From contig NZ_BCSR01000004.1 of assembly GCF_001570965.1 (NCBI RefSeq), positions 1 to 64,000 on the forward strand: a stretch of 64,000 bases of DNA. Direction: 5' to 3'. The notes under the pieces are model-generated. The model was not told the origin of the DNA, did not search any database, and was given only the letters and a program-made list of their open reading frames with translations. Below are positions 1 to 64,000 of the stretch, in pieces. This DNA comes from Janibacter corallicola NBRC 107790 (GTDB taxonomy: Bacteria > Actinomycetota > Actinomycetes > Actinomycetales > Dermatophilaceae). A program made the position numbers and the translations under genes. Each line of letters begins with the position of its first letter. The stretch's first letter is position 1.

Positions 1-9
1 GGCTCGTCC

Positions 10-3000
10 GTGACCTCCCGCCGCACCCGGGAGGTGGAGGCGCGCACGAGCACGGCGGATCGCGTCGTGCAGAGCGTGTGCCCCTACTGCGCCGTCGGTT
101 GCGGCCAGAAGGTCTTCGTCAAGGACGACAAGGTCGTCCAGATCGAGGGCGACCCGGACTCCCCCGTGAGCCGGGGTCGGCTCTGCCCGAAGGGGGCCGC
201 CAGCGAGCAGCTGGTCAACTCACCTTCGCGCCGCACCGACGTGCTCTACCGTGCGCCGGGCGCGAGCGAGTTCCAGAAGATCGACCGTGACACCGCCATC
301 GACATGATCGCCGAGCGCTACGTGCGCACCCGTGCCGACACCTGGCAGGACAAGGACGAGCAGGGCCGGACGCTGAACCGCACCCTGGGGATCGCCTCGC
401 TCGGGGGAGCCACCCTCGACAACGAGGAGAACTTCCTGATGAAGAAGCTCTTCACGGCCTCGGGGGCGATCCAGATCGAGAACCAGGCCCGTATTTGACA
501 CTCCTCCACGGTTCCCAGTCTGGGATCCTCGTTCGGCCGGGGTGGCGCCACGCAGTACCTGCAGGACATGGCCAACTCGGATTGCATCATCATCGAGGGC
601 TCGAACATGGCGGAGTGCCACCCGGTGGGCTTCCAGTGGGTGGCCGAGGCCAAGGCCCGCGGGGCGAAGATCATCCACGTCGACCCGCGCTTCACCCGCA
701 CCTCGGCCGTCGCCGACCACCACGTGGCGATCCGGGCCGGGACCGACGTGGTCTTCCTCGGTGCACTCGTGAACCACGTGCTGAGCAACGACCTCTACTT
801 CCACGACTACGTCGTCGCGTACACGAACGCGGCGACCCTGGTGGGTGAGGACTTCCGGGACACCGAGGACCTCGACGGGGTCTTCTCCGGCTACGACCCG
901 GAGACCGGCAGCTACGACCCCGCCTCGTGGGCCTACGCCGAGGCCGAGGGTGGGGTCATCGAGGAGCCCGGGGGCGGCCACGAGCACGGCGCGCACCGCA
1001 CCGATCGCGCGTCCGGTGACCTGCACGGCGCCGCCGGGCCGGCGCTGAACCACGCCGAGGTGATGCGCGACGAGACCCTCCAGGATCCGCGGACCGTCTT
1101 CCAGATCCTCAAGCGGCACTACTCGCGGTACACCCCGGAGATGGTCGCCGACGTGTGCGGCATCCCGGTGGACCAGTTCCAGCTGGTGGCCGACGCCGTG
1201 GCCCACAACTCCGGACGTGAGCGCACGACGGCCTTCGCGTACGCCTTGGGGTGGACCCAGCACAGCCTGGGCGCGCAGTTCATCCGCACCGCAGCGATCC
1301 TCCAGCTGCTCATGGGCAACATGGGCCGCCCCGGCGGGGGGATCATGGCGCTGCGCGGTCACGCGAGCATCCAGGGGTCCACGGACATCCCGACGCTCTT
1401 CAACAACCTGCCCGGGTACCTGCCGATGCCGATGGTCGGCAAGCACGACACCCTGGCGGACTTCCTCGGGAGCATCGCCTCCCCGACGCAGAAGGGTTTC
1501 TGGACCGAGGCACCCGCGTACACCGCGAGCCTGCTGAAGTCCTGGTTCGGCGACGCCGCCACCCCGGAGAACGACTTCTGCTACGACCGGCTGCCGCGCC
1601 TGACCGGCGCGCACGGGACGTACCAGACGACGCTGGCGATGCTCGACGACAAGGTCGAGGGCTACTTCGTCGTCGGTCAGAACCCTGCCGTCGGTTCCGC
1701 CCACGGACGCATGCAGCGCCTCGCGATGAGCCGCCTGAAGTGGCTCGTCGTGCGCGACTTCCAACTCATCGAGTCCGCCACCTGGTGGAAGGACTCACCG
1801 GAGATCGCGAGCGGCGAGCTGAAGACGGAGGACATCGACACCGAGGTCTTCTTCATGCCGGCCGCGACCCACGTCGAGAAGTCCGGCACCTTCACCCAGA
1901 CCCAGCGGATGCTGCAGTGGCACCACAAGGCCGTCGATCCGCCGAACGACGCGCAGAGCGAGCTGGACTTCTTCCACCAGCTCGGCGTGCGCATCCGGGA
2001 GCTGCTCGCGGACTCCGACCTCGAGCGGGACCGCGCCCTGCAGGACCTCACGTGGGACTACCCGACGGACGAGCAGGGCGAGGTCGACGCCGAGGCCGTG
2101 CTCCGGGAGATCAACGGCTACCACCTCACCGGGGAGAAGGCGGGCCAGCTGCTGGACTCCTTCACCCAGATGAAGGACGACGGCTCCACCTCCGGCGGGT
2201 GCTGGATCTACACCGGCGTGTACGCGGGCGGGGTCAACAAGTCCGCGCTGCGCAATCCGGCCAGCGAGGAGGACCCGCTCGCCCACGACTGGGGCTGGGC
2301 CTGGCCGATGAACCGGCGCATCCTCTACAACCGCGCCTCAGCGGATCCGCAGGGCCGGCCGTGGAGCGAGCGGAAGAAGTACATCTGGTGGGACCAGGAG
2401 CAGCAGAAGTGGACCGGCAAGGACGTCCCCGACTTCCCGGTCGACCGTGACCCGTCCTTCCGCCCGGAGCCGGGTCTTCGCGGTCCGGCGGCCCTCGCCG
2501 GCGACGACCCCTTCATCATGCAGGCCGACGGCAAGGGCTGGCTCTACGCGCCGAAGGGCATGGTCGACGGCCCGCTGCCCACGCACTACGAGGCGCAGGA
2601 GTCGCCGGTCGCCAACCCGCTGTACGGGCAGCAGCGCAACCCGGGACGGGTGACCTTTCCACGCAAGGACAACCTGTGGAGCCCCTCCGCCGACGAGCCG
2701 GGGGCCGACGTCTACCCGTACGTCTTCACGACCTACCGGCTGACCGAGCACCACACCGCGGGCGGGATGAGCCGGTGGCTGCCATACCTCTCCGAGCTGC
2801 AGCCGGAGATGTTCTGCGAGATCTCCCCGGAGCTGGCGCAGGAGCGCGGGCTGGTCAACGGCGGCTGGGCGACGATCGTCTCCGCGAGGAGCGCGATCGA
2901 GGCCCGGGTCCTCGTCACCGAGCGGATGACGCCCCTGACGATCAAGGGACGCACCGTCCACCAGATCGGCCTGCCCTACCACTGGGGCGTCGGCGGGGAC

Positions 3001-3237
3001 GCCGTCGTCGAGGGCGACGGGGCGAACGACCTCATCGGCCTGGCCCTGGACCCCAACGTCCAGATCCAGGAGTCCAAGGTCGGCTCCTGCGACATCCGCC
3101 CGGGCCGTCGCCCCCGTGGCGAGGAGCTGCTCCGGCTCGTCGCCGAGTACCAGTCGCGGGCCGGCACCACGGTCGAGACCGGCAACCAGCGCCGTTCGGA
3201 CCCTGCCGGCGGCCACGACGACGGAGGGACCCCATGA
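10..3237 (+). CDS. fdnG: Selenocysteine formate dehydrogenase, alpha (molybdopterin) subunit
   Basis: Catalytic subunit that oxidises formate to CO2 at a Mo/W-bis-MGD centre. The reading frame is continuous across an in-frame TGA at 496-498: upstream codons give ENQARI, downstream codons give HSSTVPSLGSSFGRGG, which is the family's R-(V/I)-Sec-H-x-x-T-V-x-S-L active site. TGA is therefore read as selenocysteine (residue about 163), giving roughly 1075 residues, normal for the family. An N-terminal 4Fe-4S motif is visible (C24, C27, C31, C59), then the molybdopterin oxidoreductase body and a C-terminal dinucleotide-binding domain. The GTG at 10 is the first start in the window, but the frame stays open to base 1, so the true start may lie upstream; related proteins often have a longer N-terminus, possibly with a Tat signal. 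It overlaps the next subunit gene by 4 bp. A conventional gene caller will split it in two. Confidence 0.95.
496..528 (+). promoter_or_regulatory. Bacterial SECIS element at the in-frame UGA
   Basis: The UGA (496-498) is followed after 11 nt by a hairpin: arm 510-517 pairs with 521-528 (7 of 8 pairs, one T-T mismatch) and the apex reads A-GTC-T. Known bacterial SECIS hairpins, such as that of E. coli fdhF, have about 11 nt between UGA and the stem, an unpaired U in the stem and a GU in the apical loop, all of which are matched here. It would recruit SelB, encoded at 11196-13073. The structure was drawn by eye, not computed. Confidence 0.85.
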
Positions 3238-4319
3238 GTTATCTGTCCCGCCAACTCTCGGGCCGGAGCGACCCCGCCCGGGACTCCGGATGGGTCGACC
3301 CACCACCGCGCAAGGGTTTCTTCACCGACACCTCGATCTGCATCGGCTGCAAGGCCTGCGAGGTCGCGTGCAAGGAGTGGAACGCGCTGCCGATGGACGA
3401 CCTCGGGTTGTCGGCGAACTCCTACGACAACACCGGCGACCTCGGTGCGAGCACCTGGCGCCACGTCGCCTTCGTCGAGCAGAGCCAGGACCGGATCGCG
3501 GCGGCCCGCGAGTCCGGTCAGGCACTCGTCGACCTCGGCATGCCCTCGGTCGGTGCCCCGTCCGCGCCGAGTCCGATCGACGCCGTCGGAGGGGCGCCGG
3601 CCGGATACGGCAGCCTGCCCGCCCCGATCGAGGACCACGGGCCGGCCCTGGGCGACATGCTCCGGGAGAAGAGCGACTACGAGTCCGGCACCCCCATGGT
3701 CGGGCCGATGCCGGACTTCCGGTGGTTGATGTCCTCCGACGTGTGCAAGCACTGCACCCACGCCGGCTGTCTCGACGCCTGCCCGACGGGGGCCCTCTTC
3801 CGCAGCGAGTTCGGCACCGTCGTCGTCCAGGACGACATCTGCAACGGGTGCGGGTACTGCGTCGGCGGCTGCCCCTTCGGGGTCATCGAGCGGCGCACCG
3901 ACTCCTCGATCTCGGTCTCGGGCGATGACCACGTGCACAACATCGGCGTCGCCCAGAAGTGCACCCTCTGCTACGACCGCCTGAGCCACGACCAGACTCC
4001 GGCGTGCGCGCAGACCTGCCCGACGACCTCGATCCAGTTCGGGGACCACGAGGACATGGTCGCCCGTGCCCACGAGCGGGTGGACCAGCTGCACGAGCAG
4101 GGCTTCACCGAGGCACGGCTGTACGGCGCCAACCCCGATGACGGGGTCGGCGGCACCGGCTCGGTCTTCCTGCTCCTCGACGAGCCCGAGGTCTACGGAC
4201 TGCCCCCGGACCCGATCGTGCCGACCGCCAAGCTCCCGGAGGCCTTCAAGGCGGCCGGGGTCGCGGGCCTCGGCCTGCTGGCCGCCGCGGCGGCCGCGTT
4301 CATCGGAGGTGGGGCGTGA
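3234..4319 (+). CDS. fdnH: Formate dehydrogenase iron-sulfur (beta) subunit
   Basis: Electron-transfer subunit that passes electrons from the alpha subunit toward the membrane. The 361-residue product carries four ferredoxin-like cysteine clusters: C-I-G-C-K-A-C-E-V-A-C near residue 36-46, CKHCTHAGCLDACP, CNGCGYCVGGCP and CTLCYDR...CAQTCP, the pattern of the FdnH/HybA/DMSO-reductase B family. The last 30 residues are Ala/Gly-rich and hydrophobic and may be a membrane tail as in FdnH. The ATG at 3234 overlaps the TGA of the alpha gene and an AGGGA-like ribosome site precedes it, so the two are translationally coupled. An insertion of about 80 residues between the first and second clusters is longer than in the E. 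coli protein. Confidence 0.93.
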   Translation: MSYLSRQLSGRSDPARDSGWVDPPPRKGFFTDTSICIGCKACEVACKEWNALPMDDLGLSANSYDNTGDLGASTWRHVAFVEQSQDRIAAARESGQALVDLGMPSVGAPSAPSPIDAVGGAPAGYGSLPAPIEDHGPALGDMLREKSDYESGTPMVGPMPDFRWLMSSDVCKHCTHAGCLDACPTGALFRSEFGTVVVQDDICNGCGYCVGGCPFGVIERRTDSSISVSGDDHVHNIGVAQKCTLCYDRLSHDQTPACAQTCPTTSIQFGDHEDMVARAHERVDQLHEQGFTEARLYGANPDDGVGGTGSVFLLLDEPEVYGLPPDPIVPTAKLPEAFKAAGVAGLGLLAAAAAAFIGGGA

Positions 4320-5491
4320 GTCTCTCCCCCTTCGACAGCTATCGACCGCCGGAGGAACCCCGGCGGGGCAAGCGACGCAGTCCCGTCCGTGGTGCCGCCA
4401 CCGGCGCCGCCCGCAGCGTGGCGGCCCTTCGAGGCTCCTCCGTCGCACCTCAGGAACCGGGGGGCCGCGGCTGGCTGAACCGTGATGGCGGTGGCCGTCG
4501 CGAGGCTCCCGCAGTGCCCGACGCCGAGTTCTCCAGCTACTACGGCCAGCCGGTCATCAAGCCGATCCCGTGGGAGTGGCCCATCCCGGCCTACCTCTTC
4601 ACCGGTGGCCTCGCCGCCGGCTCGGGGATCCTCGGTTCCGGCGCCGCCCTGACCGGTCGGGAGCTGCTCCGCCGCCGCAGCCGGATCGTCGCCGTGGTCG
4701 GGACCGCGGCCAGCGGCGGGCTGCTCATCGCCGACCTGGGCCGCCCCGAGCGCTTCCTGAACATGATGCGCACGGTGAAGCTGACCTCCCCGATGTCGGT
4801 CGGTACGTGGATCCTCTCCGCCTACGGGGCCGCCTCGGGCCTGACGACGGCCGCCGAGGTCGCCCGTCTCGTCCCGGCGCAGGGTTGGGGGCCGATCAGC
4901 GGGCTGGCCCGTGTGGTGCGCTCCCTGGAGACGCCGGCCGCCCTCGGCCAGGCGCTGGTGGCGCCCCCCTTCGCGGCCTACACGGCGGTGCTGCTGACCA
5001 ACACCTCCACCCCGGTGTGGTTCGAGAGCCGGCGCCACCTGCCCTTCGTCTTCTCCGGGTCGGCGGCGCTGGCGTCCGGCGGGGTGCAGATGGTGCTCAC
5101 GCCCACCGAGCAGGCGCGGCCCGCGCGCCGGCTGGCGGCGCTCGGTGCGGCCGGGGAGCTCGTCGCGATGCACCAGCTCGAGGAGCACCTCACGCGGGAG
5201 GGGCTCGAGGAGCCGCTGCGCACGGGGGAGGCCGGAACCCGGCTGCGCCTCGCCAAGGCACTGACGATCGCCGGCGGCCTGGGGACGCTACTGGCCGGCC
5301 GGAGTCGGGTGGCGGCCGTCGCCTCCGGCGCCGCGCTCGCCGCGGCCTCCGCCCTGACCCGGTTCGGGGTCTTCGAGGCGGGCATGGTCAGCGCCAAGGA
5401 CCCGAAGTACACCGTTGGCCCCCAGAAGCGGCGGCTCGAGGAGCGCCGTTCCCAAGGGCAGGTGGGTGACGGCATCGTCACCGTGGGCTGA
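4316..5491 (+). CDS. NrfD-type membrane subunit of formate dehydrogenase
   Basis: Polysulfide-reductase/NrfD-family integral membrane protein (391 residues) that most likely anchors the dehydrogenase and passes electrons to menaquinone. After a basic, Pro-rich N-terminus of about 80 residues comes YYGQPVIKPIPWEWPIPAYL, the typical NrfD entry motif, followed by several hydrophobic segments and the conserved D-L-G-R-P-x-R-F motif (DLGRPERFLNMM). The GTG start overlaps the stop of the beta subunit by 4 bp. This replaces the cytochrome b gamma subunit used by E. coli FdnI, so it is a haem-free membrane module. The assignment is from motif and context. Confidence 0.88.
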   Translation: MSLSPFDSYRPPEEPRRGKRRSPVRGAATGAARSVAALRGSSVAPQEPGGRGWLNRDGGGRREAPAVPDAEFSSYYGQPVIKPIPWEWPIPAYLFTGGLAAGSGILGSGAALTGRELLRRRSRIVAVVGTAASGGLLIADLGRPERFLNMMRTVKLTSPMSVGTWILSAYGAASGLTTAAEVARLVPAQGWGPISGLARVVRSLETPAALGQALVAPPFAAYTAVLLTNTSTPVWFESRRHLPFVFSGSAALASGGVQMVLTPTEQARPARRLAALGAAGELVAMHQLEEHLTREGLEEPLRTGEAGTRLRLAKALTIAGGLGTLLAGRSRVAAVASGAALAAASALTRFGVFEAGMVSAKDPKYTVGPQKRRLEERRSQGQVGDGIVTVG

Positions 5492-5530
5492 CCCCGGGGC
5501 AGCTCCCCCGGGACCGTGCACAGGAGGTCC

Positions 5531-6802
5531 GTGTTGAGTTCCGCAACCACTCATCCCGCTCCCACGAAGCCCGGCAACCGCTGGGTCGTCCTCGTCGGCG
5601 GCGTGCTCGTCCAGCTGACCATCGGGGCCGTCTACGCCTGGAGCACGATGAGCCGTGCCCTCCAGGCGGATGAGTCCGCCTGGGACATCAGCGGCGTGCA
5701 GGCCGCCATCCCCTTCGAGGTCGCCATCGGGATGCTCTTCGTGGGCACCTTCCTCGGCGGCCGGGTCCAGGACAGGCGGGGTCCGCGGGTCGTCGCCCTC
5801 TCCGGCGTCGTCGTCTACTCGATCGGCATCATCCTGGCCGGCCTGACCCGGGACACCTCGGACCTGTGGCTGCTGATCCTCGGCTACGGCGTGCTGGGCG
5901 GCTTCGGTCTCGGCCTGGCCTACATCGTGCCGATCGCGATGCTGCAGAAGTGGTTCCCCGACAAGCGGGGACTGATCACCGGTGTCGCCGTGGGTGGCTT
6001 CGGCTTCGGTGCGGTGATCACCTCGCCGATGATGAACCGGCTCATCTCCGGGATCGACGACTACCAGGCCCAGCCGACCAAGGCCTTCATCTGGCTGGGT
6101 GTCGCCTACCTGGTCGTCGGGGCCATCGGCGCGTCCGTCTTCCGCAACCCCCCGGAGGGGTACACGGTCGCGGGTGCGGCCCAGAGCGGCGGCGCGGCGA
6201 CGTCGCCTCCGGCCGGACGGGACTTCACCCAGAAGGAAGCGATGAGCACCCCGCAGTGGTACCTGCTCACGTTGGTCCTCACGGTCTCGGTGACGGCGGG
6301 CATCTCGCTGATCTCGGTGGCGGCCGACGCCGCGACGGACATCGCGAGCTTCAGCGTCGCGGCCGCGGCGACCCTCGTCGGGATCATGGGCCTCTTCAAC
6401 GGCGGCGGCCGGATCTTCTGGGCGGCGGTCTCGGACCGGATCGGGCGCCGTTCCGCATTCGTGGGCATCCTCGGCCTGCAGGGCCTGGCACTGCTGGCCA
6501 TCCCGCACATCGGCAACATCGTGGTCTTCTACGTGCTCTGCGCGATCGTCTACACCTGCTACGGCGGCGCCTTCGGCACCCTGCCGGCGACCGCGGGCGA
6601 CTTCTTCGGTGTGCGGCACTCCGGTGCGATCTACGGGCTGATGCTCATCGGGTGGTCGATCGGCGGGATCATCGGCCCGCTGCTGATCACCTGGCTGATC
6701 GGTGACGACAAGGCCTACACCCTCGGTTTCACCGTCATGGGCCTCATCGCCCTCGTCGGCGTCATCCTGCCGATCATCTCCCGACCGCCGAAACACACCT
6801 GA
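5531..6802 (+). CDS. OFA-family MFS transporter (oxalate/formate antiporter-like)
   Basis: Major-facilitator protein of about 423 residues with some 12 hydrophobic segments. The first helix reads LVQLTIGAVYAWS, and GRVQDRRGPR is the MFS loop 2-3 motif; LGGFGLGLAYIVPIA and KWFPDKRG are hallmarks of the OFA subfamily. Its place directly behind the formate dehydrogenase genes suggests it moves formate or a related carboxylate; the substrate cannot be read from sequence. The start is unclear: AGGAGG at 5522-5527 sits 3 nt before GTG 5531 and 6 nt before TTG 5534, so TTG is equally possible. It lies 39 bp behind the NrfD gene and is probably in the same operon. Confidence 0.85.
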   Translation: MLSSATTHPAPTKPGNRWVVLVGGVLVQLTIGAVYAWSTMSRALQADESAWDISGVQAAIPFEVAIGMLFVGTFLGGRVQDRRGPRVVALSGVVVYSIGIILAGLTRDTSDLWLLILGYGVLGGFGLGLAYIVPIAMLQKWFPDKRGLITGVAVGGFGFGAVITSPMMNRLISGIDDYQAQPTKAFIWLGVAYLVVGAIGASVFRNPPEGYTVAGAAQSGGAATSPPAGRDFTQKEAMSTPQWYLLTLVLTVSVTAGISLISVAADAATDIASFSVAAAATLVGIMGLFNGGGRIFWAAVSDRIGRRSAFVGILGLQGLALLAIPHIGNIVVFYVLCAIVYTCYGGAFGTLPATAGDFFGVRHSGAIYGLMLIGWSIGGIIGPLLITWLIGDDKAYTLGFTVMGLIALVGVILPIISRPPKHT

Positions 6803-6866
6803 GGGATCCGGCCGGAGCCGGAGTGGGTCCACGATCCCGCCCCGGGCCGGCCATACACTCACGCCC

Positions 6867-7991
6867 ATGCGTTCTCCTCGGGTCACCGCCCTGCTGGCCG
6901 CGACCGCCCTGGCCCTGACCGCGTGCGGATCCTCCGGCTCCGGCGACGGCGACCCGTCCGGCTCCTCCTCCGCCTCCGGCTCGAAGGGGGCCTCCCCCAC
7001 CTCCTCGACGCCGACGGGACCGAAGGAGATCACCATCGCCTTCGGTGGTGACGTCCACTTCCAGGACCGGGTCGCGCACCTGGCGACGGAGCCGAACGGG
7101 CTGAAGTCGCTGCGGCCCTACCTGGCCACCGCGGACCTGTCGATGGTCAACCTCGAGACGGCGATCACCGAGCGCGGCGAGCCGATGCCGAAGAAGTTCA
7201 ACTTCCGCGCGCCGACCTCGGCCCTGACGACCATCGATAACGCGGGCATCGACGTCGTCTCGATGGCGAACAACCACGCCGTGGACTACGGGCCGCAGGG
7301 GCTGAAGGACACCCTGGCCTTCAAGAAGAAGAGCCCGGTCCCGATCGTCGGCATCGGCAAGGACGAGAAGGAGGCCTTCGCCCCGGTCGAGCTGAACCCG
7401 GGGAACGTCTCGGTCGCCGTGCTCTCCTCCTCGCAGGTCAGGGAGGAGACCCTCGCGAACTGGTCCGCGGACGAGGACTCCCCCGGCATCGCGAACAACC
7501 TGCCCACCGACCGGATGGTCAAGGCCGTGGAGAAGGCCGCGAAGGACCACGACCTCGTGATCGCCTACCTGCACTGGGGCATGGACTACTGGAACTGCCC
7601 GGACCAGCGCTCGGTCAACGCCGCGAAGGACCTGCAGGAGGCCGGCGCGGACATCATCGTCGGCGGCCACTCGCACCGCTTCCAGGGGTCGGGCTGGCAG
7701 GGCAAGTCCTACATCGGCTACGGGCTGGGCAACTTCGTCTGGTACTCCTCCCGCCCCTACGACAAGGAGACCGGGGTCCTGACCCTCACCGTCGACGCGC
7801 AGGCCGCCCGTGCCAAGCCCTCGGCGAAGCGGGACAAGACCGTGGTCACCGACTCGAAGTGGACCCCGATGGTCGTCGGCCCCGAGGGCCTGCCGATCGA
7901 GCAGACCGGCGCCGAGAAGGACCGCCTGATGCAGGTCAAGGACGAGCGCAACGAGTGCTCCGGCCTCGCCCAGTCCCCCGACGCCGGCTGA
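6867..7991 (+). CDS. CapA-family lipoprotein (poly-gamma-glutamate synthesis protein-like)
   Basis: A 374-residue exported lipoprotein. The N-terminus has two arginines, a hydrophobic stretch and a lipobox LTAC (Cys about residue 19), then a low-complexity Gly/Ser linker of about 35 residues. The rest is a CapA metallophosphatase-like fold: FGGDVHFQDR near the start, MVNLETAIT, MANNHAVDYG and VGGHSHRFQG are the conserved metal-site blocks. CapA proteins are linked to polyglutamate capsule export, but many actinobacterial relatives are of unknown function and no capB/capC genes are nearby. It converges on selD with a 4-bp gap and has no clear tie to the selenium genes around it. Confidence 0.85.
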   Translation: MRSPRVTALLAATALALTACGSSGSGDGDPSGSSSASGSKGASPTSSTPTGPKEITIAFGGDVHFQDRVAHLATEPNGLKSLRPYLATADLSMVNLETAITERGEPMPKKFNFRAPTSALTTIDNAGIDVVSMANNHAVDYGPQGLKDTLAFKKKSPVPIVGIGKDEKEAFAPVELNPGNVSVAVLSSSQVREETLANWSADEDSPGIANNLPTDRMVKAVEKAAKDHDLVIAYLHWGMDYWNCPDQRSVNAAKDLQEAGADIIVGGHSHRFQGSGWQGKSYIGYGLGNFVWYSSRPYDKETGVLTLTVDAQAARAKPSAKRDKTVVTDSKWTPMVVGPEGLPIEQTGAEKDRLMQVKDERNECSGLAQSPDAG

Positions 7992-7995
7992 GGCC

Positions 7996-9000
7996 TCACC
8001 CCACCGAGACGGTGACCCCCTCGCCGAGCGCGCCGGCGGCGACGGTCTCCCCGACGACGGGCGCACCCGGCACCTCACCGACGACGAGCAGCCCGCCGGA
8101 GGTCTGGGCGTCGGCGAGCAGGATGAGCTCGTCCTCGTCCACCCCGTCGGCGGCGAGCGTCGGGCGCACCCAGTCCAGGTTGCGACGTGATCCGCCCGGG
8201 ACGTGCCCGGCGGCGAGCGCCTCGCGGGCCCCGTCGAGGTAGGGCACGGCGGCCGGGTCGACACGGGCGGCGATGCCCGAGGCGCGCGCCATCTTGTGCA
8301 GGTGCCCGAGCAGCCCGAAGCCGGTGACATCGGTCGCCGCGCGGATCCCGGCGGTGAGCGCGGCCCGGGAGGAGTCCCGGTTCAGCGAGACCATGGAGGC
8401 AACCGCCTCGGGGCTGGCCTCGCCGGTGGTCTTCATCCGGTTGTTCAGCACGCCGACGCCGAGGGGCTTGGTCAGGCTGATCGGCAGGCCCGGCTCGGCG
8501 GCGTCGTTGCGCATCAGGGTCGCTGCGTCGGCAGTGCCGGTCGCGGCCATCCCGTAGATCGGCTCCGGTGCGTCGATGCTGTGACCACCGATGACCGGGC
8601 AGTCGGCCTGCGCGGCGACGTCGAGCCCGCCACGGAGCACCTCGCGCAACAGCTCGGTCGGCAGCGCCTCGCGCGGCCAGCCGACGAGGTTGATCGCCAT
8701 GACGGGGGTGCCGCCCATCGCGTAGATGTCGGAGAGGGCGTTGGCCGCGGCGATCCGGCCCCAGTCGTAGGCGTCGTCCACGACGGGTGTGAAGAAGTCG
8801 GCGGTCGAGAGCAGGGCGGTGCCCCCTTCGATCCGCACGGCGGCGGCGTCGTCGCCGTCGCCGAGGCCCACGAGGACCTCGGCGGCCGGGTCGGCGAGGG
8901 GGGCCTGCAGACCGGCGATCACCTGTTCCAGCTCCCCCGCAGGGATCTTGCAGGCGCAGCCGCCGCCGCGCGCGTACTGGGTCAGACGAGTTGCCACCAT
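7996..9000 (-). CDS. selD: Selenide, water dikinase
   Basis: Makes selenophosphate, the selenium donor for Sec-tRNA, from selenide and ATP. The 334-residue product begins with an N-terminal motif RGGGCACKIP in which C15 and K18 correspond to the catalytic Cys17 and Lys20 of E. coli SelD. This copy uses cysteine, not selenocysteine, at that site, so it does not depend on its own product. The ATP-binding blocks STADFFTPVVDDAYDWGRIAAANALSD and the AIR-synthase fold follow. It is transcribed away from the endonuclease-like gene at 9059, separated by 58 bp. With selA, selB and tRNA-Sec in the next 4 kb, it completes the Sec pathway. Confidence 0.95.
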   Translation of the reverse strand: MVATRLTQYARGGGCACKIPAGELEQVIAGLQAPLADPAAEVLVGLGDGDDAAAVRIEGGTALLSTADFFTPVVDDAYDWGRIAAANALSDIYAMGGTPVMAINLVGWPREALPTELLREVLRGGLDVAAQADCPVIGGHSIDAPEPIYGMAATGTADAATLMRNDAAEPGLPISLTKPLGVGVLNNRMKTTGEASPEAVASMVSLNRDSSRAALTAGIRAATDVTGFGLLGHLHKMARASGIAARVDPAAVPYLDGAREALAAGHVPGGSRRNLDWVRPTLAADGVDEDELILLADAQTSGGLLVVGEVPGAPVVGETVAAGALGEGVTVSVG

Positions 9001-9058
9001 GACCCGAGATTAGGACATGCCTCGGCATGACCACCCGACGCCCGGGTAGGACGGTGCC

Positions 9059-9667
9059 ATGAGTCAACGTGACACCGCCGAGGAGCTCCTGCGGGAGCAC
9101 GGCACGACCTACGCGCAGGAGGCCGGGGTCCGCCTGCGGGACACCCCGGCACCGCTCTTCCAGCTGCTGTGCCTGACCCAGCTCTTCTCCGCCCCCATCG
9201 GCGCATCGGTCGCCGTCGCGACGATGCGCGAGCTGCTCGCCGCGGGGTGGACGACACCGCAGCACCTGCTCGACTCCACCTGGCAGGAACGGGTGGACGC
9301 CCTCGGGCGCGGCGGCTACCGGCGCTACGACGAGAGCACCGCGACCCACCTCGAGGAGGCGGCGCAGCTGCTGCAGGACCGGTGGCGCGGCGACCTGCGC
9401 CGGTTGCACGACGAGGCCGAGGACGAAGAGGGCGTGCGCTCGCTGCTCCAGGAGTTCCCCCGCATCGGCCCGACCGGATCGCGGATCTTCTGCCGCGAGG
9501 TGCAGGCCGTCTGGCCCGACCTGCGTCCCCAGGTCGATGTCCGCGTCCGGAAGGGGGCCGAGGCGGCCGGCCTGCCCACCGACGCCGACGAGCTCGCCGC
9601 GCTCGTCCACGGCGACGAATTCGCCCGGTTGACCGCGGCCCTGGTCCGGGTGGACCTCGACGACTGA
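9059..9667 (+). CDS. HhH-GPD/endonuclease III-like protein without Fe-S cluster
   Basis: A 202-residue protein resembling the helix-hairpin-helix glycosylase fold of endonuclease III. Residues about 36-60 (PLFQLLCLTQLFSAPI) match the first helices, and FPRIGPTGSRIFCREVQAVWP is the HhH turn followed by a conserved helix. The lysine usually found in the HhH motif of bifunctional glycosylases is absent, and so are the four C-terminal cluster cysteines, so activity is uncertain; it could be a monofunctional or non-catalytic relative. It sits between selD and tRNA-Sec in the island, but nothing in it suggests a selenium role. The stop is 51 bp before the tRNA. Confidence 0.6.
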   Translation: MSQRDTAEELLREHGTTYAQEAGVRLRDTPAPLFQLLCLTQLFSAPIGASVAVATMRELLAAGWTTPQHLLDSTWQERVDALGRGGYRRYDESTATHLEEAAQLLQDRWRGDLRRLHDEAEDEEGVRSLLQEFPRIGPTGSRIFCREVQAVWPDLRPQVDVRVRKGAEAAGLPTDADELAALVHGDEFARLTAALVRVDLDD

Positions 9668-9718
9668 CCCACGGGTCCGCCGCACGTCACACGGGAAGAC
9701 CCGACTAGGCTCGTCGAC

Positions 9719-9814
9719 GGAGGCGTCTGGGTTCCTGGTGGGCCCCCCGGTCTTCAACACCGGTGAGGCCGAGCATCTCGGTCTGGCGGGTTCGATTCCC
9801 GTCCGCCTCCGCCA
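9719..9814 (+). tRNA. selC: tRNA-Sec (anticodon UCA)
   Basis: The 96-nt gene includes an encoded CCA. The acceptor arm GGAGGCG (9719-9725) pairs with CGCCTCC (9804-9810), and discriminator G is at 9811. The anticodon arm CCGGT-CTTCAAC-ACCGG gives anticodon TCA, matching UGA. A long variable arm (GGCCGAG / CTCGGTC with a CAT loop) and a T arm GCGGG-TTCGATT-CCCGT follow. Length, UCA anticodon and big variable arm are diagnostic of bacterial tRNA-Sec. It lies 53 bp upstream of selA and is followed by a strong hairpin. Long false reading frames run across it, so it is easily missed. Confidence 0.95.
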
Positions 9815-9818
9815 GCCA

Positions 9819-9846
9819 GACGAAGGGGGCGTGCGCCCCCTTCGTC
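9819..9846 (+). terminator. Hairpin terminator behind tRNA-Sec
   Basis: A perfect 12-bp inverted repeat, GACGAAGGGGGC / GCCCCCTTCGTC with a GTGC loop, begins 5 nt after the tRNA CCA. No T-run follows, as is common in actinobacteria. Both arms contain the dispersed motif CGAAGGGGGC. It could end the tRNA transcript or mark processing between tRNA-Sec and selA. Confidence 0.75.
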
Positions 9847-9867
9847 CCCACAGGAAGGGAGCTGCCG

Positions 9868-11199
9868 GTGAGCCAGTCCGACCCCCGCCGCGCCATCCCG
9901 CGGACGGACTCCGTCCTCGCGCAGGCCCCCTTCGTCGACGCCGCCCGGCGGCTCGGGCGGACCACCGTCCGAGCCGCCGTCGCGGTCGCCCAGGAGCGCG
10001 CCCGGGAGGGCGAGATCGCGCCCGACGAGGTCGCGGCCACGGCGCTGGCGACGCTGCCGCTGCGCGCCTCCTCGCTGACCCCGGTGCTCAACGCGACCGG
10101 GGTCGTCGTGCACACGAACCTCGGCCGGGCGCCCCTCTCCAGCAGTGCGATCGAGGCGGTGATGGACGCCTGCGGGTACGTCGACGTCGAGATGGACCTC
10201 CCGAGCGGGCGCCGCAGCAGCCGCGGCGTCGGAGCGGTCGAGGCGCTGACGACGGCCGTCCCCGGCGCAGGCGGTGCCCTCGCGGTGAACAACGGCGCCG
10301 CGGCACTCGTGCTCGCCACGACCGCGCTCGCGGCCGGGCGAGAGGTGGTGATCTCCCGGGGGGAGATGGTCGAGATCGGTGACGGCTTCCGGCTGCCGGA
10401 CCTCATCGCCTCCACCGGGGCCCGGCTGCGTGAGGTCGGAACGACCAATCGCACCCACCTGCGGGACTACACCGACGCGATCGGCCGGGAGACCGGGTGC
10501 GTGCTCAAGGTGCACCCGAGCAACTTCCGCATCGACGGCTTCGTCTCCGGCGTCGGGCTGGAGGAGCTGCGCGGGCTCACCCGGCCGGACGGCACCCCCG
10601 TGCCCGTCGTCGCCGACATCGGCTCCGGCCTGCTCGCCCCCGACCCCGCCCTGCCGGACGAGCCGGACGCGGCGACGTCGCTGCGCCACGGGGCGAACCT
10701 CGTCACGGCCAGCGGGGACAAGCTCCTCGGCGGCCCCCAGGCCGGACTGCTGCTCGGCGACGCGGAGCTCGTCGAGCACCTCCGTCGCCACCCGCTCGCC
10801 CGGGCACTGCGCGTGGACAAGCTGACCCTGGCCGCCCTCGAGGCGACCGTGCGCGGCGGAGCGACACCGGTGAGTGACTCCCTGCACGCGGATGCAGACG
10901 ACCTGCGCGAGCGGGCCGAGCGGCTCGCGGCCAGGCTGGAGCGGGAGGTCGTGGCCGTCCGGGGACGGGTCGGCGGCGGCGGCGGGCCCGGAGTTCCGCT
11001 GCCCGGGTGGGCCGTCGAGGTGCCGGAGGCCGCGGTGGCTCGGCTGCGGGACCCCCGCGACGGCATGCCGGTGGTCCTGGCCCGGGTCGACGACGGTCGG
11101 GGCCTGCTTGACCTGCGGTGCGTGCCACCGGAGCAGGACGAGGACCTCGAGACGGCCACGCGTGCGGCGCTCGCCGAGATCGGGGCGCCCGAGCCATGA
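9868..11199 (+). CDS. selA: L-seryl-tRNA(Sec) selenium transferase
   Basis: PLP enzyme that converts Ser-tRNA-Sec to Sec-tRNA-Sec using selenophosphate. The 443-residue product has the N-terminal domain, the block LNATGVVVHTNLGRAPLS, and the PLP lysine in TASGDKLLGGPQAG (K285). Length is close to E. coli SelA (463). I chose GTG 9868 because an AGGAAGGGA ribosome site precedes it and the upstream frame runs through the tRNA and its hairpin. Its TGA overlaps the ATG of selB by 4 bp, so the two are translationally coupled. Confidence 0.95.
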   Translation: MSQSDPRRAIPRTDSVLAQAPFVDAARRLGRTTVRAAVAVAQERAREGEIAPDEVAATALATLPLRASSLTPVLNATGVVVHTNLGRAPLSSSAIEAVMDACGYVDVEMDLPSGRRSSRGVGAVEALTTAVPGAGGALAVNNGAAALVLATTALAAGREVVISRGEMVEIGDGFRLPDLIASTGARLREVGTTNRTHLRDYTDAIGRETGCVLKVHPSNFRIDGFVSGVGLEELRGLTRPDGTPVPVVADIGSGLLAPDPALPDEPDAATSLRHGANLVTASGDKLLGGPQAGLLLGDAELVEHLRRHPLARALRVDKLTLAALEATVRGGATPVSDSLHADADDLRERAERLAARLEREVVAVRGRVGGGGGPGVPLPGWAVEVPEAAVARLRDPRDGMPVVLARVDDGRGLLDLRCVPPEQDEDLETATRAALAEIGAPEP

Positions 11200-13073
11200 G
11201 GAGGGTGCTGGCCACGGCCGGCCACGTCGACCACGGCAAGTCCACCCTCGTGCGGGCCCTGACCGGGCGCGACCCGGACCGGTTGGCCGAGGAGCGCGAC
11301 CGGGGCCTGACCATCGAGCTCGGCTTCGTCTGGACCGGGCTGCCCGGTGGCGCCGACGTCGCCTTCGTCGACGTGCCGGGCCACCAGCGCTTCATCGGGA
11401 CCATGCTCGCCGGGCTCGGCCCTTCTCCCGCGGTGGTCTTCGTCGTCGCGGCGGACCAGGGCTGGCAGGAGCAGAGCAGCGAGCACCTCGCCGCGGTGCA
11501 GGCGCTCGGCATCCGCGACGGACTCCTCGTCATCACGCGGGCGGACCTCGCCGACGAGGGGCGCCGCGCCGAGGTCGCGCGCGAGGCCACGACCCGTCTC
11601 GCGGGAGCGGGCCTGGACCTCCCGGCGACCGTCGTCTCCGCCACAACGGGTGAGGGGATGGAGCAGCTGCGGGAGGCGCTGGAGGCGCTCGTGGTCCGGA
11701 TGCCCGAGCCGGATGCCGAGGCCCCGGTGCGGCTGTGGAGCGACCGATCCTTCGTCATCAAGGGCGCCGGGACCGTCGTCACCGGGACCCTCGGCGCGGG
11801 CACCGTCCGGATCGGGGACCGGTTGCTGCTGCTGGAGCACGGTCGGTCACGGGAGGTGGTCGTCCGCGGCCTGCACAGCGAGGACGAGGCGCGCGCGGCG
11901 ATCGCCCCCGTCTCGCGGGCCGCGGTGAACCTGCGCCGGGCCGAGGGCGTCGGGCGCTCGGTCGTGCTGCTGACCCCGGGCGCCTTCGAGCTGGCGGCGA
12001 GCGTGGACGTCGCCCTCGCCCCGGTGGGCACCGGCCTCCTCGGGGACGAGCCCACGGGGACCGATCCCGGTGCCGTGGCGCACCCCCCGGAGCGGGCGAC
12101 ACTCCACGTGGGCACGACCGGCACCGGGGTGCACGTGCGACCGCTCGGTGACGGCTGGGCCCGGTTGTCGGCCGCCGAGGAGCTGGCGTGGCGGGTCGGG
12201 GACCGCGCGATCCTGCGCGACCCGGGCAGCCGCCGCATCTGGTCGGTGCGCGTGGTAGACGTCGATCCGCTGCCGCTACGGCGTCGCGGTGCTCCCCGAC
12301 GCCGCGCCGAGGCCCTCGCGGCAGGCGACTCCTCCGGGTCGGCGAGCGGGCTCGCTGCACTGCGGCTGCGGTCCCGGTCCGCCGACACCGAGATGCGCCT
12401 GCGGCGCCTCGATCTGCCCGTGCCTGCCGGAGCAGCCACCATCGGGCCCTGGCGCGTCGATCCAACCGCCTCGGCGCACTGGCGCGACCGGCTCGTCGAC
12501 GCCGTCACCGCGCACCACCGCGACCACCCCGTCAGCGCGGGCCTGTCGATGGCCGACGCCGCCCGCGCGCTCGGCCTGCCCGAGCACCTGCGCGACCCCC
12601 GGGACGGGGGGAGCCTCGGCGACGAGGCCGATCCCCCTGCGGTCGGCCTCGTCCGCCACCTGGCACCGGCGGCGGGACTCGCGATCACCGACGGGCGGGT
12701 GCACGACCCCTCGGCCGTCGGCCTCGCCGACGCCGAGGGCGCCGTCGCCTCGCTCGAGACGAAGCTGCGCGGCTCCCCCTTCGTCGCGCCGGAGCGTGGT
12801 GAACTCGCGGACCTCGGCCTGGGAGCCGCAGAGCTCGCCGCCGCCGAACGGCTCGGCCGGGTGCTCCGCCTGCCCGACGACGTCGTGCTCCTGCCCGACG
12901 GCCCGGCCCGCGCGATGCGGGTGCTCGCCGGCCTGGACCAGCCGTTCACCCTCAGCGAGGCGCGGCAGGCACTGGGCACCACCCGCCGCGTCGCCGTCCC
13001 CCTGCTGGAGCACCTCGACTCCCGCGGCTGGACACGTCGGGTCGACGGCCGGCTGCGTGAGGTGGTGCGCTGA
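11196..13073 (+). CDS. selB: Selenocysteine-specific elongation factor
   Basis: GTPase that carries Sec-tRNA-Sec to UGA codons marked by a SECIS hairpin. The 625-residue product shows G1 GHVDHGKS (9-16), G2 RGLTIELGF (36-44) and G3 DVPGHQRF (59-66), then EF-Tu-like beta-barrel domains and a C-terminal winged-helix region that binds SECIS RNA. The G4 site reads ITRADL (113-118) rather than the canonical NKxD; Asn is replaced by Thr and Lys by Arg. The rest of the domain is intact, and I believe related actinobacterial SelBs share this variant, so I treat it as functional. ATG 11196 overlaps the selA stop. Confidence 0.94.
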   Translation: MRRVLATAGHVDHGKSTLVRALTGRDPDRLAEERDRGLTIELGFVWTGLPGGADVAFVDVPGHQRFIGTMLAGLGPSPAVVFVVAADQGWQEQSSEHLAAVQALGIRDGLLVITRADLADEGRRAEVAREATTRLAGAGLDLPATVVSATTGEGMEQLREALEALVVRMPEPDAEAPVRLWSDRSFVIKGAGTVVTGTLGAGTVRIGDRLLLLEHGRSREVVVRGLHSEDEARAAIAPVSRAAVNLRRAEGVGRSVVLLTPGAFELAASVDVALAPVGTGLLGDEPTGTDPGAVAHPPERATLHVGTTGTGVHVRPLGDGWARLSAAEELAWRVGDRAILRDPGSRRIWSVRVVDVDPLPLRRRGAPRRRAEALAAGDSSGSASGLAALRLRSRSADTEMRLRRLDLPVPAGAATIGPWRVDPTASAHWRDRLVDAVTAHHRDHPVSAGLSMADAARALGLPEHLRDPRDGGSLGDEADPPAVGLVRHLAPAAGLAITDGRVHDPSAVGLADAEGAVASLETKLRGSPFVAPERGELADLGLGAAELAAAERLGRVLRLPDDVVLLPDGPARAMRVLAGLDQPFTLSEARQALGTTRRVAVPLLEHLDSRGWTRRVDGRLREVVR

Positions 13074-13076
13074 GCT

Positions 13077-13107
13077 GACGAAGGGGGCCGAGCCGGCCCC
13101 CTTCGTC
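13077..13107. terminator. Bidirectional terminator between selB and the OsmC gene
   Basis: A perfect 13-bp stem (GACGAAGGGGGCC / GGCCCCCTTCGTC) with a 5-nt loop lies in the 41-bp gap between the convergent selB and OsmC stops, and can serve both. As with the hairpin behind tRNA-Sec, each arm is a copy of CGAAGGGGGC in opposite orientation. Confidence 0.8.
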
Positions 13108-13114
13108 CCTCGGC

Positions 13115-13594
13115 TCAGGCGGCGGGCGCCGCCACCTGCACGCGGGTGCTCACCGGCACCCCGTTGGTGAGGTTGTCCGCGACCGGGCAGTGGGTGGCCA
13201 CGGCGTCCTCGAGGCGCCGGTAGGAGGCCTCGCTCTCCGGGCCGGTGAGGTCGACCTTCAGCTCGATGCCCTCGTAGCCCGGCCGGACCCCCTCCTCCGT
13301 GCCGAAGAACCCGGCGAGGTCGATGTCGCCCGTGAGCTCGACGTCCACACCGTCCAGCTGCAGGCCGAGCTTCTGGGCCCAGACCTGGTAGCTGATGACC
13401 GTGCACGAGGCGAGCGCGGCGAGCAGGTGCTCGATCGGGTTGGCCCCCTTGTCGGTCCCACCGAGCGAGGCCGGCTCGTCGATCGTGAACTCGTGCGTCC
13501 CCGCGGTGATCTCGACCTCGGTGGCCGTCCCCCGCACGAGGGAACCCCCGACCGTGATGGTCAGCTGGGTGTCCTTGGTGGCCGTCTGCGTCAT
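13115..13594 (-). CDS. OsmC/Ohr-family protein
   Basis: A 159-residue OsmC-fold protein. Two redox cysteines are present, in LAALASCTVISY and in ATHCPVADN, the reactive pair that reduces organic hydroperoxides in Ohr/OsmC. The central insert on the DVELTGDIDL strand and the SCTV motif look more like the general OsmC branch than Ohr, so the natural substrate is open. It has its own long leader containing a SAM-IV riboswitch (13624-13738), with AGGAG just before the start, so its expression should depend on S-adenosylmethionine. That suggests a role in sulfur metabolism rather than, or besides, peroxide stress. Confidence 0.85.
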   Translation of the reverse strand: MTQTATKDTQLTITVGGSLVRGTATEVEITAGTHEFTIDEPASLGGTDKGANPIEHLLAALASCTVISYQVWAQKLGLQLDGVDVELTGDIDLAGFFGTEEGVRPGYEGIELKVDLTGPESEASYRRLEDAVATHCPVADNLTNGVPVSTRVQVAAPAA

Positions 13595-13623
13595 GGCATG
13601 CTCCTGTCACTCAGGGCTCTGGC

Positions 13624-13738
13624 GAACCCGCGCTTGCCGCGACCGGTCGGTCGCGGCCAGGTCCTCACCCGGGGCACCCCACCGTGGGTGGAGGGTTGCC
13701 GCCCAGCCAGCCGGGGCTTCGCGCTGGGGCTCATGACC
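13624..13738 (-). ncRNA. SAM-IV riboswitch
   Basis: Read on the minus strand, the leader of the OsmC gene closely follows the SAM-IV class I know from actinobacteria: 5' GGTCATGAG (P1 side, 13738-13730), GCCCCGGCT, the core GGCGGCAACCCTCC, GGTGGGGTGCCCCGGGTGA, GACCTGG, a GCGACCG/CGGTCGC hairpin, and the pseudoknot tail GGCAAGCGCGGGT ending near 13624. The GCAACC core binds SAM in the SAM-I/SAM-IV clan. It ends about 30 nt before the start codon, so control may be at translation initiation. Identification is from memory of the consensus. Confidence 0.9.
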
Positions 13739-13776
13739 TGCACATAACGTGACATGCATGGCTCCATAATGTCCAC

Positions 13777-14508
13777 TTATGGATTGCCGGTCTCAGCATG
13801 TGGCGCACCGGTCTCCGGTGAGCCGGTGCGCAGCTCGACGGTGAAGATCGGCAGGAAGAGCTGGGCCAACGGCCCGATGGCCACGGCGTAGAGCGCGGTG
13901 CCGATGCCGACGGCACCGCCGAGCAGCCAGCCGACCACGACGACGGTCACCTCGATCCCGGTGCGCACCAACCGGATCGAGCGCCCGGTGACCTGCGACA
14001 GCCCGGTCATCAGCCCGTCGCGCGGGCCGGGCCCGAACTGCGAGCCGATGTACATCCCGGTCGCGACCCCGTTGAGCACGACGCCGCCCACGAGGAGCAG
14101 GACGCGCCAGCCGAGGTGCTCCGGCGGCTCGAGGACGGAGAGCACGACATCCGCGGAGGGGCCGATGAGCAGGGCATTGCCGATGGTCCCGACGCCCGGC
14201 TTCTGGCGAAGGGGGATCCACGCCAGGAGGACGAGGAGGGAGACCCCGACGACGATCGAGCCGAAGGTCAGGGGGACGTGGTGCGAGACACCGACGTGGA
14301 GGACGTCCCAGGGGATCTGCCCGAGGGTGCCGCGGATGACGAGCGCCATGGACGCGCCGTACAGGAAGAGGCCGATCAGCAGCATCGGCAGTCGCAGCAG
14401 CAGCCGGCCGGCCCGCAGCTGGGCGAGGGGGCCGATGTCGGCCAACTCGCGGGTGCGGCCCCGGGAGGCTCCGACACGGCTGGGACCCGGTCCTCTGGTG
14501 GCGCTCAT
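13777..14508 (-). CDS. YczE/YitT-type membrane protein
   Basis: A 243-residue integral membrane protein with about six hydrophobic helices. The family signature is visible: LFLYGASMALVIRG near residue 45, GQIPWDVLHVG, GVGTIGNALLIGPSADVVL and GSQFGPGPRDGLMTGL. YczE-like proteins are of uncertain role; some sit beside MocR regulators or transporters. ATG 14508 was chosen over longer upstream frames, because those run into the neighbouring gene, from whose stop it is separated by 4 bp. It probably shares a transcript with the HExxH membrane protein upstream, while the OsmC gene downstream has its own leader. Confidence 0.82.
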   Translation of the reverse strand: MSATRGPGPSRVGASRGRTRELADIGPLAQLRAGRLLLRLPMLLIGLFLYGASMALVIRGTLGQIPWDVLHVGVSHHVPLTFGSIVVGVSLLVLLAWIPLRQKPGVGTIGNALLIGPSADVVLSVLEPPEHLGWRVLLLVGGVVLNGVATGMYIGSQFGPGPRDGLMTGLSQVTGRSIRLVRTGIEVTVVVVGWLLGGAVGIGTALYAVAIGPLAQLFLPIFTVELRTGSPETGAPHAETGNP

Positions 14509-14512
14509 GGCC

Positions 14513-15505
14513 CTAGTGTGCGCTGCCCCGGAACCACCCTCGGCTGTGCACCGGGCAGCGGCCCTCCTCGCCGGTGTCGCGGGCCGACCGCCCGCCCACG
14601 AGCACGCGGCTGGCCCACCGGATGCGGCGACGGATGAGCAGCAGGACGACGACGGCGGTGATGCCGACCGGGCCCCAGAGCGGATCGGGACCGAAGTCGG
14701 GGGGCGTGTCGTAGCCCCCGTCCCCGAGACCCGCCGCGCGCTCGAAGTGGTTGCGGGAGAGGGGGAAGACGAGGCTGTCCAGGTAGTACGCCACCGGCAG
14801 GGCCATCGGCCCGCCGGCCACGGTGGCGATGGTCCACTGGTCGACGTGCCGGGACTCGTGGCGGCCGATCGCCTCGACCTGCTCGGGGTGGGCAGTGGCA
14901 TCCGACCCGAATTGCACGTACGTCTCCTGCCCCGGGAGTGCGGAGCCCGCCTGGTCCGCTTCGGGGACCCAGCTGACGAAGACGTCGCCGATGACGCTGC
15001 CGCCACCACCGGGGGCCGGGGGTGGCGGGAAGGCCACGAGCACCGCGGACCCGGAGCAGTGGCTCATCCCCAGCGCGCCCGTTGCCATGAGCATCACGCC
15101 GCTGGTCGGCGCCGTGACGGCCGAGCGGGTCCTCCCCCACCAGCCGGACGACGAAGGGGGCCGCCCCGGGCCCTCCTCGGCCACGACCTCCTCGGCGCCG
15201 CTGGTGAAGCGCGTGCTGCACTGGTCCAGGGGACCCGCCGCCGCCTGGGTCCGCACGGCGGCACCGAGGAGAAGCAGCACGGCGAATCCGGCGACCGCCA
15301 CGACGCCGGCCCGCTGGTGCCGGTGGCAGACCGTGCAGGACGCCGCCCTCTCCCGACGGCGCCGACGCGCGAAGGGGAGCAGCCACAGGACGAGGCCGGC
15401 CACCCCGAGGCACAGCAGCACTGCTGCACCGAGGAGCAGGTGGAGCACCCACTGCGGTGACAGCCTGGCTCCGGGCCTGGTCCCGGCGCGGCTCCCTTCG
15501 TCCAT
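14513..15505 (-). CDS. Membrane protein with HExxH metallopeptidase-like motif
   Basis: I do not recognise this 330-residue family. It has a hydrophobic helix at about 20-45, an Arg-rich stretch, C57-x-x-C60-H61, a second helix at about 67-86, a large hydrophilic domain, and a final helix at about 278-292 followed by a basic tail. The hydrophilic domain contains AIGRHESRHVDQW with H216-E217-x-x-H220, a zincin-like motif of the kind seen in HE-x-x-H-x-x-QW proteins that sit near membranes. The RRRRRRE stretch suggests the Cys pair faces the cytosol, so it is more likely a zinc site than a haem site. The gene is followed after 4 bp by the YczE gene. Confidence 0.6.
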   Translation of the reverse strand: MDEGSRAGTRPGARLSPQWVLHLLLGAAVLLCLGVAGLVLWLLPFARRRRRERAASCTVCHRHQRAGVVAVAGFAVLLLLGAAVRTQAAAGPLDQCSTRFTSGAEEVVAEEGPGRPPSSSGWWGRTRSAVTAPTSGVMLMATGALGMSHCSGSAVLVAFPPPPAPGGGGSVIGDVFVSWVPEADQAGSALPGQETYVQFGSDATAHPEQVEAIGRHESRHVDQWTIATVAGGPMALPVAYYLDSLVFPLSRNHFERAAGLGDGGYDTPPDFGPDPLWGPVGITAVVVLLLIRRRIRWASRVLVGGRSARDTGEEGRCPVHSRGWFRGSAH

Positions 15506-15596
15506 GGGAACCCCTCATCTCGCCGGAGGCCGCGCACGACGGCGGCTCGCGACGAGCCTACCCACCCCGGCCTCGCGGGAGCCGGGAGTGAGGCGA

Positions 15597-16487
15597 TCAG
15601 TCTCCGACGGTCTTCTTCGCCCGGGCGACGACCTTCTTGTCCGGCGCGAAGACGACCGCCCGGTCCTTGCCCTCGTAGTCGAACTGGTTGAGGAAGAAGC
15701 GGATCGCGTTGATCCGCCCACGCTTCTTGTCGTTGGACTTGATGACCGTCCACGGGGCGTGCTTGGTGTCGGTGCGCTCGAACATCGCCTCCTTCGCCGC
15801 CGTGTAGTCCTCCCACCGGTCGAGGCTCTCGAGGTCCATCGGGGAGAGCTTCCACCGGCGCACCGGGTCGATCTGCCGGATCGCGAAGCGGGTGCGCTGC
15901 TCCTGCTGGGTCACCGAGAACCACATCTTGGTCACGTGGACACCGGCCTCGGTGAGCATCCGCTCGATGCGCGGCGCCTGTCCCATGAAGACCTCGTACT
16001 GCTCATCGGTGCAGAAGCCCATGACCCGCTCGACACCGGCGCGGTTGTACCAGGAGCGGTCGAACATGACGATCTCGCCGCTCGTGGGCAGGTGCTGGAG
16101 GTAGCGCTGGAAGTACCACTGCCCCTCCTCCCGATCGGAGGGCTTGGTCAGGGCCACGACCCGGGCACCCCGGGGGTTGAGGTGCTCGGTGAAGCGCTTG
16201 ATCGTCCCGCCCTTGCCGGCCGCGTCCCGCCCCTCGAAGAGGATGACGAACTTCCGGCCGGTGTCATGGGCCCAGTACTGGAACTTCAGCAGCTCGATCT
16301 GGAGCAGGTACTTCTCGACGTCGTAGTCGAAACGGGTCATCAACTCCTCGTAGGGGTAGTTCTCCCGCCAGGTCTCGACCGCGCGACCGTCCGGGGCGAT
16401 GAGCATGGGGTCATCGCCCTGGTCGTCGCGAACCGTGTAGCCCTCGTCGATCAGCCGGTCGATGTACTCGCGCAGGTTCTGCTGCAT
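15597..16487 (-). CDS. ppk2: Polyphosphate kinase 2
   Basis: Transfers phosphate between polyphosphate and nucleotides. The 296-residue product has the PPK2 blocks in order: EGRDAAGKGGTIKR (Walker A), ALTKPSDREEGQWYFQRY, MFDRSWYNRAGVERVMGFC (Walker B/lid), MWFSVTQQEQRTRF and IKSNDKKRGRINA. Length and the single domain fit class I PPK2, which usually phosphorylates nucleoside diphosphates. ATG 16487 is preferred to an in-frame TTG 21 bp upstream, as other family members begin close to the helix YIDRLIDEGY. It is divergent from ybaK across a 357-bp gap holding repeats. Confidence 0.93.
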   Translation of the reverse strand: MQQNLREYIDRLIDEGYTVRDDQGDDPMLIAPDGRAVETWRENYPYEELMTRFDYDVEKYLLQIELLKFQYWAHDTGRKFVILFEGRDAAGKGGTIKRFTEHLNPRGARVVALTKPSDREEGQWYFQRYLQHLPTSGEIVMFDRSWYNRAGVERVMGFCTDEQYEVFMGQAPRIERMLTEAGVHVTKMWFSVTQQEQRTRFAIRQIDPVRRWKLSPMDLESLDRWEDYTAAKEAMFERTDTKHAPWTVIKSNDKKRGRINAIRFFLNQFDYEGKDRAVVFAPDKKVVARAKKTVGD

Positions 16488-16536
16488 GGGTCGTGGATAG
16501 CACCCCAAGGTGTCCAGCAGGTAACGGTCCGGCGCT

Positions 16537-16801
16537 GAGGTGCGAGGCCACCCGCGGTGGCCCCTGAGGTGCGAGCGTGCGCGCGGCTCATGCGCTACTC
16601 ACGGGTACTACACCACGCTGCGCGTAGCCAGTGAAGTGGATTCCCGGAAACTCAAGGTTCTGTTGGCTCTCGACGTCTGAGAGTGGTGTCGTACCCGCGA
16701 GTCACTTGGTGAACCGGAGCGGCGCTGGGTGCCACGACTGCAGATCGCACCGCTCACGCGAAACGTAGGACCCGAGCAGCCACCGGTCCCCGAGGTGCGA
16801 G
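16537..16801 (+). repeat. Three copies of GAGGTGCGAG flanking the inverted-repeat element
   Basis: GAGGTGCGAG occurs at 16537-16546, 16566-16575 and 16792-16801. The second and third copies share further downstream matches (GC-rich GCGCG/CCGCGG) and bracket the 125-bp element. This could mean that a promoter-proximal segment was split by insertion of the element, or a tandem operator. Confidence 0.4.
16579..16703 (-). repeat. Dispersed 125-bp inverted-repeat element, copy A
   Basis: The reverse complement of this stretch aligns end to end without gaps to 52380-52504, with about 80% identity by hand count. Each copy starts with ACTCGCGGGTAC and ends with a near-complement (GTACCCGTGAGT), giving imperfect terminal inverted repeats of about 19 bp, followed by a conserved TGAGCCGCGCG tail. 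The most conserved internal block is CTCTCAGACGTCGAGAG, itself a hairpin. No coding capacity and no clear target duplication. MITE-like or structured-RNA origin are both possible. Confidence 0.75.
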
Positions 16802-16844
16802 CACGCCCGCGGCCGGGCCCCGAAACCACTGGCAGGCTGACCCC

Positions 16845-17348
16845 ATGAGCAGGAGAGCGAAGGGGGGCGGCGCCACCCCCGCGACGAAGGCGCTGTCGGC
16901 AGCCGGACACGAGTTCGTCGAACGCGCCTACGAGCACGACCCGGCCGCCGCCTCGTACGGGCTCGAGGCCGCCGAGGCACTCGGGGTGGAGCCGGAGCGG
17001 GTCCTCAAGACCCTGCTCGCCCAGACCGACCTGACCCGCGACCACGGCCTCGTCGTGGCCATCGTCCCCGTCGACCACCAGCTGGACCTCAAGGCGGTCG
17101 CCGCCGCCGTCGGCGCGAAGAAGGCGAGCATGGCCGACCCCGCCGGCGCGGAGCGGGCGACCGGGTACGTCGTGGGCGGCATCAGCCCGATCGGCCAGAA
17201 GCGCTCTCTGACAACGGTGCTCGACGAGTCGGCCATGTCTCACGAGACGATCCTCGTCAGCGGGGGTCGCCGCGGCTTCGACATCGAGCTCGCGCCGAGC
17301 GACCTCGTCGAGGTGACCCGCGCCTTCATCGCAACCATCGGGAGATAG
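16845..17348 (+). CDS. ybaK: Cys-tRNA(Pro)/aminoacyl-tRNA deacylase (YbaK/EbsC family)
   Basis: Trans-editing enzyme that hydrolyses Cys-tRNA-Pro or similar mischarged tRNAs. The 167-residue product matches the YbaK fold: residues about 18-60 (AGHEFVERAYEHD...LGVEPERVLKTLLAQTD), the conserved KK in VGAKKASMAD, and the family block TGYVVGGISPIGQKR. The YbaK catalytic lysine region is intact. It stands alone after a long upstream gap and converges on the DUF952 gene across an unusual structured repeat. Confidence 0.9.
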   Translation: MSRRAKGGGATPATKALSAAGHEFVERAYEHDPAAASYGLEAAEALGVEPERVLKTLLAQTDLTRDHGLVVAIVPVDHQLDLKAVAAAVGAKKASMADPAGAERATGYVVGGISPIGQKRSLTTVLDESAMSHETILVSGGRRGFDIELAPSDLVEVTRAFIATIGR

Positions 17349-17360
17349 GGCAGCGAGCAG

Positions 17361-17435
17361 ATGGACTGCAGTTCGGTCTGCTGGGAACGAGTTCCCGCGG
17401 CCCCTCGCCCTCGTCGGCGGCGAGCTGCAGTCCAT
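17361..17435. repeat. Multi-branched inverted repeat between convergent genes
   Basis: ATGGACTGCAG (17361-17371) pairs with CTGCAGTCCAT (17425-17435); three more pairs, including a G-T wobble, can extend the stem to 14 bp. Inside are a near-perfect small hairpin GGGAACGAGTTCCC (17383-17396) and a third possible hairpin CTCGCC / GGCGAG (17404-17409 / 17419-17424), which would compete with the base of the outer stem. The whole could fold into a three-way-junction RNA. It lies between the ybaK and DUF952 stops, so a bidirectional terminator is the simplest reading. Confidence 0.6.
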
Positions 17436-17442
17436 GTGCGCG

Positions 17443-17787
17443 TCATCGCTCAGCTCGGCCCGGAAGCGGGTCCACCCGACCGACGCACGCGACAGGCAGG
17501 TCACCGCCGTAGACGTGGGGGAAGAGCTCGCTCACCCCGGCTGCGGGCGGCTCGAACCGCACCTCGAGGCCTCGCTCGGCGAGTGCGGACTCGTCGAGCG
17601 TGAGCAGCAGCAGGGGCTCGGTGACGTCGGCGTAGAAGCGCTCGAGAACCCCGGCGGTCTGGTCGGGGGCGCTGCAGTGCATGAAGCCGACATCCGCGAT
17701 GAGCCGCCCGCGTGTGGAGACGGGGTACGTGCCAATTGCCTGCGCAGCGCTCCAGTCGGACTCGAAGGCGATGTGCTGCAGAGACAT
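17443..17787 (-). CDS. DUF952 family protein
   Basis: A 114-residue protein beginning MSLQHIAFESDW, with the family pattern IGTYPVSTRGRLIADVGFMHCS near 20-42 and FPHVYGGDLPVACV near the C-terminus. DUF952 proteins are small, soluble and structurally related to ADP-ribosyltransferase-like folds; their function is not established. The gene is divergent from the AraC-type regulator, with 30 bp between start codons, so the two probably share a control region. Confidence 0.85.
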   Translation of the reverse strand: MSLQHIAFESDWSAAQAIGTYPVSTRGRLIADVGFMHCSAPDQTAGVLERFYADVTEPLLLLTLDESALAERGLEVRFEPPAAGVSELFPHVYGGDLPVACVGRVDPLPGRAER

Positions 17788-17817
17788 GGATCCATCGTGC
17801 CCGGATAGCCTGGCCAG

Positions 17818-18240
17818 GTGGCGATGAGCGCGCGGGAGGACCAGAACCGCCGGCTCCTGCGCGCCCGTGACGCGATGGATCACGACTACGCGAGCCCGCT
17901 GGACATCCCTTCGCTCGCCACGGTGGCGCTGATGTCGCCGGCGCACTTCTCCCGGCAGTTCACCGCGACCTTCGGGGAGACCCCGCACCGCTACCTCCAA
18001 CGCCGGCGGATCGAACGGGCGATGGCGCTGCTGCGCGACCACGACCGCACCGTCACCGACGTCGCGATGGCGGTGGGCTACGACAGCCTCGGGACCTTCA
18101 GCCGGACCTTCCGCGAGATCACCGGGCGCACGCCGAGTGCCTTCCGCGACGACCCGCCGATCGACGCGCCCGGATGCATCGTGCGGCGCTGGACGAGACC
18201 GAGCAGCTCCGGAGAAGCGCCACCGGCTGCACGTCCCTAG
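17818..18240 (+). CDS. Small AraC-family transcription regulator
   Basis: A 140-residue protein that is almost only an AraC/XylS DNA-binding domain: first helix-turn-helix at about 32-55 (IPSLATVALMSPAHFSRQFTA), and second at about 78-110 with the signature VTDVAMAVGYDSLGTFSRTFRE and ITGRTPSAFR. There is no sensory domain, so it may act constitutively or be controlled by level. It precedes the VOC-family gene by 9 bp on the same strand, a common regulator-target pair. GTG 17818 or the ATG two codons later could be the start. Confidence 0.88.
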   Translation: MAMSAREDQNRRLLRARDAMDHDYASPLDIPSLATVALMSPAHFSRQFTATFGETPHRYLQRRRIERAMALLRDHDRTVTDVAMAVGYDSLGTFSRTFREITGRTPSAFRDDPPIDAPGCIVRRWTRPSSSGEAPPAARP

Positions 18241-18249
18241 GTTGGAGCC

Positions 18250-18705
18250 ATGTTCACAGGAATCAGCCACCACTCCGTCTACGTCCTCAACCAAGAGGAG
18301 GCCCTCGCCTTCTACTGCGGCAAGCTCGGCTTCGAGGTGAGCGCCGATGTCAACCTGGGCTTCATGCGCTGGCTCACCATCGCGCTGCCCTCCCAGCCGG
18401 ACCGGCACATCATGCTCGAGGTGCCGGGGCCTCCCTTCGTCGACGACGCGATCGCCGGCCAGCTGCGCGACCTGCTCACCAAGGGTGCGCTCGGCACAGC
18501 CGCCATCCTCACCACCAACGACTGCCGGGCCACCTACGAGGACCTGCGGGCGAAGGGGGTCGAGTTCACCGAGGAGCCGACCGAACGTCCGTACGGCATC
18601 GACTGTGCGCTGCGGGACCCCTTCGGCAACCCCGTGCGAGTCACCCAGCCCGCGACCGGACCGGTGACCGCCGAGGACTTCGCGCAGGAGAGCACCGGGG
18701 GCTGA
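18250..18705 (+). CDS. VOC-family (glyoxalase/dioxygenase-fold) protein
   Basis: A 151-residue protein of the vicinal-oxygen-chelate fold with two beta-alpha-beta-beta-beta modules: FTGISHHSVYVLNQEEALAFYCGKLGF at the N-terminus and TYEDLRAKGVEFTEEP...CALRDPFGNPVRVTQP at the C-terminus. A first-module His (H7 or H8), Glu in MLEVPGPP and second-module residues could bind metal. Such proteins include glyoxalases, fosfomycin/bleomycin resistance proteins and dioxygenases, so the substrate is open. It follows the AraC-type regulator by 9 bp and is probably its target. Confidence 0.85.
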   Translation: MFTGISHHSVYVLNQEEALAFYCGKLGFEVSADVNLGFMRWLTIALPSQPDRHIMLEVPGPPFVDDAIAGQLRDLLTKGALGTAAILTTNDCRATYEDLRAKGVEFTEEPTERPYGIDCALRDPFGNPVRVTQPATGPVTAEDFAQESTGG

Positions 18706-18720
18706 CCCTTCGCGACGGCC

Positions 18721-18748
18721 GCGGGGCGGCCTCCTCAGACCGCCCCGC
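18721..18748. terminator. Hairpin between convergent VOC and gabD genes
   Basis: A 9-bp stem GCGGGGCGG / CCGCCCCGC with a 10-nt loop sits in the 54-bp gap between two convergent stops and can end both transcripts. Confidence 0.65.
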
Positions 18749-18759
18749 CTCCGTCGTCC

Positions 18760-20220
18760 TCACATCTTCACGCCGATGTACTTCGTCTCGAGGAACTCGT
18801 CGATCCCGGTGAAGCCGCCCTCGCGCCCCAGACCGGACTCCTTGACCCCGCCGAAGGGAGCCGCCGGGTTGGAGACGACGCCCTGGTTCAGGCCGACCAT
18901 GCCGGCTTCGAGGGCGTGGCTGACCCGCAGGCCACGGTTCAGGTCCTGGGTGAAGAGGAAGGAGACCAGGCCGAAGGGGGTGTCGTTGGCCATCCGCACC
19001 GCCTCCTCCTCGGTGTCGAACTCCGTGATCGCCGCGACCGGGCCGAAGATCTCGGTGCTGGTCAGGTCGGCCTCCGCGGGGACCCCCGTCAGGACCGTGG
19101 CCGGGTAGAAGTGACCCTCGCGGTCGACCGGGCTGCCGCCGACGGCGACGGTGGCACCGCGCTCGACCGCGTCCGTGACGAGCTCGTGGACCTTCTCGAC
19201 CGCGCCCTGGTTGACCAGCGGCCCGACGACGACGTCGTCCTCGACGCCGCGGCCCATGGCCAGCTGTCCCATCCGCTCGGTGAGCCTGCGGGAGAACTCC
19301 TCGGCCACGGGGCGCTGCACGAGAATCCGGTTCGCGGCGGTGCAGGCCTGCCCGATGTTGCGCATCTTCGCCGCCATGGCCCCCTCGACCGCGACGTCGA
19401 GGTCGGCGTCCTCGAAGACGAGGAACGGGGCATTGCCCCCGAGCTCCATCGAGGTCTTCATGACGGTCTTCGCCGCGAGCTCGAGCAGGTGCTTGCCCAC
19501 CGGGGTCGAGCCGGTGAAGGAGAGCTTGCGCGAGCGCGGGTCGAGGATGATCGGGGTCATCACGTCATCGGTGTGGCTCGTCGTGACGACGTTGACGACC
19601 CCCTTCGGGAGCCCGGCGCGCACGAGGATGTCCACGAGCGCCAGGGTCGACAGCGGGGTCAGCGACGCGGGCTTGATCACCGCGGTGCACCCGGCGGCCA
19701 GAGCGGGGCCGATCTTGCGGGTGCCCATCGCCATCGGGAAGTTCCACGGCGTGATCAGCACGCAGGGCCCGACCGGCTCCTTGGCGACCATGAACTGCGC
19801 GCCGCCCGCGGGCGCCGTCATGTATCCGCCGTCGATGCGCACCGCCTCCTCGGCGAACCACCGGAAGAACTCGGCCGCGTAGGCGATCTCCCCCTTCGCC
19901 TCCGGCAGCGGCTTGCCCATCTCGAGGGTCATGATCAGCGCGAGCCGGTCCTGCTCGGCCATGAGCAGGTCGTAGGCACGGGAGAGGATCTCGCTGCGCT
20001 CGCGCGGTGCCGTCCTGGCCCAGTCCGCCTGGGCCGCATCGGCTGCGTCGAGGGCGCGCATCGCCTCCTCGGGGTCCGCGTCGGCGATCTCGACGAGCAC
20101 CTCGCCGGTCGAGGGGTCCTCCACCGGGAGCTTCTTCGCGGTGTCCACCCACTCCCCGCCGATGAAGAGCTGGGTCGGGACCGATGCGATCGCGTCGTTC
20201 TCGCGCGCGTTCTCTGCCAT
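18760..20220 (-). CDS. gabD: NAD(P)-dependent succinate-semialdehyde dehydrogenase-like
   Basis: Aldehyde dehydrogenase of 486 residues that oxidises a semialdehyde to the carboxylate. Visible blocks: ITPWNFPMAMGTRKIGPALAAGC (NAD binding), FTGSTPVGKHL, the glutamate in MELGGNAPFLVF, the nucleophile in NIGQACTAANRILV, and EIFGPVA near the C-terminus. The GQACTAANR context is typical of the GabD/SSADH subgroup. ATG 20220 has AAGGAGG just upstream. It is divergent from the aminotransferase gene, with an ATTGTCAACAAT palindrome between them, so the pair probably turns an omega-amino acid into a dicarboxylate. Confidence 0.9.
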   Translation of the reverse strand: MAENARENDAIASVPTQLFIGGEWVDTAKKLPVEDPSTGEVLVEIADADPEEAMRALDAADAAQADWARTAPRERSEILSRAYDLLMAEQDRLALIMTLEMGKPLPEAKGEIAYAAEFFRWFAEEAVRIDGGYMTAPAGGAQFMVAKEPVGPCVLITPWNFPMAMGTRKIGPALAAGCTAVIKPASLTPLSTLALVDILVRAGLPKGVVNVVTTSHTDDVMTPIILDPRSRKLSFTGSTPVGKHLLELAAKTVMKTSMELGGNAPFLVFEDADLDVAVEGAMAAKMRNIGQACTAANRILVQRPVAEEFSRRLTERMGQLAMGRGVEDDVVVGPLVNQGAVEKVHELVTDAVERGATVAVGGSPVDREGHFYPATVLTGVPAEADLTSTEIFGPVAAITEFDTEEEAVRMANDTPFGLVSFLFTQDLNRGLRVSHALEAGMVGLNQGVVSNPAAPFGGVKESGLGREGGFTGIDEFLETKYIGVKM

Positions 20221-20257
20221 GTCAAAGCCTCCTTGCCGTTGCCGCCATCCTAGAAGT

Positions 20258-20269
20258 ATTGTCAACAAT
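20258..20269. promoter_or_regulatory. Palindromic operator, probably for the GntR regulator
   Basis: ATTGTCAACAAT (ATTGT-CA-ACAAT) lies midway in the 73-bp divergent region between gabD and the aminotransferase. The same 12-mer, again preceded by CCTAGA, recurs at 24719-24730 in the cluster's other divergent region. TTGT-n2-ACAA dyads are typical of GntR/FCD regulators, and one is encoded at 26346. Confidence 0.75.
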
Positions 20270-20293
20270 CGGACAACCAATGGAGGTTCATCG

Positions 20294-21535
20294 ATGACTG
20301 CCCTGTCGCCCATCCTCAAGCAGGCCACCCCGGTGGTCGTCGACCACGCCCAGGGATGCGAGGTCTTCGACACCGACGGACGCCGCCACCTCGACTTCAC
20401 CGCCGGCATCGGCGTGGTCAGCACCGGCCACTGCCACCCGAAGGTGGTCGCCGCCGCCCAGGAGCAGGTCGGCAAGCTCATCCACGGCCAGTACACGACC
20501 GTCATGCACCAGCCGCTGCAGCGTCTCGTCGAGAAGCTCGGCGGCGTGCTCCCGCAGGGCCTGGACTCGCTCTTCTTCGCCAACTCCGGCAGCGAGGCCC
20601 TCGAGGCCGCGCTCCGACTCTCCCGGCAGGCGACCGGCCGCCCGAACGTCATCGTCTTCCACGGCGGCTTCCACGGCCGCACCGTCGCGACCGCGACGAT
20701 GACGACCTCGGGCACCCGCTTCTCCGCGGGGATCAGCCCGCTCATGGGCGGGGTGCACGTGGCCCCCTTCCCCACCGCCTACCGCTACGGATGGAGCGAG
20801 GAGGAGGCGACCCGCTTCTGCCTCCAGGAGCTGGACTACATCTTCGCGACGCTCTCCGCGCCGGACGAGACCGCCGCCTTCATCATCGAGCCGGTCCTCG
20901 GCGAAGGGGGGTACATCCCCGCCAACACCGCCTTCATGCAGGGTCTGCGGGAGCGGGCCGACGAGCACGGCATCCTGCTCGTCGTCGACGAGGTGCAGAC
21001 CGGCTTCGGCCGGACCGGTCGCTACTTCGGGCACGAGCACTTCGACGTGCGCCCCGACGTGGTCACCCTGGCGAAGGGGATCGCCTCCGGCTTCCCCATC
21101 TCCGGCATCGCCGCCTCCGAGGAGCTCATGGCCAAGGCCTGGCCCGGCTCGCAGGGTGGCACCTACGGCGCCAACGCCGTCGCCTGCGCGGCCGCAGTGG
21201 CCACCCTCGAGGTCATCGAGGAGGAGGGCCTCGTCGCCAACTCCGAGGAGCGCGGCAAGCAGCTCATCGAGGGCGCCCGCCAGGCCGCGGACGACGGCGT
21301 CGGTGACGTGCGCGGGCTCGGCCTGCTCGTCGGCAACGAGTTCACCACCGCGGACGGCGAGCCGGACACCGCCCGGGCCAAGGCCGCCCAGCAGAAGGCC
21401 GCCGAGAAGGGGCTGCTCATGCTCACCAACGGCGCGCACACGAACTGCGTCCGGATGATCCCGCCGCTCGTCATCACCCCCGAGGAGGTCGACGAGGGGC
21501 TGCAGATCTGGTCCGAGGTGCTGAAGGAGGTCTGA
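20294..21535 (+). CDS. Class-III omega-aminotransferase (4-aminobutyrate transaminase-like)
   Basis: PLP-dependent aminotransferase of 413 residues. The class-III features are all present: FANSGSEALEAALRLSRQAT (phosphate-binding), HGGFHGRT, the aspartate in LLVVDEVQTGFGRTGR, and the PLP lysine in TLAKGIASGFPISG. It would convert an omega-amino acid such as GABA or beta-alanine to the semialdehyde oxidised by the divergent GabD. The exact amino donor cannot be told. TGGAGG precedes the ATG. Its end is 3 bp from the DUF3830 gene, so both are cotranscribed. Confidence 0.88.
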   Translation: MTALSPILKQATPVVVDHAQGCEVFDTDGRRHLDFTAGIGVVSTGHCHPKVVAAAQEQVGKLIHGQYTTVMHQPLQRLVEKLGGVLPQGLDSLFFANSGSEALEAALRLSRQATGRPNVIVFHGGFHGRTVATATMTTSGTRFSAGISPLMGGVHVAPFPTAYRYGWSEEEATRFCLQELDYIFATLSAPDETAAFIIEPVLGEGGYIPANTAFMQGLRERADEHGILLVVDEVQTGFGRTGRYFGHEHFDVRPDVVTLAKGIASGFPISGIAASEELMAKAWPGSQGGTYGANAVACAAAVATLEVIEEEGLVANSEERGKQLIEGARQAADDGVGDVRGLGLLVGNEFTTADGEPDTARAKAAQQKAAEKGLLMLTNGAHTNCVRMIPPLVITPEEVDEGLQIWSEVLKEV

Positions 21536-21538
21536 GCC

Positions 21539-22033
21539 GTGGCTCGCTACATGACGATCACGCTCGAGAGCCGGGGGGTCTCGTGCCGGGCCCGGCTGCT
21601 CGACGAGGAGGCGCCCGGCAGCTGCGCCGCGGTGTGGGAGGTGCTGCCGACCGGGGGTGATGCCTTCCACGCGAAGTACGCCCGCAACGAGGTCTACACC
21701 CTCATCCCCCGGCTGACCGCGGCTCCCCACCGGGAGAACCCGACGATCACGCCGATCCCGGGGGACGTGTGCCTCTTCGACTTCGAGCCCTGGGAGATCG
21801 GCAACCCGGCCTACGGCTACGACGCGGGGTCGGCGGCGCACGCGGAGCAGGGCGCGACCGACCTGGCGATCTTCTACGGGCGCAACAACCTGCTCGTCAA
21901 CGGTGACGTCGGCTGGGTGCCCGGCAACGTCTTCGCCACGATCGAGGAGGGGCTGGCCGAGATGGCCGAGGCCTGCAACGACCTCTGGCGCACCGGCGTC
22001 GTGGGCGAGCGACTCACCTTCGCCCGGGCCTGA
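21539..22033 (+). CDS. DUF3830 family protein (cyclophilin-like fold)
   Basis: A 164-residue protein of the DUF3830 family; the opening YMTITLESRGVSCRARLLDEEAPGSC and the middle block PGDVCLFDFEPWEIGNPAY and IFYGRNN are its hallmarks. The family has a cyclophilin-like beta-barrel and no proven reaction. It is placed 3 bp behind the aminotransferase and inside an amide/amino-acid catabolic cluster, so a role in handling the same substrate is likely. GTG 21539 is the only sensible start. Confidence 0.82.
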   Translation: MARYMTITLESRGVSCRARLLDEEAPGSCAAVWEVLPTGGDAFHAKYARNEVYTLIPRLTAAPHRENPTITPIPGDVCLFDFEPWEIGNPAYGYDAGSAAHAEQGATDLAIFYGRNNLLVNGDVGWVPGNVFATIEEGLAEMAEACNDLWRTGVVGERLTFARA

Positions 22034-22221
22034 ACCACGCCTGACCCACGAAGCCCGACCCGGGCGCTGCCTCGGGGGAGGGGGTGCACGCGCCCGGGCC
22101 GGGGGTCGATGGACGCCACCGACCACAGCAGTGGCGCAGGCGAATCTCCGGCCTGACAGGCTTGCCCGATTCCCCCTCCGTCACGTCTCGACGGCGCCTG
22201 CCGCCGGATTACGGTTGTGGT

Positions 22222-22249
22222 AGGGCCCTCCAGTGCACTGGAGGGCCCT
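22222..22249. terminator. Perfect 28-bp palindrome between convergent genes
   Basis: A perfect 28-bp palindrome centred on GTGCAC, with GGGCCCTCC arms, lies in the 299-bp gap between the convergent DUF3830 and amidase stops. Apart from it I see no gene or other clear signal in 22034-22332. A bidirectional terminator is the likely role, though such long perfect dyads can also be binding or recombination sites. Confidence 0.65.
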
Positions 22250-22332
22250 CCTCCCCCGAACCCATGCGTTGATCTTACTACTTCTTTACTCTTTGTGAAG
22301 GTCTCGTTCCGGCAACGGCACGGGCCGTCGCC

Positions 22333-23703
22333 TCAGCGGCCCATCACCCACTCCACGAACCGCCCGGCGGCTAGGACGAGGTCGTCGGAGTGGCGCGGTC
22401 CGACGATCTGCAGACCGACCGGCAGCCCGGCGGCGGTGGTGCCCACGGGGATGCTGATCGCCGGCTGCTGGGTCATGTTGAAGGGGTAGCTGAACTGCGT
22501 CCACTGCGGCCAGGTCTCGTAGTCGCCGCCCGGCGGCACGTCGTGCCCGGCCTCGAAGGCGACGATCGGCATCGTCGGGGTGATGAGCAGGTTGTGCTCC
22601 TCGTGGAACTGCCCCATCCGGATCCCGAGGGCTGCCGAGACGGCCTGCGCCTTGAGGAACTCCACGGCCGTGGCCCGGTCGCCCTGGTCCCACATCCGCC
22701 CCAGCCCGGGGTCGACGGTCTCGCGGGCACCGGGCATGCCGCCGAGCAGCTTCGCCGCGCCGGCAGCCCAGAGCAGTTGGAAGGACTCGTACGGGTCCTC
22801 GAAGCCGGGATCGGCGTTCGTCACGTCGAGGCCGGCAGCGGCCACCTTCGCCACGGCGTCGTCGCAGATGCGGGCGACCTCCGGGTCGACCCGCACGTAC
22901 CCGAGGTCCCTGGAGTAGGCGACGTGCAGCCCGGTCACCTCACGGTTGAACTCGCCGCGGTAGGTCAGCTGCGGCGGTGCCTGCGAGGTCGGGTCGCGCG
23001 GGTCCGGGAGCGAGAGGATGTCCATGAGCAGCGCGGCGTCCTCCACGGTGCGCGTCATCGGACCAGCGTGCGCCAGGGGCCCGAAGGGGCTCGCCGGGTA
23101 CATCGGGATCCGGCCGTGGGTGGGCTTGAGCGCGACGATCCCGCAGAAGGAGGCCGGGATGCGCACGCTGCCACCGCCGTCGGTGCCGACCGCGACCGGG
23201 CCCATGCCGCTGGCGACCGCGGCCGCCGCCCCACCGGAGGAGCCGCCGGCGGTCGTGCTCGGGTCGACCGGGTTGCGCGTGATCCCCGTGAGCGGGCTGT
23301 CGGTGACCGCCTTCCACGCCAGCTCCGGGGTCGTGGTCTTGCCGACGAAGACCATCCCGTCGGCCCGCAGGCGGGCGGTCACGGGGGCGTCCTCGTCCCA
23401 CGGCTGGTCCGGGTCGACGGCCCTGGAGCCGCGCAGCGTCGGCCAGCCCTTGGTGAGGAAGATGTCCTTGATCGAGATGGGCACCCCGTCGAGCAGGCCC
23501 TGGGGGTGCCCGGCGCGCCACCGCTCCTCGGAGGCACGGGCCATCTCCAGCGTCGTCTCGCGATCGACCAGGCAGAAGGCATTGAGCCCACCGTCGACCT
23601 CGTCGATGCGGTCCAGCACCGCCTCGGCGGCCTCGACCGGCGAGAGCTCACCACCCCCGTAGGCGGCGACGAGCTCGACGGCGGTCATCTCGGTGGGGTT
23701 CAT
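22333..23703 (-). CDS. Amidase-signature family hydrolase
   Basis: A 456-residue amidase. The Ser-Ser-Lys triad is visible: K79 in GVPISIKDIF, the cis-serine in TAGGSSGGAAAAV (S155/156), and the nucleophile S179 in GTDGGGSVRIPAS. It releases ammonia from a carboxamide. Substrates of the family range from indoleacetamide to nylon oligomers, so the target is unknown, but the neighbours suggest an amide of a dicarboxylic or amino acid. The start ATG lies 3 bp after the stop of the D-2-hydroxyacid dehydrogenase gene, so the two are one operon, the dehydrogenase first. Confidence 0.9.
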   Translation of the reverse strand: MNPTEMTAVELVAAYGGGELSPVEAAEAVLDRIDEVDGGLNAFCLVDRETTLEMARASEERWRAGHPQGLLDGVPISIKDIFLTKGWPTLRGSRAVDPDQPWDEDAPVTARLRADGMVFVGKTTTPELAWKAVTDSPLTGITRNPVDPSTTAGGSSGGAAAAVASGMGPVAVGTDGGGSVRIPASFCGIVALKPTHGRIPMYPASPFGPLAHAGPMTRTVEDAALLMDILSLPDPRDPTSQAPPQLTYRGEFNREVTGLHVAYSRDLGYVRVDPEVARICDDAVAKVAAAGLDVTNADPGFEDPYESFQLLWAAGAAKLLGGMPGARETVDPGLGRMWDQGDRATAVEFLKAQAVSAALGIRMGQFHEEHNLLITPTMPIVAFEAGHDVPPGGDYETWPQWTQFSYPFNMTQQPAISIPVGTTAAGLPVGLQIVGPRHSDDLVLAAGRFVEWVMGR

Positions 23704-23706
23704 CTC

Positions 23707-24690
23707 TCAGCTCCCGGTGCTCGGTACGTAACCCAGTGAGGTGTCGACGACGTTGGCCAGCGGCTCCTCGTCGACCCAGCGCGCGAAGTTGTCCGCGAAC
23801 AGGCGCAGCAGCTCCTCGCGCCACCCGATGAAGTCCCCCGAGTTGTGCGGGGTGATGACGACACCGGGCATGCCCCACAACGGGTGGTCCTCCGGCAGCG
23901 GCTCGACGTCCAGGACGTCGAGCGCGGCTCCGGCGATCGACCCGTCACGCAGAGCGGACACGAGGTCGTCGGTGACGACGGACTCCCCGCGGCCGACGTT
24001 GATGAAGCGGGCGTGGTCCGGCATGGCACGGAAGGCCGCCGCGTCGAACATCTCCTTGGTGTCCTCGGTCAGCGGCGCGATGCCGACCACCCAGTCGGCG
24101 CGGCCGAGCGCCTCGTGCAGGTCCGCCTGGGCGGTGACCGTCCCGAAGTCCGGGTCGTCGGTGCGGGCCCGGCGGCCCGACCCGGAGACCTGCACGCCCA
24201 CGGCGGTGAGCAGCCGCGCGACGGCCCGCCCGATCTGGCCGGTGCCCACGACGAGCGCCTTGGTGCCGGCGACCCGCTCGGACTCCCGGTGCACCCAGCG
24301 CCGGGCGCGCTGCAGTTCCCAGGAGCGCGGCATGTCCTTGGCGAAGCTCAGCACCTGCCCCACGACGTACTCCGCGATGGAGTCGTTGAAGACCCCCCGC
24401 GAGTTGGTGAGGATGACGTCGCTGTCGACGACCTCCGGGGAGAGGATCGCGTCCACCCCGGTGGCCGCGACGTGGATCCAGCGAAGGGAGTCGGCCGCGT
24501 GCCAGGCGTCCGGTATCGCCTGCGAGAAGAAGTCGTGCGCGAAGAGCACGTCCGCGCCGGGCAGCGCGTCGGGCAGCTCCTCTGCCGTCGCGTAACGCAC
24601 CTCGGCCGCCTTCTCGCGCACGGGCGCCATCGCCTCTTCATCGGGGAGATCACCGTCGTGCAGCACCACGACCACGGACTGCCTGGTCAT
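23707..24690 (-). CDS. D-2-hydroxyacid dehydrogenase
   Basis: NAD-dependent enzyme of 327 residues interconverting a 2-oxoacid and a D-2-hydroxyacid. The Rossmann motif is ALVVGTGQIGRAVARLL, with the catalytic Arg in INVGRGESV, the Glu in DVLDVEPLPEDHPLW and the His in VVITPHNSGD. The second residue after His is Ser instead of the commoner Gly-W pattern, but the triad is complete. It starts a two-gene operon with the amidase and is divergent from the maleate-isomerase-like pair. Two TTGTCAAC-type sites lie at or just upstream of its start codon, suggesting GntR control. Confidence 0.9.
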   Translation of the reverse strand: MTRQSVVVVLHDGDLPDEEAMAPVREKAAEVRYATAEELPDALPGADVLFAHDFFSQAIPDAWHAADSLRWIHVAATGVDAILSPEVVDSDVILTNSRGVFNDSIAEYVVGQVLSFAKDMPRSWELQRARRWVHRESERVAGTKALVVGTGQIGRAVARLLTAVGVQVSGSGRRARTDDPDFGTVTAQADLHEALGRADWVVGIAPLTEDTKEMFDAAAFRAMPDHARFINVGRGESVVTDDLVSALRDGSIAGAALDVLDVEPLPEDHPLWGMPGVVITPHNSGDFIGWREELLRLFADNFARWVDEEPLANVVDTSLGYVPSTGS

Positions 24691-24730
24691 GTTGACAACG
24701 TAGAAGCGGCGCTCCTAGATTGTCAACAAT
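24689..24730. promoter_or_regulatory. Two operator-like sites between divergent operons
   Basis: ATTGTCAACAAT at 24719-24730 is identical to the site at 20258. A second half-conserved site, ATGTTGACAACG at 24689-24700 (reverse complement CGTTGTCAACAT), overlaps the start codon of the D-2-hydroxyacid dehydrogenase. Binding at both would repress both divergent transcripts. Confidence 0.7.
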
Positions 24731-24766
24731 CTTGCAATCCTCCCTCTGTGAAGGTGAGGTCCCACC

Positions 24767-25546
24767 GTGGAGCTGACCGACGTCGAACTCGACGGCCCAC
24801 TCGCGCAGCGCGGCATCGGCATCATCGCGCCCTTCGACCTCGCCCTCGAGCGGGAGTTGTGGCGCTGGGCGCCGCTGGAGGTCAGCTTCCACCTGGCGCG
24901 CACCCCCTTCGAGCCGGTGGCGGTGAGCCTGGAGCAGGCGGAGCTCGTCTCGGCCCCGAAGCACCTGCAGACCGCGACCCGCGACGTACTCGGCGTCTAC
25001 CCGGAGATCGTCGCCTACCTGTGCACCTCGGGCAGCTTCATCCACGGGGTGGAGCACGAACGACGGCTCGTGCAGGCGATCCTCGACGCGGGCGCCCCGG
25101 ACGCGGTGACCACCTCGGGCGCCCTCGTCGAGGCGGTGCGCGCGCTCGGCCTGTCCCGGATGTCCGTCATCACGCCGTACGACGAGACGCTGACCCGGCG
25201 CCTCGAGGCCTTCCTCGGGGAGCTCGGCGTCGAGGTCCTCCACTCCCAGTACCTCGGTCTCGGCGGCGGCATCTGGCGGGTCAACTACCGCACCGTGGCC
25301 GAGCTGATCCTCGCCGCCGACGACCCCGCGGCGGAGGCCATCTTCGTCTCCTGCACCAACTTGCCGACCTACGACATCATCGCGCCGATGGAGCGCGAGC
25401 TCGGCAAGCCGGTGCTCACCGCCAACCAGCTGACCGTGTGGTCCTGCCTGCACCGGATGGGCCTGCCGATGATGGGCCCGGGCAGCTGGGTGACCCCGCT
25501 GCTCGAGCGCGAGGGCGAGACCGCACCAGGAAAGGAGCACCCATGA
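24767..25546 (+). CDS. Maleate isomerase/Asp-Glu racemase-fold protein, two-cysteine form
   Basis: A 259-residue member of the maleate cis-trans isomerase group of the Asp/Glu racemase superfamily. Both catalytic cysteines are there: C86 in AYLCTSGSFIHG and C196 in IFVSCTNLPTYD. Maleate isomerase converts maleate to fumarate through a Cys-adduct; related enzymes racemise amino acids, isomerise allantoin/hydantoins or decarboxylate malonates. GTG 24767 follows an AAGGTGAGG ribosome site. It overlaps the next, related gene by 4 bp and is expressed from the operator-bearing divergent region. Confidence 0.85.
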   Translation: MELTDVELDGPLAQRGIGIIAPFDLALERELWRWAPLEVSFHLARTPFEPVAVSLEQAELVSAPKHLQTATRDVLGVYPEIVAYLCTSGSFIHGVEHERRLVQAILDAGAPDAVTTSGALVEAVRALGLSRMSVITPYDETLTRRLEAFLGELGVEVLHSQYLGLGGGIWRVNYRTVAELILAADDPAAEAIFVSCTNLPTYDIIAPMERELGKPVLTANQLTVWSCLHRMGLPMMGPGSWVTPLLEREGETAPGKEHP

Positions 25547-26349
25547 GCACCGACCGGGCCACGGTCGGGATCATCTACCCCGACCATGCCGCCGAGGACG
25601 ACTACCCGCTCGCCGAGCGGCTGCTCGGGGTCTCGCTGCCGGTGGTCCACATCTACGGCACGGACCTGCACGCGGTACCCGAGCTGCTGGACCTCGGCAG
25701 CCCGCAGCGCCTCGCCGAGGGGGCCCACCAGCTCGCCGGGCACGCGCCCGATGCGGTGATGTGGGCCTGCACCTCGGGCAGCTTCGTGCGCGGGGTCGAC
25801 GGGGCCCGCGTGCAGGTCGAACGCCTCGCCGACGTCACCGGGGTACCGACCTCCAGCACGAGCCCGGCCTTCGTCGGGGCGCTGCAGACCCTCGGGCTCT
25901 CCAGGGTGTCGGTCGCCGCGAGCTATCCCGACGACATCGCCCAGCTCTTCGTCGACTACCTCGCCGCCGGTGGCGCCCGGGTGCTCGCGATGTCCAGCGC
26001 CGGCATCGACACCGCGGCGGAGGTCGGGACCCTGCCCCCGGGCCGGGTCGTGGACCTCATCACCGCAGCGGACCGGGAGGACGCCGAGGCGGTCCTCGTC
26101 CCGGACACGGCGATGCACACCCTCGGGGTCATCCCCGAGGCCGAGGCGGCGATCGGCAAGCCCGTGCTCACCGCCAACCAGGTGACGATCTGGCAGGGGC
26201 TGCAGCCCCTCGGGTGGCACGGAGGGGGCGAAGGGGGCCCCGCAGCGACCGCTCCGCCCGAGGGGGCGCCACCGCCCGTGCGGACACTCGGGGCACTCTT
26301 CGCCACCGGTGGCACCGCCGGGGACCGCACCACCGGCGAGAGGGCATGA
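25543..26349 (+). CDS. Paralogous Asp/Glu racemase-fold protein lacking one catalytic Cys
   Basis: A 268-residue homologue of the preceding protein. The first cysteine is kept (C76 in MWACTSGSFVRG), but the second site reads VLVPDTAMHT, with D188 where the partner has Cys. Family members with one Cys exist, for example arylmalonate decarboxylase, though that enzyme keeps the second. So this copy probably does a different reaction or forms a heteromer with its partner. The C-terminal 40 residues are Gly/Pro/Ala-rich and likely disordered. It overlaps the upstream gene (ATGA) and the GntR gene by 4 bp: a three-gene operon. Confidence 0.8.
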   Translation: MSTDRATVGIIYPDHAAEDDYPLAERLLGVSLPVVHIYGTDLHAVPELLDLGSPQRLAEGAHQLAGHAPDAVMWACTSGSFVRGVDGARVQVERLADVTGVPTSSTSPAFVGALQTLGLSRVSVAASYPDDIAQLFVDYLAAGGARVLAMSSAGIDTAAEVGTLPPGRVVDLITAADREDAEAVLVPDTAMHTLGVIPEAEAAIGKPVLTANQVTIWQGLQPLGWHGGGEGGPAATAPPEGAPPPVRTLGALFATGGTAGDRTTGERA

Positions 26350-27014
26350 TGTCGGACCTCGAGGTCACCCCCGCCCCACGACGATCGACCGTCGAGCACA
26401 TCGCCGCGGAGCTGCGTGCCGCCGTCATCGCCGGGACGTTGCCTCCCGGGACACAGCTCGGGGAGGCGGACCTGGCCCATCGCTTCGAGGTCTCGCGGGG
26501 CCCCCTTCGCGAGGCCATGCAACGCCTGGTCTCGGAGGGCATCCTCGTGGCCATCGCCAACCGCGGGGTCTTCGTCACCGAGCTGACGACCGAGGACATG
26601 GCCGACATCTACCGTGCCCGTGCGGCGATCGAGCGCGGCGCCGCGGAGGTCCTCCTCGACGGGCACCGCCGGCAGGCGCACAGTGCGCTCGGGCCCCCGG
26701 TCCGGGAGATGAAGGCAGCCGCCCGGGCCGGCGACGGGCCCGGCGTCTCGGATGCCGACCAGGCCTTCCACGAGGCGCTCGTCGCGTGCTCGGGGAGCCC
26801 TCGTCTCATCCGCGCCATGAGCACCCTCATCGTCGAGACCCGGCTCTGCCTGGGTGAGCTGCGCACGACCTACCCCGACCTGCGTACCCAGGTGCGCGAG
26901 CACGAGGACCTGCGCCGGGCCATTCGGGACGCCCCGCGCGAGCAGGTCCTGGACCACGTGCGCGCACACCTCGAGGACGCCGTCGACCGGCTCACCGCGA
27001 AGCGAGCCGGCTGA
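26346..27014 (+). CDS. GntR-family regulator (FCD subfamily)
   Basis: A 222-residue regulator. The N-terminal winged helix covers about 15-80: AAELRAAVIAGTLPPGTQLGEADLAHRFEVSRGPLREAMQRL is the GntR signature. The C-terminal all-helical FCD domain contains D-x-x-FH (ADQAFHEALV) and a late His (VREHEDL, VLDHVRAHL) for metal/ligand binding. It is last in the operon with the two racemase-fold genes. FCD regulators bind TNGTnnnACNA-like dyads, and the two identical ATTGTCAACAAT sites in this cluster are good candidates. Start is ATG 26346 or ATG 26349. Confidence 0.9.
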   Translation: MMSDLEVTPAPRRSTVEHIAAELRAAVIAGTLPPGTQLGEADLAHRFEVSRGPLREAMQRLVSEGILVAIANRGVFVTELTTEDMADIYRARAAIERGAAEVLLDGHRRQAHSALGPPVREMKAAARAGDGPGVSDADQAFHEALVACSGSPRLIRAMSTLIVETRLCLGELRTTYPDLRTQVREHEDLRRAIRDAPREQVLDHVRAHLEDAVDRLTAKRAG

Positions 27015-27044
27015 CGACGCCCTCGGTCGAGGTGGGGCGGGCAC

Positions 27045-28292
27045 TCAGGGGACGATGATCTCCGCCCCCGCGAGCGCCTCACGGTTGGCCTGGGCGATCC
27101 CGCGAGCGGTGGTGCGTGGCGGCACCCGGTCACTCGTCCAGGCCTCGAGGATCACCGCGACCTTGGACTGCATCTCGTTGCGCAGCCTGCGGAAGGAGTC
27201 CTCGGGATCGGTCCCGACCTGGCCCTGCAGCAGCCACCAGGCCCAGGCTGCGGCGCCCGCGTTGGCGACGAAGTCCGGGACGACCGGCACGCCGCGAGCG
27301 GTCAGCTCGTCCTCCGCCGGCGCGGTCGTCGCCGTGTTCGCGGCCTCGACGACCACCCGGGCGGCGACGTCGGCGACGTTGTCCTCGTTGATCGCGTACG
27401 AGACGGCGGCGGGCACGAGGATGTCGACCTCGCTGGCGAGGATCGCATCGCGGGGCAGCTGCTCGACGCTCCCGGGGACCTGCGAGCGGTCGATCTCGCC
27501 GTACTCGTCACGAGCCGCGAGGAGCGCGGGCACGTCCAGGCCGTCCGGGTCGCGCAGCGTCCCGCCGGCGTCGGCGATCGCCACGATCTTCACACCCGCC
27601 TCGTGCAGGTACCAGGCTGCTCCGCCGCCCATGGTCCCGACCCCCTGGACCGCGACGGTCGTGGTCGACGGGGGCCAGCCCAGCGCCACCGCCGTGCCCA
27701 GGCAGGCCTGCGCGACGCCGTAGCCGCCGATGACGTCACCGAGGGGCAGCGGCAGCTCGTCCTCGGTCTGGACGTGCAGCCCGGCCCGGACCCGGGCCAG
27801 TGCGCGCTCCGGGTCGGCGGAGCGACCGATCGCCGCGTGGTAGGACTGCGAGAGCCCGAGCTCGGCGAAGGCCTCGTCGATCTGCTCCTGGGAGACGCCC
27901 AGGTCCTCCGCGGTGATCCAGTGCCGGTCCAGCCAGGGGCGCATGGCCTCGCAGAAGCGGGTCAGCACGCCCATGGCCCGTGGGTCCTTCGGGTCGAAGT
28001 CGATACCGCCCTTGGCGCCGCCGACCGGGAGGCCGAAGGTCGCGGTCTTCGTGGCCATGCCGCGGGCGAGGTCGGTGACCTCCTCGACCGTGCACCCCTT
28101 GCGCATGCGGGTACCTCCCGTGGCGAGGCCCCCGACGAGCGTCTGCACGACGAGGAATCCGTCGGCGCCCGTCACCGGGTCGCGCCAGGTGACCTCGTGC
28201 GCCGGAGGGGCCTCGGTCAGGTCGACCGGGACGGCTGTCACCGCCTGTCGGGCCTGCTTGTCCAGTTCACCCCTGTTGTCCATCAGCGTCAT
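27045..28292 (-). CDS. Glu/Leu/Phe/Val dehydrogenase
   Basis: NAD(P)-dependent amino-acid dehydrogenase of 415 residues. The catalytic lysine is in LPVGGAKGGIDFDP, the partner Lys in GGTRMRKGCTVEEV, and the Rossmann domain begins VAVQGVGTMGGGAAWYL, with FVANAGAAAWAWW near the end. Whether it uses glutamate, leucine or another amino acid cannot be told. ATG 28292 was chosen because GGAGG sits 8 nt upstream; a GTG three codons earlier overlaps that site. It is convergent with the GntR gene and divergent from a LysR regulator that may control it. Confidence 0.88.
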   Translation of the reverse strand: MTLMDNRGELDKQARQAVTAVPVDLTEAPPAHEVTWRDPVTGADGFLVVQTLVGGLATGGTRMRKGCTVEEVTDLARGMATKTATFGLPVGGAKGGIDFDPKDPRAMGVLTRFCEAMRPWLDRHWITAEDLGVSQEQIDEAFAELGLSQSYHAAIGRSADPERALARVRAGLHVQTEDELPLPLGDVIGGYGVAQACLGTAVALGWPPSTTTVAVQGVGTMGGGAAWYLHEAGVKIVAIADAGGTLRDPDGLDVPALLAARDEYGEIDRSQVPGSVEQLPRDAILASEVDILVPAAVSYAINEDNVADVAARVVVEAANTATTAPAEDELTARGVPVVPDFVANAGAAAWAWWLLQGQVGTDPEDSFRRLRNEMQSKVAVILEAWTSDRVPPRTTARGIAQANREALAGAEIIVP

Positions 28293-28530
28293 GTCGACCA
28301 CCTCCGTAGCGAGATCGAGGGCCTCGTTGCCCCGTACGGCCAGCGTGCGGCCGGGCCCGAGCCCCCGTCCAGCAACAGTTCGTGCACGTTCCTGCGAAGG
28401 TTCACTTCACGATCGCGAGGGCGCCTCGGATGGACGTGGCCGCGCCGACGTTCCACCGGCGGGTCGACCTCGACCCGGGTCGCCGACGAGGCTCCGGGCA
28501 TTCCGTGCCACGCCGTGCCACTCTGGGCTC

Positions 28531-29475
28531 ATGGAGCTGTCCCTGCGCCGTCTCCACATGCTGCGCGAGCTGCGTCGCCGCGGCACGGTGACGGCCGTCG
28601 CGGAGACGCTGCACTACAGCACCTCCGGCGTCTCCCAACAGCTCGCGCAGCTCGAGCGGGAGGTGGGCGTCAAGCTCGTCGAGCGGCACGGGCGCCGGCT
28701 CCAGCTGACCGAGCTGGGCCTGCTGCTCTCCGAGCACGCCGACGAGATCCTGCAGGCGGTGGACCGGGCCACCGCGGCGCTCGACGAGGCGGAGGAGGGG
28801 CTCACGGCGAGGCTCACGCTCGGGGTGTGGGCCTCCGTGGCCTCCGGTCTCGTCCCACCGGCCCTGGCTGCCCTGCTGCACAGCCACCCGGGCGTCACCG
28901 TGAGCACGGTCGAGCTGGCCCCGGAGGAGACGGCCGAGGCGGTGCGTGACGGCCGGCTCGACATGTCCTTCGTCATCGACTACTCGGGCCAGCCGCTGGA
29001 CCACGACCCGACGCTCGTGCGCGCGGTGGTGGCCGTCGAGCGGCTGCACGCCGCCGTGCCGACGGAGATGATGATCCCCCCGGGGACGGTCTCGCTCATC
29101 GACCTGGCCGAGCACCCGTGGATCCTCGCCGGCCGCCGCTCCCAGTTCGGACGGGCGGTGCGCACCGCGTGCCACCAAGCGGGCTACGAACCACGGATCG
29201 CGCACACCGTCGAGGAGCAGCCGACGGCCCTGGCGATGGCCGCAGGCGGCCTCGGCGTCACCCTCGTCTCCGACCTGGCCCTGGAGCACCTCCCACCGGG
29301 AGTGGACATCCTCCCCCTTCGGGAGCCGGTGATGCGCACGGTCTCGATCACGCACCGCCGCAGGCCGGTTCGCCCTTCGCTCGACCTCGTCATCGACGCG
29401 GTCAGGGCAACCGCCGCGACGAAGGGGGTCGCCGCCGGGTCGCTCCCGGCGACCGACCCGCAAGCCCCCGCCTGA
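28531..29475 (+). CDS. LysR-family transcription regulator
   Basis: A 314-residue LysR protein. The N-terminal helix-turn-helix spans about 3-60 (LHMLRELRRRGTVTAVAETLHYSTSGVSQQLAQLEREVGVKLVERHGR), followed by the linker helix and a periplasmic-binding-type effector domain starting at ARLTLGVWASVASG. Divergent from the amino-acid dehydrogenase with 238 bp between starts. That region has no gene; a CGTGCCA pair (28504-28520 area) is the only repeat I see. The dehydrogenase is the natural target candidate. Confidence 0.9.
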   Translation: MELSLRRLHMLRELRRRGTVTAVAETLHYSTSGVSQQLAQLEREVGVKLVERHGRRLQLTELGLLLSEHADEILQAVDRATAALDEAEEGLTARLTLGVWASVASGLVPPALAALLHSHPGVTVSTVELAPEETAEAVRDGRLDMSFVIDYSGQPLDHDPTLVRAVVAVERLHAAVPTEMMIPPGTVSLIDLAEHPWILAGRRSQFGRAVRTACHQAGYEPRIAHTVEEQPTALAMAAGGLGVTLVSDLALEHLPPGVDILPLREPVMRTVSITHRRRPVRPSLDLVIDAVRATAATKGVAAGSLPATDPQAPA

Positions 29476-29515
29476 GGTGCCACGCATTCCCGTGACGAGG
29501 ACTCTTGCGGCGACC

Positions 29516-29533
29516 AACTTAAGCCTTTAAGTT
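29516..29533. promoter_or_regulatory. MarR-type operator (AACTTAA-4-TTAAGTT)
   Basis: AACTTAAGCCTTTAAGTT is a perfect 7-bp inverted repeat with a 4-bp spacer in an otherwise GC-rich region. It ends 6 bp before the GTG of the MarR gene, so it must overlap the promoter or transcription start, and the mRNA would be nearly leaderless. AT-rich 16-20 bp dyads with arms like this are typical MarR sites, which suggests autorepression. Confidence 0.8.
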
Positions 29534-29539
29534 AGTCCG

Positions 29540-29959
29540 GTGAGAGACCTCGCCCACGAGTTGAACGACCTCGTACTGACGCTCAACCGGAGCGCCGAGC
29601 GACGTCTGGCACCGCTGGGCCTCACCTTCCGGCGGTTCCTCGCGCTGACGATCATCGGGGAGCACCCCGGCCTGACCGGGCGCGACCTCTCCGGGGCCAT
29701 CGGCATCACCGAGGCGGCCGGTAGCGGGCTCGTACGCGCCCTCATGGCCGACCATCTGGTGCTCGACGTGGCCCCCACGGGGTCGGGCAACCGTCGTCGG
29801 CTGCAGCTGAGCGACACCGGCGAGGACCTGCTGCGCCGCAGCGGCGAGGCCCTCGGCGACTCCTTCGACGCCTTCGTCGCGAGCCTGGACATCGATCCGA
29901 GGACTCTGGCCGAGACCGTCCACACGATCACCACGGCCCTCAAGGCCGACTCCCGATGA
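29540..29959 (+). CDS. MarR-family regulator
   Basis: A 139-residue winged-helix protein: dimerisation helices at both ends, and the recognition region GLTGRDLSGAIGITEAAGSGLVRALMADHLVL followed by the wing DVAPTGSGNRRRLQLSDTG. A strong palindrome lies immediately upstream. Its stop overlaps the ATG of the next gene by 4 bp, so the membrane protein that follows is very likely under its control. Confidence 0.9.
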   Translation: MRDLAHELNDLVLTLNRSAERRLAPLGLTFRRFLALTIIGEHPGLTGRDLSGAIGITEAAGSGLVRALMADHLVLDVAPTGSGNRRRLQLSDTGEDLLRRSGEALGDSFDAFVASLDIDPRTLAETVHTITTALKADSR

Positions 29960-30570
29960 ACGGAGAACACCTCATGCCCCACCTCCTGGCACTGCTGGCC
30001 GCCCTGCTGCTGGTGGTGCGCCTCGGAATCCTCATCCACCTGCACCTCTCCCAGCCCCGGATCCACCCCGTCCGGCAGGCGGTCAGCGACTACGCCCTGA
30101 GCGACGGACGACGCTGGTTCGCCACGATGGGGGTCGTGGGCGCCCTGGTCTGGGTCTGCCTCGCCGTGGCGGTGGGCACCGGGCTCCCGGGCTGGTCGGA
30201 CCGATCCTCCGTCACCACCCAGCTCCTCGTGCTGACCGCCTCGGTGCTCGCCGCTGCTGCACTGCCCACCGACGCGGAGGGCTCGCCGCGGACGCTCACC
30301 GGCGTGCTGCACTACGCGGCGGCGATCGTCCAGTTCGCGATCCTCTACGGCCTCACCGGCAACTTCGTGCGGCTGGCGGCGACGGATCCGGGCCTGGCTC
30401 CCTTCGCCCCGATCCTGGAGCCGCTGCGCACGGTCGTCCTCGTCTCGCTCATCGCCCTCGTCGTGGCCCTGCTGCCCAAGGTCCGCCACCTCTTCGGGGT
30501 GCCCGAGCGGGTCTTCCTCGTCTCGACGCTCGCCTTCTACCTGCTCGTGGCCATCGGTCTCGCGCGCTGA
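29956..30570 (+). CDS. DUF998-like membrane protein
   Basis: A 204-residue protein with about six hydrophobic segments (starting near residues 7, 55, 90, 118, 148 and 182). It resembles the DUF998 group in the short motif SDYALSDGRRWFA after helix 1. Function is unknown. It is translationally coupled to the MarR gene, so it is probably that regulator's target. ATG 29956 or ATG 29974 may be the start. Its end overlaps the tail of the convergent gene at 30537 by 34 bp, in which both reading frames code. Confidence 0.7.
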   Translation: MNGEHLMPHLLALLAALLLVVRLGILIHLHLSQPRIHPVRQAVSDYALSDGRRWFATMGVVGALVWVCLAVAVGTGLPGWSDRSSVTTQLLVLTASVLAAAALPTDAEGSPRTLTGVLHYAAAIVQFAILYGLTGNFVRLAATDPGLAPFAPILEPLRTVVLVSLIALVVALLPKVRHLFGVPERVFLVSTLAFYLLVAIGLAR

Positions 30571-31220
30571 CCGGCACCGAGCAGGACCACGCCGGCGACC
30601 GCCTGCCACACGAGTGGCGCGTAGACGCTCATCCGCTCGGTGATGCCGAAGAGCGGTGGGACCACGAGCATGCCGACGAGCCCGATGACGGCGAGCGCGG
30701 CGAGACCGCCGGCGAGCAGCGCCAGGCCCCGGCGGGCCCGCCACAGGTTGATCGACGCGGCGATCAGCAGCAGGGTCCCGCCGTAGAAGACGGCGACGGC
30801 ACCCAGCCCGTGCAGGGCGCCGCGGAGCGGGACCATGCCGGTGGGGAAGCACCCGACGACCACGAGACCGAGACCGTTGACCAGCGCGAGGGTGACCACC
30901 GTGCGCCGGCCCCGCCGCGGGGCGAAGGGGGCCAGCAGCACCGCCGCGACCGCGAGGCGCAGCCCGGTGCCGATAAAGGTCAGGTTCATCAGCAGGTGCC
31001 GGCTCGAGAAGGCCGGCTGCGGGGTCCAGTCCTGGACCTCCGGGACACCGAAGAGGCTGATGGCGTCCGAGGTCCAGGCGTAGGGGCGGCCCTGCCAGCC
31101 GGCGGCGGCGAGCGCCTCACCCACGAAGTAGAGCGCAGCGAGCACGAGGAGCACTCCGCCCCAGCGGTATCGGGTCGGGCTCGGATGGCCCGGTCCGGGC
31201 CCGGTCGAGGTCTTCGTCAC
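30537..31220 (-). CDS. DUF998 family membrane protein
   Basis: A 227-residue protein with some six helices and the DUF998-like features AYFVGEALAAAGW near the N-terminus, SDAISLFG and GCFPTGMVPLRGALHGLGA. No reaction is known for the family. GTG 31220 overlaps the stop of the upstream lipase gene (GTGA), so the two form an operon. It converges on the MarR-linked membrane gene with a 34-bp tail overlap. A longer upstream frame exists but runs into the lipase gene. Confidence 0.75.
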   Translation of the reverse strand: MTKTSTGPGPGHPSPTRYRWGGVLLVLAALYFVGEALAAAGWQGRPYAWTSDAISLFGVPEVQDWTPQPAFSSRHLLMNLTFIGTGLRLAVAAVLLAPFAPRRGRRTVVTLALVNGLGLVVVGCFPTGMVPLRGALHGLGAVAVFYGGTLLLIAASINLWRARRGLALLAGGLAALAVIGLVGMLVVPPLFGITERMSVYAPLVWQAVAGVVLLGAGQRARPMATSR

Positions 31221-32143
31221 GCCGGCAGGTGCTGGTCCAGCCACCCGATGATGTCCGAGACGATCTCGTCACGACCCACCTCGTTGAGGATCTCGTGCCG
31301 CGCGCCCGGGTACAGGGTCACCGAGACGTCGTGCACGCCCGCGGCGGAGAGCTGATCGCCCACCTGCCGCACCCCCTTGCCGTGGGCTCCGACCGGGTCC
31401 GCCTCGCCGGAGGTGAGCAGGATCGGCAGGTCGGCCGGAGTCCGGCCCGCGAGCCGGGACAGGCCGTTGACGCCGCCGAGCAGGTCGGCGTAGAAGCCGG
31501 CCGTGAAGACCTCCCCGCAGCGTGGGTCCGCCACGTACAGGGCGACCTCGTCGGGGTCGCGGCTCAGCCAGTCGAAGTCGGTGTCGGTGGGCTTGAACTG
31601 CCGGTTGTAGCCACCGAAGACGAGCGTGTCCATCAGCGGTGAGCGGGTGCGACGCCCCCGAAGTCGGGACTCGGCCTTCGCGACCAGCTCGCCGACGCGA
31701 CCGAGCAGTCCCTGATCGCCGCTGGTCCCGCAGAAGACCGCACCGGCGAGCTCCTCGCCGTGGCGGGTGACGAAGTCACGCCCGAGCAGCGAGCCCATCG
31801 AGTGACCGAAGAAGAGGATCGGCAGCCCGGGGTGGGCCTGCTTGATGGCCTCGGTGATCGCGTACATGTCCTCCACGGCGGTGTCCCACCCCTGCTCGTC
31901 GGCGAGGTAACCCGCCTCTTCCGTTAGGGAGGAGGTCTGGCCGTGACCACGGTGGTCGTGCATCCACACCGCATACCCGGCACCGGTGAGCGCGCGCGCA
32001 AAACGCTCGTACCGGCTGGAGTGCTCGGCCATGCCGTGGGCCGCCTGCACGACCGCCTTGGGCTCGCCGTCGGGCAGCCAGGTCCGGACGAACAGCGGGA
32101 CCGAGTCCTGCGGGGAGGCGATGGTGGTCGTGTCGCTTCGCAT
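31217..32143 (-). CDS. Alpha/beta hydrolase, monoacylglycerol-lipase type
   Basis: A 308-residue serine hydrolase. The oxyanion block AAHGMAEHSSRYERFA and MHDHRGHGQTS are typical of monoacylglycerol lipases/lysophospholipases. The nucleophile is in FFGHSMGSLLGR, the acid is probably in SGEADPVG and the His in GARHEILNE. No signal peptide is seen, so it should act in the cytosol on monoglycerides or similar esters. It is cotranscribed with the DUF998 gene downstream. Confidence 0.88.
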   Translation of the reverse strand: MRSDTTTIASPQDSVPLFVRTWLPDGEPKAVVQAAHGMAEHSSRYERFARALTGAGYAVWMHDHRGHGQTSSLTEEAGYLADEQGWDTAVEDMYAITEAIKQAHPGLPILFFGHSMGSLLGRDFVTRHGEELAGAVFCGTSGDQGLLGRVGELVAKAESRLRGRRTRSPLMDTLVFGGYNRQFKPTDTDFDWLSRDPDEVALYVADPRCGEVFTAGFYADLLGGVNGLSRLAGRTPADLPILLTSGEADPVGAHGKGVRQVGDQLSAAGVHDVSVTLYPGARHEILNEVGRDEIVSDIIGWLDQHLPA

Positions 32144-32239
32144 GCCGGGAGGCTACCGGCCCGGGCTGGCAGGGAACTCCCAGACGTGGGTGCGAGCATG
32201 GTCACGAATTTTGCCCACCCCCTGACCCCTGAGGGACCC

Positions 32240-32881
32240 ATGAGCAAGAAGTCCGCGAAGAAGCTCACCGCCCGCGAGGCCCGACTGTCCGAGGCCCGCG
32301 AGCAGCAGCGCGCCACCGAACGCCGCCGTGCCCTGCTGCTGACGGTGGCCACGGGCCTCGTCATCGCCGTCATCGTCGGGGCCGTCGCCTGGGCGATCGT
32401 CGGCGAGAAGGACGAGCGCGAGGCGGGCGGTGACCTCTCCGCCGTGCAGGAGTTCGACTACGACGGGCAGCAGCACGTGGAGGGCCAGGTCGACTACGAG
32501 GAGTCCCCGCCCGTCGGCGGCGAGCACAACCCCGCGTGGTTGAACTGCGGCGTCTACGACGAGCCGGTCCCGAACGAGCACGCCGTGCACTCCCTGGAGC
32601 ACGGCACCGTGTGGATCACCTACGACCCCGACCTGCCAGACGGCGAGGTGAGCACGCTGGAGGACCTCACTCCCGGTACCTACGGTCTGCTCTCCCCGTA
32701 CGAGGGAGACATGCCGGGCAAGATCGTCCTCTCGGCGTGGAACCACCAGCTGAGCGTCGACTCGGCCGACGACCCGCGGATCGAGGGCTTCATCCGGGAG
32801 TACCGCCAGGGCCCGCAGACCCCCGAGCCGGGCGCTGCCTGCACCGGAGGTGTGGACCCGTCGGAGAGCCTGGTCGGGTGA
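32240..32881 (+). CDS. DUF3105 family membrane-anchored protein
   Basis: A 213-residue protein. A charged N-terminus (KKSAKKLTAREARLSEAREQQR) is followed by one transmembrane helix at about 33-55 and an extracytoplasmic DUF3105 domain with NPAWLNCGVYDEPVPNEHAVHSLEHGTVWITY. The conserved Cys and His residues in that block suggest metal binding, and DUF3105 genes often neighbour DUF305 genes as here. An upstream in-frame ATG (32198) would add an unlikely 14-residue leader. The stop overlaps the DUF305 GTG. Confidence 0.85.
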   Translation: MSKKSAKKLTAREARLSEAREQQRATERRRALLLTVATGLVIAVIVGAVAWAIVGEKDEREAGGDLSAVQEFDYDGQQHVEGQVDYEESPPVGGEHNPAWLNCGVYDEPVPNEHAVHSLEHGTVWITYDPDLPDGEVSTLEDLTPGTYGLLSPYEGDMPGKIVLSAWNHQLSVDSADDPRIEGFIREYRQGPQTPEPGAACTGGVDPSESLVG

Positions 32882-33522
32882 GCACCCGCGTCCTGAAGCC
32901 GCTGCTGGCCCTCCTGGTCGCCCTGGCCATCGGGCTCGTCGGCGGGATCCTCCTGGGCCGCTCCGGCGAGCAGGCGCAGACGCCCGCGGACAACAGCGTG
33001 GCGGCGGGCTTCGCCCGGGACATGCAGACCCATCACGACCAGGCGGTGGAGATGTCGTGGATCGTGCGCAGCCGGACGAAGGACCCGGCCGTTCGCTCCC
33101 TCGCCTACGACATCGCCCGCACCCAGGAGAGCCAGTCCGGTCAGATGGCCGGGTGGCTGCAGGTGTGGGGGCTACCGCCGACCGGTCCCGGTGAGCAGAT
33201 GGAGTGGATGCGGCTGACCGGGCACCAGCACGACCGCGGGGAGATGGTCGAGAAGGACGGCCGGATGAAGGGGATGGCCTCGGAGGAGGAGCTGGAGAAG
33301 CTGCGCGGCCTGCGCGGCGAGGAGGCCGAGATCCTCTACCTGCAGCTGATGATCGACCACCACCTGGGCGGGGTGCCGATGGCCAGGGCGGTGCTGGACT
33401 GCGGTGTCGGGCCCGTGGAGGACCTCGCCGATGCGATCATCACCAGCCAGCGCGCGGAGGTGGGCACGATGACCCGGATGCTGGAGGAGCGCGGCGCGAA
33501 GCCACGCCCGGACTCCACCTGA
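32878..33522 (+). CDS. DUF305 family exported protein
   Basis: A 214-residue protein with an N-terminal membrane anchor or signal (residues about 7-27, LLALLVALAIGLVGGILLG) and two DUF305 four-helix units. The His-rich motifs MQTHHDQAVEMSW and LMIDHHLGGVPMA are the expected metal-binding pairs. DUF305 proteins are linked to copper or other metal handling, but this is not settled. It overlaps the DUF3105 gene by 4 bp, so the two products probably work together outside the membrane. Confidence 0.87.
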   Translation: MSTRVLKPLLALLVALAIGLVGGILLGRSGEQAQTPADNSVAAGFARDMQTHHDQAVEMSWIVRSRTKDPAVRSLAYDIARTQESQSGQMAGWLQVWGLPPTGPGEQMEWMRLTGHQHDRGEMVEKDGRMKGMASEEELEKLRGLRGEEAEILYLQLMIDHHLGGVPMARAVLDCGVGPVEDLADAIITSQRAEVGTMTRMLEERGAKPRPDST

Positions 33523-33568
33523 GGCAAGGCCTCCCGGGTCCGCAGCGCCCATCCACGATGATGGACTC

Positions 33569-34546
33569 ATGGACTTCGGCACAGAGACGATCCGGGCAGC
33601 GGCCGAGCGAATCCACGGACGAGTCCGGCGGACCCCGCTGCTGTCCTCCCCGATGCTCGACGAGGCCACGGGGGCAACGGTGCTCGTCAAGGCCGAGGCG
33701 CTGCAGCTGACCGGCTCCTTCAAGATCCGAGGCGCGCTCAACGTCCTCCTCTCGCTCACCGACGCGGAGCGGGACGCGGGCGTCCTCGCCTTCTCGACCG
33801 GCAACCACGGTCAGGCGGTGGCGGCGTCGGCACGGATGACGGGCTCACGGGCGACGATCGTCATGCCGCAGGACGCCCCACGGATCAAGGTCGACGGCGT
33901 TCGGTGGTGGGGCGGTGAGGTCGTCTTCTACGACCCCGCCGCGCAGGACCGCGAGGTCGTCGGTCGTGACCTCGTCGCCGAGCGCGGCCTGACGCTCGTG
34001 CACCCCTACGACGACGTGCGCACGATGGCCGGGCAGGGCACCGCCGGTCTCGAGATCCTCGACCAGCTGCGCGAAGGGGGCCACGCCCCGGACGCGATCG
34101 TCCTCCCCTGCAGCGGCGGTGGGCTCGCCTCGGGAGTCCTCGAGGCGGTGCGTTCGGAGGTGGACGCCGCCCCCTTCGTCGTGGAGCGGGAGGGCTACCC
34201 GAAGATGGCCCGCTCGCTGGCCACCGGCCGGGTGCAGCAGGTACCCGCCGTCCCGGCCTTCCTCGACGCGATCGGCTCGCCGACGGTCGGCGAGTCCACC
34301 CTCGCCGCGCTCTCCCGGCACCCGGTGACCGCACTCGAGTTGAGCGACGACCAGGCGCGGCTGGCGATGCGCGAGGCCTTCCGCACGCTCAAGCTCGTGC
34401 TCGAGCCGGGCGGCTCCGCGGCGCTGGCCGCCGTGCTGGCACGCCGGGACCGGTTCGCCGGGAAGACCGTGGTCGTCCTCGCGAGCGGCGGCAACGTCGA
34501 CGCGTCGGTCTACTCCGAGGTGCTCGCGGACGCCACACCCGGATGA
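33569..34546 (+). CDS. Threonine/serine dehydratase-like PLP enzyme
   Basis: A 325-residue fold-type II PLP enzyme. The PLP lysine is K52 in TGSFKIRGALN, the phosphate loop is LPCSGGGLASGVLEA, and the asparagine loop is FSTGNHGQAVA. Such enzymes deaminate threonine or serine to 2-oxo acids, or racemise serine. There is no C-terminal regulatory ACT domain, so it is the catabolic or EutB-like type rather than biosynthetic IlvA. It stands alone before the recC operon, 75 bp away. Confidence 0.87.
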   Translation: MDFGTETIRAAAERIHGRVRRTPLLSSPMLDEATGATVLVKAEALQLTGSFKIRGALNVLLSLTDAERDAGVLAFSTGNHGQAVAASARMTGSRATIVMPQDAPRIKVDGVRWWGGEVVFYDPAAQDREVVGRDLVAERGLTLVHPYDDVRTMAGQGTAGLEILDQLREGGHAPDAIVLPCSGGGLASGVLEAVRSEVDAAPFVVEREGYPKMARSLATGRVQQVPAVPAFLDAIGSPTVGESTLAALSRHPVTALELSDDQARLAMREAFRTLKLVLEPGGSAALAAVLARRDRFAGKTVVVLASGGNVDASVYSEVLADATPG

Positions 34547-34621
34547 TGGCCGTCCGCTGGTCCGCGGTGACCCTGTGGAGCACCGGCCACGGTTGTCGGC
34601 GCGCGCGGATACGGTCTGATC

Positions 34622-37600
34622 GTGGCACTACACCTCCACCGCGCGCAGCGGACCGACGTCCTCGCCGACGAGCTCGGCGCGCTGCTGGCGAGCCCGCTGC
34701 CGGACCCCTTCGCCCGGGAGGTCGTCGTCGTGCCCGAGCAGGGCATCGAGCGGTGGCTGGCGCAGCGGCTCTCGCACCGGCTCGGCGCCAGCGGTGGACG
34801 CGGGGACGGGGTGTGCGCGGGAGTGGAGTTCCTCCGGCCCCACTCGCTCGTGACGATGCTCACCGGACGCGACGAGGACGACCCGTGGCTGCCCCAGCAC
34901 CTCGTCTGGCCCCTGCTCGAGGTCATCGACGCCTCGCTCGGCGAGCCGTGGTGCACCGACCTGACCCGGCACCTCGGTGCCGACGGTGAACCGGATGCCG
35001 AGCTGGCGCAGGTGCGGGCCGGGCGGCGGTACTCGGTCGCACTGCGGCTGGCCGGGCTCTTCCACCGGTACGCGACGAGCCGGCCCCGGGTGCTGCGCGA
35101 CTGGCGCGAGGGCCGGGACACCGACGGGCTGGACGGCACCCCGCTCGACGCGGACCTGACCTGGCAGCCGGAGCTGTGGCGCCGGCTCGTCGCGGCCGTC
35201 GACGCCCCGCCCCCCGACGTGCGCCACGAGCAGACCGTGGCCCGGTTGCGCGCGGGCGAAGGGGGTGACCTGCCGCTGCCGGACCGGCTCTCCCTCTTCG
35301 GGCACACCCGGCTCGGCGTGACCGAGGTCGAGCTCCTCGACGCGCTCGCCACCTCGCGCGAGGTGCACCTGTGGCTGCCGCAGCCGTCGGAGGCGCTGTG
35401 GCAGGAGCTGCAGGCCGCACAGGCGGACCATGTCCTCCCCCGGGACCGGGACGACTCGAGCCACCTCGTCCGGCACCCGCTGCTCGCCTCCCTCGGTCGG
35501 GACTCGCGGGAGCTGGTGCGGGTGCTCGGGAGCTTCGCGAGTCCCCGCCGAGGCCCGGCCGAGGACGGCCCCACACCGCCCATGCGGAACGCAGGGCCCG
35601 AGGGACCGGAGGCTGAGCCGACGACGGTCCTCGGGTGGCTGCAGGCGGACATCGCCGCCAACCGCGACCCCTCCGGCGAGCCGCAGCGCGAGGTCGCCGC
35701 GGGCGACGGGTCGGTCCAGGTCCATGCCTGCCACGGCCCCACCCGCCAGGTCGAGGTGCTGCGGGAGGTCCTCGTCGGCCTCCTCGAGGACGACCCGGAC
35801 CTCGAGCCGCGCGACGTGCTCGTCATGTGCCCCGACGTGGAGACCTACGCCCCGCTCATCGGGGCGGCCTTCGGCCTGGGCGAGCACGGCACCGACGCCG
35901 AAGGGGTCGACACCCACCCGGCGCACCGGCTGCGGGTCCGCCTCGCGGACCGCTCCCTTCGCTCCACCAACCCGCTGCTCGACGTCGCCGCGCGCCTCAT
36001 CGGTCTCGCCGGCGGACGACTCACCGCCAGCGAGGTCCTCGACCTGGCCGCGGCGCCGCCGGTGCGCCGCCGCTTCGGGCTGGGCGAGGACGACCTGGCC
36101 ACGATCACCCGCTGGGTCACCGATGCCGGCATCCGGTGGGGCCTCGATGCCGAGCACCGGGCCCCCTTCGCCATGGAGCGGGAGGACCAGGGGACGTGGC
36201 GCTTCGGGCTGGACCGGCTGCTGCTCGGCGTGACGATGTCCGAGGACGGGCCGCTGCACGTGGCGGCCGTGATGCCGGTCGACGACGTCGGCAGCGGGTC
36301 GGTGGACCTCGTCGGGCGGCTCGGCGAGCTGATCGACCGGACCGGCACCGCCCTGGACGCCATGCAGACCGCCCGCACCGCCGGCGAGTGGATGGGCGTC
36401 CTCACCGAGGCGGTCCTCGCGCTGACCCACGTGCCGCCGAGCGAGCAGTGGCAGGTCGGGGACCTCCAGCGCACCCTCTCCCGCGCCGCCCGGCACGCCA
36501 CCGAGGACGTACCGGTGGGGCTCGCCGACGTGCGCGCCCTGCTGGAGGACCAGCTCGCGGGCCGGCCGAGCCGTGCCAGCTTCCGCACCGGCGGCCTCAC
36601 GGTCTGCACGATGACCCCGATGCGCTCGGTCCCCCACCGCGTCGTGTGCCTGCTGGGCATGGACGACGACACCTTCCCCCGGCAGCAGACCGTCGACGGC
36701 GACGACGTGCTCGCCCGCCGGCCGGTGACCGGTGAGCGCGACGCGCGCAGCGAGGACCGCCAACTCCTGCTCGACGCCGTGCTGGCCGCCGGGGAGCGGC
36801 TCATCGTCTGCTACACCGGAGCCGACGAGCACAGCGGGGAGCGGCGCCCGCCGGCCGTCCCGCTCAGCGAGCTCCTCGACGCCGCCCGGGGGACGACGAC
36901 GGCGCCCGTCGAGGTGGTCCACCACCCGCTGCAGCCCTTCGACCCGCGCAACTTCGCCCCCGAGCGGCCCTTCAGCTTCGACCTGGCCGCACTCGAGGGC
37001 GCCCGCTCCGGCACGGACCCGGAGCCCACCGACTCCCGGCTGATCCGCACGCCGCTGCCCGCACCCGTGGTCGAGGACGTCTCCCTGGCGGACCTCGTCG
37101 GCTACTTCCAGCACCCGGGGCGCGGCTTCCTGCGCGACCGGCTGCAGGTCGGTGTCTCCCGCGAGGCGGACGAGGTGAGCGACCGGCTGCCCATCGACCT
37201 GGACGGGCTGGAGAAGTGGTCCGTCGGCGACCGCGCCCTGGCGGCCCGCCTCGCCGGCCGCCCCGCCGACGACGTCTACACCGCCGAGCTGCTGCGCGGC
37301 GACATCCCGCCCGGGAGCCTGGGGAACCGCGCGCTCACCCCGATCGCCGAACAGGTCGAGGACCTCGTCAGGCACGTCGCGGAGGGGCCCGGAGGGCCGC
37401 CCGGCTCGGTCGACATCGACGTGCCGCTCCCCGGCGGACGCCGCCTGACCGGGACGGTGGACGGCGTGCGGGGCCCGCACGTCGTCGACGTGACCTTCAG
37501 CCGACTGGCCGCCAAGCAGCACATCGCCTCGTGGCTGCGTCTGCTCGCGCTCTCCGCGACCGAGGAGGCCGAGTGGTTCGCCTCGACCCTCGGCAAGGGA

Positions 37601-38005
37601 CGCGGGCGCGGGCGGCCGGTCGCCCGCACCACCAGGGGGCCGGTGCCGCTCGCTGCCGCACGCTCCCACCTGAGTGAGCTCATCGACGTCCACGCCGTCG
37701 GGTTGAGTGCCCCGCTCCCCCTGCCGGTCAAGACCTCCCTCGCGTGGGCCGAGACGGTCCACCGCAACCCCACGCGCACCCGCATCGCCGCGAGGAAGGC
37801 CCGCGAGGACTGGGAGCCGCGCCGGTCCAGGACCGGCGCGACCTTCCCCGGCGAGCGCGACGACGGGTGGTGGCGCCGGATCCACGGAGCGGACGCCCCC
37901 TTCGAGCTGCTGCTGACCGAGGTCGCCGGCCCCGGCACGGACCTGCCCACCCTCGCGTCGCGGGTGTGGGGCCCGGCCCTGGACAACGTGACGGCCACGG
38001 CATGA
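34622..38005 (+). CDS. recC: Exodeoxyribonuclease V subunit gamma
   Basis: RecC subunit (1127 residues) of the RecBCD helicase-nuclease, which processes double-strand ends and in E. coli recognises Chi. It starts LHLHRAQRTDVLADELGALL and has VVVPEQGIERWLAQRLSHRLG, the RecC equivalent of a degenerate helicase domain; QVEVLREVLVGLLEDDP...DVLVMCPDVETYAPLI and RVVCLLGMDDDTFPRQ are further family blocks. Length matches E. coli RecC (1122). GTG 34622 is the start; its stop overlaps recB's ATG by 4 bp. A long open frame on the opposite strand is a composition artefact. Confidence 0.94.
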   Translation: MALHLHRAQRTDVLADELGALLASPLPDPFAREVVVVPEQGIERWLAQRLSHRLGASGGRGDGVCAGVEFLRPHSLVTMLTGRDEDDPWLPQHLVWPLLEVIDASLGEPWCTDLTRHLGADGEPDAELAQVRAGRRYSVALRLAGLFHRYATSRPRVLRDWREGRDTDGLDGTPLDADLTWQPELWRRLVAAVDAPPPDVRHEQTVARLRAGEGGDLPLPDRLSLFGHTRLGVTEVELLDALATSREVHLWLPQPSEALWQELQAAQADHVLPRDRDDSSHLVRHPLLASLGRDSRELVRVLGSFASPRRGPAEDGPTPPMRNAGPEGPEAEPTTVLGWLQADIAANRDPSGEPQREVAAGDGSVQVHACHGPTRQVEVLREVLVGLLEDDPDLEPRDVLVMCPDVETYAPLIGAAFGLGEHGTDAEGVDTHPAHRLRVRLADRSLRSTNPLLDVAARLIGLAGGRLTASEVLDLAAAPPVRRRFGLGEDDLATITRWVTDAGIRWGLDAEHRAPFAMEREDQGTWRFGLDRLLLGVTMSEDGPLHVAAVMPVDDVGSGSVDLVGRLGELIDRTGTALDAMQTARTAGEWMGVLTEAVLALTHVPPSEQWQVGDLQRTLSRAARHATEDVPVGLADVRALLEDQLAGRPSRASFRTGGLTVCTMTPMRSVPHRVVCLLGMDDDTFPRQQTVDGDDVLARRPVTGERDARSEDRQLLLDAVLAAGERLIVCYTGADEHSGERRPPAVPLSELLDAARGTTTAPVEVVHHPLQPFDPRNFAPERPFSFDLAALEGARSGTDPEPTDSRLIRTPLPAPVVEDVSLADLVGYFQHPGRGFLRDRLQVGVSREADEVSDRLPIDLDGLEKWSVGDRALAARLAGRPADDVYTAELLRGDIPPGSLGNRALTPIAEQVEDLVRHVAEGPGGPPGSVDIDVPLPGGRRLTGTVDGVRGPHVVDVTFSRLAAKQHIASWLRLLALSATEEAEWFASTLGKGRGRGRPVARTTRGPVPLAAARSHLSELIDVHAVGLSAPLPLPVKTSLAWAETVHRNPTRTRIAARKAREDWEPRRSRTGATFPGERDDGWWRRIHGADAPFELLLTEVAGPGTDLPTLASRVWGPALDNVTATA

Positions 38006-41000
38006 ACGAGCTGACTCCCTTCGACGTCGCCGCGCAGCTGCCGGCTCCCGGCGAGACGGTGCTGCTCGAGGCCAGCGCCGGGACCGGCAAGACGTGGACC
38101 ATTGGTGCGCTCGTGGCCCGCCACGTGGCCGAGGGGACGCCGCTGGAGGAGATGCTCGTCATCACCTTCGGGCGTGCGGCCAGCCGGGAGATGCGCGAAC
38201 GCGTCCGCGAGCACCTCCAGATGGTCCACCGCGGCCTCGCCGAACCGGGCACGCCGACCTCCGACCCGGTCGTGGCGCTGCTGCGCCAAGGGGGCCCCGC
38301 CGAGGTCGCCGACCGCGCCCGGCGCCTGCACACCGCGTTGACCCACTTCGACGCCGCGACGATCGCCACGACCCACCAGTTCTGCCAGCTCGTGCTGCGC
38401 AGCCTCGGCGTCGCCGGCGACTCCCACCCGCGAGCCCGCCTCGTGGAGGACCTCTCCGACCTGCGCGAGGAGGTCGTCGACGACCTCTACATCCGCGGCT
38501 TCGGTGGCGGCGGCACCCCCGCCTTCACCCGCGAGGAGGCGGGCACCATCGCGCGCGCGGTCACCGAGAACCCGCACGCCCGGCTCGACCCGGAGCACCT
38601 CGAGGGTGGCTCCGAGGACGCCCGGCGACTGGGCTTCGCGAAGCTGGTACGGACCGAGATGGAGCGGCGCAAGCAGCGTCTGGGCCTGCTCAGCTACGAC
38701 GACCTGCTCTCCCACCTCGCCGACGCGCTGACCGAGGAGGACTCACCCGCGCGGCAGCGGATGCGCCAGTGGTGGCGCGTCGTGCTCGTCGACGAGTTCC
38801 AGGACACCGACCCGGTGCAGTGGCAGGTGATCGACCGGGCCTTCACCGGACACAGCTCGCTCGTGCTCATCGGCGACCCGAAGCAGGCGATCTACGGCTT
38901 CCGCGGCGGGGACGTCGACACCTACCTGACCGCCTCCACGACCGCCACCACGCGGCACACCCTGGGCGTGAACCACCGCTCCGACGAACCGCTCGTGCGC
39001 TCCCTCACCACGCTGCTGCGCGGCGCCGAGCTCGGCGACCCCGACATCGTCGTGCACCCGGTGAGCGCGCAGCAGCAGGGATCGCGACTCGGTGCCGCCG
39101 ACGGGCGCACCCCTCCGGACGGCCTGCACGCCCCGGTCCGGCTGCGACTCGTGCCCCGCGACCTCGTGAGCGACCCCGGGGCGCACACCGTCTCGATCGC
39201 CGACATCCGTCCGGTCGTCGCCCGGGACTGCGCCGCCGAGATCACCCGGCTGGTGTCCGGTGGGACCACCTTCGCGAGGCGGCCGCTGCGCGCCGGCGAC
39301 ATCGCGGTCCTGGCGCACACCCGGTACCAGCTGGACCACATCCGCACGGCGCTCGAGCACGTCGGGCTGCGCTCGATCATGGTCTCCAGCGACAGCATCT
39401 ACGAGTCGCCGGCCGCGGAGACCTGGCTGACGCTGCTCGAGGCGATGGAGCTGAGCCACCGACCGGAACGGGTGCGGGCGGCGGCGCTGACTCCCTTCGT
39501 CGGGTACGACGCGGCCGAGCTGGACCGGGGAGGGGACGAGGTCACGGACGAGATGTCGCGCCTCATGCGCACCTGGGCCTCGCTGCTCGAGCGGCGCGGG
39601 GTCGCCGCCGTGCTCGCCGCGGCCTCCTCCGGCGGGCTGGACGCCCGGGTCCTGCACCAGGAGGGCGGAGAGCGGATGCTCACCGACCTGCGCCACGTCG
39701 CCGAGACACTCCACCAGCGGGTCGTGGCCGAAGGGGACGGCCTCGCCTCCCTCACCACGTGGCTGCGGGAGCGGATGGCGGCCCTGCGCAAGGAGGAGCG
39801 GGCACGCCGCCTCGACAGCGACGCCGATGCCGTGCACCTGGCGACGATCCACTCGAGCAAGGGCCTGCAGTACCCCGTCGTCATGCTCCCCTTCGTCGCC
39901 GACCGCAACCGCAGGAGCGAGCCGGGGGTGCTGCACTTCCATGGTGAGGACCGCAGTCGCCTCCTCGACATCGGCATCACCTCCGACCCGGGACGCCGCG
40001 ACCGCGTGCGACGCCACCTCGCCGAGGAGGACGGCGAGTCGCTGCGTCGTCTCTACGTCGCGATGACCCGGGCGCAGAGCCAGGTCGTGACCTGGTGGTT
40101 CCCCTCGGACCGCAACACCCCCTGCTCACCCCTGCACCGCATGCTCCTCGGGCGGCGGGGCGACCAGGCCGACGTGCCCGTCTCCCACCCCGTCCCCGGC
40201 GAGCAGGCCGTCGAGGAACACCTGCTGGAGTGGGAGCGTCGCGGGGGCCTCCGGCTGGAGCACGTGGCGGCGCCCCACCCCGTCCCGAGGGAGCCCGAGG
40301 CCCCACCGGCCCGGCTGACCGCGCGCCGCTTCACCCGGGAGGTCGACGACGCCTGGCGGCGGACCTCCTACACCGCCCTCACCCGCCCGATGGAGGAGGC
40401 ACCGACCGCGGTCGGGGACCAGCTCGTGGGCAGCGAACCGGAGGTCACCGCCCGGGAGGACGACGAGGGGGCGACCCCCTTCGTGGCGGTGGAGGAGCAC
40501 GGCGACGTCGAGCACCTCCCCTCCCCGATGGCCGAGCTGCCCGTCGGGGCCGGCTTCGGATCGCTCGTGCACGCCGTCCTCGAGGAGGCCGACCCGCAGG
40601 CGACGGACCTCACCGCGGAGCTGCGCACCCACGTCGAGGAGCAGCTCGTCCGCTGGCCGGTCCCCGACCTGGACCGCGAAGGGCTGACCCGAGCGCTCGT
40701 CGAGGTACTCACCTCCCCCCTCGGACCGCTGGCCCCCGAGACCACACTGCGCGATGTCGGCCTGCGGGACCGGCTCGCCGAGATGGACTTCGAGCTGCCC
40801 CTCGGCGGGGGTGACGCCGGGCGGCCGCGCCCGGACGAGGCGGTGCTCGGTGACCTGGCGGACCTCATGCGCAGGCACCTGCCCGAGGACGACCCGGTCC
40901 TGCCCTTCGCCGAGGTGCTGGCCGATCCCGTCCTCGGCGGCCAGCCGCTGCGCGGGTACCTCACCGGCTCGGTGGACATCGTGCTGCGCATCGGCTCGAG

Positions 41001-41376
41001 CCACCTCGTCGTGGACTACAAGACGAACTGGCTCGGCGAACCCCAGTTGCCGCTGAGCACCGCCCACTACGACCCGGCCGCGCTCCGGGCGGCGATGAAC
41101 CACTCCTCCTACCCGCTCCAGGCGATCCTCTACGCGGTCGTGCTGCACCGCTTCCTGCGATGGCGCCAGCCGGGCTACGACCCGCAGGTGCACTTCGGCG
41201 GCGTCCTCTACCTGTACCTGCGCGGCATGGCCGGCCCGGAGACGCCGTGGGTGGACGGAAACCCGACGGGAGTCTTCAGCTGGCAACCACCGATCGCACT
41301 GATCGAGGCCGTCTCGGACCTGCTCGACGGCACCAGGACAGCCACGGCAGGCACGACGAAGGGGGACCCGGCGTGA
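38002..41376 (+). CDS. recB: Exodeoxyribonuclease V subunit beta
   Basis: RecB helicase-nuclease of 1124 residues. Walker A is LLEASAGTGKTWTI (about 21-34), the DExx box is VVLVDEFQDTDPVQW, and IHSSKGLQYPVVMLPF and LYVAMTRAQSQVV are motifs V and VI. The C-terminal nuclease domain has GSVDIVLRIGSSHLVVDYKTNWLG and SSYPLQAILYAVVLHRFLR, with the D...DYK catalytic residues in place, so both activities look intact. It is translationally coupled to recC upstream and recD downstream. Confidence 0.95.
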   Translation: MNELTPFDVAAQLPAPGETVLLEASAGTGKTWTIGALVARHVAEGTPLEEMLVITFGRAASREMRERVREHLQMVHRGLAEPGTPTSDPVVALLRQGGPAEVADRARRLHTALTHFDAATIATTHQFCQLVLRSLGVAGDSHPRARLVEDLSDLREEVVDDLYIRGFGGGGTPAFTREEAGTIARAVTENPHARLDPEHLEGGSEDARRLGFAKLVRTEMERRKQRLGLLSYDDLLSHLADALTEEDSPARQRMRQWWRVVLVDEFQDTDPVQWQVIDRAFTGHSSLVLIGDPKQAIYGFRGGDVDTYLTASTTATTRHTLGVNHRSDEPLVRSLTTLLRGAELGDPDIVVHPVSAQQQGSRLGAADGRTPPDGLHAPVRLRLVPRDLVSDPGAHTVSIADIRPVVARDCAAEITRLVSGGTTFARRPLRAGDIAVLAHTRYQLDHIRTALEHVGLRSIMVSSDSIYESPAAETWLTLLEAMELSHRPERVRAAALTPFVGYDAAELDRGGDEVTDEMSRLMRTWASLLERRGVAAVLAAASSGGLDARVLHQEGGERMLTDLRHVAETLHQRVVAEGDGLASLTTWLRERMAALRKEERARRLDSDADAVHLATIHSSKGLQYPVVMLPFVADRNRRSEPGVLHFHGEDRSRLLDIGITSDPGRRDRVRRHLAEEDGESLRRLYVAMTRAQSQVVTWWFPSDRNTPCSPLHRMLLGRRGDQADVPVSHPVPGEQAVEEHLLEWERRGGLRLEHVAAPHPVPREPEAPPARLTARRFTREVDDAWRRTSYTALTRPMEEAPTAVGDQLVGSEPEVTAREDDEGATPFVAVEEHGDVEHLPSPMAELPVGAGFGSLVHAVLEEADPQATDLTAELRTHVEEQLVRWPVPDLDREGLTRALVEVLTSPLGPLAPETTLRDVGLRDRLAEMDFELPLGGGDAGRPRPDEAVLGDLADLMRRHLPEDDPVLPFAEVLADPVLGGQPLRGYLTGSVDIVLRIGSSHLVVDYKTNWLGEPQLPLSTAHYDPAALRAAMNHSSYPLQAILYAVVLHRFLRWRQPGYDPQVHFGGVLYLYLRGMAGPETPWVDGNPTGVFSWQPPIALIEAVSDLLDGTRTATAGTTKGDPA

Positions 41377-43166
41377 GCGACGTGACCCACGTGGACGACA
41401 TGACCGCCGCCGGCGGCTTCGAGACCGACGACACCCGTGACCGTCGGTACGCGCTGTCGGCGACAGGCGTGCTGGGAGAGCTGAACGCGGCCGGTCTCAT
41501 CGAGGCCGCCGACGTGCACGTCGCCTCGCGGCTGACCCAACTGACGGGCGAGACCGACGACCTCGTGACCGCGACGCTCGCGGTGCTGGTGCGGGCCGTG
41601 CGGGAGGGATCGACGAGCCTGGCCCCGGAGCACGCCCGCGAGGTGATCGAGCCGGTGGTCGAGGACCTGCCCGACGACGACACCTGGCTGGAGCGCGTCT
41701 CGGCCGGCGCGCTCCACGAGCACGGGGTGATCGGGGTCGAGCACTCGCTGATCTACCTCGACCGCTACCACCGGGAGGAGCGGCAGGTCGCCGAGGACCT
41801 GGCCCGCCGCGAGACCACGGACCCACCACCCGTCGACGACGCGACGCTGTCGGCGGGCCTGGACCGGGTCTTCGCGGGCGAGACCTGGGATGAGCAGCGG
41901 GCGGCGGTGCGGACGGCCGCCGGGCGGCTGAGCACCGTCCTTGCGGGTGGCCCGGGCACCGGCAAGACCTCGACCGTCGCAGGGCTGCTGACCCTGCTGC
42001 TGGAGCAGGCCGAACCCTCGGGGCGCCGGCCCCGGATCGCGCTTGCGGCACCGACCGGCAAGGCCGCGGCCCGGCTGCGGGAGTCGGTGCTCTCCTCGCT
42101 CGCCCACCTGCCGGAGGAGGACCGCGCCCGACTCGGCACCGACATCGAGGCGGTGACCATCCACCGCCTCCTCGGCTGGCGGCCGGACCGCAGCAACCGC
42201 TTCCGGCGCGATCGCAGCAACCCGCTGCCGCACGACATCGTCGTCGTCGACGAGGCCTCGATGCTCTCGCTCACCCTCACCGCGCGACTCCTCGAAGCAC
42301 TCCGCCCCACCGCGCGGTTGCTGCTCGTCGGGGACCCCGACCAGCTGGCCTCGGTCGAGGCCGGCGCCGTGCTGGCCGATCTCGTGGCCGGGTACGGCGA
42401 CGGCCCCGACAGCCCGGTGGTGCGGCTACGGACCTCGCACCGCTTCGGCGAGGAGATCGGGGAGCTGGCCGAGGCGGTCCGGGTCGGTGACGCGGACCGC
42501 GTGATGGAGCTCCTCGAGGGCGGCGACGCGGCCGGACCCGTGCGGCACCTGCCGCTCGACGACGTGCTCGCGGTCGACGAGGCGCTGCGCGCGCCCCTGC
42601 TGGAGCACGCCCGCACGCTGCACGACCTCGCCGCCTCCCGGCAGTGGGGTCCCGCCCTGGAGGAGCTCGCGAGCCACCGGCTGCTCTGCGCGCACCGGGA
42701 CGGCCCGTGGGGGGTGCGCCCGTGGAACGACCGGATCGAGCGCTGGCTCGGCGAGTCGGTCGGCCACCACGGCCGCCACCTCTCGGGGCGGCCGCTGCTC
42801 GTCACCGCCAACGATCGGGGTCTGGGCCTGTTCAACGGCGACACCGGGGTGATGACCCAGCGTTGGGACGGCCGACCGGTCGCGGTCTTCGGGGAGCCCG
42901 GCGCACCGGTGGAGCACGCCGCCTCGTCGCTGGCCGAGGTGGAGACCGCCTACGCGATGACGATCCACAAGAGCCAGGGGAGCCAGGCCCGAGCGGTCAC
43001 CGTGCTGCTGCCGGAGCCGGACTCGCGTCTGCTGACCCGGGAGCTGCTCTACACCGCGATCACGCGCGCCCGGGAGTCGGTGACCCTCGTCGGGTCCGAG
43101 GCCGCGGTCCGCGCCGCCGTCTCCCGCCGCACCCAGCGGGCGACGGGACTGCGTCACCGGCTCTGA
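41373..43166 (+). CDS. recD: Exodeoxyribonuclease V subunit alpha
   Basis: RecD 5'-3' helicase of 597 residues. Walker A is LAGGPGTGKTSTVAG (about 190-204), Walker B IVVVDEASMLSL, then LLLVGDPDQLASVEAG, and the C-terminal motifs TIHKSQGSQARAVTVL and LLYTAITRARESVTLVG. GTG 41373 overlaps the recB stop. The order recC-recB-recD without ptr between differs from E. coli and is usual in actinobacteria that have RecBCD rather than AdnAB only. Confidence 0.94.
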   Translation: MSDVTHVDDMTAAGGFETDDTRDRRYALSATGVLGELNAAGLIEAADVHVASRLTQLTGETDDLVTATLAVLVRAVREGSTSLAPEHAREVIEPVVEDLPDDDTWLERVSAGALHEHGVIGVEHSLIYLDRYHREERQVAEDLARRETTDPPPVDDATLSAGLDRVFAGETWDEQRAAVRTAAGRLSTVLAGGPGTGKTSTVAGLLTLLLEQAEPSGRRPRIALAAPTGKAAARLRESVLSSLAHLPEEDRARLGTDIEAVTIHRLLGWRPDRSNRFRRDRSNPLPHDIVVVDEASMLSLTLTARLLEALRPTARLLLVGDPDQLASVEAGAVLADLVAGYGDGPDSPVVRLRTSHRFGEEIGELAEAVRVGDADRVMELLEGGDAAGPVRHLPLDDVLAVDEALRAPLLEHARTLHDLAASRQWGPALEELASHRLLCAHRDGPWGVRPWNDRIERWLGESVGHHGRHLSGRPLLVTANDRGLGLFNGDTGVMTQRWDGRPVAVFGEPGAPVEHAASSLAEVETAYAMTIHKSQGSQARAVTVLLPEPDSRLLTRELLYTAITRARESVTLVGSEAAVRAAVSRRTQRATGLRHRL

Positions 43167-43167
43167 C

Positions 43168-43665
43168 TCAGTCCTGCGCCGGTTCGGCGTGCAGCACCTC
43201 GAAGTCCTCGAGGACGACCGGCATGTCCGGCGCGAACCCCTTCTCGTGGCTGGCGTGCTCGGTGAAGAAGCGCTCGTGCACCTCGCGCCAGTACTCCAGC
43301 GACCCATCGCCCTCGCCCTCCGCGGCGGCGTGGGCGACATCGACCTGGTCGAAGGGGACGACCCGCACCCGGGTGGTCACCAGCAGCGCTCGGGGCGCCC
43401 CCGCACCGTCGACCACGATCCCGAGGGTGCCCTCCTCGGGCAGGTCCTCTTCCTCCGCCTCGTAGTCCCACAGCGCCGACGACGTCGCGGTCTTGGTCCC
43501 GGCGAGGACGAGGTCGAGCAACTCGTCGGCGTGCTCCGTCGTCGCCCCGAAGCTCCACGCCGGCGGCCGGAGCACCGCCAGCGGGTTGACCCCCATGTAC
43601 GAGGTCACCCCGGCGAGGTTCGCGTGCTGCTGGGCGCGCTCCCAGAAGGCGTCGATGTCGTCCAT
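43168..43665 (-). CDS. ASCH domain protein
   Basis: A 165-residue protein with an ASCH (PUA-like RNA/nucleotide-binding) domain. WSFGATTEHADELLDLVLAGTKTATSSALWDYEAEEEDLPEEG is the family core, with the conserved G-x-K-T/A-T-S segment; FTEHASHEKGFAPDMPVVLEDFEVL closes the fold. Some ASCH proteins hydrolyse N4-acetylcytidine; others are of unknown role. It abuts recD's stop head to tail on the opposite strand (1 bp apart). Confidence 0.87.
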   Translation of the reverse strand: MDDIDAFWERAQQHANLAGVTSYMGVNPLAVLRPPAWSFGATTEHADELLDLVLAGTKTATSSALWDYEAEEEDLPEEGTLGIVVDGAGAPRALLVTTRVRVVPFDQVDVAHAAAEGEGDGSLEYWREVHERFFTEHASHEKGFAPDMPVVLEDFEVLHAEPAQD

Positions 43666-43781
43666 GACCCCATCCTGCCCGCTCGGACCCCCACCCGTGC
43701 CCCGCCCGGCATCCCGACGTGAGCTGCGTGTGCGACGGCACCCCGCTCCCGGGCCCGTCGGCCGTCCGGGCAGACCGGCGG

Positions 43782-43801
43782 CCCGACCGCTCACGGTCGG
43801 G
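43782..43801 (-). terminator. Hairpin downstream of the DUF222/HNH gene
   Basis: CCCGACCG and CGGTCGGG form an 8-bp stem with a CTCA loop, 15 bp beyond the stop codon at 43817. Confidence 0.65.
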
Positions 43802-43816
43802 TCCGGGGCGGGGACG

Positions 43817-45136
43817 CTAGAGGTGCCAGGTCACCCCGGTGCCGGTGATCGTCGCGCTCACCCCGAGCTGGTGGACCCTGGTGTGGTGCCGCCCGCACAA
43901 CAGCGCACCGTTCGAGACGTCGGTGGCTCCGTCGTGGCACCACCAGTCGACGTGGTGCACATCGGTCCACTGCGGAGGCATCGTGCAGTCGGGGAAGGTG
44001 CACCCCTGGTCCCGCAACCAGATGGCGCGGCGCTGTCCGGGCGTGAAGAAGCGCACCTTCCTCCCCATCTCCAGCACCTCGCCGTTCGACCCGAGGATGG
44101 CCGGGATGATGCCCGCGTCGCAGGCCATCCGCCGGACCACCGACGGGGCCAGCACCTGGCCGGTGCAGGTCAGTCCGGCCGCATTCGTCTGCTCCCGCAG
44201 GTCATCGAGGTCCATCGTGACGATGACCTGCGCCTTCTCGTTCGTCGAGGTCTCCCCCGGGGAGGAGACCGCGCGTCGGATGATCTCGACGAGGGCATCC
44301 GCACGACGCTGCGTCGCCGGACGCGGGTCGGGCTCCCCGCTCGGCCCGGTGACCGGTCCCGAGAGTGCCGCCAGGGCCGCGTCCAGGACCGAGGCCCCTT
44401 CCTCGTCCAGCAGCACCCGGTAGCGGGTCATCCCCGCCGGCCCCTCGGACCTGGTGAGCGACCGGGCGGCCTTGGCCCGACGATCCTCGTCCTCCTGCTC
44501 CTTCTCCGGCCGCAGCAGGCGTCCCGTCCGGGAGATCGCCGAGGCCAGCTGACGCTCGGTCAGGCCGCCGATCCGCTCCCGGCTCAGCCCCTCCGGGCCG
44601 GTCCGGCGCACCTCGTCGCTCGCGCCGTCGGTCAGCTTCTCCAGCGCCTCGGCCAGCTCCTCCTCGACCGCGACGGGCGCGACCTGGTCGTGGAAGCGGG
44701 CCAGCTGGTCCGCCTTGCCCAGCGGCAGCTCACCGGACTCGAAGGCCGCCACCAGGCCCGCCACGGCCTCGCTCGCGACGTGCGCCGACCGGCCCGCCAT
44801 CGGCGTGCCGGTCCTGGCCATCCGCACGATCTGGGAGGTGTGCCGCCCACTCGGATCGGGGCACCGCTGCCCCTCCGCTCGCGTCACCCAGTCGCGCTCG
44901 GTCCACGCTGTCTCCGCCGGAAGGCCCCGCCCCAGGCCTTCACGGACCAGGGCCACCTCGGCGACGTCGAGCAGCTGGCGCACCCTCGCGACGTCCGAGA
45001 GCGCCTCGGTGACGTCGTCGTCGGCCAGCTGCCAGAGCTGGTCCCGGCCGCCCGTCGACTCCAGCAACGAGCGCAGCGCCTCACGCACCCCGGGCACCGT
45101 CCCGGGCAACTCGCGCTGCTGGATCGTCATCGACAT
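43817..45136 (-). CDS. DUF222/13E12-type HNH endonuclease
   Basis: A 439-residue protein: a DUF222 helical domain in the first 300 residues and a C-terminal HNH nuclease (GCTFPDCTMPPQWTDVHHVDWW ... NGALLCGRHHTRVHQ), with two CxxC-type zinc ligands and the HH-x-x-x-W core. This is the 13E12 repeat family, multi-copy in many actinobacteria. ATG 45136 is preceded after 3 bp by an SOS-box-like dyad. In M. tuberculosis several members belong to the LexA regulon. The role, possibly in DNA damage or as a homing-like element, is unproven. Confidence 0.9.
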   Translation of the reverse strand: MSMTIQQRELPGTVPGVREALRSLLESTGGRDQLWQLADDDVTEALSDVARVRQLLDVAEVALVREGLGRGLPAETAWTERDWVTRAEGQRCPDPSGRHTSQIVRMARTGTPMAGRSAHVASEAVAGLVAAFESGELPLGKADQLARFHDQVAPVAVEEELAEALEKLTDGASDEVRRTGPEGLSRERIGGLTERQLASAISRTGRLLRPEKEQEDEDRRAKAARSLTRSEGPAGMTRYRVLLDEEGASVLDAALAALSGPVTGPSGEPDPRPATQRRADALVEIIRRAVSSPGETSTNEKAQVIVTMDLDDLREQTNAAGLTCTGQVLAPSVVRRMACDAGIIPAILGSNGEVLEMGRKVRFFTPGQRRAIWLRDQGCTFPDCTMPPQWTDVHHVDWWCHDGATDVSNGALLCGRHHTRVHQLGVSATITGTGVTWHL

Positions 45137-45139
45137 GTA

Positions 45140-45155
45140 TCGATCGTATGTTCGA
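45140..45155 (-). promoter_or_regulatory. LexA SOS box
   Basis: TCGATCGTATGTTCGA matches the actinobacterial SOS box TCGAAC-n4-GTTCGA at 11 of 12 defined positions (one A to T change in the left arm). It ends 3 bp before the ATG of the DUF222/HNH gene, so LexA binding would block transcription directly. Confidence 0.8.
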
Positions 45156-45208
45156 CCACCGACAGCCATAAGGGGCGAGCGCCGACCTGTGGACGGCCGG
45201 CCCGCGCG

Positions 45209-46036
45209 TCAGCGCAGGACGGCCCGCTGGTAGGAGCGGATCGAGACCGGCACCGCCACCACGAGGATGAGCAGGATCCAGCCGAGGGTGTAGATCTCCG
45301 CGTGCTGCAGCGCCCACGTGTACTCGGCCGCCTGACGTGCGGCCTGACCGCTCGTGCCCTGGGCGGCGAGCGCATCGAGGTTCCCGAAGTTGTCCCGGAC
45401 CGCGTGGGTCAGCGTGGAGATGGGGTTCCACCCCGCGAAGGTCTTCAGCGCCGAGGGCAGCTGCTCGGCCGGCACGAAGGTGTTCGCGATGAAGGTGAGC
45501 GGGAAGATGATGATGAAGGAGGCGTTGCCGACCACCTCCGGGGTGCGCACCTTGAGACCGACCCAGGCCATGATCCAGCTGATCGCGTACGAGAAGAGGA
45601 GCAGCAGCCCCGCCGCGACCAGCGCGTCGAGCAGCCCGTCGCGGATGCGCCACCCGATGAGCAGGCCCGTCAGACCCATCACGAGCAAGGAGATGACGTT
45701 GTTGACCACGTCGGAGAGCGTCCTGCCGATGAGCACCGCACCGGGATGCATCGGCAACGTACGGAAGCGGTCGATGACCCCCTTCTGCATGTCCTCGGCC
45801 ATCCCGAAGCCGGTGAAGGTGCCGCCGAAGACGACGGTCTGCGCGAAGATCCCCGCCATGAGGAACTCCCGGTAGCCCTGGGAGTTGCCCTGGGTCAGGG
45901 CCCCGAAGACGAAGCCGAAGAGCAGCACGAACATGATCGGCTGCAGCGTGGTGAAGACGAGCAGGTCCGGCACCCGGCGCAGCTTGATGACATTGCGCCG
46001 GACGATGGTCCAGGAGTCGGTCAGGACGTGGTTCAT
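45209..46036 (-). CDS. ABC-2 type exporter permease (DrrB-like)
   Basis: Membrane half of a DrrAB-type exporter, 275 residues with about six hydrophobic helices. It starts LTDSWTIVRRNVIKLRRVPDLLVFTTLQPIMFVLLF, and MAEDMQKGVIDRFRTLPM is the conserved ABC-2 coupling block; FIANTFVPAEQLPSALKTFAGWNP is typical of the daunorubicin-resistance family. Substrate unknown; such pairs export lipids, antibiotics or other hydrophobic compounds. Its ATG overlaps the stop of the ATPase gene by 4 bp. Confidence 0.9.
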   Translation of the reverse strand: MNHVLTDSWTIVRRNVIKLRRVPDLLVFTTLQPIMFVLLFGFVFGALTQGNSQGYREFLMAGIFAQTVVFGGTFTGFGMAEDMQKGVIDRFRTLPMHPGAVLIGRTLSDVVNNVISLLVMGLTGLLIGWRIRDGLLDALVAAGLLLLFSYAISWIMAWVGLKVRTPEVVGNASFIIIFPLTFIANTFVPAEQLPSALKTFAGWNPISTLTHAVRDNFGNLDALAAQGTSGQAARQAAEYTWALQHAEIYTLGWILLILVVAVPVSIRSYQRAVLR

Positions 46037-47007
46037 GCGGTCTCCTCCATGCCGTCGTCCTCGTCCTCGGCCTTGTACCCCGTGAGGGTCAGGAAGGCGT
46101 CGTCGAGCGTCGGACGTCGGATGCCGATGTCCTGGGCGGTGATCTCGGCCCGGCCGAGGCGCGAGACCGCCTCGATCAGTGCGCTCGTCCCGGAGTCCAC
46201 CGGCACGGTGATGGTGCGGGTGTGCTCGTCGACGTCGGCCTCGCCGAGGCCGACCGGGCCGAGGAGCTCGGCGGCCTCGCCCAGCCGGTCCTCCTCGGCC
46301 ACCGTCACGGTCAGCCGCTCCCCGCCCACCTGGGCCTTGAGCTGGTCCGCGGTGCCCTGGGCGATGATCCGGCCCTGGTCGATGACGACGATGTCGTCGG
46401 CGAGGACGTCGGCCTCCTCGAGGTACTGGGTCGTGAGCAGCACGGTCGTCCCCTTCGCCACGAGGTCACGGATGACCTCCCACATGCCACCTCGCGAGCG
46501 CGGGTCCAGCCCGGTGGTCGGCTCGTCGAGGAAGACCACCGGCGGGCGGGCCACGAGGGCCCCGGCCAGGTCCAGCCGGCGGCGCATCCCCCCGGAGTAG
46601 GTCTTGGCGGGCCGGTCCGCGGCGTCCTCGAGACCGAAGTCGCGCAGCAGCTCGGTGGCCCGGGACCGCCCCGCGGCGCCGCCGAGGTGGTAGAGCCTCC
46701 CGATCATCTCGAGGTTCTCCCGGCCGGAGAGGTACTCGTCGACGGCCGCGTACTGCCCGGCCACGCCGATCCGGCTGCGCACCTCGCGCGGCTCCTCGGC
46801 GACGTCGGCGCCGGCCACCCGCGCGCTGCCCGCGTCCGGACGGATGAGCGTGGAGAGGATCCGCACGGCCGTGGTCTTGCCGGCGCCGTTGGGACCGAGC
46901 ACCCCCAGCACCGATCCTGCGGGGACGGCCAGATCGATGCCGCGAAGGGCGCGGACCTCGCCGTAGCTCTTGGTCAGGCCGATGGCCTCGATCGCGTGGT
47001 CACTCAC
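46033..47007 (-). CDS. ABC exporter ATP-binding protein (DrrA-like)
   Basis: A 324-residue ATPase. Walker A is GVLGPNGAGKTTAVR, signature YSGGMRRRLDLAGALV, Walker B VVFLDEPTTGLDP, H-loop equivalent TTQYLEEAD. The C-terminal extension after about residue 220 is the DrrA/DUF4162-type domain (FLTLTGYKAEDE at the end). GTG 47007 gives the N-terminus SDHAIEAIGLTKSYG expected for the family; a longer frame upstream adds an odd proline-rich leader. Operon partner of the permease downstream. Confidence 0.92.
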   Translation of the reverse strand: MSDHAIEAIGLTKSYGEVRALRGIDLAVPAGSVLGVLGPNGAGKTTAVRILSTLIRPDAGSARVAGADVAEEPREVRSRIGVAGQYAAVDEYLSGRENLEMIGRLYHLGGAAGRSRATELLRDFGLEDAADRPAKTYSGGMRRRLDLAGALVARPPVVFLDEPTTGLDPRSRGGMWEVIRDLVAKGTTVLLTTQYLEEADVLADDIVVIDQGRIIAQGTADQLKAQVGGERLTVTVAEEDRLGEAAELLGPVGLGEADVDEHTRTITVPVDSGTSALIEAVSRLGRAEITAQDIGIRRPTLDDAFLTLTGYKAEDEDDGMEETA

Positions 47008-47069
47008 CGGAGAAACCCTATGCGGCCCCGCCGACAGCCCCAATCCCTTTTTTCGGGTGGACGCAGCAG

Positions 47070-47113
47070 CGCCCCCTTCGCATCACGGAGGAAGGATCAA
47101 TGCGAAGGGGGCG
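47070..47113 (-). terminator. Long hairpin between metalloprotease and exporter genes
   Basis: CGCCCCCTTCGCAT (47070-47083) and ATGCGAAGGGGGCG (47100-47113) form a perfect 14-bp stem with a 16-nt loop. Each arm includes one copy of the CGAAGGGGGC motif. It lies 136 bp beyond the metalloprotease stop and 62 bp before the exporter start. Confidence 0.65.
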
Positions 47114-47178
47114 ACCACTTGTGTCGTCGGGGGCGGCATTCCCCGACCACCAGTCACGCTACGGATCCGGTGCGCCGC

Positions 47179-48180
47179 ACTCCATCCTTGTGGAGTCACG
47201 GTTCACGGCCGATCGGTCAGAACTTGGTCAGGAATCGGCCGTCACCGGCTCAGGAGCCGTAGACCTCCTTGATGCCGTCGCGGTCCATGTTCGTCATCGA
47301 CAGGTCGTCGTCGGACCCGTTGCACTGCGGGTAGTGCATGATCGAGGACGAGTCGTACGGGGTCAGCGGACGCCAGTTGTCGTCCTCGAAGCAGGTCCCG
47401 GCCTCCGGACGGGTGTGCTCGTGGCGGAAGCCGAGGGAGTGGCCCAGCTCGTGCGCCAGGACGTCGTCCGGCGCCCAGCCCGAGGTGAAGATCTGGTCGG
47501 TGTTGACCAGCACGTTCCGCGTGCTGTCCTCGGTGCTCGGGAAGAAGGCCCGCGCGATGTACTGCGCACCGGTCACCGGCTCCACGGAGAAGAGCACCGC
47601 GTCGTTCGAGGTCGTGCAGTTCGCGTCCTCGCTCGCGACGTGGCTGAAGTCCACACCCGAGCTGGCAGCCTCCCACTGCCCCGCGCCGGCCTCCATCGCC
47701 TGGGCGATCTTGTCGTGGTCGCCGCCGAAGTCATCGCTGACGCAGTAGGTGAGGTCCTTCGCCTGCTCGGCGGTCCACACGTCGTCCTTCCCGTAGACCG
47801 TGTTGACGATGAGACTCGTCCGCGGATCGGCCGTGACCTTGGTGTAGAAGTCACGCAGCGCCTGCTCCCCCTGCACCGGGATGTCGCCGTTGACGATGTA
47901 CTGCCCGTCATGGGGGTCCTGGTAGGTCTGGGACTTGAACTCGCCGTAGCTCGGCGTCTCGGAGTCCTGCGCCTGGACGGCTCCGGCCGCCCCCAGGGAC
48001 ATCGTCGCGGCGATCGCCAGTGCGCCGGTGGCGCGAATGGTGCGCTTCATGGGTTTCCCTCCCAGTCAGGTCATGGGGCGCGGTCACGCCCACGGCAGAC
48101 GACGCTAGGAGCGGAAGGACCCACGACTCCATCCTCGGGCCGTACGGGAAGGACCATCCTGTTTCAGAACTTGGTCAGGA
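47179..48180. repeat. Direct repeats bordering the metalloprotease gene
   Basis: TCAGAACTTGGTCAGGA is perfectly repeated at 47217-47233 and 48164-48180. Each copy is preceded, 28-29 bp earlier, by ACTCCATCCT (47179-47188 and 48127-48136). The two composite repeats of about 54 bp are in the same orientation and enclose the protease gene. On the minus strand one lies upstream of the protease and the other upstream of the exporter operon, so they could be a shared regulatory module or the scar of a duplicated or mobile segment. Confidence 0.7.
47250..48050 (-). CDS. Secreted metzincin zinc metalloprotease
   Basis: A 266-residue exported protein. The N-terminus is a signal peptide (MKRTIRATGALAIAATMSLG, cleavage probably after VQA near 27). 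Residues 200-210 read HELGHSLGFRH, with three zinc ligands (H200, H204, H210) and catalytic E201, followed by a Met-turn SSSIMHY (M238). This makes it a metzincin, closest to the matrixin/astacin-like group. Four cysteines could form disulfides. Its own flanking repeats and 160-bp spacing on each side make it look like a stand-alone unit. Confidence 0.9.
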   Translation of the reverse strand: MKRTIRATGALAIAATMSLGAAGAVQAQDSETPSYGEFKSQTYQDPHDGQYIVNGDIPVQGEQALRDFYTKVTADPRTSLIVNTVYGKDDVWTAEQAKDLTYCVSDDFGGDHDKIAQAMEAGAGQWEAASSGVDFSHVASEDANCTTSNDAVLFSVEPVTGAQYIARAFFPSTEDSTRNVLVNTDQIFTSGWAPDDVLAHELGHSLGFRHEHTRPEAGTCFEDDNWRPLTPYDSSSIMHYPQCNGSDDDLSMTNMDRDGIKEVYGS

Positions 48181-48213
48181 CTTTCTTCACCCAGCCAGTC
48201 ACTGGACCGGACA

Positions 48214-49215
48214 TCAGGCGGCCCGACGCGTCTCCGCGAGGATCTCCAGGGTGCGCATCCGGGTGGCCAGGTCCGCGGCCGGGTTGGTCACCATCAGCTC
48301 GTCCGTATCGGCCAGCCGGGCGAAGTCGGCCAGCCCCTCCGCGACGGCCGCGCGATCGCCGACGACGGTGTGACTGAGCATGTGCCGGGCCTGCTGCCCG
48401 ACCGCGCTGTCCATGAGCCCGTCGACGGTCGCGTCGTCGAGCGGCCCGGAGCCGACCCGGCCCGCCAGCATCCGTACCCGCGCCCGCAGGACCTCGTCGG
48501 CAGCGCGCTGCGCCTCGGCCACCTCGTCGGCCGCGACGACGTTGAGGGCGGCGATGACGTGTGGACGCTGCAGCTGCTCGCTCGGCGTGAACTCGCTGCG
48601 GTAGGTGCGCACCGCCGCCTCGAGGGCGTCCGGCGCGAAGTGGCTCGCGAAGGCATAGGGCAGCCCGTAGGCCGCAGCCAGTCGGGCCCCGAAGAGCGAG
48701 GAGCCGAGGATGTACAGCGGCACATTCGTCCCCCGACCGGGGTAGGCGTGGATCCCCTCGATGAGGGTCTCCCCCGAGAGGTACCCCTGCAGCTCCCGCA
48801 CGTCTTGGGGGAAGGAGTCGGCGGCCCGCGGGTCGAAACGCAGCGCGCGCATCGTGGCGGGGTCGGTACCCGGGGCCCGGCCCAGCCCGAGGTCGATCCG
48901 CCCCGGGTGCAGCTCGGCGAGGGTGCCGAACTGCTCTGCGATGACCAGCGGCGCGTGGTTGGGCAGCATGACGCCCCCGGAGCCGACCCTGATCCGCTCG
49001 GTGCGAGCCGCGACGTGTCCGATCAGCACGGACGTGGCGGCCGAGGCGATGCGCTTCATGTTGTGGTGCTCGGCGAACCACAGCCGTTCGAAGACGTCCA
49101 GCTCATCGGCCTTCTGCGCCAAGGTCACCGACTCCGCCAGCGCCTCACCGGTCGAGGCCTCACGGCGCACCTGCGCCAGGTCGAGGAGGGACAGGGACGG
49201 GACCGCGGTGCTCAT
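48214..49215 (-). CDS. LLM-class flavin-dependent oxidoreductase
   Basis: Luciferase-like monooxygenase of 333 residues. It opens [13 protein letters not shown], then [38 protein letters not shown] is the signature of the MsnO8-type group, and [15 protein letters not shown] and [24 protein letters not shown] follow. FMN or F420 could be used; the MsnO8 group is usually assigned FMN. No substrate can be named. Divergent from the GntP permease with 98 bp between. Confidence 0.9.
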
Positions 49216-49313
49216 GGGCCCATCGTCGCACCCACTCCGTCACCGCCCACGCGAGGGCGTAGGGCCGCGCGCCGGTGATTGCCACCCTCTGTGCACGGGA
49301 GCACACTCTGCCC

Positions 49314-50711
49314 ATGGAACCCATGGATCCGGCGTACTCGACCGGGATCATGCTGCTGGTGGCCGCCATCGCCGTGGCAGTGCTGCTCGTGCTGATCCTC
49401 GCACTGAAGCTGCACGCGTTCATCTCGCTCGTGCTGGTCAGCATCCTCACCGCCATCGCCGTGCAGGTACCCGTCTCGAAGATCCCCGACGTCCTCATGT
49501 ACGGCTTCTCGGACACCTTGGCGTCCGTGGCCCTGCTCGTCGCGTTCGGGGTGATGCTCGGGCGCATCCTGGAGGTCTCCGGCGGGGCGCAGACCCTGGC
49601 AGACACCATGATCAGCAGATTCGGTGAGCATCGTGCCCCCTTCGCCCTCGGCGTCGCCTCGTTGCTCTTCGGGTTCCCCATCTTCTTCGACGCCGGGCTG
49701 GTCGTGTTCCTGCCGATCATCATGACGGTCGCCCGCCGCTTCGGCGGCTCCCTCCTCTACTACGCCCTGCCGGCCGCGGGGGCCTTCGCGGTCATGCACG
49801 CGATCGTGCCGCCGCACCCCGGCCCGGTGGCGGCGGCCCAGTTCCTCGGCGCCGACATCGGCTACACCCTCCTCATCGGCCTGCCGGTCGTGGCCATCTC
49901 CTGGTACGTCGGCGTGTACCTCTTCTCCCGGGTCATCTCCCCGAGGGTCTTCGTCGGCATCCCCGACTTCCTGGCCAGTGGCGGGGCGTCGACGGCCGAC
50001 GAGGCCGCCGGCGGCACCCAGGGCCCGCCGTCCTTCGGCGCCGTCTCGGGGCTGCTGCTGCTCCCGCTGGTGCTGATCTCCATGGACACGGTGACCAGCA
50101 CCCTCTCCGAGGCCGGCGTCATCGACGGGGACGCGACCTGGGTCAGCGCCCTCAGCCTGCTCGGCCAGACCTACGTCGCCCTCATGATCACCGTCCTGGT
50201 CGCGATCTGGATGCTCATCGTGCGCGGGCGCGGGCGGGCGGAGGTCGAGCAGCTCCTCAACGACTCCCTCGGCCCGATCTGCGCGATCATCCTCATCACC
50301 GGCGCCGGCGGCATGTTCGGCGGGGTCCTCGAGCTGAGCGGCATCGGTGGCTCGCTGGCCGACTCCCTCGACGCCCTGGGTCTGCCCCTGATCATCGCGG
50401 CCTTCGTCATCGCCGCGGGCATCCGGGTGGCCCAGGGCTCGGCGACGGTGGCGCTGGTGACCGCCTCCGGGATCATCGCTCCCGCGGTCGAGGCCACCGG
50501 CGGACTGAACCAGGTCGAGCTGGTGGCCCTGGTCATCGCCATCGCGGCCGGGGCGACCGTCCTCTCCCACGTCAACGACTCCGGCTTCTGGCTGGTCAGC
50601 CGGTTCTTCGGGATGGACGAGAAGACCACCCTGAAGGCCTGGACGGTCCAGGAGACCACCCTGGGTCTCGTGGCCTTCCTGTGCGGCCTGGTCCTCTGGT
50701 ACGTGTTCTAG
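49314..50711 (+). CDS. GntP-family carboxylate permease
   Basis: A 465-residue membrane protein with about 12-14 helices. Family motifs: GFSDTLASVALLVAFGVMLGRILEVSGGAQTLA, LFGFPIFFDAGLVVFLPI, AIVPPHPGPVAAA and HVNDSGFWLVSRFFGM. The group moves gluconate and related sugar acids or hydroxyacids, in symport with protons. No gluconate kinase is near. ATG 49314 is the likely start; a GTG 39 bp earlier would add a poorly hydrophobic leader. Confidence 0.92.
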   Translation: MEPMDPAYSTGIMLLVAAIAVAVLLVLILALKLHAFISLVLVSILTAIAVQVPVSKIPDVLMYGFSDTLASVALLVAFGVMLGRILEVSGGAQTLADTMISRFGEHRAPFALGVASLLFGFPIFFDAGLVVFLPIIMTVARRFGGSLLYYALPAAGAFAVMHAIVPPHPGPVAAAQFLGADIGYTLLIGLPVVAISWYVGVYLFSRVISPRVFVGIPDFLASGGASTADEAAGGTQGPPSFGAVSGLLLLPLVLISMDTVTSTLSEAGVIDGDATWVSALSLLGQTYVALMITVLVAIWMLIVRGRGRAEVEQLLNDSLGPICAIILITGAGGMFGGVLELSGIGGSLADSLDALGLPLIIAAFVIAAGIRVAQGSATVALVTASGIIAPAVEATGGLNQVELVALVIAIAAGATVLSHVNDSGFWLVSRFFGMDEKTTLKAWTVQETTLGLVAFLCGLVLWYVF

Positions 50712-50721
50712 TCTCCGGGGC

Positions 50722-51225
50722 ATGGACACCACCCGGGCCCTGGGGCTGGCCCGCCAGCTGCTGGACGAGCACGGTCTCGACGACTGGTCGGTGACCCTCG
50801 ACCGGGCGAGGCGTCGGGCGGGTGTCTGCCGGTACCAGCGCCGGCAGATCAGCCTGAGCGGGCCGCTGACCCGGATCCACGACGAGGAGCAGGTCCGCGA
50901 CACGATCCTGCACGAGATCGCCCACGCGCTCACCGGGCCACGCGCCGGTCACGGCCCGCGGTGGCGGGCGGCCGCCCGGGAGCTCGGGGCACGCCCCCTT
51001 CGCTGCCTGCCCGAGGACGCCGCCACGATCCCGGGCGCGTGGATCGGCACCTGCCCCGCAGGGCACCGGGTGGACCGGCACCGCCGACCGACGCGGGTGC
51101 TCTCCTGCCGGCGCTGCTCCACCCGTTTCGACCCGGGCGCGCTGCTGACGTGGACCCACCACGGCGAGAGCGTGGACCTGGGGCCGCGATACCGGGCCGA
51201 GCTGGCCCGCGTGCGCCGCGGCTGA
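50722..51225 (+). CDS. SprT-like zinc metallopeptidase-fold protein
   Basis: A 167-residue SprT-family protein. DTILHEIAHALTGPRAGHGPRW gives the zinc motif H64-E65-x-x-H68 plus a later histidine, and the C-terminus has CPAGHRVDRHRRPTRVLSCRRCS, a zinc ribbon. Eukaryotic SPRTN proteins degrade DNA-protein crosslinks; the bacterial role is uncertain. It follows the permease by 10 bp and precedes mycoredoxin by 69 bp on the same strand. Confidence 0.87.
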   Translation: MDTTRALGLARQLLDEHGLDDWSVTLDRARRRAGVCRYQRRQISLSGPLTRIHDEEQVRDTILHEIAHALTGPRAGHGPRWRAAARELGARPLRCLPEDAATIPGAWIGTCPAGHRVDRHRRPTRVLSCRRCSTRFDPGALLTWTHHGESVDLGPRYRAELARVRRG

Positions 51226-51294
51226 TCAGTCTCACACCGCCTCGGGAGGGGGCGGAGGCATGAGAACCGGCCCAGACGTGGTTGGCTGGGGGGC

Positions 51295-51576
51295 GTGAAC
51301 GTGCGCGACATCCTTCCCCCAGACATCGACCTGCCCGAGGCCGGGACCGTGACGATGTTCTCCACCTCGTGGTGTGGGTTCTGCCGTCGCCTGAAGTCCC
51401 AGCTGGACCGCGAGGGCATCGGCTACACCGAGATCAACATCGAGCAGGCTCCCGGGACCGCCGAGCTCGTCGAGACGATCAACGGCGGCAACCAGACCGT
51501 GCCGACGCTGCTCTTCCCCGACGGGTCCTCGGCCACCAACCCCTCGCTGACCCAGGTCCGCGACCAGCTCGGGTGA
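51295..51576 (+). CDS. mrx1: Mycoredoxin/glutaredoxin-like protein
   Basis: A 93-residue thioredoxin-fold protein with TVTMFSTSWCGFCRRLK, i.e. active site C27-G-F-C30, then GNQTVPTLLFPDGSSATNPS, the cis-Pro block. Mycoredoxins reduce mycothiol mixed disulfides in actinobacteria; the usual site is CGYC, so Phe for Tyr is a conservative variant. Start GTG 51295. The next gene starts at or just after its stop. Confidence 0.87.
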   Translation: MNVRDILPPDIDLPEAGTVTMFSTSWCGFCRRLKSQLDREGIGYTEINIEQAPGTAELVETINGGNQTVPTLLFPDGSSATNPSLTQVRDQLG

Positions 51577-52361
51577 CCTCGATGAGCCGCTCCCGACGGA
51601 TCAACCCCACCACGGCCGCCCTCGGCACGAGCGTGGCCGGCGGACTGCTGACCTCGCTCTCCGGGGCGGGGCACCACGTCGGCCACTTCTTCCGGGGACG
51701 GTTCCCCAGCATCGCCGTCACCGGCATGACGGGCGTGGGCAAGACGAGGCTCGCGGACCGGATCTCCCGGCACACGACGCCGGAGGAGCACGCGGAAGTC
51801 GGCTCCGCGACGATGGAGCGCCGCACCCGCACGACACGAAGGGGGCGTGGCTTCCGTTTCCGCGTCGTGCCCGGCGACAACGCCGCCACCCGGCTGAGTG
51901 CGCTCGACGAGGTCTTCCACGACGACCCTGTCGACGGGGTGCTGCACGTCGTCGCCTACGGCCACGCCACGCCGCGACGGGTGGCCGGCACGAGCGGCTC
52001 CGCGCGCGCCAGCCGCGAGGAGCTGATGGCCCAGGAGATCGAGGACTGGACGATCACCTCCCACCGGATCGCATCGATGGCGGTGCGGCGTGGCCGCCCG
52101 GTGTGGCTGACGATCGTCGTGACGAAGACCGACCTCTTCCCGGACCAGATCGAGGAGGCGGTGCGCTACTACTCGCCCGGCAGCGGCTCCCCCTTCGCGG
52201 AGAAGCTGGACGAGCTGCGCTCCCTCGCCGGCGGTGCCAGCCTGTCCGTCGACGTGCTGCCGATGTGCTCACCGGACGGCCCGATCCAGCGCAAGGGCCG
52301 CTGTGCCGAGCAGCTGGCCGCGCTCGAGGCGCGGATGGCCCAGCTCTCCGGCCACGTCTGA
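51573..52361 (+). CDS. P-loop GTPase-like protein of unknown role
   Basis: I do not recognise the family. The 262-residue product has a hydrophobic start, Walker A VTGMTGVGKTRLADR (about 50-64), a charged TTRRGRGFRFRVVPGDNAATR block where a G3 motif would be (no clear DxxG), VVAYGHAT and VTKTDLFPDQIEEAV, a good G4 (TKxD). That points to a Ras-like GTPase with a degenerate switch region. GTG 51573 overlaps the mycoredoxin stop (GTGA); ATG 51582 is the alternative start. Convergent with tmsB across a repeat element. Confidence 0.6.
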   Translation: MTSMSRSRRINPTTAALGTSVAGGLLTSLSGAGHHVGHFFRGRFPSIAVTGMTGVGKTRLADRISRHTTPEEHAEVGSATMERRTRTTRRGRGFRFRVVPGDNAATRLSALDEVFHDDPVDGVLHVVAYGHATPRRVAGTSGSARASREELMAQEIEDWTITSHRIASMAVRRGRPVWLTIVVTKTDLFPDQIEEAVRYYSPGSGSPFAEKLDELRSLAGGASLSVDVLPMCSPDGPIQRKGRCAEQLAALEARMAQLSGHV

Positions 52362-52379
52362 GCGCTCGTCCGACCCCCG

Positions 52380-52504
52380 AACTCGCGGGTACTACACCAC
52401 TCTCAGACGTCGAGAGCTGACGGATCCTTGATGTGCCGGGGATCCACGTCGCCAGTTGCGCGGAGCATGGTGCAGTACCCGTGAGTTACACGTGAGCCGC
52501 GCGG
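52380..52504 (+). repeat. Dispersed 125-bp inverted-repeat element, copy B
   Basis: Aligns without gaps to the reverse complement of 16579-16703, about 80% identical. Terminal inverted repeats: ACTCGCGGGTACTACACCA at 52381-52399 and the near-complement TGGTGCAGTACCCGTGAGT at 52468-52486. It fills almost all the 148-bp gap between two convergent genes, whereas copy A lies between divergent genes. Insertion context thus differs while sequence is kept. Confidence 0.75.
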
Positions 52505-52509
52505 CGGCC

Positions 52510-53778
52510 TCAAAAGGTGTGGCGCAGCGGGTAGTCGCTGGCCCCCTTCGGGCCGTTCTTCGTGAGCAGGATGTGGCTCAGCTCGATCTCGTCACGCTCG
52601 AAGGCCACGCGGGAGCCACACATGTACAGCCCCCACACCCGCGCGGTGCCCTCGCCGACCTCGGCGACGGCGGCGTCCCAGTTGGCCTCGAGGTTGCGGT
52701 TCCAGCCGGCCAGCGTCCTGGCGTAGTGCGGCCGGAGGTTCTCCGCGTGCTGCACCTCGAGCCCGGCGTCCTGGGCGGTCGCCATGACCGTGCCCATGCC
52801 CGTCAGCTCCCCGTCGGGGAAGACGTAGCGGTCGATGAAGGCGCCGGTCTGCACCTTCTGGTTGCCCGGGCGGGTGATGCAGTGGTTGAGCAGCCGGCCG
52901 CCGGGGCGCAGCTTGTCCCGCAGCTCGGCGAAGTAAGCCGGGTAGTTGGCGACACCGATGTGCTCGGTGAGGCCGATCGAGCTGATCGCATCGAAGTCGC
53001 CCTCGGGCACGTCGCGGTAGTCCATGAAGCGCACCTCGGCGAGGTCGCCCAGGCCCTCCCGGTCGATGGCCTCCTTGGCCCAGTCGGCCTGCTGCCGCGA
53101 GAGGGTCACGCCGATCGCCTTGACGCCGTACTCACGGGCGGCGTGCCGGACCATGCCGCCCCAGCCGCAGCCGACGTCGAGCAACCGCTGTCCGGGCTGC
53201 AGGTCCAGCTTGCGGGCGACGAGGTCGTACTTGGCGGCCTGCGCCTCCTCGAGCGTCTCCCGGCCGGTCGGGAAGAGGGCGCACGTGTAGGTCATCGACG
53301 GGCCGAGCACGAGCTCGTAGAAGCGGTTCGAGACGTCGTAGTGGTGGTGGATGGCCTCGGCGTCGCGGTGCTTGCTGTGGCGGAGCCCCTCGACGACCCG
53401 GCGCCAGCGGGGCAGGCTCTCCTGCGGCGGGGGCGGAGGCGGGTTCAGGTGGCGCACCCCGAGCCCGCGCACGGTCTCGACGGCCTCCCGGACGCTCGGC
53501 TTGCGCCAGCGATCGATGTTGTCCATCGCCTCCATCAGCGGGTACGGGTCGCCGGGGTGGAATCCGGTGGCGACGAGGTCCCCGCTGACGTAGGCACGGG
53601 CCATGCCCAGGTCGCCGGGCGCGGTGAGCAGGTAGTTGAGGCCGCGTTCGGTGCGCAGGTCCATGGTGAACTCGGCGTCCTCCGGCCCGGCGGCGCTGCC
53701 GTCGTAGGCCGTGATCCGCACCGACAGGTCGCTGGGCATGAAGCCGGCCAGCGCGTCGGCGATCCTCATCGTGCTCAT
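52510..53778 (-). CDS. tmsB: SAM-dependent fatty-acyl methyltransferase (CFA-synthase fold), tmsB/bfaB-like
   Basis: A 422-residue cyclopropane-synthase-family methyltransferase. SAM-binding motif LLDVGCGWGGMVRHAAREYG, then IGVTLSRQQADWAKE, SIGLTEHIGVANY, and the C-terminal LRPHYARTLAGWNRNLEANW. Its 4-bp overlap with an FAD-binding oxidoreductase gene matches the two-gene system that makes 10-methyl (tuberculostearic-type) fatty acids in actinobacteria: the methyltransferase adds a methylene to oleoyl-phospholipid and the oxidoreductase reduces it. No tmsC-like gene is seen. Pairing, more than sequence alone, supports this over plain cyclopropane synthesis. Confidence 0.85.
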   Translation of the reverse strand: MSTMRIADALAGFMPSDLSVRITAYDGSAAGPEDAEFTMDLRTERGLNYLLTAPGDLGMARAYVSGDLVATGFHPGDPYPLMEAMDNIDRWRKPSVREAVETVRGLGVRHLNPPPPPPQESLPRWRRVVEGLRHSKHRDAEAIHHHYDVSNRFYELVLGPSMTYTCALFPTGRETLEEAQAAKYDLVARKLDLQPGQRLLDVGCGWGGMVRHAAREYGVKAIGVTLSRQQADWAKEAIDREGLGDLAEVRFMDYRDVPEGDFDAISSIGLTEHIGVANYPAYFAELRDKLRPGGRLLNHCITRPGNQKVQTGAFIDRYVFPDGELTGMGTVMATAQDAGLEVQHAENLRPHYARTLAGWNRNLEANWDAAVAEVGEGTARVWGLYMCGSRVAFERDEIELSHILLTKNGPKGASDYPLRHTF

Positions 53779-55160
53779 TGCCTCTTCACCGCTTTCTCGT
53801 AGAGCCCCGTGAGCCGGTCCTCCGGGTCGTAGCGTTCCTTCACCTCGGAGAGGTTGCCCAGGTCGTACAGGCGGTCGAACTGCTCCCGGTCGTAGAAGGC
53901 CTCGGAGTAGAGGGACTTGTGGCCGCCCAGCTCGTGGACCTTGGCCTCGATGGCCCGGTTCAGCGGGCCCTCGGATGCGTCGTCGCCGACGGGGACCGTG
54001 CCCCAGAAGCCGGCGTTGACGTACGTCGTGCCGGGACGAAGGGGGTAGCTCGGCCACTCACGGGCGGCACCGTCGACCTCCCGCAGGCGAAGGGGGCACA
54101 GCCACACCGGCCGCATCCCGACCGCCTCGTCGAACCACGCGAGGAATTCCGGCAGGTCCTTGGCCTCGATCTCGACGTCCTGGATGACCCGCTCCCGCAG
54201 CGGGCGCCCGGCCCGCGCGTCGAGCCGGTCCAGCACCGAGAAGCGGCGGTCGAGGGCGACGATCCGGTGGTAGACGTCGGAGCGGCGGTAGCGCCGCGGC
54301 CAGAGCCGTCGCACGCTCGGGTTCTGCACGCCGAAGGCACCGGAGCACCAGAACCAGTCGGTGTCCCAGCGCCACAGGTAGTCGTGCATCGTCAGCAGGT
54401 CGGTGGAGCGCTGCTGCAGCGACCGGTAGTAGATGTCCTGGCCGGTGTAGTCGCTCACCCGTCCGGCCCGGTCGGTCCACTCCGCGAGGGTCAGGTACAG
54501 CTCGTCCGGGGCGAAGGCGACGCCGTCGATGGCGTCGACGCGGACACCGTCGTGCTCGCCGTCGGCGACGATGCGGGTGAGCGCCTCGGTGAGGGACTGC
54601 CCGTCCTCGAACCGCAGGTGCCGCAGGGAAACTCGCTGTGGCACGGCTTCCAGCTCGATCTTCAGCCGGGTGGCGTACCCGAGCGAACCGTAGGAGTTCG
54701 GGAAGGTCTCGAAGAGCCGGGCGTGCTCATTGTCGGGGGTCGCCGTGACCACCTCGCCCGAGCCGGTGAGGATGTCCATCTCGAGCACCGACTCGTGCGG
54801 CAGCCCGTTGCGGAAGCTCGTGGACTCGATCCCGAGGCCGGTGACGGCGCCACCGAGGGTGATCGTGCGCAGCTGCGGCACGACGAACGGGATGAGCCCG
54901 TGCGGGAGGGTCGCGGCGACGAGGTCCTCGTAGGTGCACATGCCCTGCACGTCGGCGGTGCGCGCCTGCGGGTCGATGGCGATGACACCGCCGAGGCCGG
55001 ACACGTCGAGTCCCGGCACGGAGCTGTCGCTGCGTGGCCGGAAGAGGTTCGAGGTCTTCTTGGCCAACCGCACGGGCGCTCCCCGGGGGATCGCCGCGTG
55101 GGATCGGACGAGACGCTCGACCGCCTCCCGGTGCGCACTCCAACCGGCTATTGGCTGCAT
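53775..55160 (-). CDS. tmsA: FAD-binding oxidoreductase of 10-methyl fatty acid synthesis, tmsA/bfaA-like
   Basis: A 461-residue FAD_binding_4 protein similar to the DHCR24-like reductases. The flavin-binding stretch has GVIAIDPQARTADVQGMCTYEDLVAATLPHG and TITLGGAVTGLGIESTSFRNGLPHESVLEMDILTGSGEVV, and RDQ-like LYDLGNLSEVKERYDPEDRL ends it. Expected to reduce the 10-methylene intermediate. ATG 55160 or the adjacent GTG 55163 is the start; TAGAGT lies 7 bp before the GTG, so the mRNA may be leaderless. Its stop overlaps tmsB's ATG. Confidence 0.85.
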   Translation of the reverse strand: MQPIAGWSAHREAVERLVRSHAAIPRGAPVRLAKKTSNLFRPRSDSSVPGLDVSGLGGVIAIDPQARTADVQGMCTYEDLVAATLPHGLIPFVVPQLRTITLGGAVTGLGIESTSFRNGLPHESVLEMDILTGSGEVVTATPDNEHARLFETFPNSYGSLGYATRLKIELEAVPQRVSLRHLRFEDGQSLTEALTRIVADGEHDGVRVDAIDGVAFAPDELYLTLAEWTDRAGRVSDYTGQDIYYRSLQQRSTDLLTMHDYLWRWDTDWFWCSGAFGVQNPSVRRLWPRRYRRSDVYHRIVALDRRFSVLDRLDARAGRPLRERVIQDVEIEAKDLPEFLAWFDEAVGMRPVWLCPLRLREVDGAAREWPSYPLRPGTTYVNAGFWGTVPVGDDASEGPLNRAIEAKVHELGGHKSLYSEAFYDREQFDRLYDLGNLSEVKERYDPEDRLTGLYEKAVKRQ

Positions 55161-55170
55161 CACGCAGACA

Positions 55171-55176
55171 ACTCTA
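55171..55176 (-). promoter_or_regulatory. Possible -10 element for a leaderless tmsA transcript
   Basis: TAGAGT on the minus strand lies 7 nt before the GTG at 55163, so transcription would start at the start codon. No convincing -35 is visible 17 bp further upstream. Confidence 0.35.
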
Positions 55177-55216
55177 GTCCTCACGGATGCGGACGTCGCA
55201 GCCGCCCTCGCCCCGG

Positions 55217-56938
55217 TCAGCGCCTCTGCGGGAGAGTACCGAGGGAGCGGTACCGGTTGACCGCGGCGTGGATCTCGTGCGGTCTGGGGCGGGCCAGGTG
55301 GCCCGGGTGGGAGCGCCGCCCGGCCAGCGCGTCGAGCCCCTGCTCGTCGATGCGGCGGGTCAGCTCGCCCACCGCAGCGGCCAGGACGTGTCGCCCGTCG
55401 AGCAGGTCCGCGAGCGCATCGAGCGCCCGGGCGATCGCGGCGGTCTGCTCCGGGTCGACCAGCTGCTCCAGCGCCGCCAGGTCGATGGTCTCGCGCCCGA
55501 GACGGATCTCGCTGCGGCCCCGGGACTTCGCCGGCTTCCTCGACCCCGGAGGCGGCAACGCCCCCTTCGCCGGGACCCGTCCGCCGGGCCACGCACCGGG
55601 TGGGGTGCCACCGGAGGGGACCGCCACGCCGGCGACCCGGTGGGCCCGCGCGGTGACGTCGTGGGGGCGGTAGGAGTCGACGGCGATCACGTGGTCCGCG
55701 ACCTCGAGGAAGGCACCGGAGCCGCCGGTGACGACGATGGTCGAGACCCCCCGATCGGCGTGCAGGGAGCGCACCCGCTCGACGAAGGGGGTGATCGGCT
55801 CCTTGTCCGCCGGCACCAGCTCACGCATCCGCTCGTCGCGGATCATGAAGTTCGTGGCCGAGGTGTCCTCGTCGATGAGCAGCGCACTGGCTCCGGCGCC
55901 GAGCGCCTCGACCACCCCGGCGGCCTGGGAGGTCGACCCCGACGCGTTGCCCGTGGTGAAGCGGCGGGTGTCGGTGCCCGCTGGCAGGTTGGTGATGAAG
56001 GCCGAGATGTCGACGTCGGTGACCGCCCGCCCGTCCTCGGCGCGGACGGCCACCGCGTCCTCGCGGGTGAGCACCCACTCCCGGCCGTCACCGGCCAGGT
56101 GCGGGTAGGTGCCGCGCTCGATCGCGCGCAGCAGCGTGGACTTGCCGTGGTAGCCGCCCCCGACGATGGCGGTGACGCCCTCGGGCACGCCCATGCCGGT
56201 CACCGTGCGACCGCTCGGCAGACCGAACTCGACGCGCATCGACTCCGGGCTCTCGAAGGGCACCGCGCCACGGGTCATCGGCAGGTCGGAGTCCCCGGAG
56301 CGCCGCGGCAGGATCGCGCCGTCGCCGACGAAGGCCACGAGGCCCGCCTCCCGCAGCCGCTCACGCAGGTGGAGCTGGTCGCGGTGGAGGATGACGTGCT
56401 CGCGCAGCACCGCCGGGTCGAGCGCCTCGTGCCGCAGCGCCTCCTCGGCGATCGCCGGGAGCACGCGGGTGAGCAGCCGGGCCGCCTGCCGGCCGCGCAC
56501 CCGCCGACCGGAGGCGGGCAGTCCCACGGCCAGGCGTGCCTCGACCCGATCGGGGGCGATGAGGACGTGGGTGCGCTCGAGGACCTCCTGGCCGGGCCGA
56601 CCGATGCTAACGATCCCGCCGTTGCCCGTGCCCGAGGGCTCCGGCGCGAGGCGGGTGGCTGCGGCCGCGAAGGCCCGGGTGAGGAAGTCGGCCGTCGCCA
56701 CCCTGCCGGCGTGGTCGGCGACGAGGTCCTCGGGCAGGCCGGCGGCATCGCGGCCGATGACCACCCGCACGAGCGAGGGCGGCGCGAAGGGGTCGGTCTG
56801 GACGTGGTCGACGACGAGCCGGCAACGGCCGAGGTCGTGGCTGCCGGCGATCCGCTTGTAGGAGCCGAAGCCGCGCCCGTCGACGGACTCCAGGAGGGTC
56901 GTGAGGTCGTGGTGCTCTGGCATCCCGACCATTCTCAC
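55217..56938 (-). CDS. ABC-class ATPase (PF09818-type)
   Basis: A 573-residue 'predicted ATPase of the ABC class'. Walker A is AIVGGGYHGKSTLLRAIERGTYPHL, the Walker B region LLIDEDTSATNFMIRDERM, and the signature-like segment TGNASGSTSQAAGVVEALG; these odd variants define the family. It has no membrane domain. Homologues include a trypanosome RNA-editing-associated protein; the bacterial role is unknown. GTG 56938 overlaps the IclR stop (GTGA); ATGs at 56932 and 56923 are alternatives. An Ala/Arg/Pro-rich region (residues about 450-490) looks disordered. Confidence 0.88.
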   Translation of the reverse strand: MRMVGMPEHHDLTTLLESVDGRGFGSYKRIAGSHDLGRCRLVVDHVQTDPFAPPSLVRVVIGRDAAGLPEDLVADHAGRVATADFLTRAFAAAATRLAPEPSGTGNGGIVSIGRPGQEVLERTHVLIAPDRVEARLAVGLPASGRRVRGRQAARLLTRVLPAIAEEALRHEALDPAVLREHVILHRDQLHLRERLREAGLVAFVGDGAILPRRSGDSDLPMTRGAVPFESPESMRVEFGLPSGRTVTGMGVPEGVTAIVGGGYHGKSTLLRAIERGTYPHLAGDGREWVLTREDAVAVRAEDGRAVTDVDISAFITNLPAGTDTRRFTTGNASGSTSQAAGVVEALGAGASALLIDEDTSATNFMIRDERMRELVPADKEPITPFVERVRSLHADRGVSTIVVTGGSGAFLEVADHVIAVDSYRPHDVTARAHRVAGVAVPSGGTPPGAWPGGRVPAKGALPPPGSRKPAKSRGRSEIRLGRETIDLAALEQLVDPEQTAAIARALDALADLLDGRHVLAAAVGELTRRIDEQGLDALAGRRSHPGHLARPRPHEIHAAVNRYRSLGTLPQRR

Positions 56939-57606
56939 TCCCCGGTCGGCTCACCACCGATTCGCCGGGTGGCCGCCAGGAGCAGCGGCACCGAACCCTC
57001 GACGTCGAGGTCCTCGAAGGCGACGAGGCCGACGCTCGCCTCCGGACCCGACGGCAGGCGGAGGGGGGCGGCCACACCGACCGCTCCGCGCTGCAGCTCG
57101 CCACGGGTGACGCTCACGCCGTCCCGGCGGGCCGCGGTCACGGCGGCGGGCTCGTCGTCGGTGGCGGGGCGCCCGGCGAGGATCGCGATGCCCGCGGCCC
57201 CCCGCCCGAGCGGGTGCCGGCTACCGACCCGGTAGCCGACGCGCAGCACGTGGGCGCCGCTCGGGTCGATCGACAGGGCCGCGACGGCCTCCTCCCCCTC
57301 GGCGACGGAGAGGTGGGCGGTGGCACCGGTGTCGTCGGCGAGCTCCTGCAGCACCGGGGTCGCCAGGGAGAGGACCCCGGGCAGGTATCCGGCGGCGAGC
57401 GCCGGCACCCCGGCCCCGAGGAAGACGCGCCCCTCGGCGTCGCGGGTGAGCAGCGAGTGCTCGACGAGGGTCGAGACGATCCGGTAGGCGATGGCCCGGG
57501 CGATCCCGAGCTCGCCGGCCAGCTCGGCCACGGTCGTGCCGCCGGGCCGGCTCCCGATGACGACGAGGGCCCGGACGCCGCGGTCGAGGGTCTGCAAGGT
57601 ACTCAT
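56935..57606 (-). CDS. IclR-family regulator, probable homogentisate pathway control
   Basis: A 223-residue IclR protein. The winged helix covers about 5-65 (VRALVVIGSRPGGTTVAELAGELGIARAIAYRIVSTLVEHSLL), and the effector domain has LADDTGATAHLSVAEGEEAVAAL and LGRGAAGIAILAG. It is divergent from hmgA with 62 bp between starts, so it probably controls that operon, as IclR proteins do for aromatic catabolism. The effector is likely homogentisate or a relative. CGGT-n7-ACCG in the gap is a weak candidate site. Confidence 0.87.
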   Translation of the reverse strand: MSTLQTLDRGVRALVVIGSRPGGTTVAELAGELGIARAIAYRIVSTLVEHSLLTRDAEGRVFLGAGVPALAAGYLPGVLSLATPVLQELADDTGATAHLSVAEGEEAVAALSIDPSGAHVLRVGYRVGSRHPLGRGAAGIAILAGRPATDDEPAAVTAARRDGVSVTRGELQRGAVGVAAPLRLPSGPEASVGLVAFEDLDVEGSVPLLLAATRRIGGEPTGE

Positions 57607-57668
57607 GGTGTCTCGATAATAGTGCGTAGGTGTACGGTATGAGTAACCGCAAAGCCGCGAGGAGTGTC

Positions 57669-58883
57669 ATGCCCTACTACCGCTCCGCGGGAACCGTCCC
57701 GCCGAAACGTCACACCCAGCACCGGGCCCCGGACGGGACCCTGTACTTCGAGGAGCTCATGGGTGAGGAGGGCTTCTCCTCCGACTCCTCGCTGCTCTAC
57801 CACCGCACCATTCCCTCGACGATCCGCGAGTACCGCGTGTGGGAGCTGCCCGACCAGGGCCGCACGCCGAACCACCCACTCGTGCCGATCCACCTCTCGA
57901 CGCACGCCCTCTTCCCCGACGGGACGAGCGGCATCGACGCCGTCACCGGGCGGCGGGTGCTCCTGGGCAATGCCGACGTGCGGCTGTCCTATGTCCTCGC
58001 GGACACGACGAGCCCCTACTACCGCAACGCGATCGGCGACGAGTGCCTGTACTTCGAGGACGGGGAGGCCGTCGTCGAGACCGTCTTCGGCGACATCGAG
58101 GCGGCCACCGGCGACTACGTCATCGTCCCGCGGGCCACGACCCACCGCATCGTCCCGAAGCGCCCCAGCCGCGTCTACGCCATCGAGGGCAACAGCCACA
58201 TCACCCCGCCGAAGCGCTACCTCTCCCGCTTCGGCCAGCTGCTCGAGCACGCCCCCTACTGCGAGCGCGACCTGCGGGGCCCCTCGGAGCCGCGCGTCGT
58301 CGAGGGCACCGACGTCGAGGTCTTCATCAAGCACCGCGGCAACGGCCCGGGCGGCGTCGTCGGCACGGTGCACGTGCTGCCGCACCACCCCTTCGACGTC
58401 GTCGGCTGGGACGGGTGCCTCTACCCCTTCGCCTTCAACGTCGAGGACTTCATGCCGATCACCGGCAAGGTGCACCAGCCGCCGCCGGTCCACCAGGTCT
58501 TCGAAGGAAACAACTTCGTCATCTGCAACTTCGTGCCGCGCAAGGTCGACTACCACGAGCTCTCGATCCCGGTGCCCTACTACCACTCGAACGTCGACTC
58601 CGACGAGGTGATGTTCTACTGCGGCGGCGACTACGAGGCGCGCAAGGGCTCCGGCATCGGACAGGGCTCGATCAGCCTGCACCCGGGCGGCCACCCGCAC
58701 GGTCCGCAGCCGGGCGCCTACGAGCGCTCGATCGGTGCGGAGTACTTCGACGAGCTCGCGGTCATGGTCGACACCTTCCGCCCGCTCGAGATCGGCGAGG
58801 GCGGCCGGGCCGCCGACGACGGGGTCTACGCCTACTCCTGGGACCGTGCCTCCGCCGACGACAGGGGGGCTGCCGACCGATGA
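57669..58883 (+). CDS. hmgA: Homogentisate 1,2-dioxygenase
   Basis: Cleaves the ring of homogentisate to maleylacetoacetate in tyrosine/phenylalanine breakdown. The 404-residue product is an Fe(II) cupin: YYRSAGTVPPKRHTQH at the start, KVHQPPPVHQVFEGNNFVICNFVPRK, and the metal site region VDSDEVMFYCGGDYEAR and HPGGHPHGPQPG with the expected Glu and His. ATG 57669 is preceded by GAGGAG 5 nt upstream; an earlier in-frame start would run into the promoter. Three genes with 4-bp overlaps follow. Confidence 0.93.
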   Translation: MPYYRSAGTVPPKRHTQHRAPDGTLYFEELMGEEGFSSDSSLLYHRTIPSTIREYRVWELPDQGRTPNHPLVPIHLSTHALFPDGTSGIDAVTGRRVLLGNADVRLSYVLADTTSPYYRNAIGDECLYFEDGEAVVETVFGDIEAATGDYVIVPRATTHRIVPKRPSRVYAIEGNSHITPPKRYLSRFGQLLEHAPYCERDLRGPSEPRVVEGTDVEVFIKHRGNGPGGVVGTVHVLPHHPFDVVGWDGCLYPFAFNVEDFMPITGKVHQPPPVHQVFEGNNFVICNFVPRKVDYHELSIPVPYYHSNVDSDEVMFYCGGDYEARKGSGIGQGSISLHPGGHPHGPQPGAYERSIGAEYFDELAVMVDTFRPLEIGEGGRAADDGVYAYSWDRASADDRGAADR

Positions 58884-59740
58884 GCGCCCTGACGCCCGAG
58901 CACCCGCTGCTGGCCGGCCTGTGCGACGACGCCGCGGTCTTCCCTCCCGGCAACCTCCCTCTCGCGGAGGCGGTTCCGGCCCATCTGGACCACGCGTTGG
59001 GAGCCCACGCCGCCCTCGTCGGCCCCTTCGTCCTCGCGGCGAAGGATCTCCCGTCGCTCGCCGACATCACCGCCGGCCTGCCCGAGGCGGGCCTCGAGCT
59101 GGCACTCACCTCACCCCTGCCCGACCTCGCCGGCGCCCTCGAGCACGCCGGCACGCTGCCTGCCGTCCGGGTGGTGGCCCTCGAGATCGCGCTGCCGGAG
59201 GACGCCGCCCCCGGCGAGGTCGTGCCGACGCTGGACACCGTGCTCGCCGGCCGCGAGCGCCTCTCCGTCGCCGTCGAGGTGCCGCGCGACGGGCGCCGGG
59301 CCGAGGTCATCGCGGCCCTGGCCGGCACCCCGTACACCGCGAAGCTGCGCACCGGTGGCGTGCGTGCCGAGCTCTACCCCGACGAGGCGGAGCTGGCCGC
59401 GGCCGTCGCCGCGCTCGTCGCCGCCGGCGTGCCCTTCAAGGCCACGGCCGGGCTGCACCACGCGCTGCGCAACACCGACCCGGACACCGGCTTCGAGCAG
59501 CACGGGTACCTGAACCTGCTCGCCGCGACCGGTGCCGCCCTGACCGGGGCCGACGCCGACGAGCTCGCCCGGCTGCTCGGCGAACGTGACGGTGCCACCG
59601 TCACCGAGCGGGTGCGCGCGCTCGAGCCGGGAGTGCGCGAAACGTTCCGCTCCTTCGGCACCTGCTCCATCACCGACCCGACCACCGAGCTGGTCGACCT
59701 CGGACTCCTGACCCCCGACGCGAAGAAGGACCTGCCATGA
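58880..59740 (+). CDS. Hypothetical protein of the hmgA-fahA operon
   Basis: A 286-residue protein; I do not recognise a named family, though a beta/alpha-barrel-like pattern is plausible from regularly spaced Ala/Val strands. Recognisable bits are DDAAVFPPGNLPLAEA near the N-terminus, YTAKLRTGGVRAELYPDEAEL and PFKATAGLHHALRNTDPDTGFEQHGYLNLL, where charged and His residues may form an active site. It is coupled by 4-bp overlaps to both hmgA and fahA. It may supply the missing maleylacetoacetate isomerase step, because no GST-like maiA is seen; this is a guess from context. Confidence 0.6.
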   Translation: MSALTPEHPLLAGLCDDAAVFPPGNLPLAEAVPAHLDHALGAHAALVGPFVLAAKDLPSLADITAGLPEAGLELALTSPLPDLAGALEHAGTLPAVRVVALEIALPEDAAPGEVVPTLDTVLAGRERLSVAVEVPRDGRRAEVIAALAGTPYTAKLRTGGVRAELYPDEAELAAAVAALVAAGVPFKATAGLHHALRNTDPDTGFEQHGYLNLLAATGAALTGADADELARLLGERDGATVTERVRALEPGVRETFRSFGTCSITDPTTELVDLGLLTPDAKKDLP

Positions 59741-60918
59741 GAACCCTGTCCGTGCCCGACGAGCACCTCTTCGGCCTGCACAACCTCCCCTACGGCGTCT
59801 ACTCCACCGCCGACTCGGCCCCGCGCGTCGCGGTCCGCTACGGCGACCACGTGATCGACCTGGCGGTGCTGCTCGGGGACGAGGACACCTTCGCCCGCGG
59901 GTCGCTCAACACCTTCATGGCGCAGGGACACGACCGGTGGGTCGCGGTGCGCGAGGCGATCACACGCGCCCTTCGCTCGGAGGTGCCGGACGAGGCGGTG
60001 CACGCCCTGGCCGAGGTGACCCTGCACCTGCCCGTCGAGGTCGCCGACTACGTGGACTTCTACGCCAGCGAGCACCATGCCTCCAACCTCGGCCGGCTCT
60101 TCCGGCCGGACAACCCCAGCCCGCTCATGCCGAACTGGAAGCACCTGCCGGTCGGGTACCACGGCCGCGCGTCCTCCATCGTCGTCTCCGGCACCGACAT
60201 CGTGCGGCCGAGTGGGCAGCGCAAGGGGCCGCAGGACGAGGCGCCGGTCTTCGGGCCGTCGACCCGGCTGGACATCGAGGCGGAGGTCGGCTTCGTCGTC
60301 GGCACCGGCAACACGATGGGTGATCAGATCGGCGTCGGGCAGGCCGAGGAACACCTCTTCGGCGTCGTCCTCTTCAACGACTGGTCCGCGCGGGACATCC
60401 AGGCGTGGGAGTACGTGCCGCTCGGGCCGAACCTCGGCAAGTCCTTCGCCTCGACGATCTCCCCGTGGGTCGTGCCGATGCTCGCGCTGGAGGGGGCCCG
60501 CGTCGACACCCCCACGCAGGACCCGAGGCCGATGGAGTACCTGCGGGGCGGCCCGTCGGCGGGGCTGGACATCGACCTCGAGGTCAGCTGGAACGGTCAG
60601 GTCGTCTCGCGCCCGCCGTACCGGGAGATGTACTGGTCGCCGGCGCAGATGCTCGCCCACCTGACCGTGAACGGCGCGCCCGCCCGCACCGGTGACGTCT
60701 TCGCCTCGGGCACCGTCTCGGGCCCGGCAAAGGAGCAGCGGGGCGCCTTCATCGAACTCACCTGGGGCGGAGCGGAGCCGGTGACCGTGGCCGGTGAGGA
60801 GCGCACCTTCCTTCAGGACGGCGACGAGGTCGTCCTCTCCGCCACCGCCCCTGCTCCCGGCGGCAAGCGCCTGGGCTTCGGCGAGGCCCGCGGGACGATC
60901 CTCCCCTCGCGCGACTGA
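59737..60918 (+). CDS. fahA: Fumarylacetoacetase
   Basis: Hydrolyses fumarylacetoacetate to fumarate and acetoacetate. The 393-residue product has the catalytic blocks VADYVDFYASEHHASNLGR, LPVGYHGRASSIVVSG, LDIEAEVGFVVGTGN and FNDWSARDIQAWEYVPLGPNLGKSF, the metal ligands and catalytic His, as in mammalian FAH. Only 4 bp overlap with the preceding gene. This completes a homogentisate-to-central-metabolism operon (hpd is not in the window). Confidence 0.93.
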   Translation: MRTLSVPDEHLFGLHNLPYGVYSTADSAPRVAVRYGDHVIDLAVLLGDEDTFARGSLNTFMAQGHDRWVAVREAITRALRSEVPDEAVHALAEVTLHLPVEVADYVDFYASEHHASNLGRLFRPDNPSPLMPNWKHLPVGYHGRASSIVVSGTDIVRPSGQRKGPQDEAPVFGPSTRLDIEAEVGFVVGTGNTMGDQIGVGQAEEHLFGVVLFNDWSARDIQAWEYVPLGPNLGKSFASTISPWVVPMLALEGARVDTPTQDPRPMEYLRGGPSAGLDIDLEVSWNGQVVSRPPYREMYWSPAQMLAHLTVNGAPARTGDVFASGTVSGPAKEQRGAFIELTWGGAEPVTVAGEERTFLQDGDEVVLSATAPAPGGKRLGFGEARGTILPSRD

Positions 60919-61024
60919 GCGACGCGTCGGGCTGAGCAATCGGACTGCGGGTCGACGTCAGGGCGACGAGATCATGGGCCCGCGAGGACCATCCACCTGC
61001 TACTTTCGGTCCGCTTGCTCACGC

Positions 61025-61741
61025 TCAGGCACGCGCGAAGCCGACCACCACGTCGAGGCACTCGCTCGGCGCCTCCCAGAGGTTCCCGTGCTCGCGGCCC
61101 TCGATGACCACGCGGCGGGCGCCCGGGATCTGCTGGGCGAGAGCCTCGCTCATCGAAGGGGGCACCAGCCCGTCGCGGGAGCCGTGCACGAGCAGCGTGG
61201 GCACCGTGATCCGCGCCACGACGCGATCGGTCTCCCAGCGGTCCGGGACGAGGCGGCGCGGGAAGACCCGCACCACCTGGCGCACCATCGCCGTCATCGA
61301 GGTGAAGGGTGAGATGAGCACCAGCCGCCCCTGACCGTCGTCCCCGGACAGCACCCCCTCGGCGGCGAGCTGGGCCGCCACCGCGGAGCCGAGCGACTCC
61401 CCGACGAGCACCGTCTCCGACCGCCCCAGCCCCCCGTCGAAGAGGTGCGCCAGCCCGTCCCGAGCAGCGGCGAGGATGGACGGTTGGCTGATGCGTTCAC
61501 GTCCGGCCGGACCGTAGCCGGGGTACTCGACCGCGGCGAATCCCAGCCCGACGGAGGCGAAGAGCCGCGCCAGCGGACCGATCGACGCCAGGTCAGAGCC
61601 GTTGCCGTGCAGGTAGGCGACGGTGCGCGCGCCCTCCGGCGCCGGCCGGTGCAGGAGGTGGGCACCTCCCTTCGCCCGCTCGATGTGCAGGCCCTCGGCT
61701 CCGGGCCACCTCGGCACCGGGTAGATCAGTCGACGCAGCAT
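61025..61741 (-). CDS. Alpha/beta hydrolase
   Basis: A 238-residue serine hydrolase: oxyanion block VAYLHGNGSDLASIG, GYGPAGRERIS, nucleophile in VLVGESLGSAVAAQLA, acid probably in HGSRDGLVPPS and His in GREHGNLWEAP. The group (BAAT/abhydrolase_6, 'Bem46-like') has varied esterase or thioesterase functions. Its ATG is directly adjacent to the glutaminase stop, so it is the second gene of that operon. Confidence 0.87.
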   Translation of the reverse strand: MLRRLIYPVPRWPGAEGLHIERAKGGAHLLHRPAPEGARTVAYLHGNGSDLASIGPLARLFASVGLGFAAVEYPGYGPAGRERISQPSILAAARDGLAHLFDGGLGRSETVLVGESLGSAVAAQLAAEGVLSGDDGQGRLVLISPFTSMTAMVRQVVRVFPRRLVPDRWETDRVVARITVPTLLVHGSRDGLVPPSMSEALAQQIPGARRVVIEGREHGNLWEAPSECLDVVVGFARA

Positions 61742-63001
61742 CTACAGCTCCGGCACGTCCTCGAGCTCCCGACCGTCACCCGGGTCGGGGCTCGGCAGCA
61801 CGTCCTCGCCCTCGGCCAGGAAGACCTCGTGCCCGTCCTCCCGCAGGCGTCGCGTGGCCTCGAGCAGCATCCGGCGCGCGATCCCGGAGATGGAGTGCAC
61901 CCCGGTCATGTCCAGGGCCAGGCGGCGTTCGTGCGGCGGGTGCTCGGTGAGCCGGGTGACCACGCGCTCGGCGCCGGTGAAGCCGATCGTCCCGGCGAGG
62001 TGGTAGATCCGCACCGCCTCCTCCCCCTCGCCGAGGACGGTCGTGGAGTGGATGACCGAGCGGGCCGGCGGGGCCACCCGCATCAGGTGCAGACCGAGGT
62101 CCTTGGAGAGCCGCTCGAAGGCAGCGACCCCGCGCACGCTGTTGCCGTGCCGGTCCAGCCGCGGCGAGAAGGTCGAGATCCCGACCTGCCCGGGCAGCGC
62201 GCCGATGATCCCGCCCCCGACGCCGCTCTTGGCCGGGATGCCGACCGAGGAGACCCAGTCGCCGGCGGAGTCGTACATGCCGCAGGTGAGCATGACCGAG
62301 AGCAGGTGCCGGACCTGGTCCCCGTCGAAGACCCGCTTGCCCGTCACCGGCTGCACGCCCGCGTTGGCCAGCGTCGCCGCCATGACCGCGAGGTCGCGGG
62401 CGGTGACGAGCACCGAACACTGCCGCGAGTAGGCGTCGACGACGTCCTCGGCGGAGTCGGTGATGATGCCGTGGCTGCGCAGCATGTGGGCGATGGCCAG
62501 GTTGCGATCGCTCGCGGCCATCTCGGAGTGCCAGACCTGCTCGTCGACCGAGAGCTCGCGCCCGGCCAAGTCGGAGAGCAGCTGGATGATCTGCTCGACG
62601 CGCCCCTGCGGGCTGGTCGTGTCATCGCCGACGAGGGTGTGGGCGGTGATCGCCCCGGCATTGATCATCGGGTTCAGCGGCCGTCCGGAGCCCTCCTCGA
62701 GGGAGATCTCGTCGAAAGGCTCGCCGGAGGGCTCGACGTCGATCTTCTCCAGCACGTGGGAGAGGCCGCGCTCCCGCACCGCCAGCCCGTAGGCGAAGGC
62801 CTTCGAGATGGACTGGATCGTGAACTCCCGCTCCGCGTCACCGACGGCGTAGACCTCGCCGTCCACGGTGGCCACCGCCAGGCCGAAGCGGTCCGGGTCG
62901 ACCTTGGCCAGCTCGGGGATGTACGAGGCCGGCTCGCCCCGCAGGTTCGGTGCGCAGGCGGTCACGACCTCGTCGAGGTAGTCGGGGACCGGGTTCTCCA
63001 T
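61742..63001 (-). CDS. glsA: Glutaminase with C-terminal STAS domain
   Basis: Hydrolyses glutamine to glutamate and ammonia. Residues about 20-310 are the beta-lactamase-fold glutaminase: FTIQSISKAFAYGLAV holds the catalytic S-x-x-K, PLNPMINAGAI, and AKSGVGGGIIGALPGQVGISTFSP. Residues about 330-410 form a STAS domain (IYHLAGTIGFTGAERVVTRL...LALDMTGVHSISGIARRMLL), a nucleotide/regulatory module seen in some actinobacterial glutaminases. The acidic tail (EGEDVLPSPDPGDGRELEDVPEL) looks disordered. Confidence 0.92.
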   Translation of the reverse strand: MENPVPDYLDEVVTACAPNLRGEPASYIPELAKVDPDRFGLAVATVDGEVYAVGDAEREFTIQSISKAFAYGLAVRERGLSHVLEKIDVEPSGEPFDEISLEEGSGRPLNPMINAGAITAHTLVGDDTTSPQGRVEQIIQLLSDLAGRELSVDEQVWHSEMAASDRNLAIAHMLRSHGIITDSAEDVVDAYSRQCSVLVTARDLAVMAATLANAGVQPVTGKRVFDGDQVRHLLSVMLTCGMYDSAGDWVSSVGIPAKSGVGGGIIGALPGQVGISTFSPRLDRHGNSVRGVAAFERLSKDLGLHLMRVAPPARSVIHSTTVLGEGEEAVRIYHLAGTIGFTGAERVVTRLTEHPPHERRLALDMTGVHSISGIARRMLLEATRRLREDGHEVFLAEGEDVLPSPDPGDGRELEDVPEL

Positions 63002-63055
63002 GGCTGCGATCCTCGCATGCCGCCTCGCCGGCCGATCAGGACGAAGGGGGGACGC

Positions 63056-63895
63056 TCAGGCGAGCGGCATGCACACCTCGGTCACCAGGTCCTCCGGCGC
63101 GATCGTTGTCGGGTCGGAGAGGTACCGGTTGGAGCCGAGCACCTCGATCGGGTCATCGCGGCCGTTGCGGGGTGCCGGCGTGAGCCTCTTGTCTCGCACG
63201 AACTCGTCGATACGGGCGTGCGCCTCGGTGATCAGGCTGTAGGGCCCTTCGACCCGGGCCATGACGACCCGCTGCTCGGGGACCTCGTGGACCTCGACGG
63301 GCTCGGTCGCGGAGGTGCCGGTCGGCACCGGCACCCACACCGAGATGTCCGGGTCGGACTCGCGGTAGTCGGGGTCGTGCTCGAGCGCGCCGCCCGGGCC
63401 GATCGGGGCGATCCCCTGCTGACCGAGCAAGGGCATCAGTTGGCCCCACAGCACCCCTTCCTGGTCGTAGGCGGGGATCACTCCGCGGAGCGCGACGATG
63501 GTACGTGCGGGGACGACCTCGGCGGTGACGGTGATGGGCATGGCGGATCCTTCCTGATCCAGGAGCTGGTCGATGAGGGCCAGTCGCTCCCGGGCGGCAC
63601 GCAGCTCATTCCCGAGGGACTCCCGTTGCAGGACCAGGGCCTGCCGGTAGCTCTCGGTGCCGCGCGCGGAGAGGAGGACCGATATGGCCGAGACGGTGAA
63701 GCCGACGTCGCGCAGCCGTCGCACGTGCGCGGCCTCGGCGAGCTGCTCCTCGGCGTAGCGGCGGTAGCCACTCGTCGGGTCGACCTCGGCGGGCACGAGG
63801 ACGCCGTGCTCGCCGTAGTGGCGCAGCATCCGCACGCTGAGGCGACTCCTGGAGGAGAACTCCCCGATCGACATGAGCCTGACGGTCCCGGTCAT
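63056..63895 (-). CDS. MerR-family regulator with GyrI-like effector domain
   Basis: A 279-residue protein: winged-helix MerR domain at about 8-75 (SIGEFSSRSRLSVRMLRHYGEHGVLVPAEVDPTSGYRRYAEEQL), a dimerisation helix to about 115, then a GyrI-like domain (AEVVPARTIVALRGVIPAY...EVHEVPEQRVVMARVEGPYSLI), which typically binds small drug-like molecules. This layout is that of BmrR/TipA-type multidrug sensors. ATG 63895 fits a leaderless transcript from the promoter just upstream; ATG 63874 is also possible. Target genes are not obvious, so it may regulate itself or a gene outside the window. Confidence 0.9.
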   Translation of the reverse strand: MTGTVRLMSIGEFSSRSRLSVRMLRHYGEHGVLVPAEVDPTSGYRRYAEEQLAEAAHVRRLRDVGFTVSAISVLLSARGTESYRQALVLQRESLGNELRAARERLALIDQLLDQEGSAMPITVTAEVVPARTIVALRGVIPAYDQEGVLWGQLMPLLGQQGIAPIGPGGALEHDPDYRESDPDISVWVPVPTGTSATEPVEVHEVPEQRVVMARVEGPYSLITEAHARIDEFVRDKRLTPAPRNGRDDPIEVLGSNRYLSDPTTIAPEDLVTEVCMPLA

Positions 63896-63902
63896 GGGGA
63901 CC

Positions 63903-63933
63903 ACCCTGTCGCCTCACACCGTGTGAGGGTCAA
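63903..63933 (-). promoter_or_regulatory. MerR-type promoter with 19-bp spacer and dyad operator
   Basis: On the minus strand, -35 TTGACC (63933-63928) is followed by a 19-bp spacer and -10 CAGGGT (63908-63903). The spacer contains CCTCACACCGTGTGAGG (63912-63928, plus strand), a perfect 8+1+8 dyad. Long 19-bp spacing with a dyad inside is the hallmark of promoters activated by MerR proteins twisting the DNA, so the MerR gene is probably autoactivated. Confidence 0.85.
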
Positions 63934-63936
63934 TAC

Positions 63937-63965
63937 GGGCCCTTCGTCTCGCCGAAGGGGGGCCC
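63937..63965 (-). terminator. Hairpin upstream of the MerR promoter
   Basis: GGGCCCTTCG (63937-63946) can pair with CGAAGGGGGGCCC (63953-63965), leaving three extra Gs bulged. It lies just beyond a possible stop codon at 63972 and would end a minus-strand gene that enters from the right. Confidence 0.6.
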
Positions 63966-63971
63966 ACCGGA

Positions 63972-64000
63972 TCAGGCGTGCGCCGCCTCCACGAAGAGGG
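63972..64000 (-). CDS. 3' end of a gene entering from the right (partial)
   Basis: TGA on the minus strand at 63974-63972 closes a frame reading LFVEAAHA up to the window edge. The hairpin right after it supports a real gene end, but only about nine codons are visible, so nothing can be said on function. Confidence 0.35.

Follow-up and report, generated by a model that had tools for sequence, protein, structure and literature searches.

Which compound do the genes at positions 18760-27014 of this DNA serve? The stretch analysed (the window) comprises positions 1-64,000 of contig NZ_BCSR01000004.1 of Janibacter corallicola NBRC 107790 (GCF_001570965.1). An earlier note had read these genes as a catabolic cluster that matches no complete known pathway, which is right in the literal sense, and had suggested maleamate, GABA amides, beta-ureido compounds and hydantoins as substrates. 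The genes that it named are all present and form one conserved unit of eight (Table 1). From gene context, we consider it likely that this unit is a new type of actinobacterial catabolic cluster for ectoine, a compound that protects cells against salt, and probably also for 5-hydroxyectoine, with an FCD-GntR regulator of its own. Genomes of relatives are designated below by G and a number, and loci by L and a number.

Table 1. Genes and operator sites of the unit, in window positions
Feature	Positions	Strand	Family match or location
SSADH/DoeC-like aldehyde dehydrogenase	18760-20220	-	Aldedh 535 bits
Operator ATTGTCAACAAT	20258-20269		SSADH/aminotransferase divergent promoter
Class-III aminotransferase	20294-21535	+	Aminotran_3 387 bits
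DUF3830 protein, cyclophilin-like fold	21539-22033	+	PF12903 207.2 bits (gathering cut-off 26)
Amidase-signature hydrolase, PRK06169 group	22333-23703	-	NF004815 738.8 bits (cut-off 506)
D-2-hydroxyacid dehydrogenase (D2HDH)	23707-24690	-	2-Hacid_dh_C 171.3 bits
Operator ATTGTCAACAAT	24719-24730		D2HDH/IsoA divergent promoter
IsoA, Asp/Glu-racemase superfamily	24767-25546	+	PF17645 89.0 bits
IsoB, Asp/Glu-racemase superfamily	25543-26349	+	PF17645 82.4 bits
FCD-type GntR regulator	26346-27014	+	GntR 65.2 bits, FCD 67.6 bits, both over cut-off

The semialdehyde dehydrogenase of the earlier note is SSADH-like but scores below the SSADH cut-off (TIGR01780, 571.8 versus 646.35 bits), and it is 46.6% and 47.1% identical, over 468 and 463 residues, to the Ssd proteins of ectoine clusters in Rhizobium and Paracoccus, respectively. 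We propose it as an aspartate-semialdehyde (or N-acetyl-aspartate-semialdehyde) dehydrogenase. The class-III aminotransferase, proposed to act on diaminobutyrate (or N-acetyl-diaminobutyrate), shares 30% identity over 439 residues with Paracoccus Atf, and many other class-III models also score. For the two proteins called maleate-isomerase-like, here IsoA and IsoB, the assignment could be refined: both pass the Pfam arylmalonate-decarboxylase family PF17645 (gathering cut-off 25.9), and their top NCBIfam models are EutA and then arylmalonate decarboxylase, all under cut-offs. The EutA model TIGR02990 gave 109 bits for IsoA and 92.3 for IsoB, well below its cut-off of 318, and the arylmalonate decarboxylase equivalog was missed as well (73.9 and 85.5 bits versus 225). 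Among solved chains, maleate isomerase and arylmalonate decarboxylase are tied as nearest to IsoA, and arylmalonate decarboxylase is ahead for IsoB. The D2HDH gene precedes the amidase gene by 3 bp on their common strand, and the IsoB gene overlaps both the IsoA and the GntR gene by 4 bases.

The earlier note had advised a neighbourhood survey of DUF3830. Among 104 distinct loci selected for DUF3830 alone, the amidase, D2HDH, IsoA and IsoB genes were also found in 91, and the full eight-gene set in 68, within the stretches read; the unit is therefore conserved far beyond chance. L162 and L163, duplicates of L069 and L104, were excluded from these and from the operator counts, and six repeats of Janibacter loci already counted (L037-L041, L044) were dropped from the 80-locus set. 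Also excluded from the locus counts were L164 (DUF3830 with a dehydrogenase), L165 (DUF3830 at 31% with SSADH at 36%), and L166 and L167, where unit genes are absent except for weak SSADH/GntR matches. In four loci (L083, L087, L097, L103) with SSADH, aminotransferase and DUF3830 genes, the stretch read contains neither amidase nor D2HDH nor Iso genes, and G145 has a lone DUF3830 gene with no other unit genes nearby.

A Glu/Leu-type dehydrogenase gene (27045-28301) adjoins the unit. It has this position in 11 of 13 Janibacter loci (the other two stretches stop short) and in Georgenia L042 but at no Nocardia or Rhodococcus locus; as a neighbour in Janibacter and Georgenia only, it was set aside as a part of the unit. 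The lone DUF3830 gene of G145 likewise has a Glu/Leu-type dehydrogenase neighbour.

The joint presence of an amidase, an omega-aminotransferase, SSADH and maleate-isomerase-type folds would suit an unrelated amide (maleamate, a GABA amide, a beta-ureido compound or a hydantoin), and two Nocardia loci (L073, L090) carry a hydantoinase-like block within the unit. Between DUF3830 and amidase, this insert encodes a hydantoinase/oxoprolinase-like protein, a thiohydantoin desulfurase relative and a cytosine/purine/allantoin-type permease (families tested on L073). The block is present in only two of the nine DUF3830-amidase inserts read and was taken as independent, and the hydantoin link drawn from it was set aside. 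Genome linkage and the regulon, described below, point instead to ectoine or its relatives, and we regard an unrelated amide as a very improbable substrate; the compounds suggested in the earlier note are left unsupported, these two Nocardia loci being the one trace of hydantoins.

The palindrome ATTGTNNACAAT has two sites in the 3.1-Mb genome of J. corallicola, both in the divergent promoters of the unit. Its core TTGTNNACAA is present in all 75 matching SSADH/aminotransferase intergenic regions of relatives and in 80 of the 87 matching D2HDH/IsoA regions. In the seven regions without the core, the stretch read lacks such a GntR gene, and across relatives the presence of the GntR gene tracks the operator. 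Because the palindrome is confined to two promoters and its core is conserved in relatives, both operons are placed in one regulon, with the FCD-GntR protein as its proposed specific repressor. This supports the GntR control of a single catabolic unit that had been suggested earlier and argues against independent expression of the operons, which had been named as the contrary outcome.

The same palindrome was found upstream of ehu genes and of EutD-like genes in G040, between a GntR homologue and ehu genes in G043, and upstream of a EutD-like gene in G033. No operator was present at the J. corallicola ehu and ect loci (L181, L196) or at five more ehu loci read (L183-L187), and the palindrome was not found in G330. 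Extra palindromes on contig 7 of G048 (L239) lie near a different GntR gene (26%), an SSADH gene (53%) and an aminotransferase gene (31%); a similar site may thus serve a paralogous regulator. Sites in G033 contig 2 (L243), G041 (L244) and G339 (L245) have no unit genes nearby. As one or two palindromes also occur in five of 12 genomes without a strong DUF3830 match (E<=1e-50; G001, G016, G017, G018, G021, G025, G031, G036, G041, G042, G046 and G050 were searched), single palindromes elsewhere are not telling.

Gene linkage in relatives connects the unit with ectoine. In G290, genes for EctA, EctB, EctC and EctD, all over cut-offs, immediately precede DUF3830, after which come amidase, D2HDH, IsoA, IsoB and GntR. 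In genus g64, EhuB is encoded within 5 kb of DUF3830 in all 11 genomes searched (15 have DUF3830), and in G325 the linked EhuA, EhuB, EhuC and EhuD are over equivalog cut-offs. G040 has EhuA and EhuB over cut-offs and two permease genes beside SSADH, amidase, IsoA, IsoB and GntR; the best solved match of its EhuB is 2q88 (E 3.3e-65, versus 6.3e-17 for the second-best). EutD-like genes stand next to unit genes in G034 and G040. G033 carries SSADH (64%), aminotransferase (67%), D2HDH, EutD-like and ArgE-like deacetylase genes in two groups on one contig, with an operator at each.

Ectoine synthase EctC was found in 36 of 39 genomes with a strong DUF3830 match versus 29 of 257 others (Fisher 6e-25, a value overstated by kinship among the genomes) and, counted by genus as a partial remedy only, in 11 of 13 versus 8 of 102. 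EhuB at E<=1e-40 was present in 26 of 29 genomes with DUF3830 versus 4 of 40 others (over cut-off, 24 of 29 versus 2 of 40); the three in which it was not found are G034, G290 and G306. EctC was not found in G040, G145 and G330 despite DUF3830, and 29 of 65 EctC genomes have no strong DUF3830 match. J. corallicola has EctABC matches, an EctD just over cut-off (340 versus 336.5 bits) and, at a separate locus, an EhuB just over cut-off (201.4 versus 190.9 bits), and appears able to make ectoine itself. The sequences establish the genes and their conservation, the shared operator, and the association with ectoine synthesis, uptake of the ectoine type and EutD-like genes in relatives; this context makes ectoine and/or 5-hydroxyectoine the very probable substrate.

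The known enzymes for the first steps were sought by their models. In J. corallicola, the best match to the EutD/DoeA model TIGR02993 reached 95.2 bits against a cut-off of 613, and the EutE/DoeB model TIGR02994 had no match at E<=1e-5. None of 71 genomes exceeded the EutD cut-off; EutD-like proteins at E<=1e-50 occur in seven, two of them among the 29 with the unit's DUF3830, and G001, of the same genus and without DUF3830, has a EutD-like gene at 402.6 bits. EutE matches were found in two of 34 genomes (G033, G034), none over cut-off. Therefore, other enzymes would be needed in J. corallicola for ring opening and deacetylation, and the candidates are the amidase, DUF3830 and the two EutA-like proteins. 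Alternative ectoine pathways without DoeA were considered in 2011, and the unit agrees with such a route.

The lack of a close EutD or EutE would also suit a substrate from the neighbourhood of ectoine metabolism, brought in by Ehu-type uptake, in place of the ectoine ring; examples would be N-acetyl-diaminobutyrate, diaminobutyrate and further cyclic amidines or N-acyl diamino acids. The amidase, aminotransferase and aldehyde dehydrogenase would be enough for N-acetyl-diaminobutyrate, and a distant DUF3830 (29%) has another context in Caballeronia, with a class-V aminotransferase, an FAD oxidoreductase and a branched-chain-type transporter. However, such a substrate leaves no task for DUF3830 and two EutA-like proteins, and both the linkage to ehu and ectABCD and the operator common to ehu and EutD-like genes speak for ectoine, which makes this alternative improbable.

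For DUF3830, neither a recorded activity nor any mention of the term was found in the literature searched, and its solved relative 3kop was deposited as uncharacterized. Fold comparison gave Z scores of 26.2 to 3kop, 16.8 to the Pictet-Spenglerase KslB and 16.7 to McbB; McbB is marginally similar in sequence (E 0.053), and DUF3830 consists solely of the cyclophilin-like domain that it has in common with McbB and KslB. The KipI/PxpB-type cyclophilin-like enzymes, which we had presumed to be fold relatives, were absent among the best 50 fold matches listed and may stand further down. The control genome, Haloferax volcanii, matched the DUF3830, EutD and EutE models, the latter two below cut-offs. 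We infer that DUF3830 is a candidate ring-opening enzyme. That DUF3830 with IsoA/IsoB, under operator GATTGTNNACAATC, represents a new type of ectoine ring-opening enzyme, with a cyclophilin-like fold and no relation to the M24 hydrolase EutD, is a tentative proposal, possible rather than probable. A role as simple replacement for EutD is weakened because G034 and G040 carry both EutD-like proteins and DUF3830.

Rhizobium EutA has two fold cysteines. IsoA retains both, C86 and C196, in 93 of 93 loci, whereas IsoB has the first only (C76, 93 of 93) and D188 at the position of the second (all 92 loci with a letter there); these counts still contain two duplicate loci. The role proposed for EutA, as stated in a review, is inversion of 5-hydroxyectoine. 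With EutA as the best NCBIfam model for IsoA and IsoB, the unit, or its DUF3830/IsoA/IsoB part, could be specific for 5-hydroxyectoine: IsoA/IsoB would invert the hydroxyl carbon, D2HDH would act on a 3-hydroxyaspartate-type product, and ectoine would be handled elsewhere. The adjacent ectABCD of G290 includes EctD; G003, which has no EctD match, has lost DUF3830, IsoA and IsoB together and kept the remaining unit genes; and G034 and G040 hold a EutD-like module with the unit's set. This specificity is nonetheless unlikely, as seven Janibacter genomes with the unit (G005, G007-G012) have no EctD match at E<=1e-30, and 27 of the 29 DUF3830-type genomes have no EutD-like match (E<=1e-50) that could serve ectoine. 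The idea that EctD co-occurrence proves a role in hydroxyectoine use was not supported.

If the unit degrades ectoine, GntR would repress at the palindrome and be released in the presence of a product of ectoine breakdown. The ring would be opened to N-acetyl-diaminobutyrate without EutD, either by DUF3830 with IsoA/IsoB or by the amidase. The amidase, as candidate N-deacetylase, would remove acetate, the class-III aminotransferase would make aspartate-4-semialdehyde and the SSADH-like enzyme aspartate. In a variant order that fits equally, the N-acetyl form would be transaminated and oxidised, and N-acetyl-aspartate deacetylated last. A steric inversion by IsoA/IsoB, as proposed for EutA, is a guess, as is any role for D2HDH. 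The general chemistry of the earlier note, in which an amide yields an omega-amino acid and a dicarboxylate, is consistent with the conversion of N-acetyl-diaminobutyrate to diaminobutyrate and aspartate.

Proteobacterial eutABCDE-ssd-atf (with ehu or ueh) and doeABCD clusters likewise contain SSADH, class-III aminotransferase and EutA-like proteins; they have control by the GntR superfamily in common with the unit, and Ehu uptake with its relatives. In contrast, the unit has no EutB or EutC among its genes and instead carries the amidase, DUF3830, a second EutA-like protein and D2HDH, and its regulator is of the FCD-GntR type rather than the MocR-type EnuR, often with AsnC, of the proteobacterial clusters. 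In the EutD-like module of G033, the operator, D2HDH, SSADH and aminotransferase are as in the unit, with a homologous GntR (47%), but a EutD-like M24 protein, a class-I aminotransferase and an ArgE-like M20 protein replace the amidase, DUF3830, IsoA and IsoB. Putative Gram-positive ectoine clusters with predicted catabolism, Actinomycetota included, were described in 2026 (PMC13188858, main text); they were found through EutD and EutB, neither of which is in the unit. There, eutE is absent in Bacillaceae, and the clusters hold abgB (a putative amidohydrolase), thrA and adh. That main text contains no word beginning with amidase, DUF or hydroxyacid, and that of a 2026 report on ectoine in Streptomyces venezuelae (PMC13189361) none beginning with ehu, degrad, catabol, amidase or DUF. 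Beyond PMC13188858, no earlier actinobacterial description of the unit was recognised in a literature search by titles and abstracts.

A regulator and an operator can now be named for this regulon, and DUF3830, for which a structure has been solved (3kop), acquires a function that can be tested. A route without EutD could account for the recycling of ectoine by many of its makers, and the unit is a concrete candidate for such a route in Actinomycetes. If the tentative proposal for DUF3830 holds, DUF3830 with IsoA/IsoB would be the missing first ectoine step in many EutD-less actinobacterial ectoine makers. Since ectoine breakdown would lower yield, the unit may matter for production in actinobacterial hosts.

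All eight genes that the earlier note had assigned to a GntR-controlled catabolic cluster were present and filled its interval. Their transcription units are arranged as two divergent pairs (see table); inside a single transcription unit, neighboring genes are separated by a 3 bp gap or overlap by 4 bp. Conservation was assessed in 104 distinct loci chosen with the DUF3830 gene as sole criterion (sources of 16, 74 of 80 and 14 of 20). DUF3830, amidase, D2HDH, IsoA and IsoB occurred together in 91 of these and all eight genes in 68, within stretches no longer than about 20 kb. Among the 13 loci without the five-gene set, the stretch or contig stopped before the remaining genes were visible in 8. 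In one genome (G040) the genes not seen there lay at a second locus, and the last four loci (L083, L087, L097 and L103) carried SSADH, AT and DUF3830 only. In distant genomes gene order was shuffled and gene content kept. DUF3830 was the best conserved protein, with a median identity of 79% outside Janibacter (AT 77, IsoA 72, SSADH 71, amidase 69, IsoB 66, D2HDH 62 and GntR 58%).

Coordinates of the unit, its operators and neighboring or related features (G and L numbers, handles for genomes and loci)
Feature	Sequence	Position	Genes
Eight-gene unit	window	18760-27014	
First divergent pair, transcription units	window		SSADH (SSADH/DoeC-like aldehyde dehydrogenase) <-; -> AT (class-III aminotransferase), DUF3830
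Second divergent pair, transcription units	window		amidase, D2HDH (D-2-hydroxyacid dehydrogenase) <-; -> IsoA, IsoB (EutA/arylmalonate-decarboxylase-like), GntR (FCD-type)
Operator ATTGTNNACAAT	window	20258-20269; 24719-24730	
Glu/Leu-type amino acid dehydrogenase	window	27045-28301	
Inserted block, Nocardia	L073	10492-18785	
Inserted block, Nocardia	L090	10492-18150	
Gene row in G043	L214	8120-12004	EctB-like aminotransferase (48%), weak EutD-like M24 protein (30%), SSADH-like (36%)
Distant DUF3830 (29%), Caballeronia plasmid	L147	12001-12444	
ATTGTNNACAAT sites, G048 contig 7	L239	6094; 8206; 8227; 18561	

Janibacter and Georgenia loci have the amino acid dehydrogenase next to the unit. In G145 (L164), where DUF3830 stands alone, such a dehydrogenase adjoins it together with a ProP-like transporter. 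The block separating DUF3830 from the amidase in two Nocardia loci encodes a hydantoinase/oxoprolinase-like protein, a thiohydantoin desulfurase relative (below cut-off; DUF917) and a cytosine/purine/allantoin-type permease, along with one more gene of PucR-like appearance; these families were tested on L073 only.

The palindrome ATTGTNNACAAT was found at just two sites in the 3.1 Mb genome, the two divergent promoters of the unit, and a control pattern occurred nowhere in that genome. With up to two mismatches allowed in the window, 0 of 100 shuffles reached the same number of matches. Among relatives, the core TTGTNNACAA was present in 75 of 75 SSADH-AT regions and 80 of 87 D2HDH-IsoA regions, and 155 of the 189 sites in 1.94 Mb fell within these two intergenic regions. 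The seven D2HDH-IsoA regions lacking it (L149, L151, L152, L154, L158, L159 and L161) all belong to one genus, g64, and had no GntR of the unit's kind within the stretch read; an IclR-like gene and ectoine uptake (ehu) genes recur in its stead in the g64 loci (fam10-fam12 and fam4, six loci, named on L154 and L158). Independent expression of the operons, which the earlier note named as refuting GntR control of one unit, is thus opposed by the operator in both promoters and its conserved core. Judged from sequence, the two operon pairs are one regulon. Close to the four sites in L239 are a different GntR (26%), which may use a similar site, and genes for an SSADH (53%) and for a class-III aminotransferase (31%); this may be a paralogous regulon for catabolism whose operator resembles that of the unit.

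Five lines of gene context point to ectoines as the substrate of the unit. In G290 (L150), ectABC and EctD genes (bits against cut-offs: EctA 178.7/120.6, EctB 644.8/552.2, EctC 190/128, EctD 426.3/336.5) lie directly upstream of DUF3830 on the same strand, followed by amidase, D2HDH, IsoA, IsoB and GntR. EhuB was within 5 kb of DUF3830 in all 11 g64 genomes searched, and EhuA, B, C and D of G325 each exceeded the equivalog cut-off. G040 groups EhuA, EhuB and two permease genes with SSADH, amidase, IsoA, IsoB and GntR. The Ehu names are predictions from HMM equivalogs, most strongly supported by the match of G040 EhuB to 2q88, the structure of EhuB from S. meliloti. Full-length EutD-like genes, scoring 416.5 bits in G040 and 431 bits in G034 and so below the 613 cut-off, lie next to genes of the unit in these two genomes. 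The operator was located upstream of ehu in G040 and upstream of EutD-like genes in G040 and G033; in G043 it separates ehu from a GntR homologue (39%), and in G033 a weaker form stands upstream of ehu. The operator was absent from the ehu and ect loci of J. corallicola and from further ehu loci read. ProP-like transporters (best model below cut-off) lay downstream of the operator in G034, at the likely start, and of a weaker form in G033. Two more families, both labeled from L158, recur near the g64 copies (L149, L151, L152, L154, L158 and L161): fam16, a luciferase-like monooxygenase, in 4 loci, and fam8, a GGDEF/EAL protein, in 7. The gene row in L214 is possibly a further diaminobutyrate or ectoine module.

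Co-occurrence was compared across 296 genomes of the class, the DUF3830 and EctC draws being taken as the same set from equal size, genera and quality counts. EctC exceeded its cut-off in 36 of 39 genomes with a DUF3830 match (E<=1e-50) versus 29 of 257 others, and by genus in 11 of 13 versus 8 of 102; P values for such counts disregard kinship. A second comparison set 29 genomes having a strong DUF3830 match (locus read in 25) against 40 relatives without; EhuB (E<=1e-40) was found in 26 versus 4 and EctC in 28 versus 4. G001, of the same genus as J. corallicola and without DUF3830, had no EctC, EctD or EhuB (E<=1e-40); a EutD-like gene was present.

In the proposed pathway, the ectoine ring would be opened to N-acetyl-diaminobutyrate, which would be deacetylated to diaminobutyrate, transaminated to aspartate-semialdehyde and oxidized to aspartate. 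For the last two steps, known ectoine clusters have Ssd (47%) as the counterpart of the unit's SSADH and Atf (30%) as the possible counterpart of its AT. A close EutD (ectoine hydrolase) or EutE (deacetylase) was not found in the J. corallicola genome, and ring opening and deacetylation would fall to amidase, DUF3830, IsoA and IsoB. The 2011 doe paper (PMC3187862) offers a variant route via N-acetyl-aspartate, for which the amidase would be the last-acting enzyme.

A role for this four-protein set is suggested by G033, which has the same operator and homologous GntR, D2HDH, SSADH (64%) and AT (67%), and in which three other proteins replace it, namely a class-I aminotransferase, a hydrolase resembling EutD and a protein of ArgE/acetylornithine-deacetylase type; the G033 genes would make up a recognizable route from ectoine through N-acetyl-diaminobutyrate and diaminobutyrate to aspartate. 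The two sets are not strict alternatives, since G034 and G040 carry both. G003 (L241) keeps both operators, SSADH, AT, amidase, D2HDH and GntR and has jointly lost DUF3830, IsoA and IsoB, with no DUF3830 match in a search of the genome (draft, 92% complete); this loss, in one draft genome, hints that the three act together.

The DUF3830 structure model (mean pLDDT 88.3) matched 3kop first (Z 26.2, 1.4 A, 154 aligned). The cyclophilin-like domains of the Pictet-Spenglerases KslB (Z 16.8, 2.2 A, 132-134 aligned) and McbB (Z 16.7, 2.0 A, 132 aligned) outranked ordinary cyclophilins (Z about 11). Because these fold-related enzymes, whose structure entry titles name L-Trp, make N-heterocycles from amino acids, DUF3830 is a plausible candidate for ring chemistry on an amino-acid-derived heterocycle. 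Invariant polar residues in a 17-sequence alignment were H44, K46, R49, N50, E51, E66, N67, D76, D108, R115, N116, N117, N121 and D123. IsoA keeps both fold cysteines; IsoB has one, with Asp in place of the other. The distant DUF3830 of L147 neighbors a GntR, a class-V aminotransferase, an FAD oxidoreductase and a branched-chain-type ABC transporter, a context in which the family may serve other substrates.

In the literature searched, with most subscription papers outside its scope, there was no mention of DUF3830 and no description of this eight-gene unit. Putative actinomycete ectoine clusters have been known since 2026, found via EutD and EutB (PMC13188858); the main text of that paper has no word starting with amidase, DUF or hydroxyacid. 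Set beside those clusters, the unit, undescribed in the literature searched, would be a new variant that brings one candidate new enzyme family.
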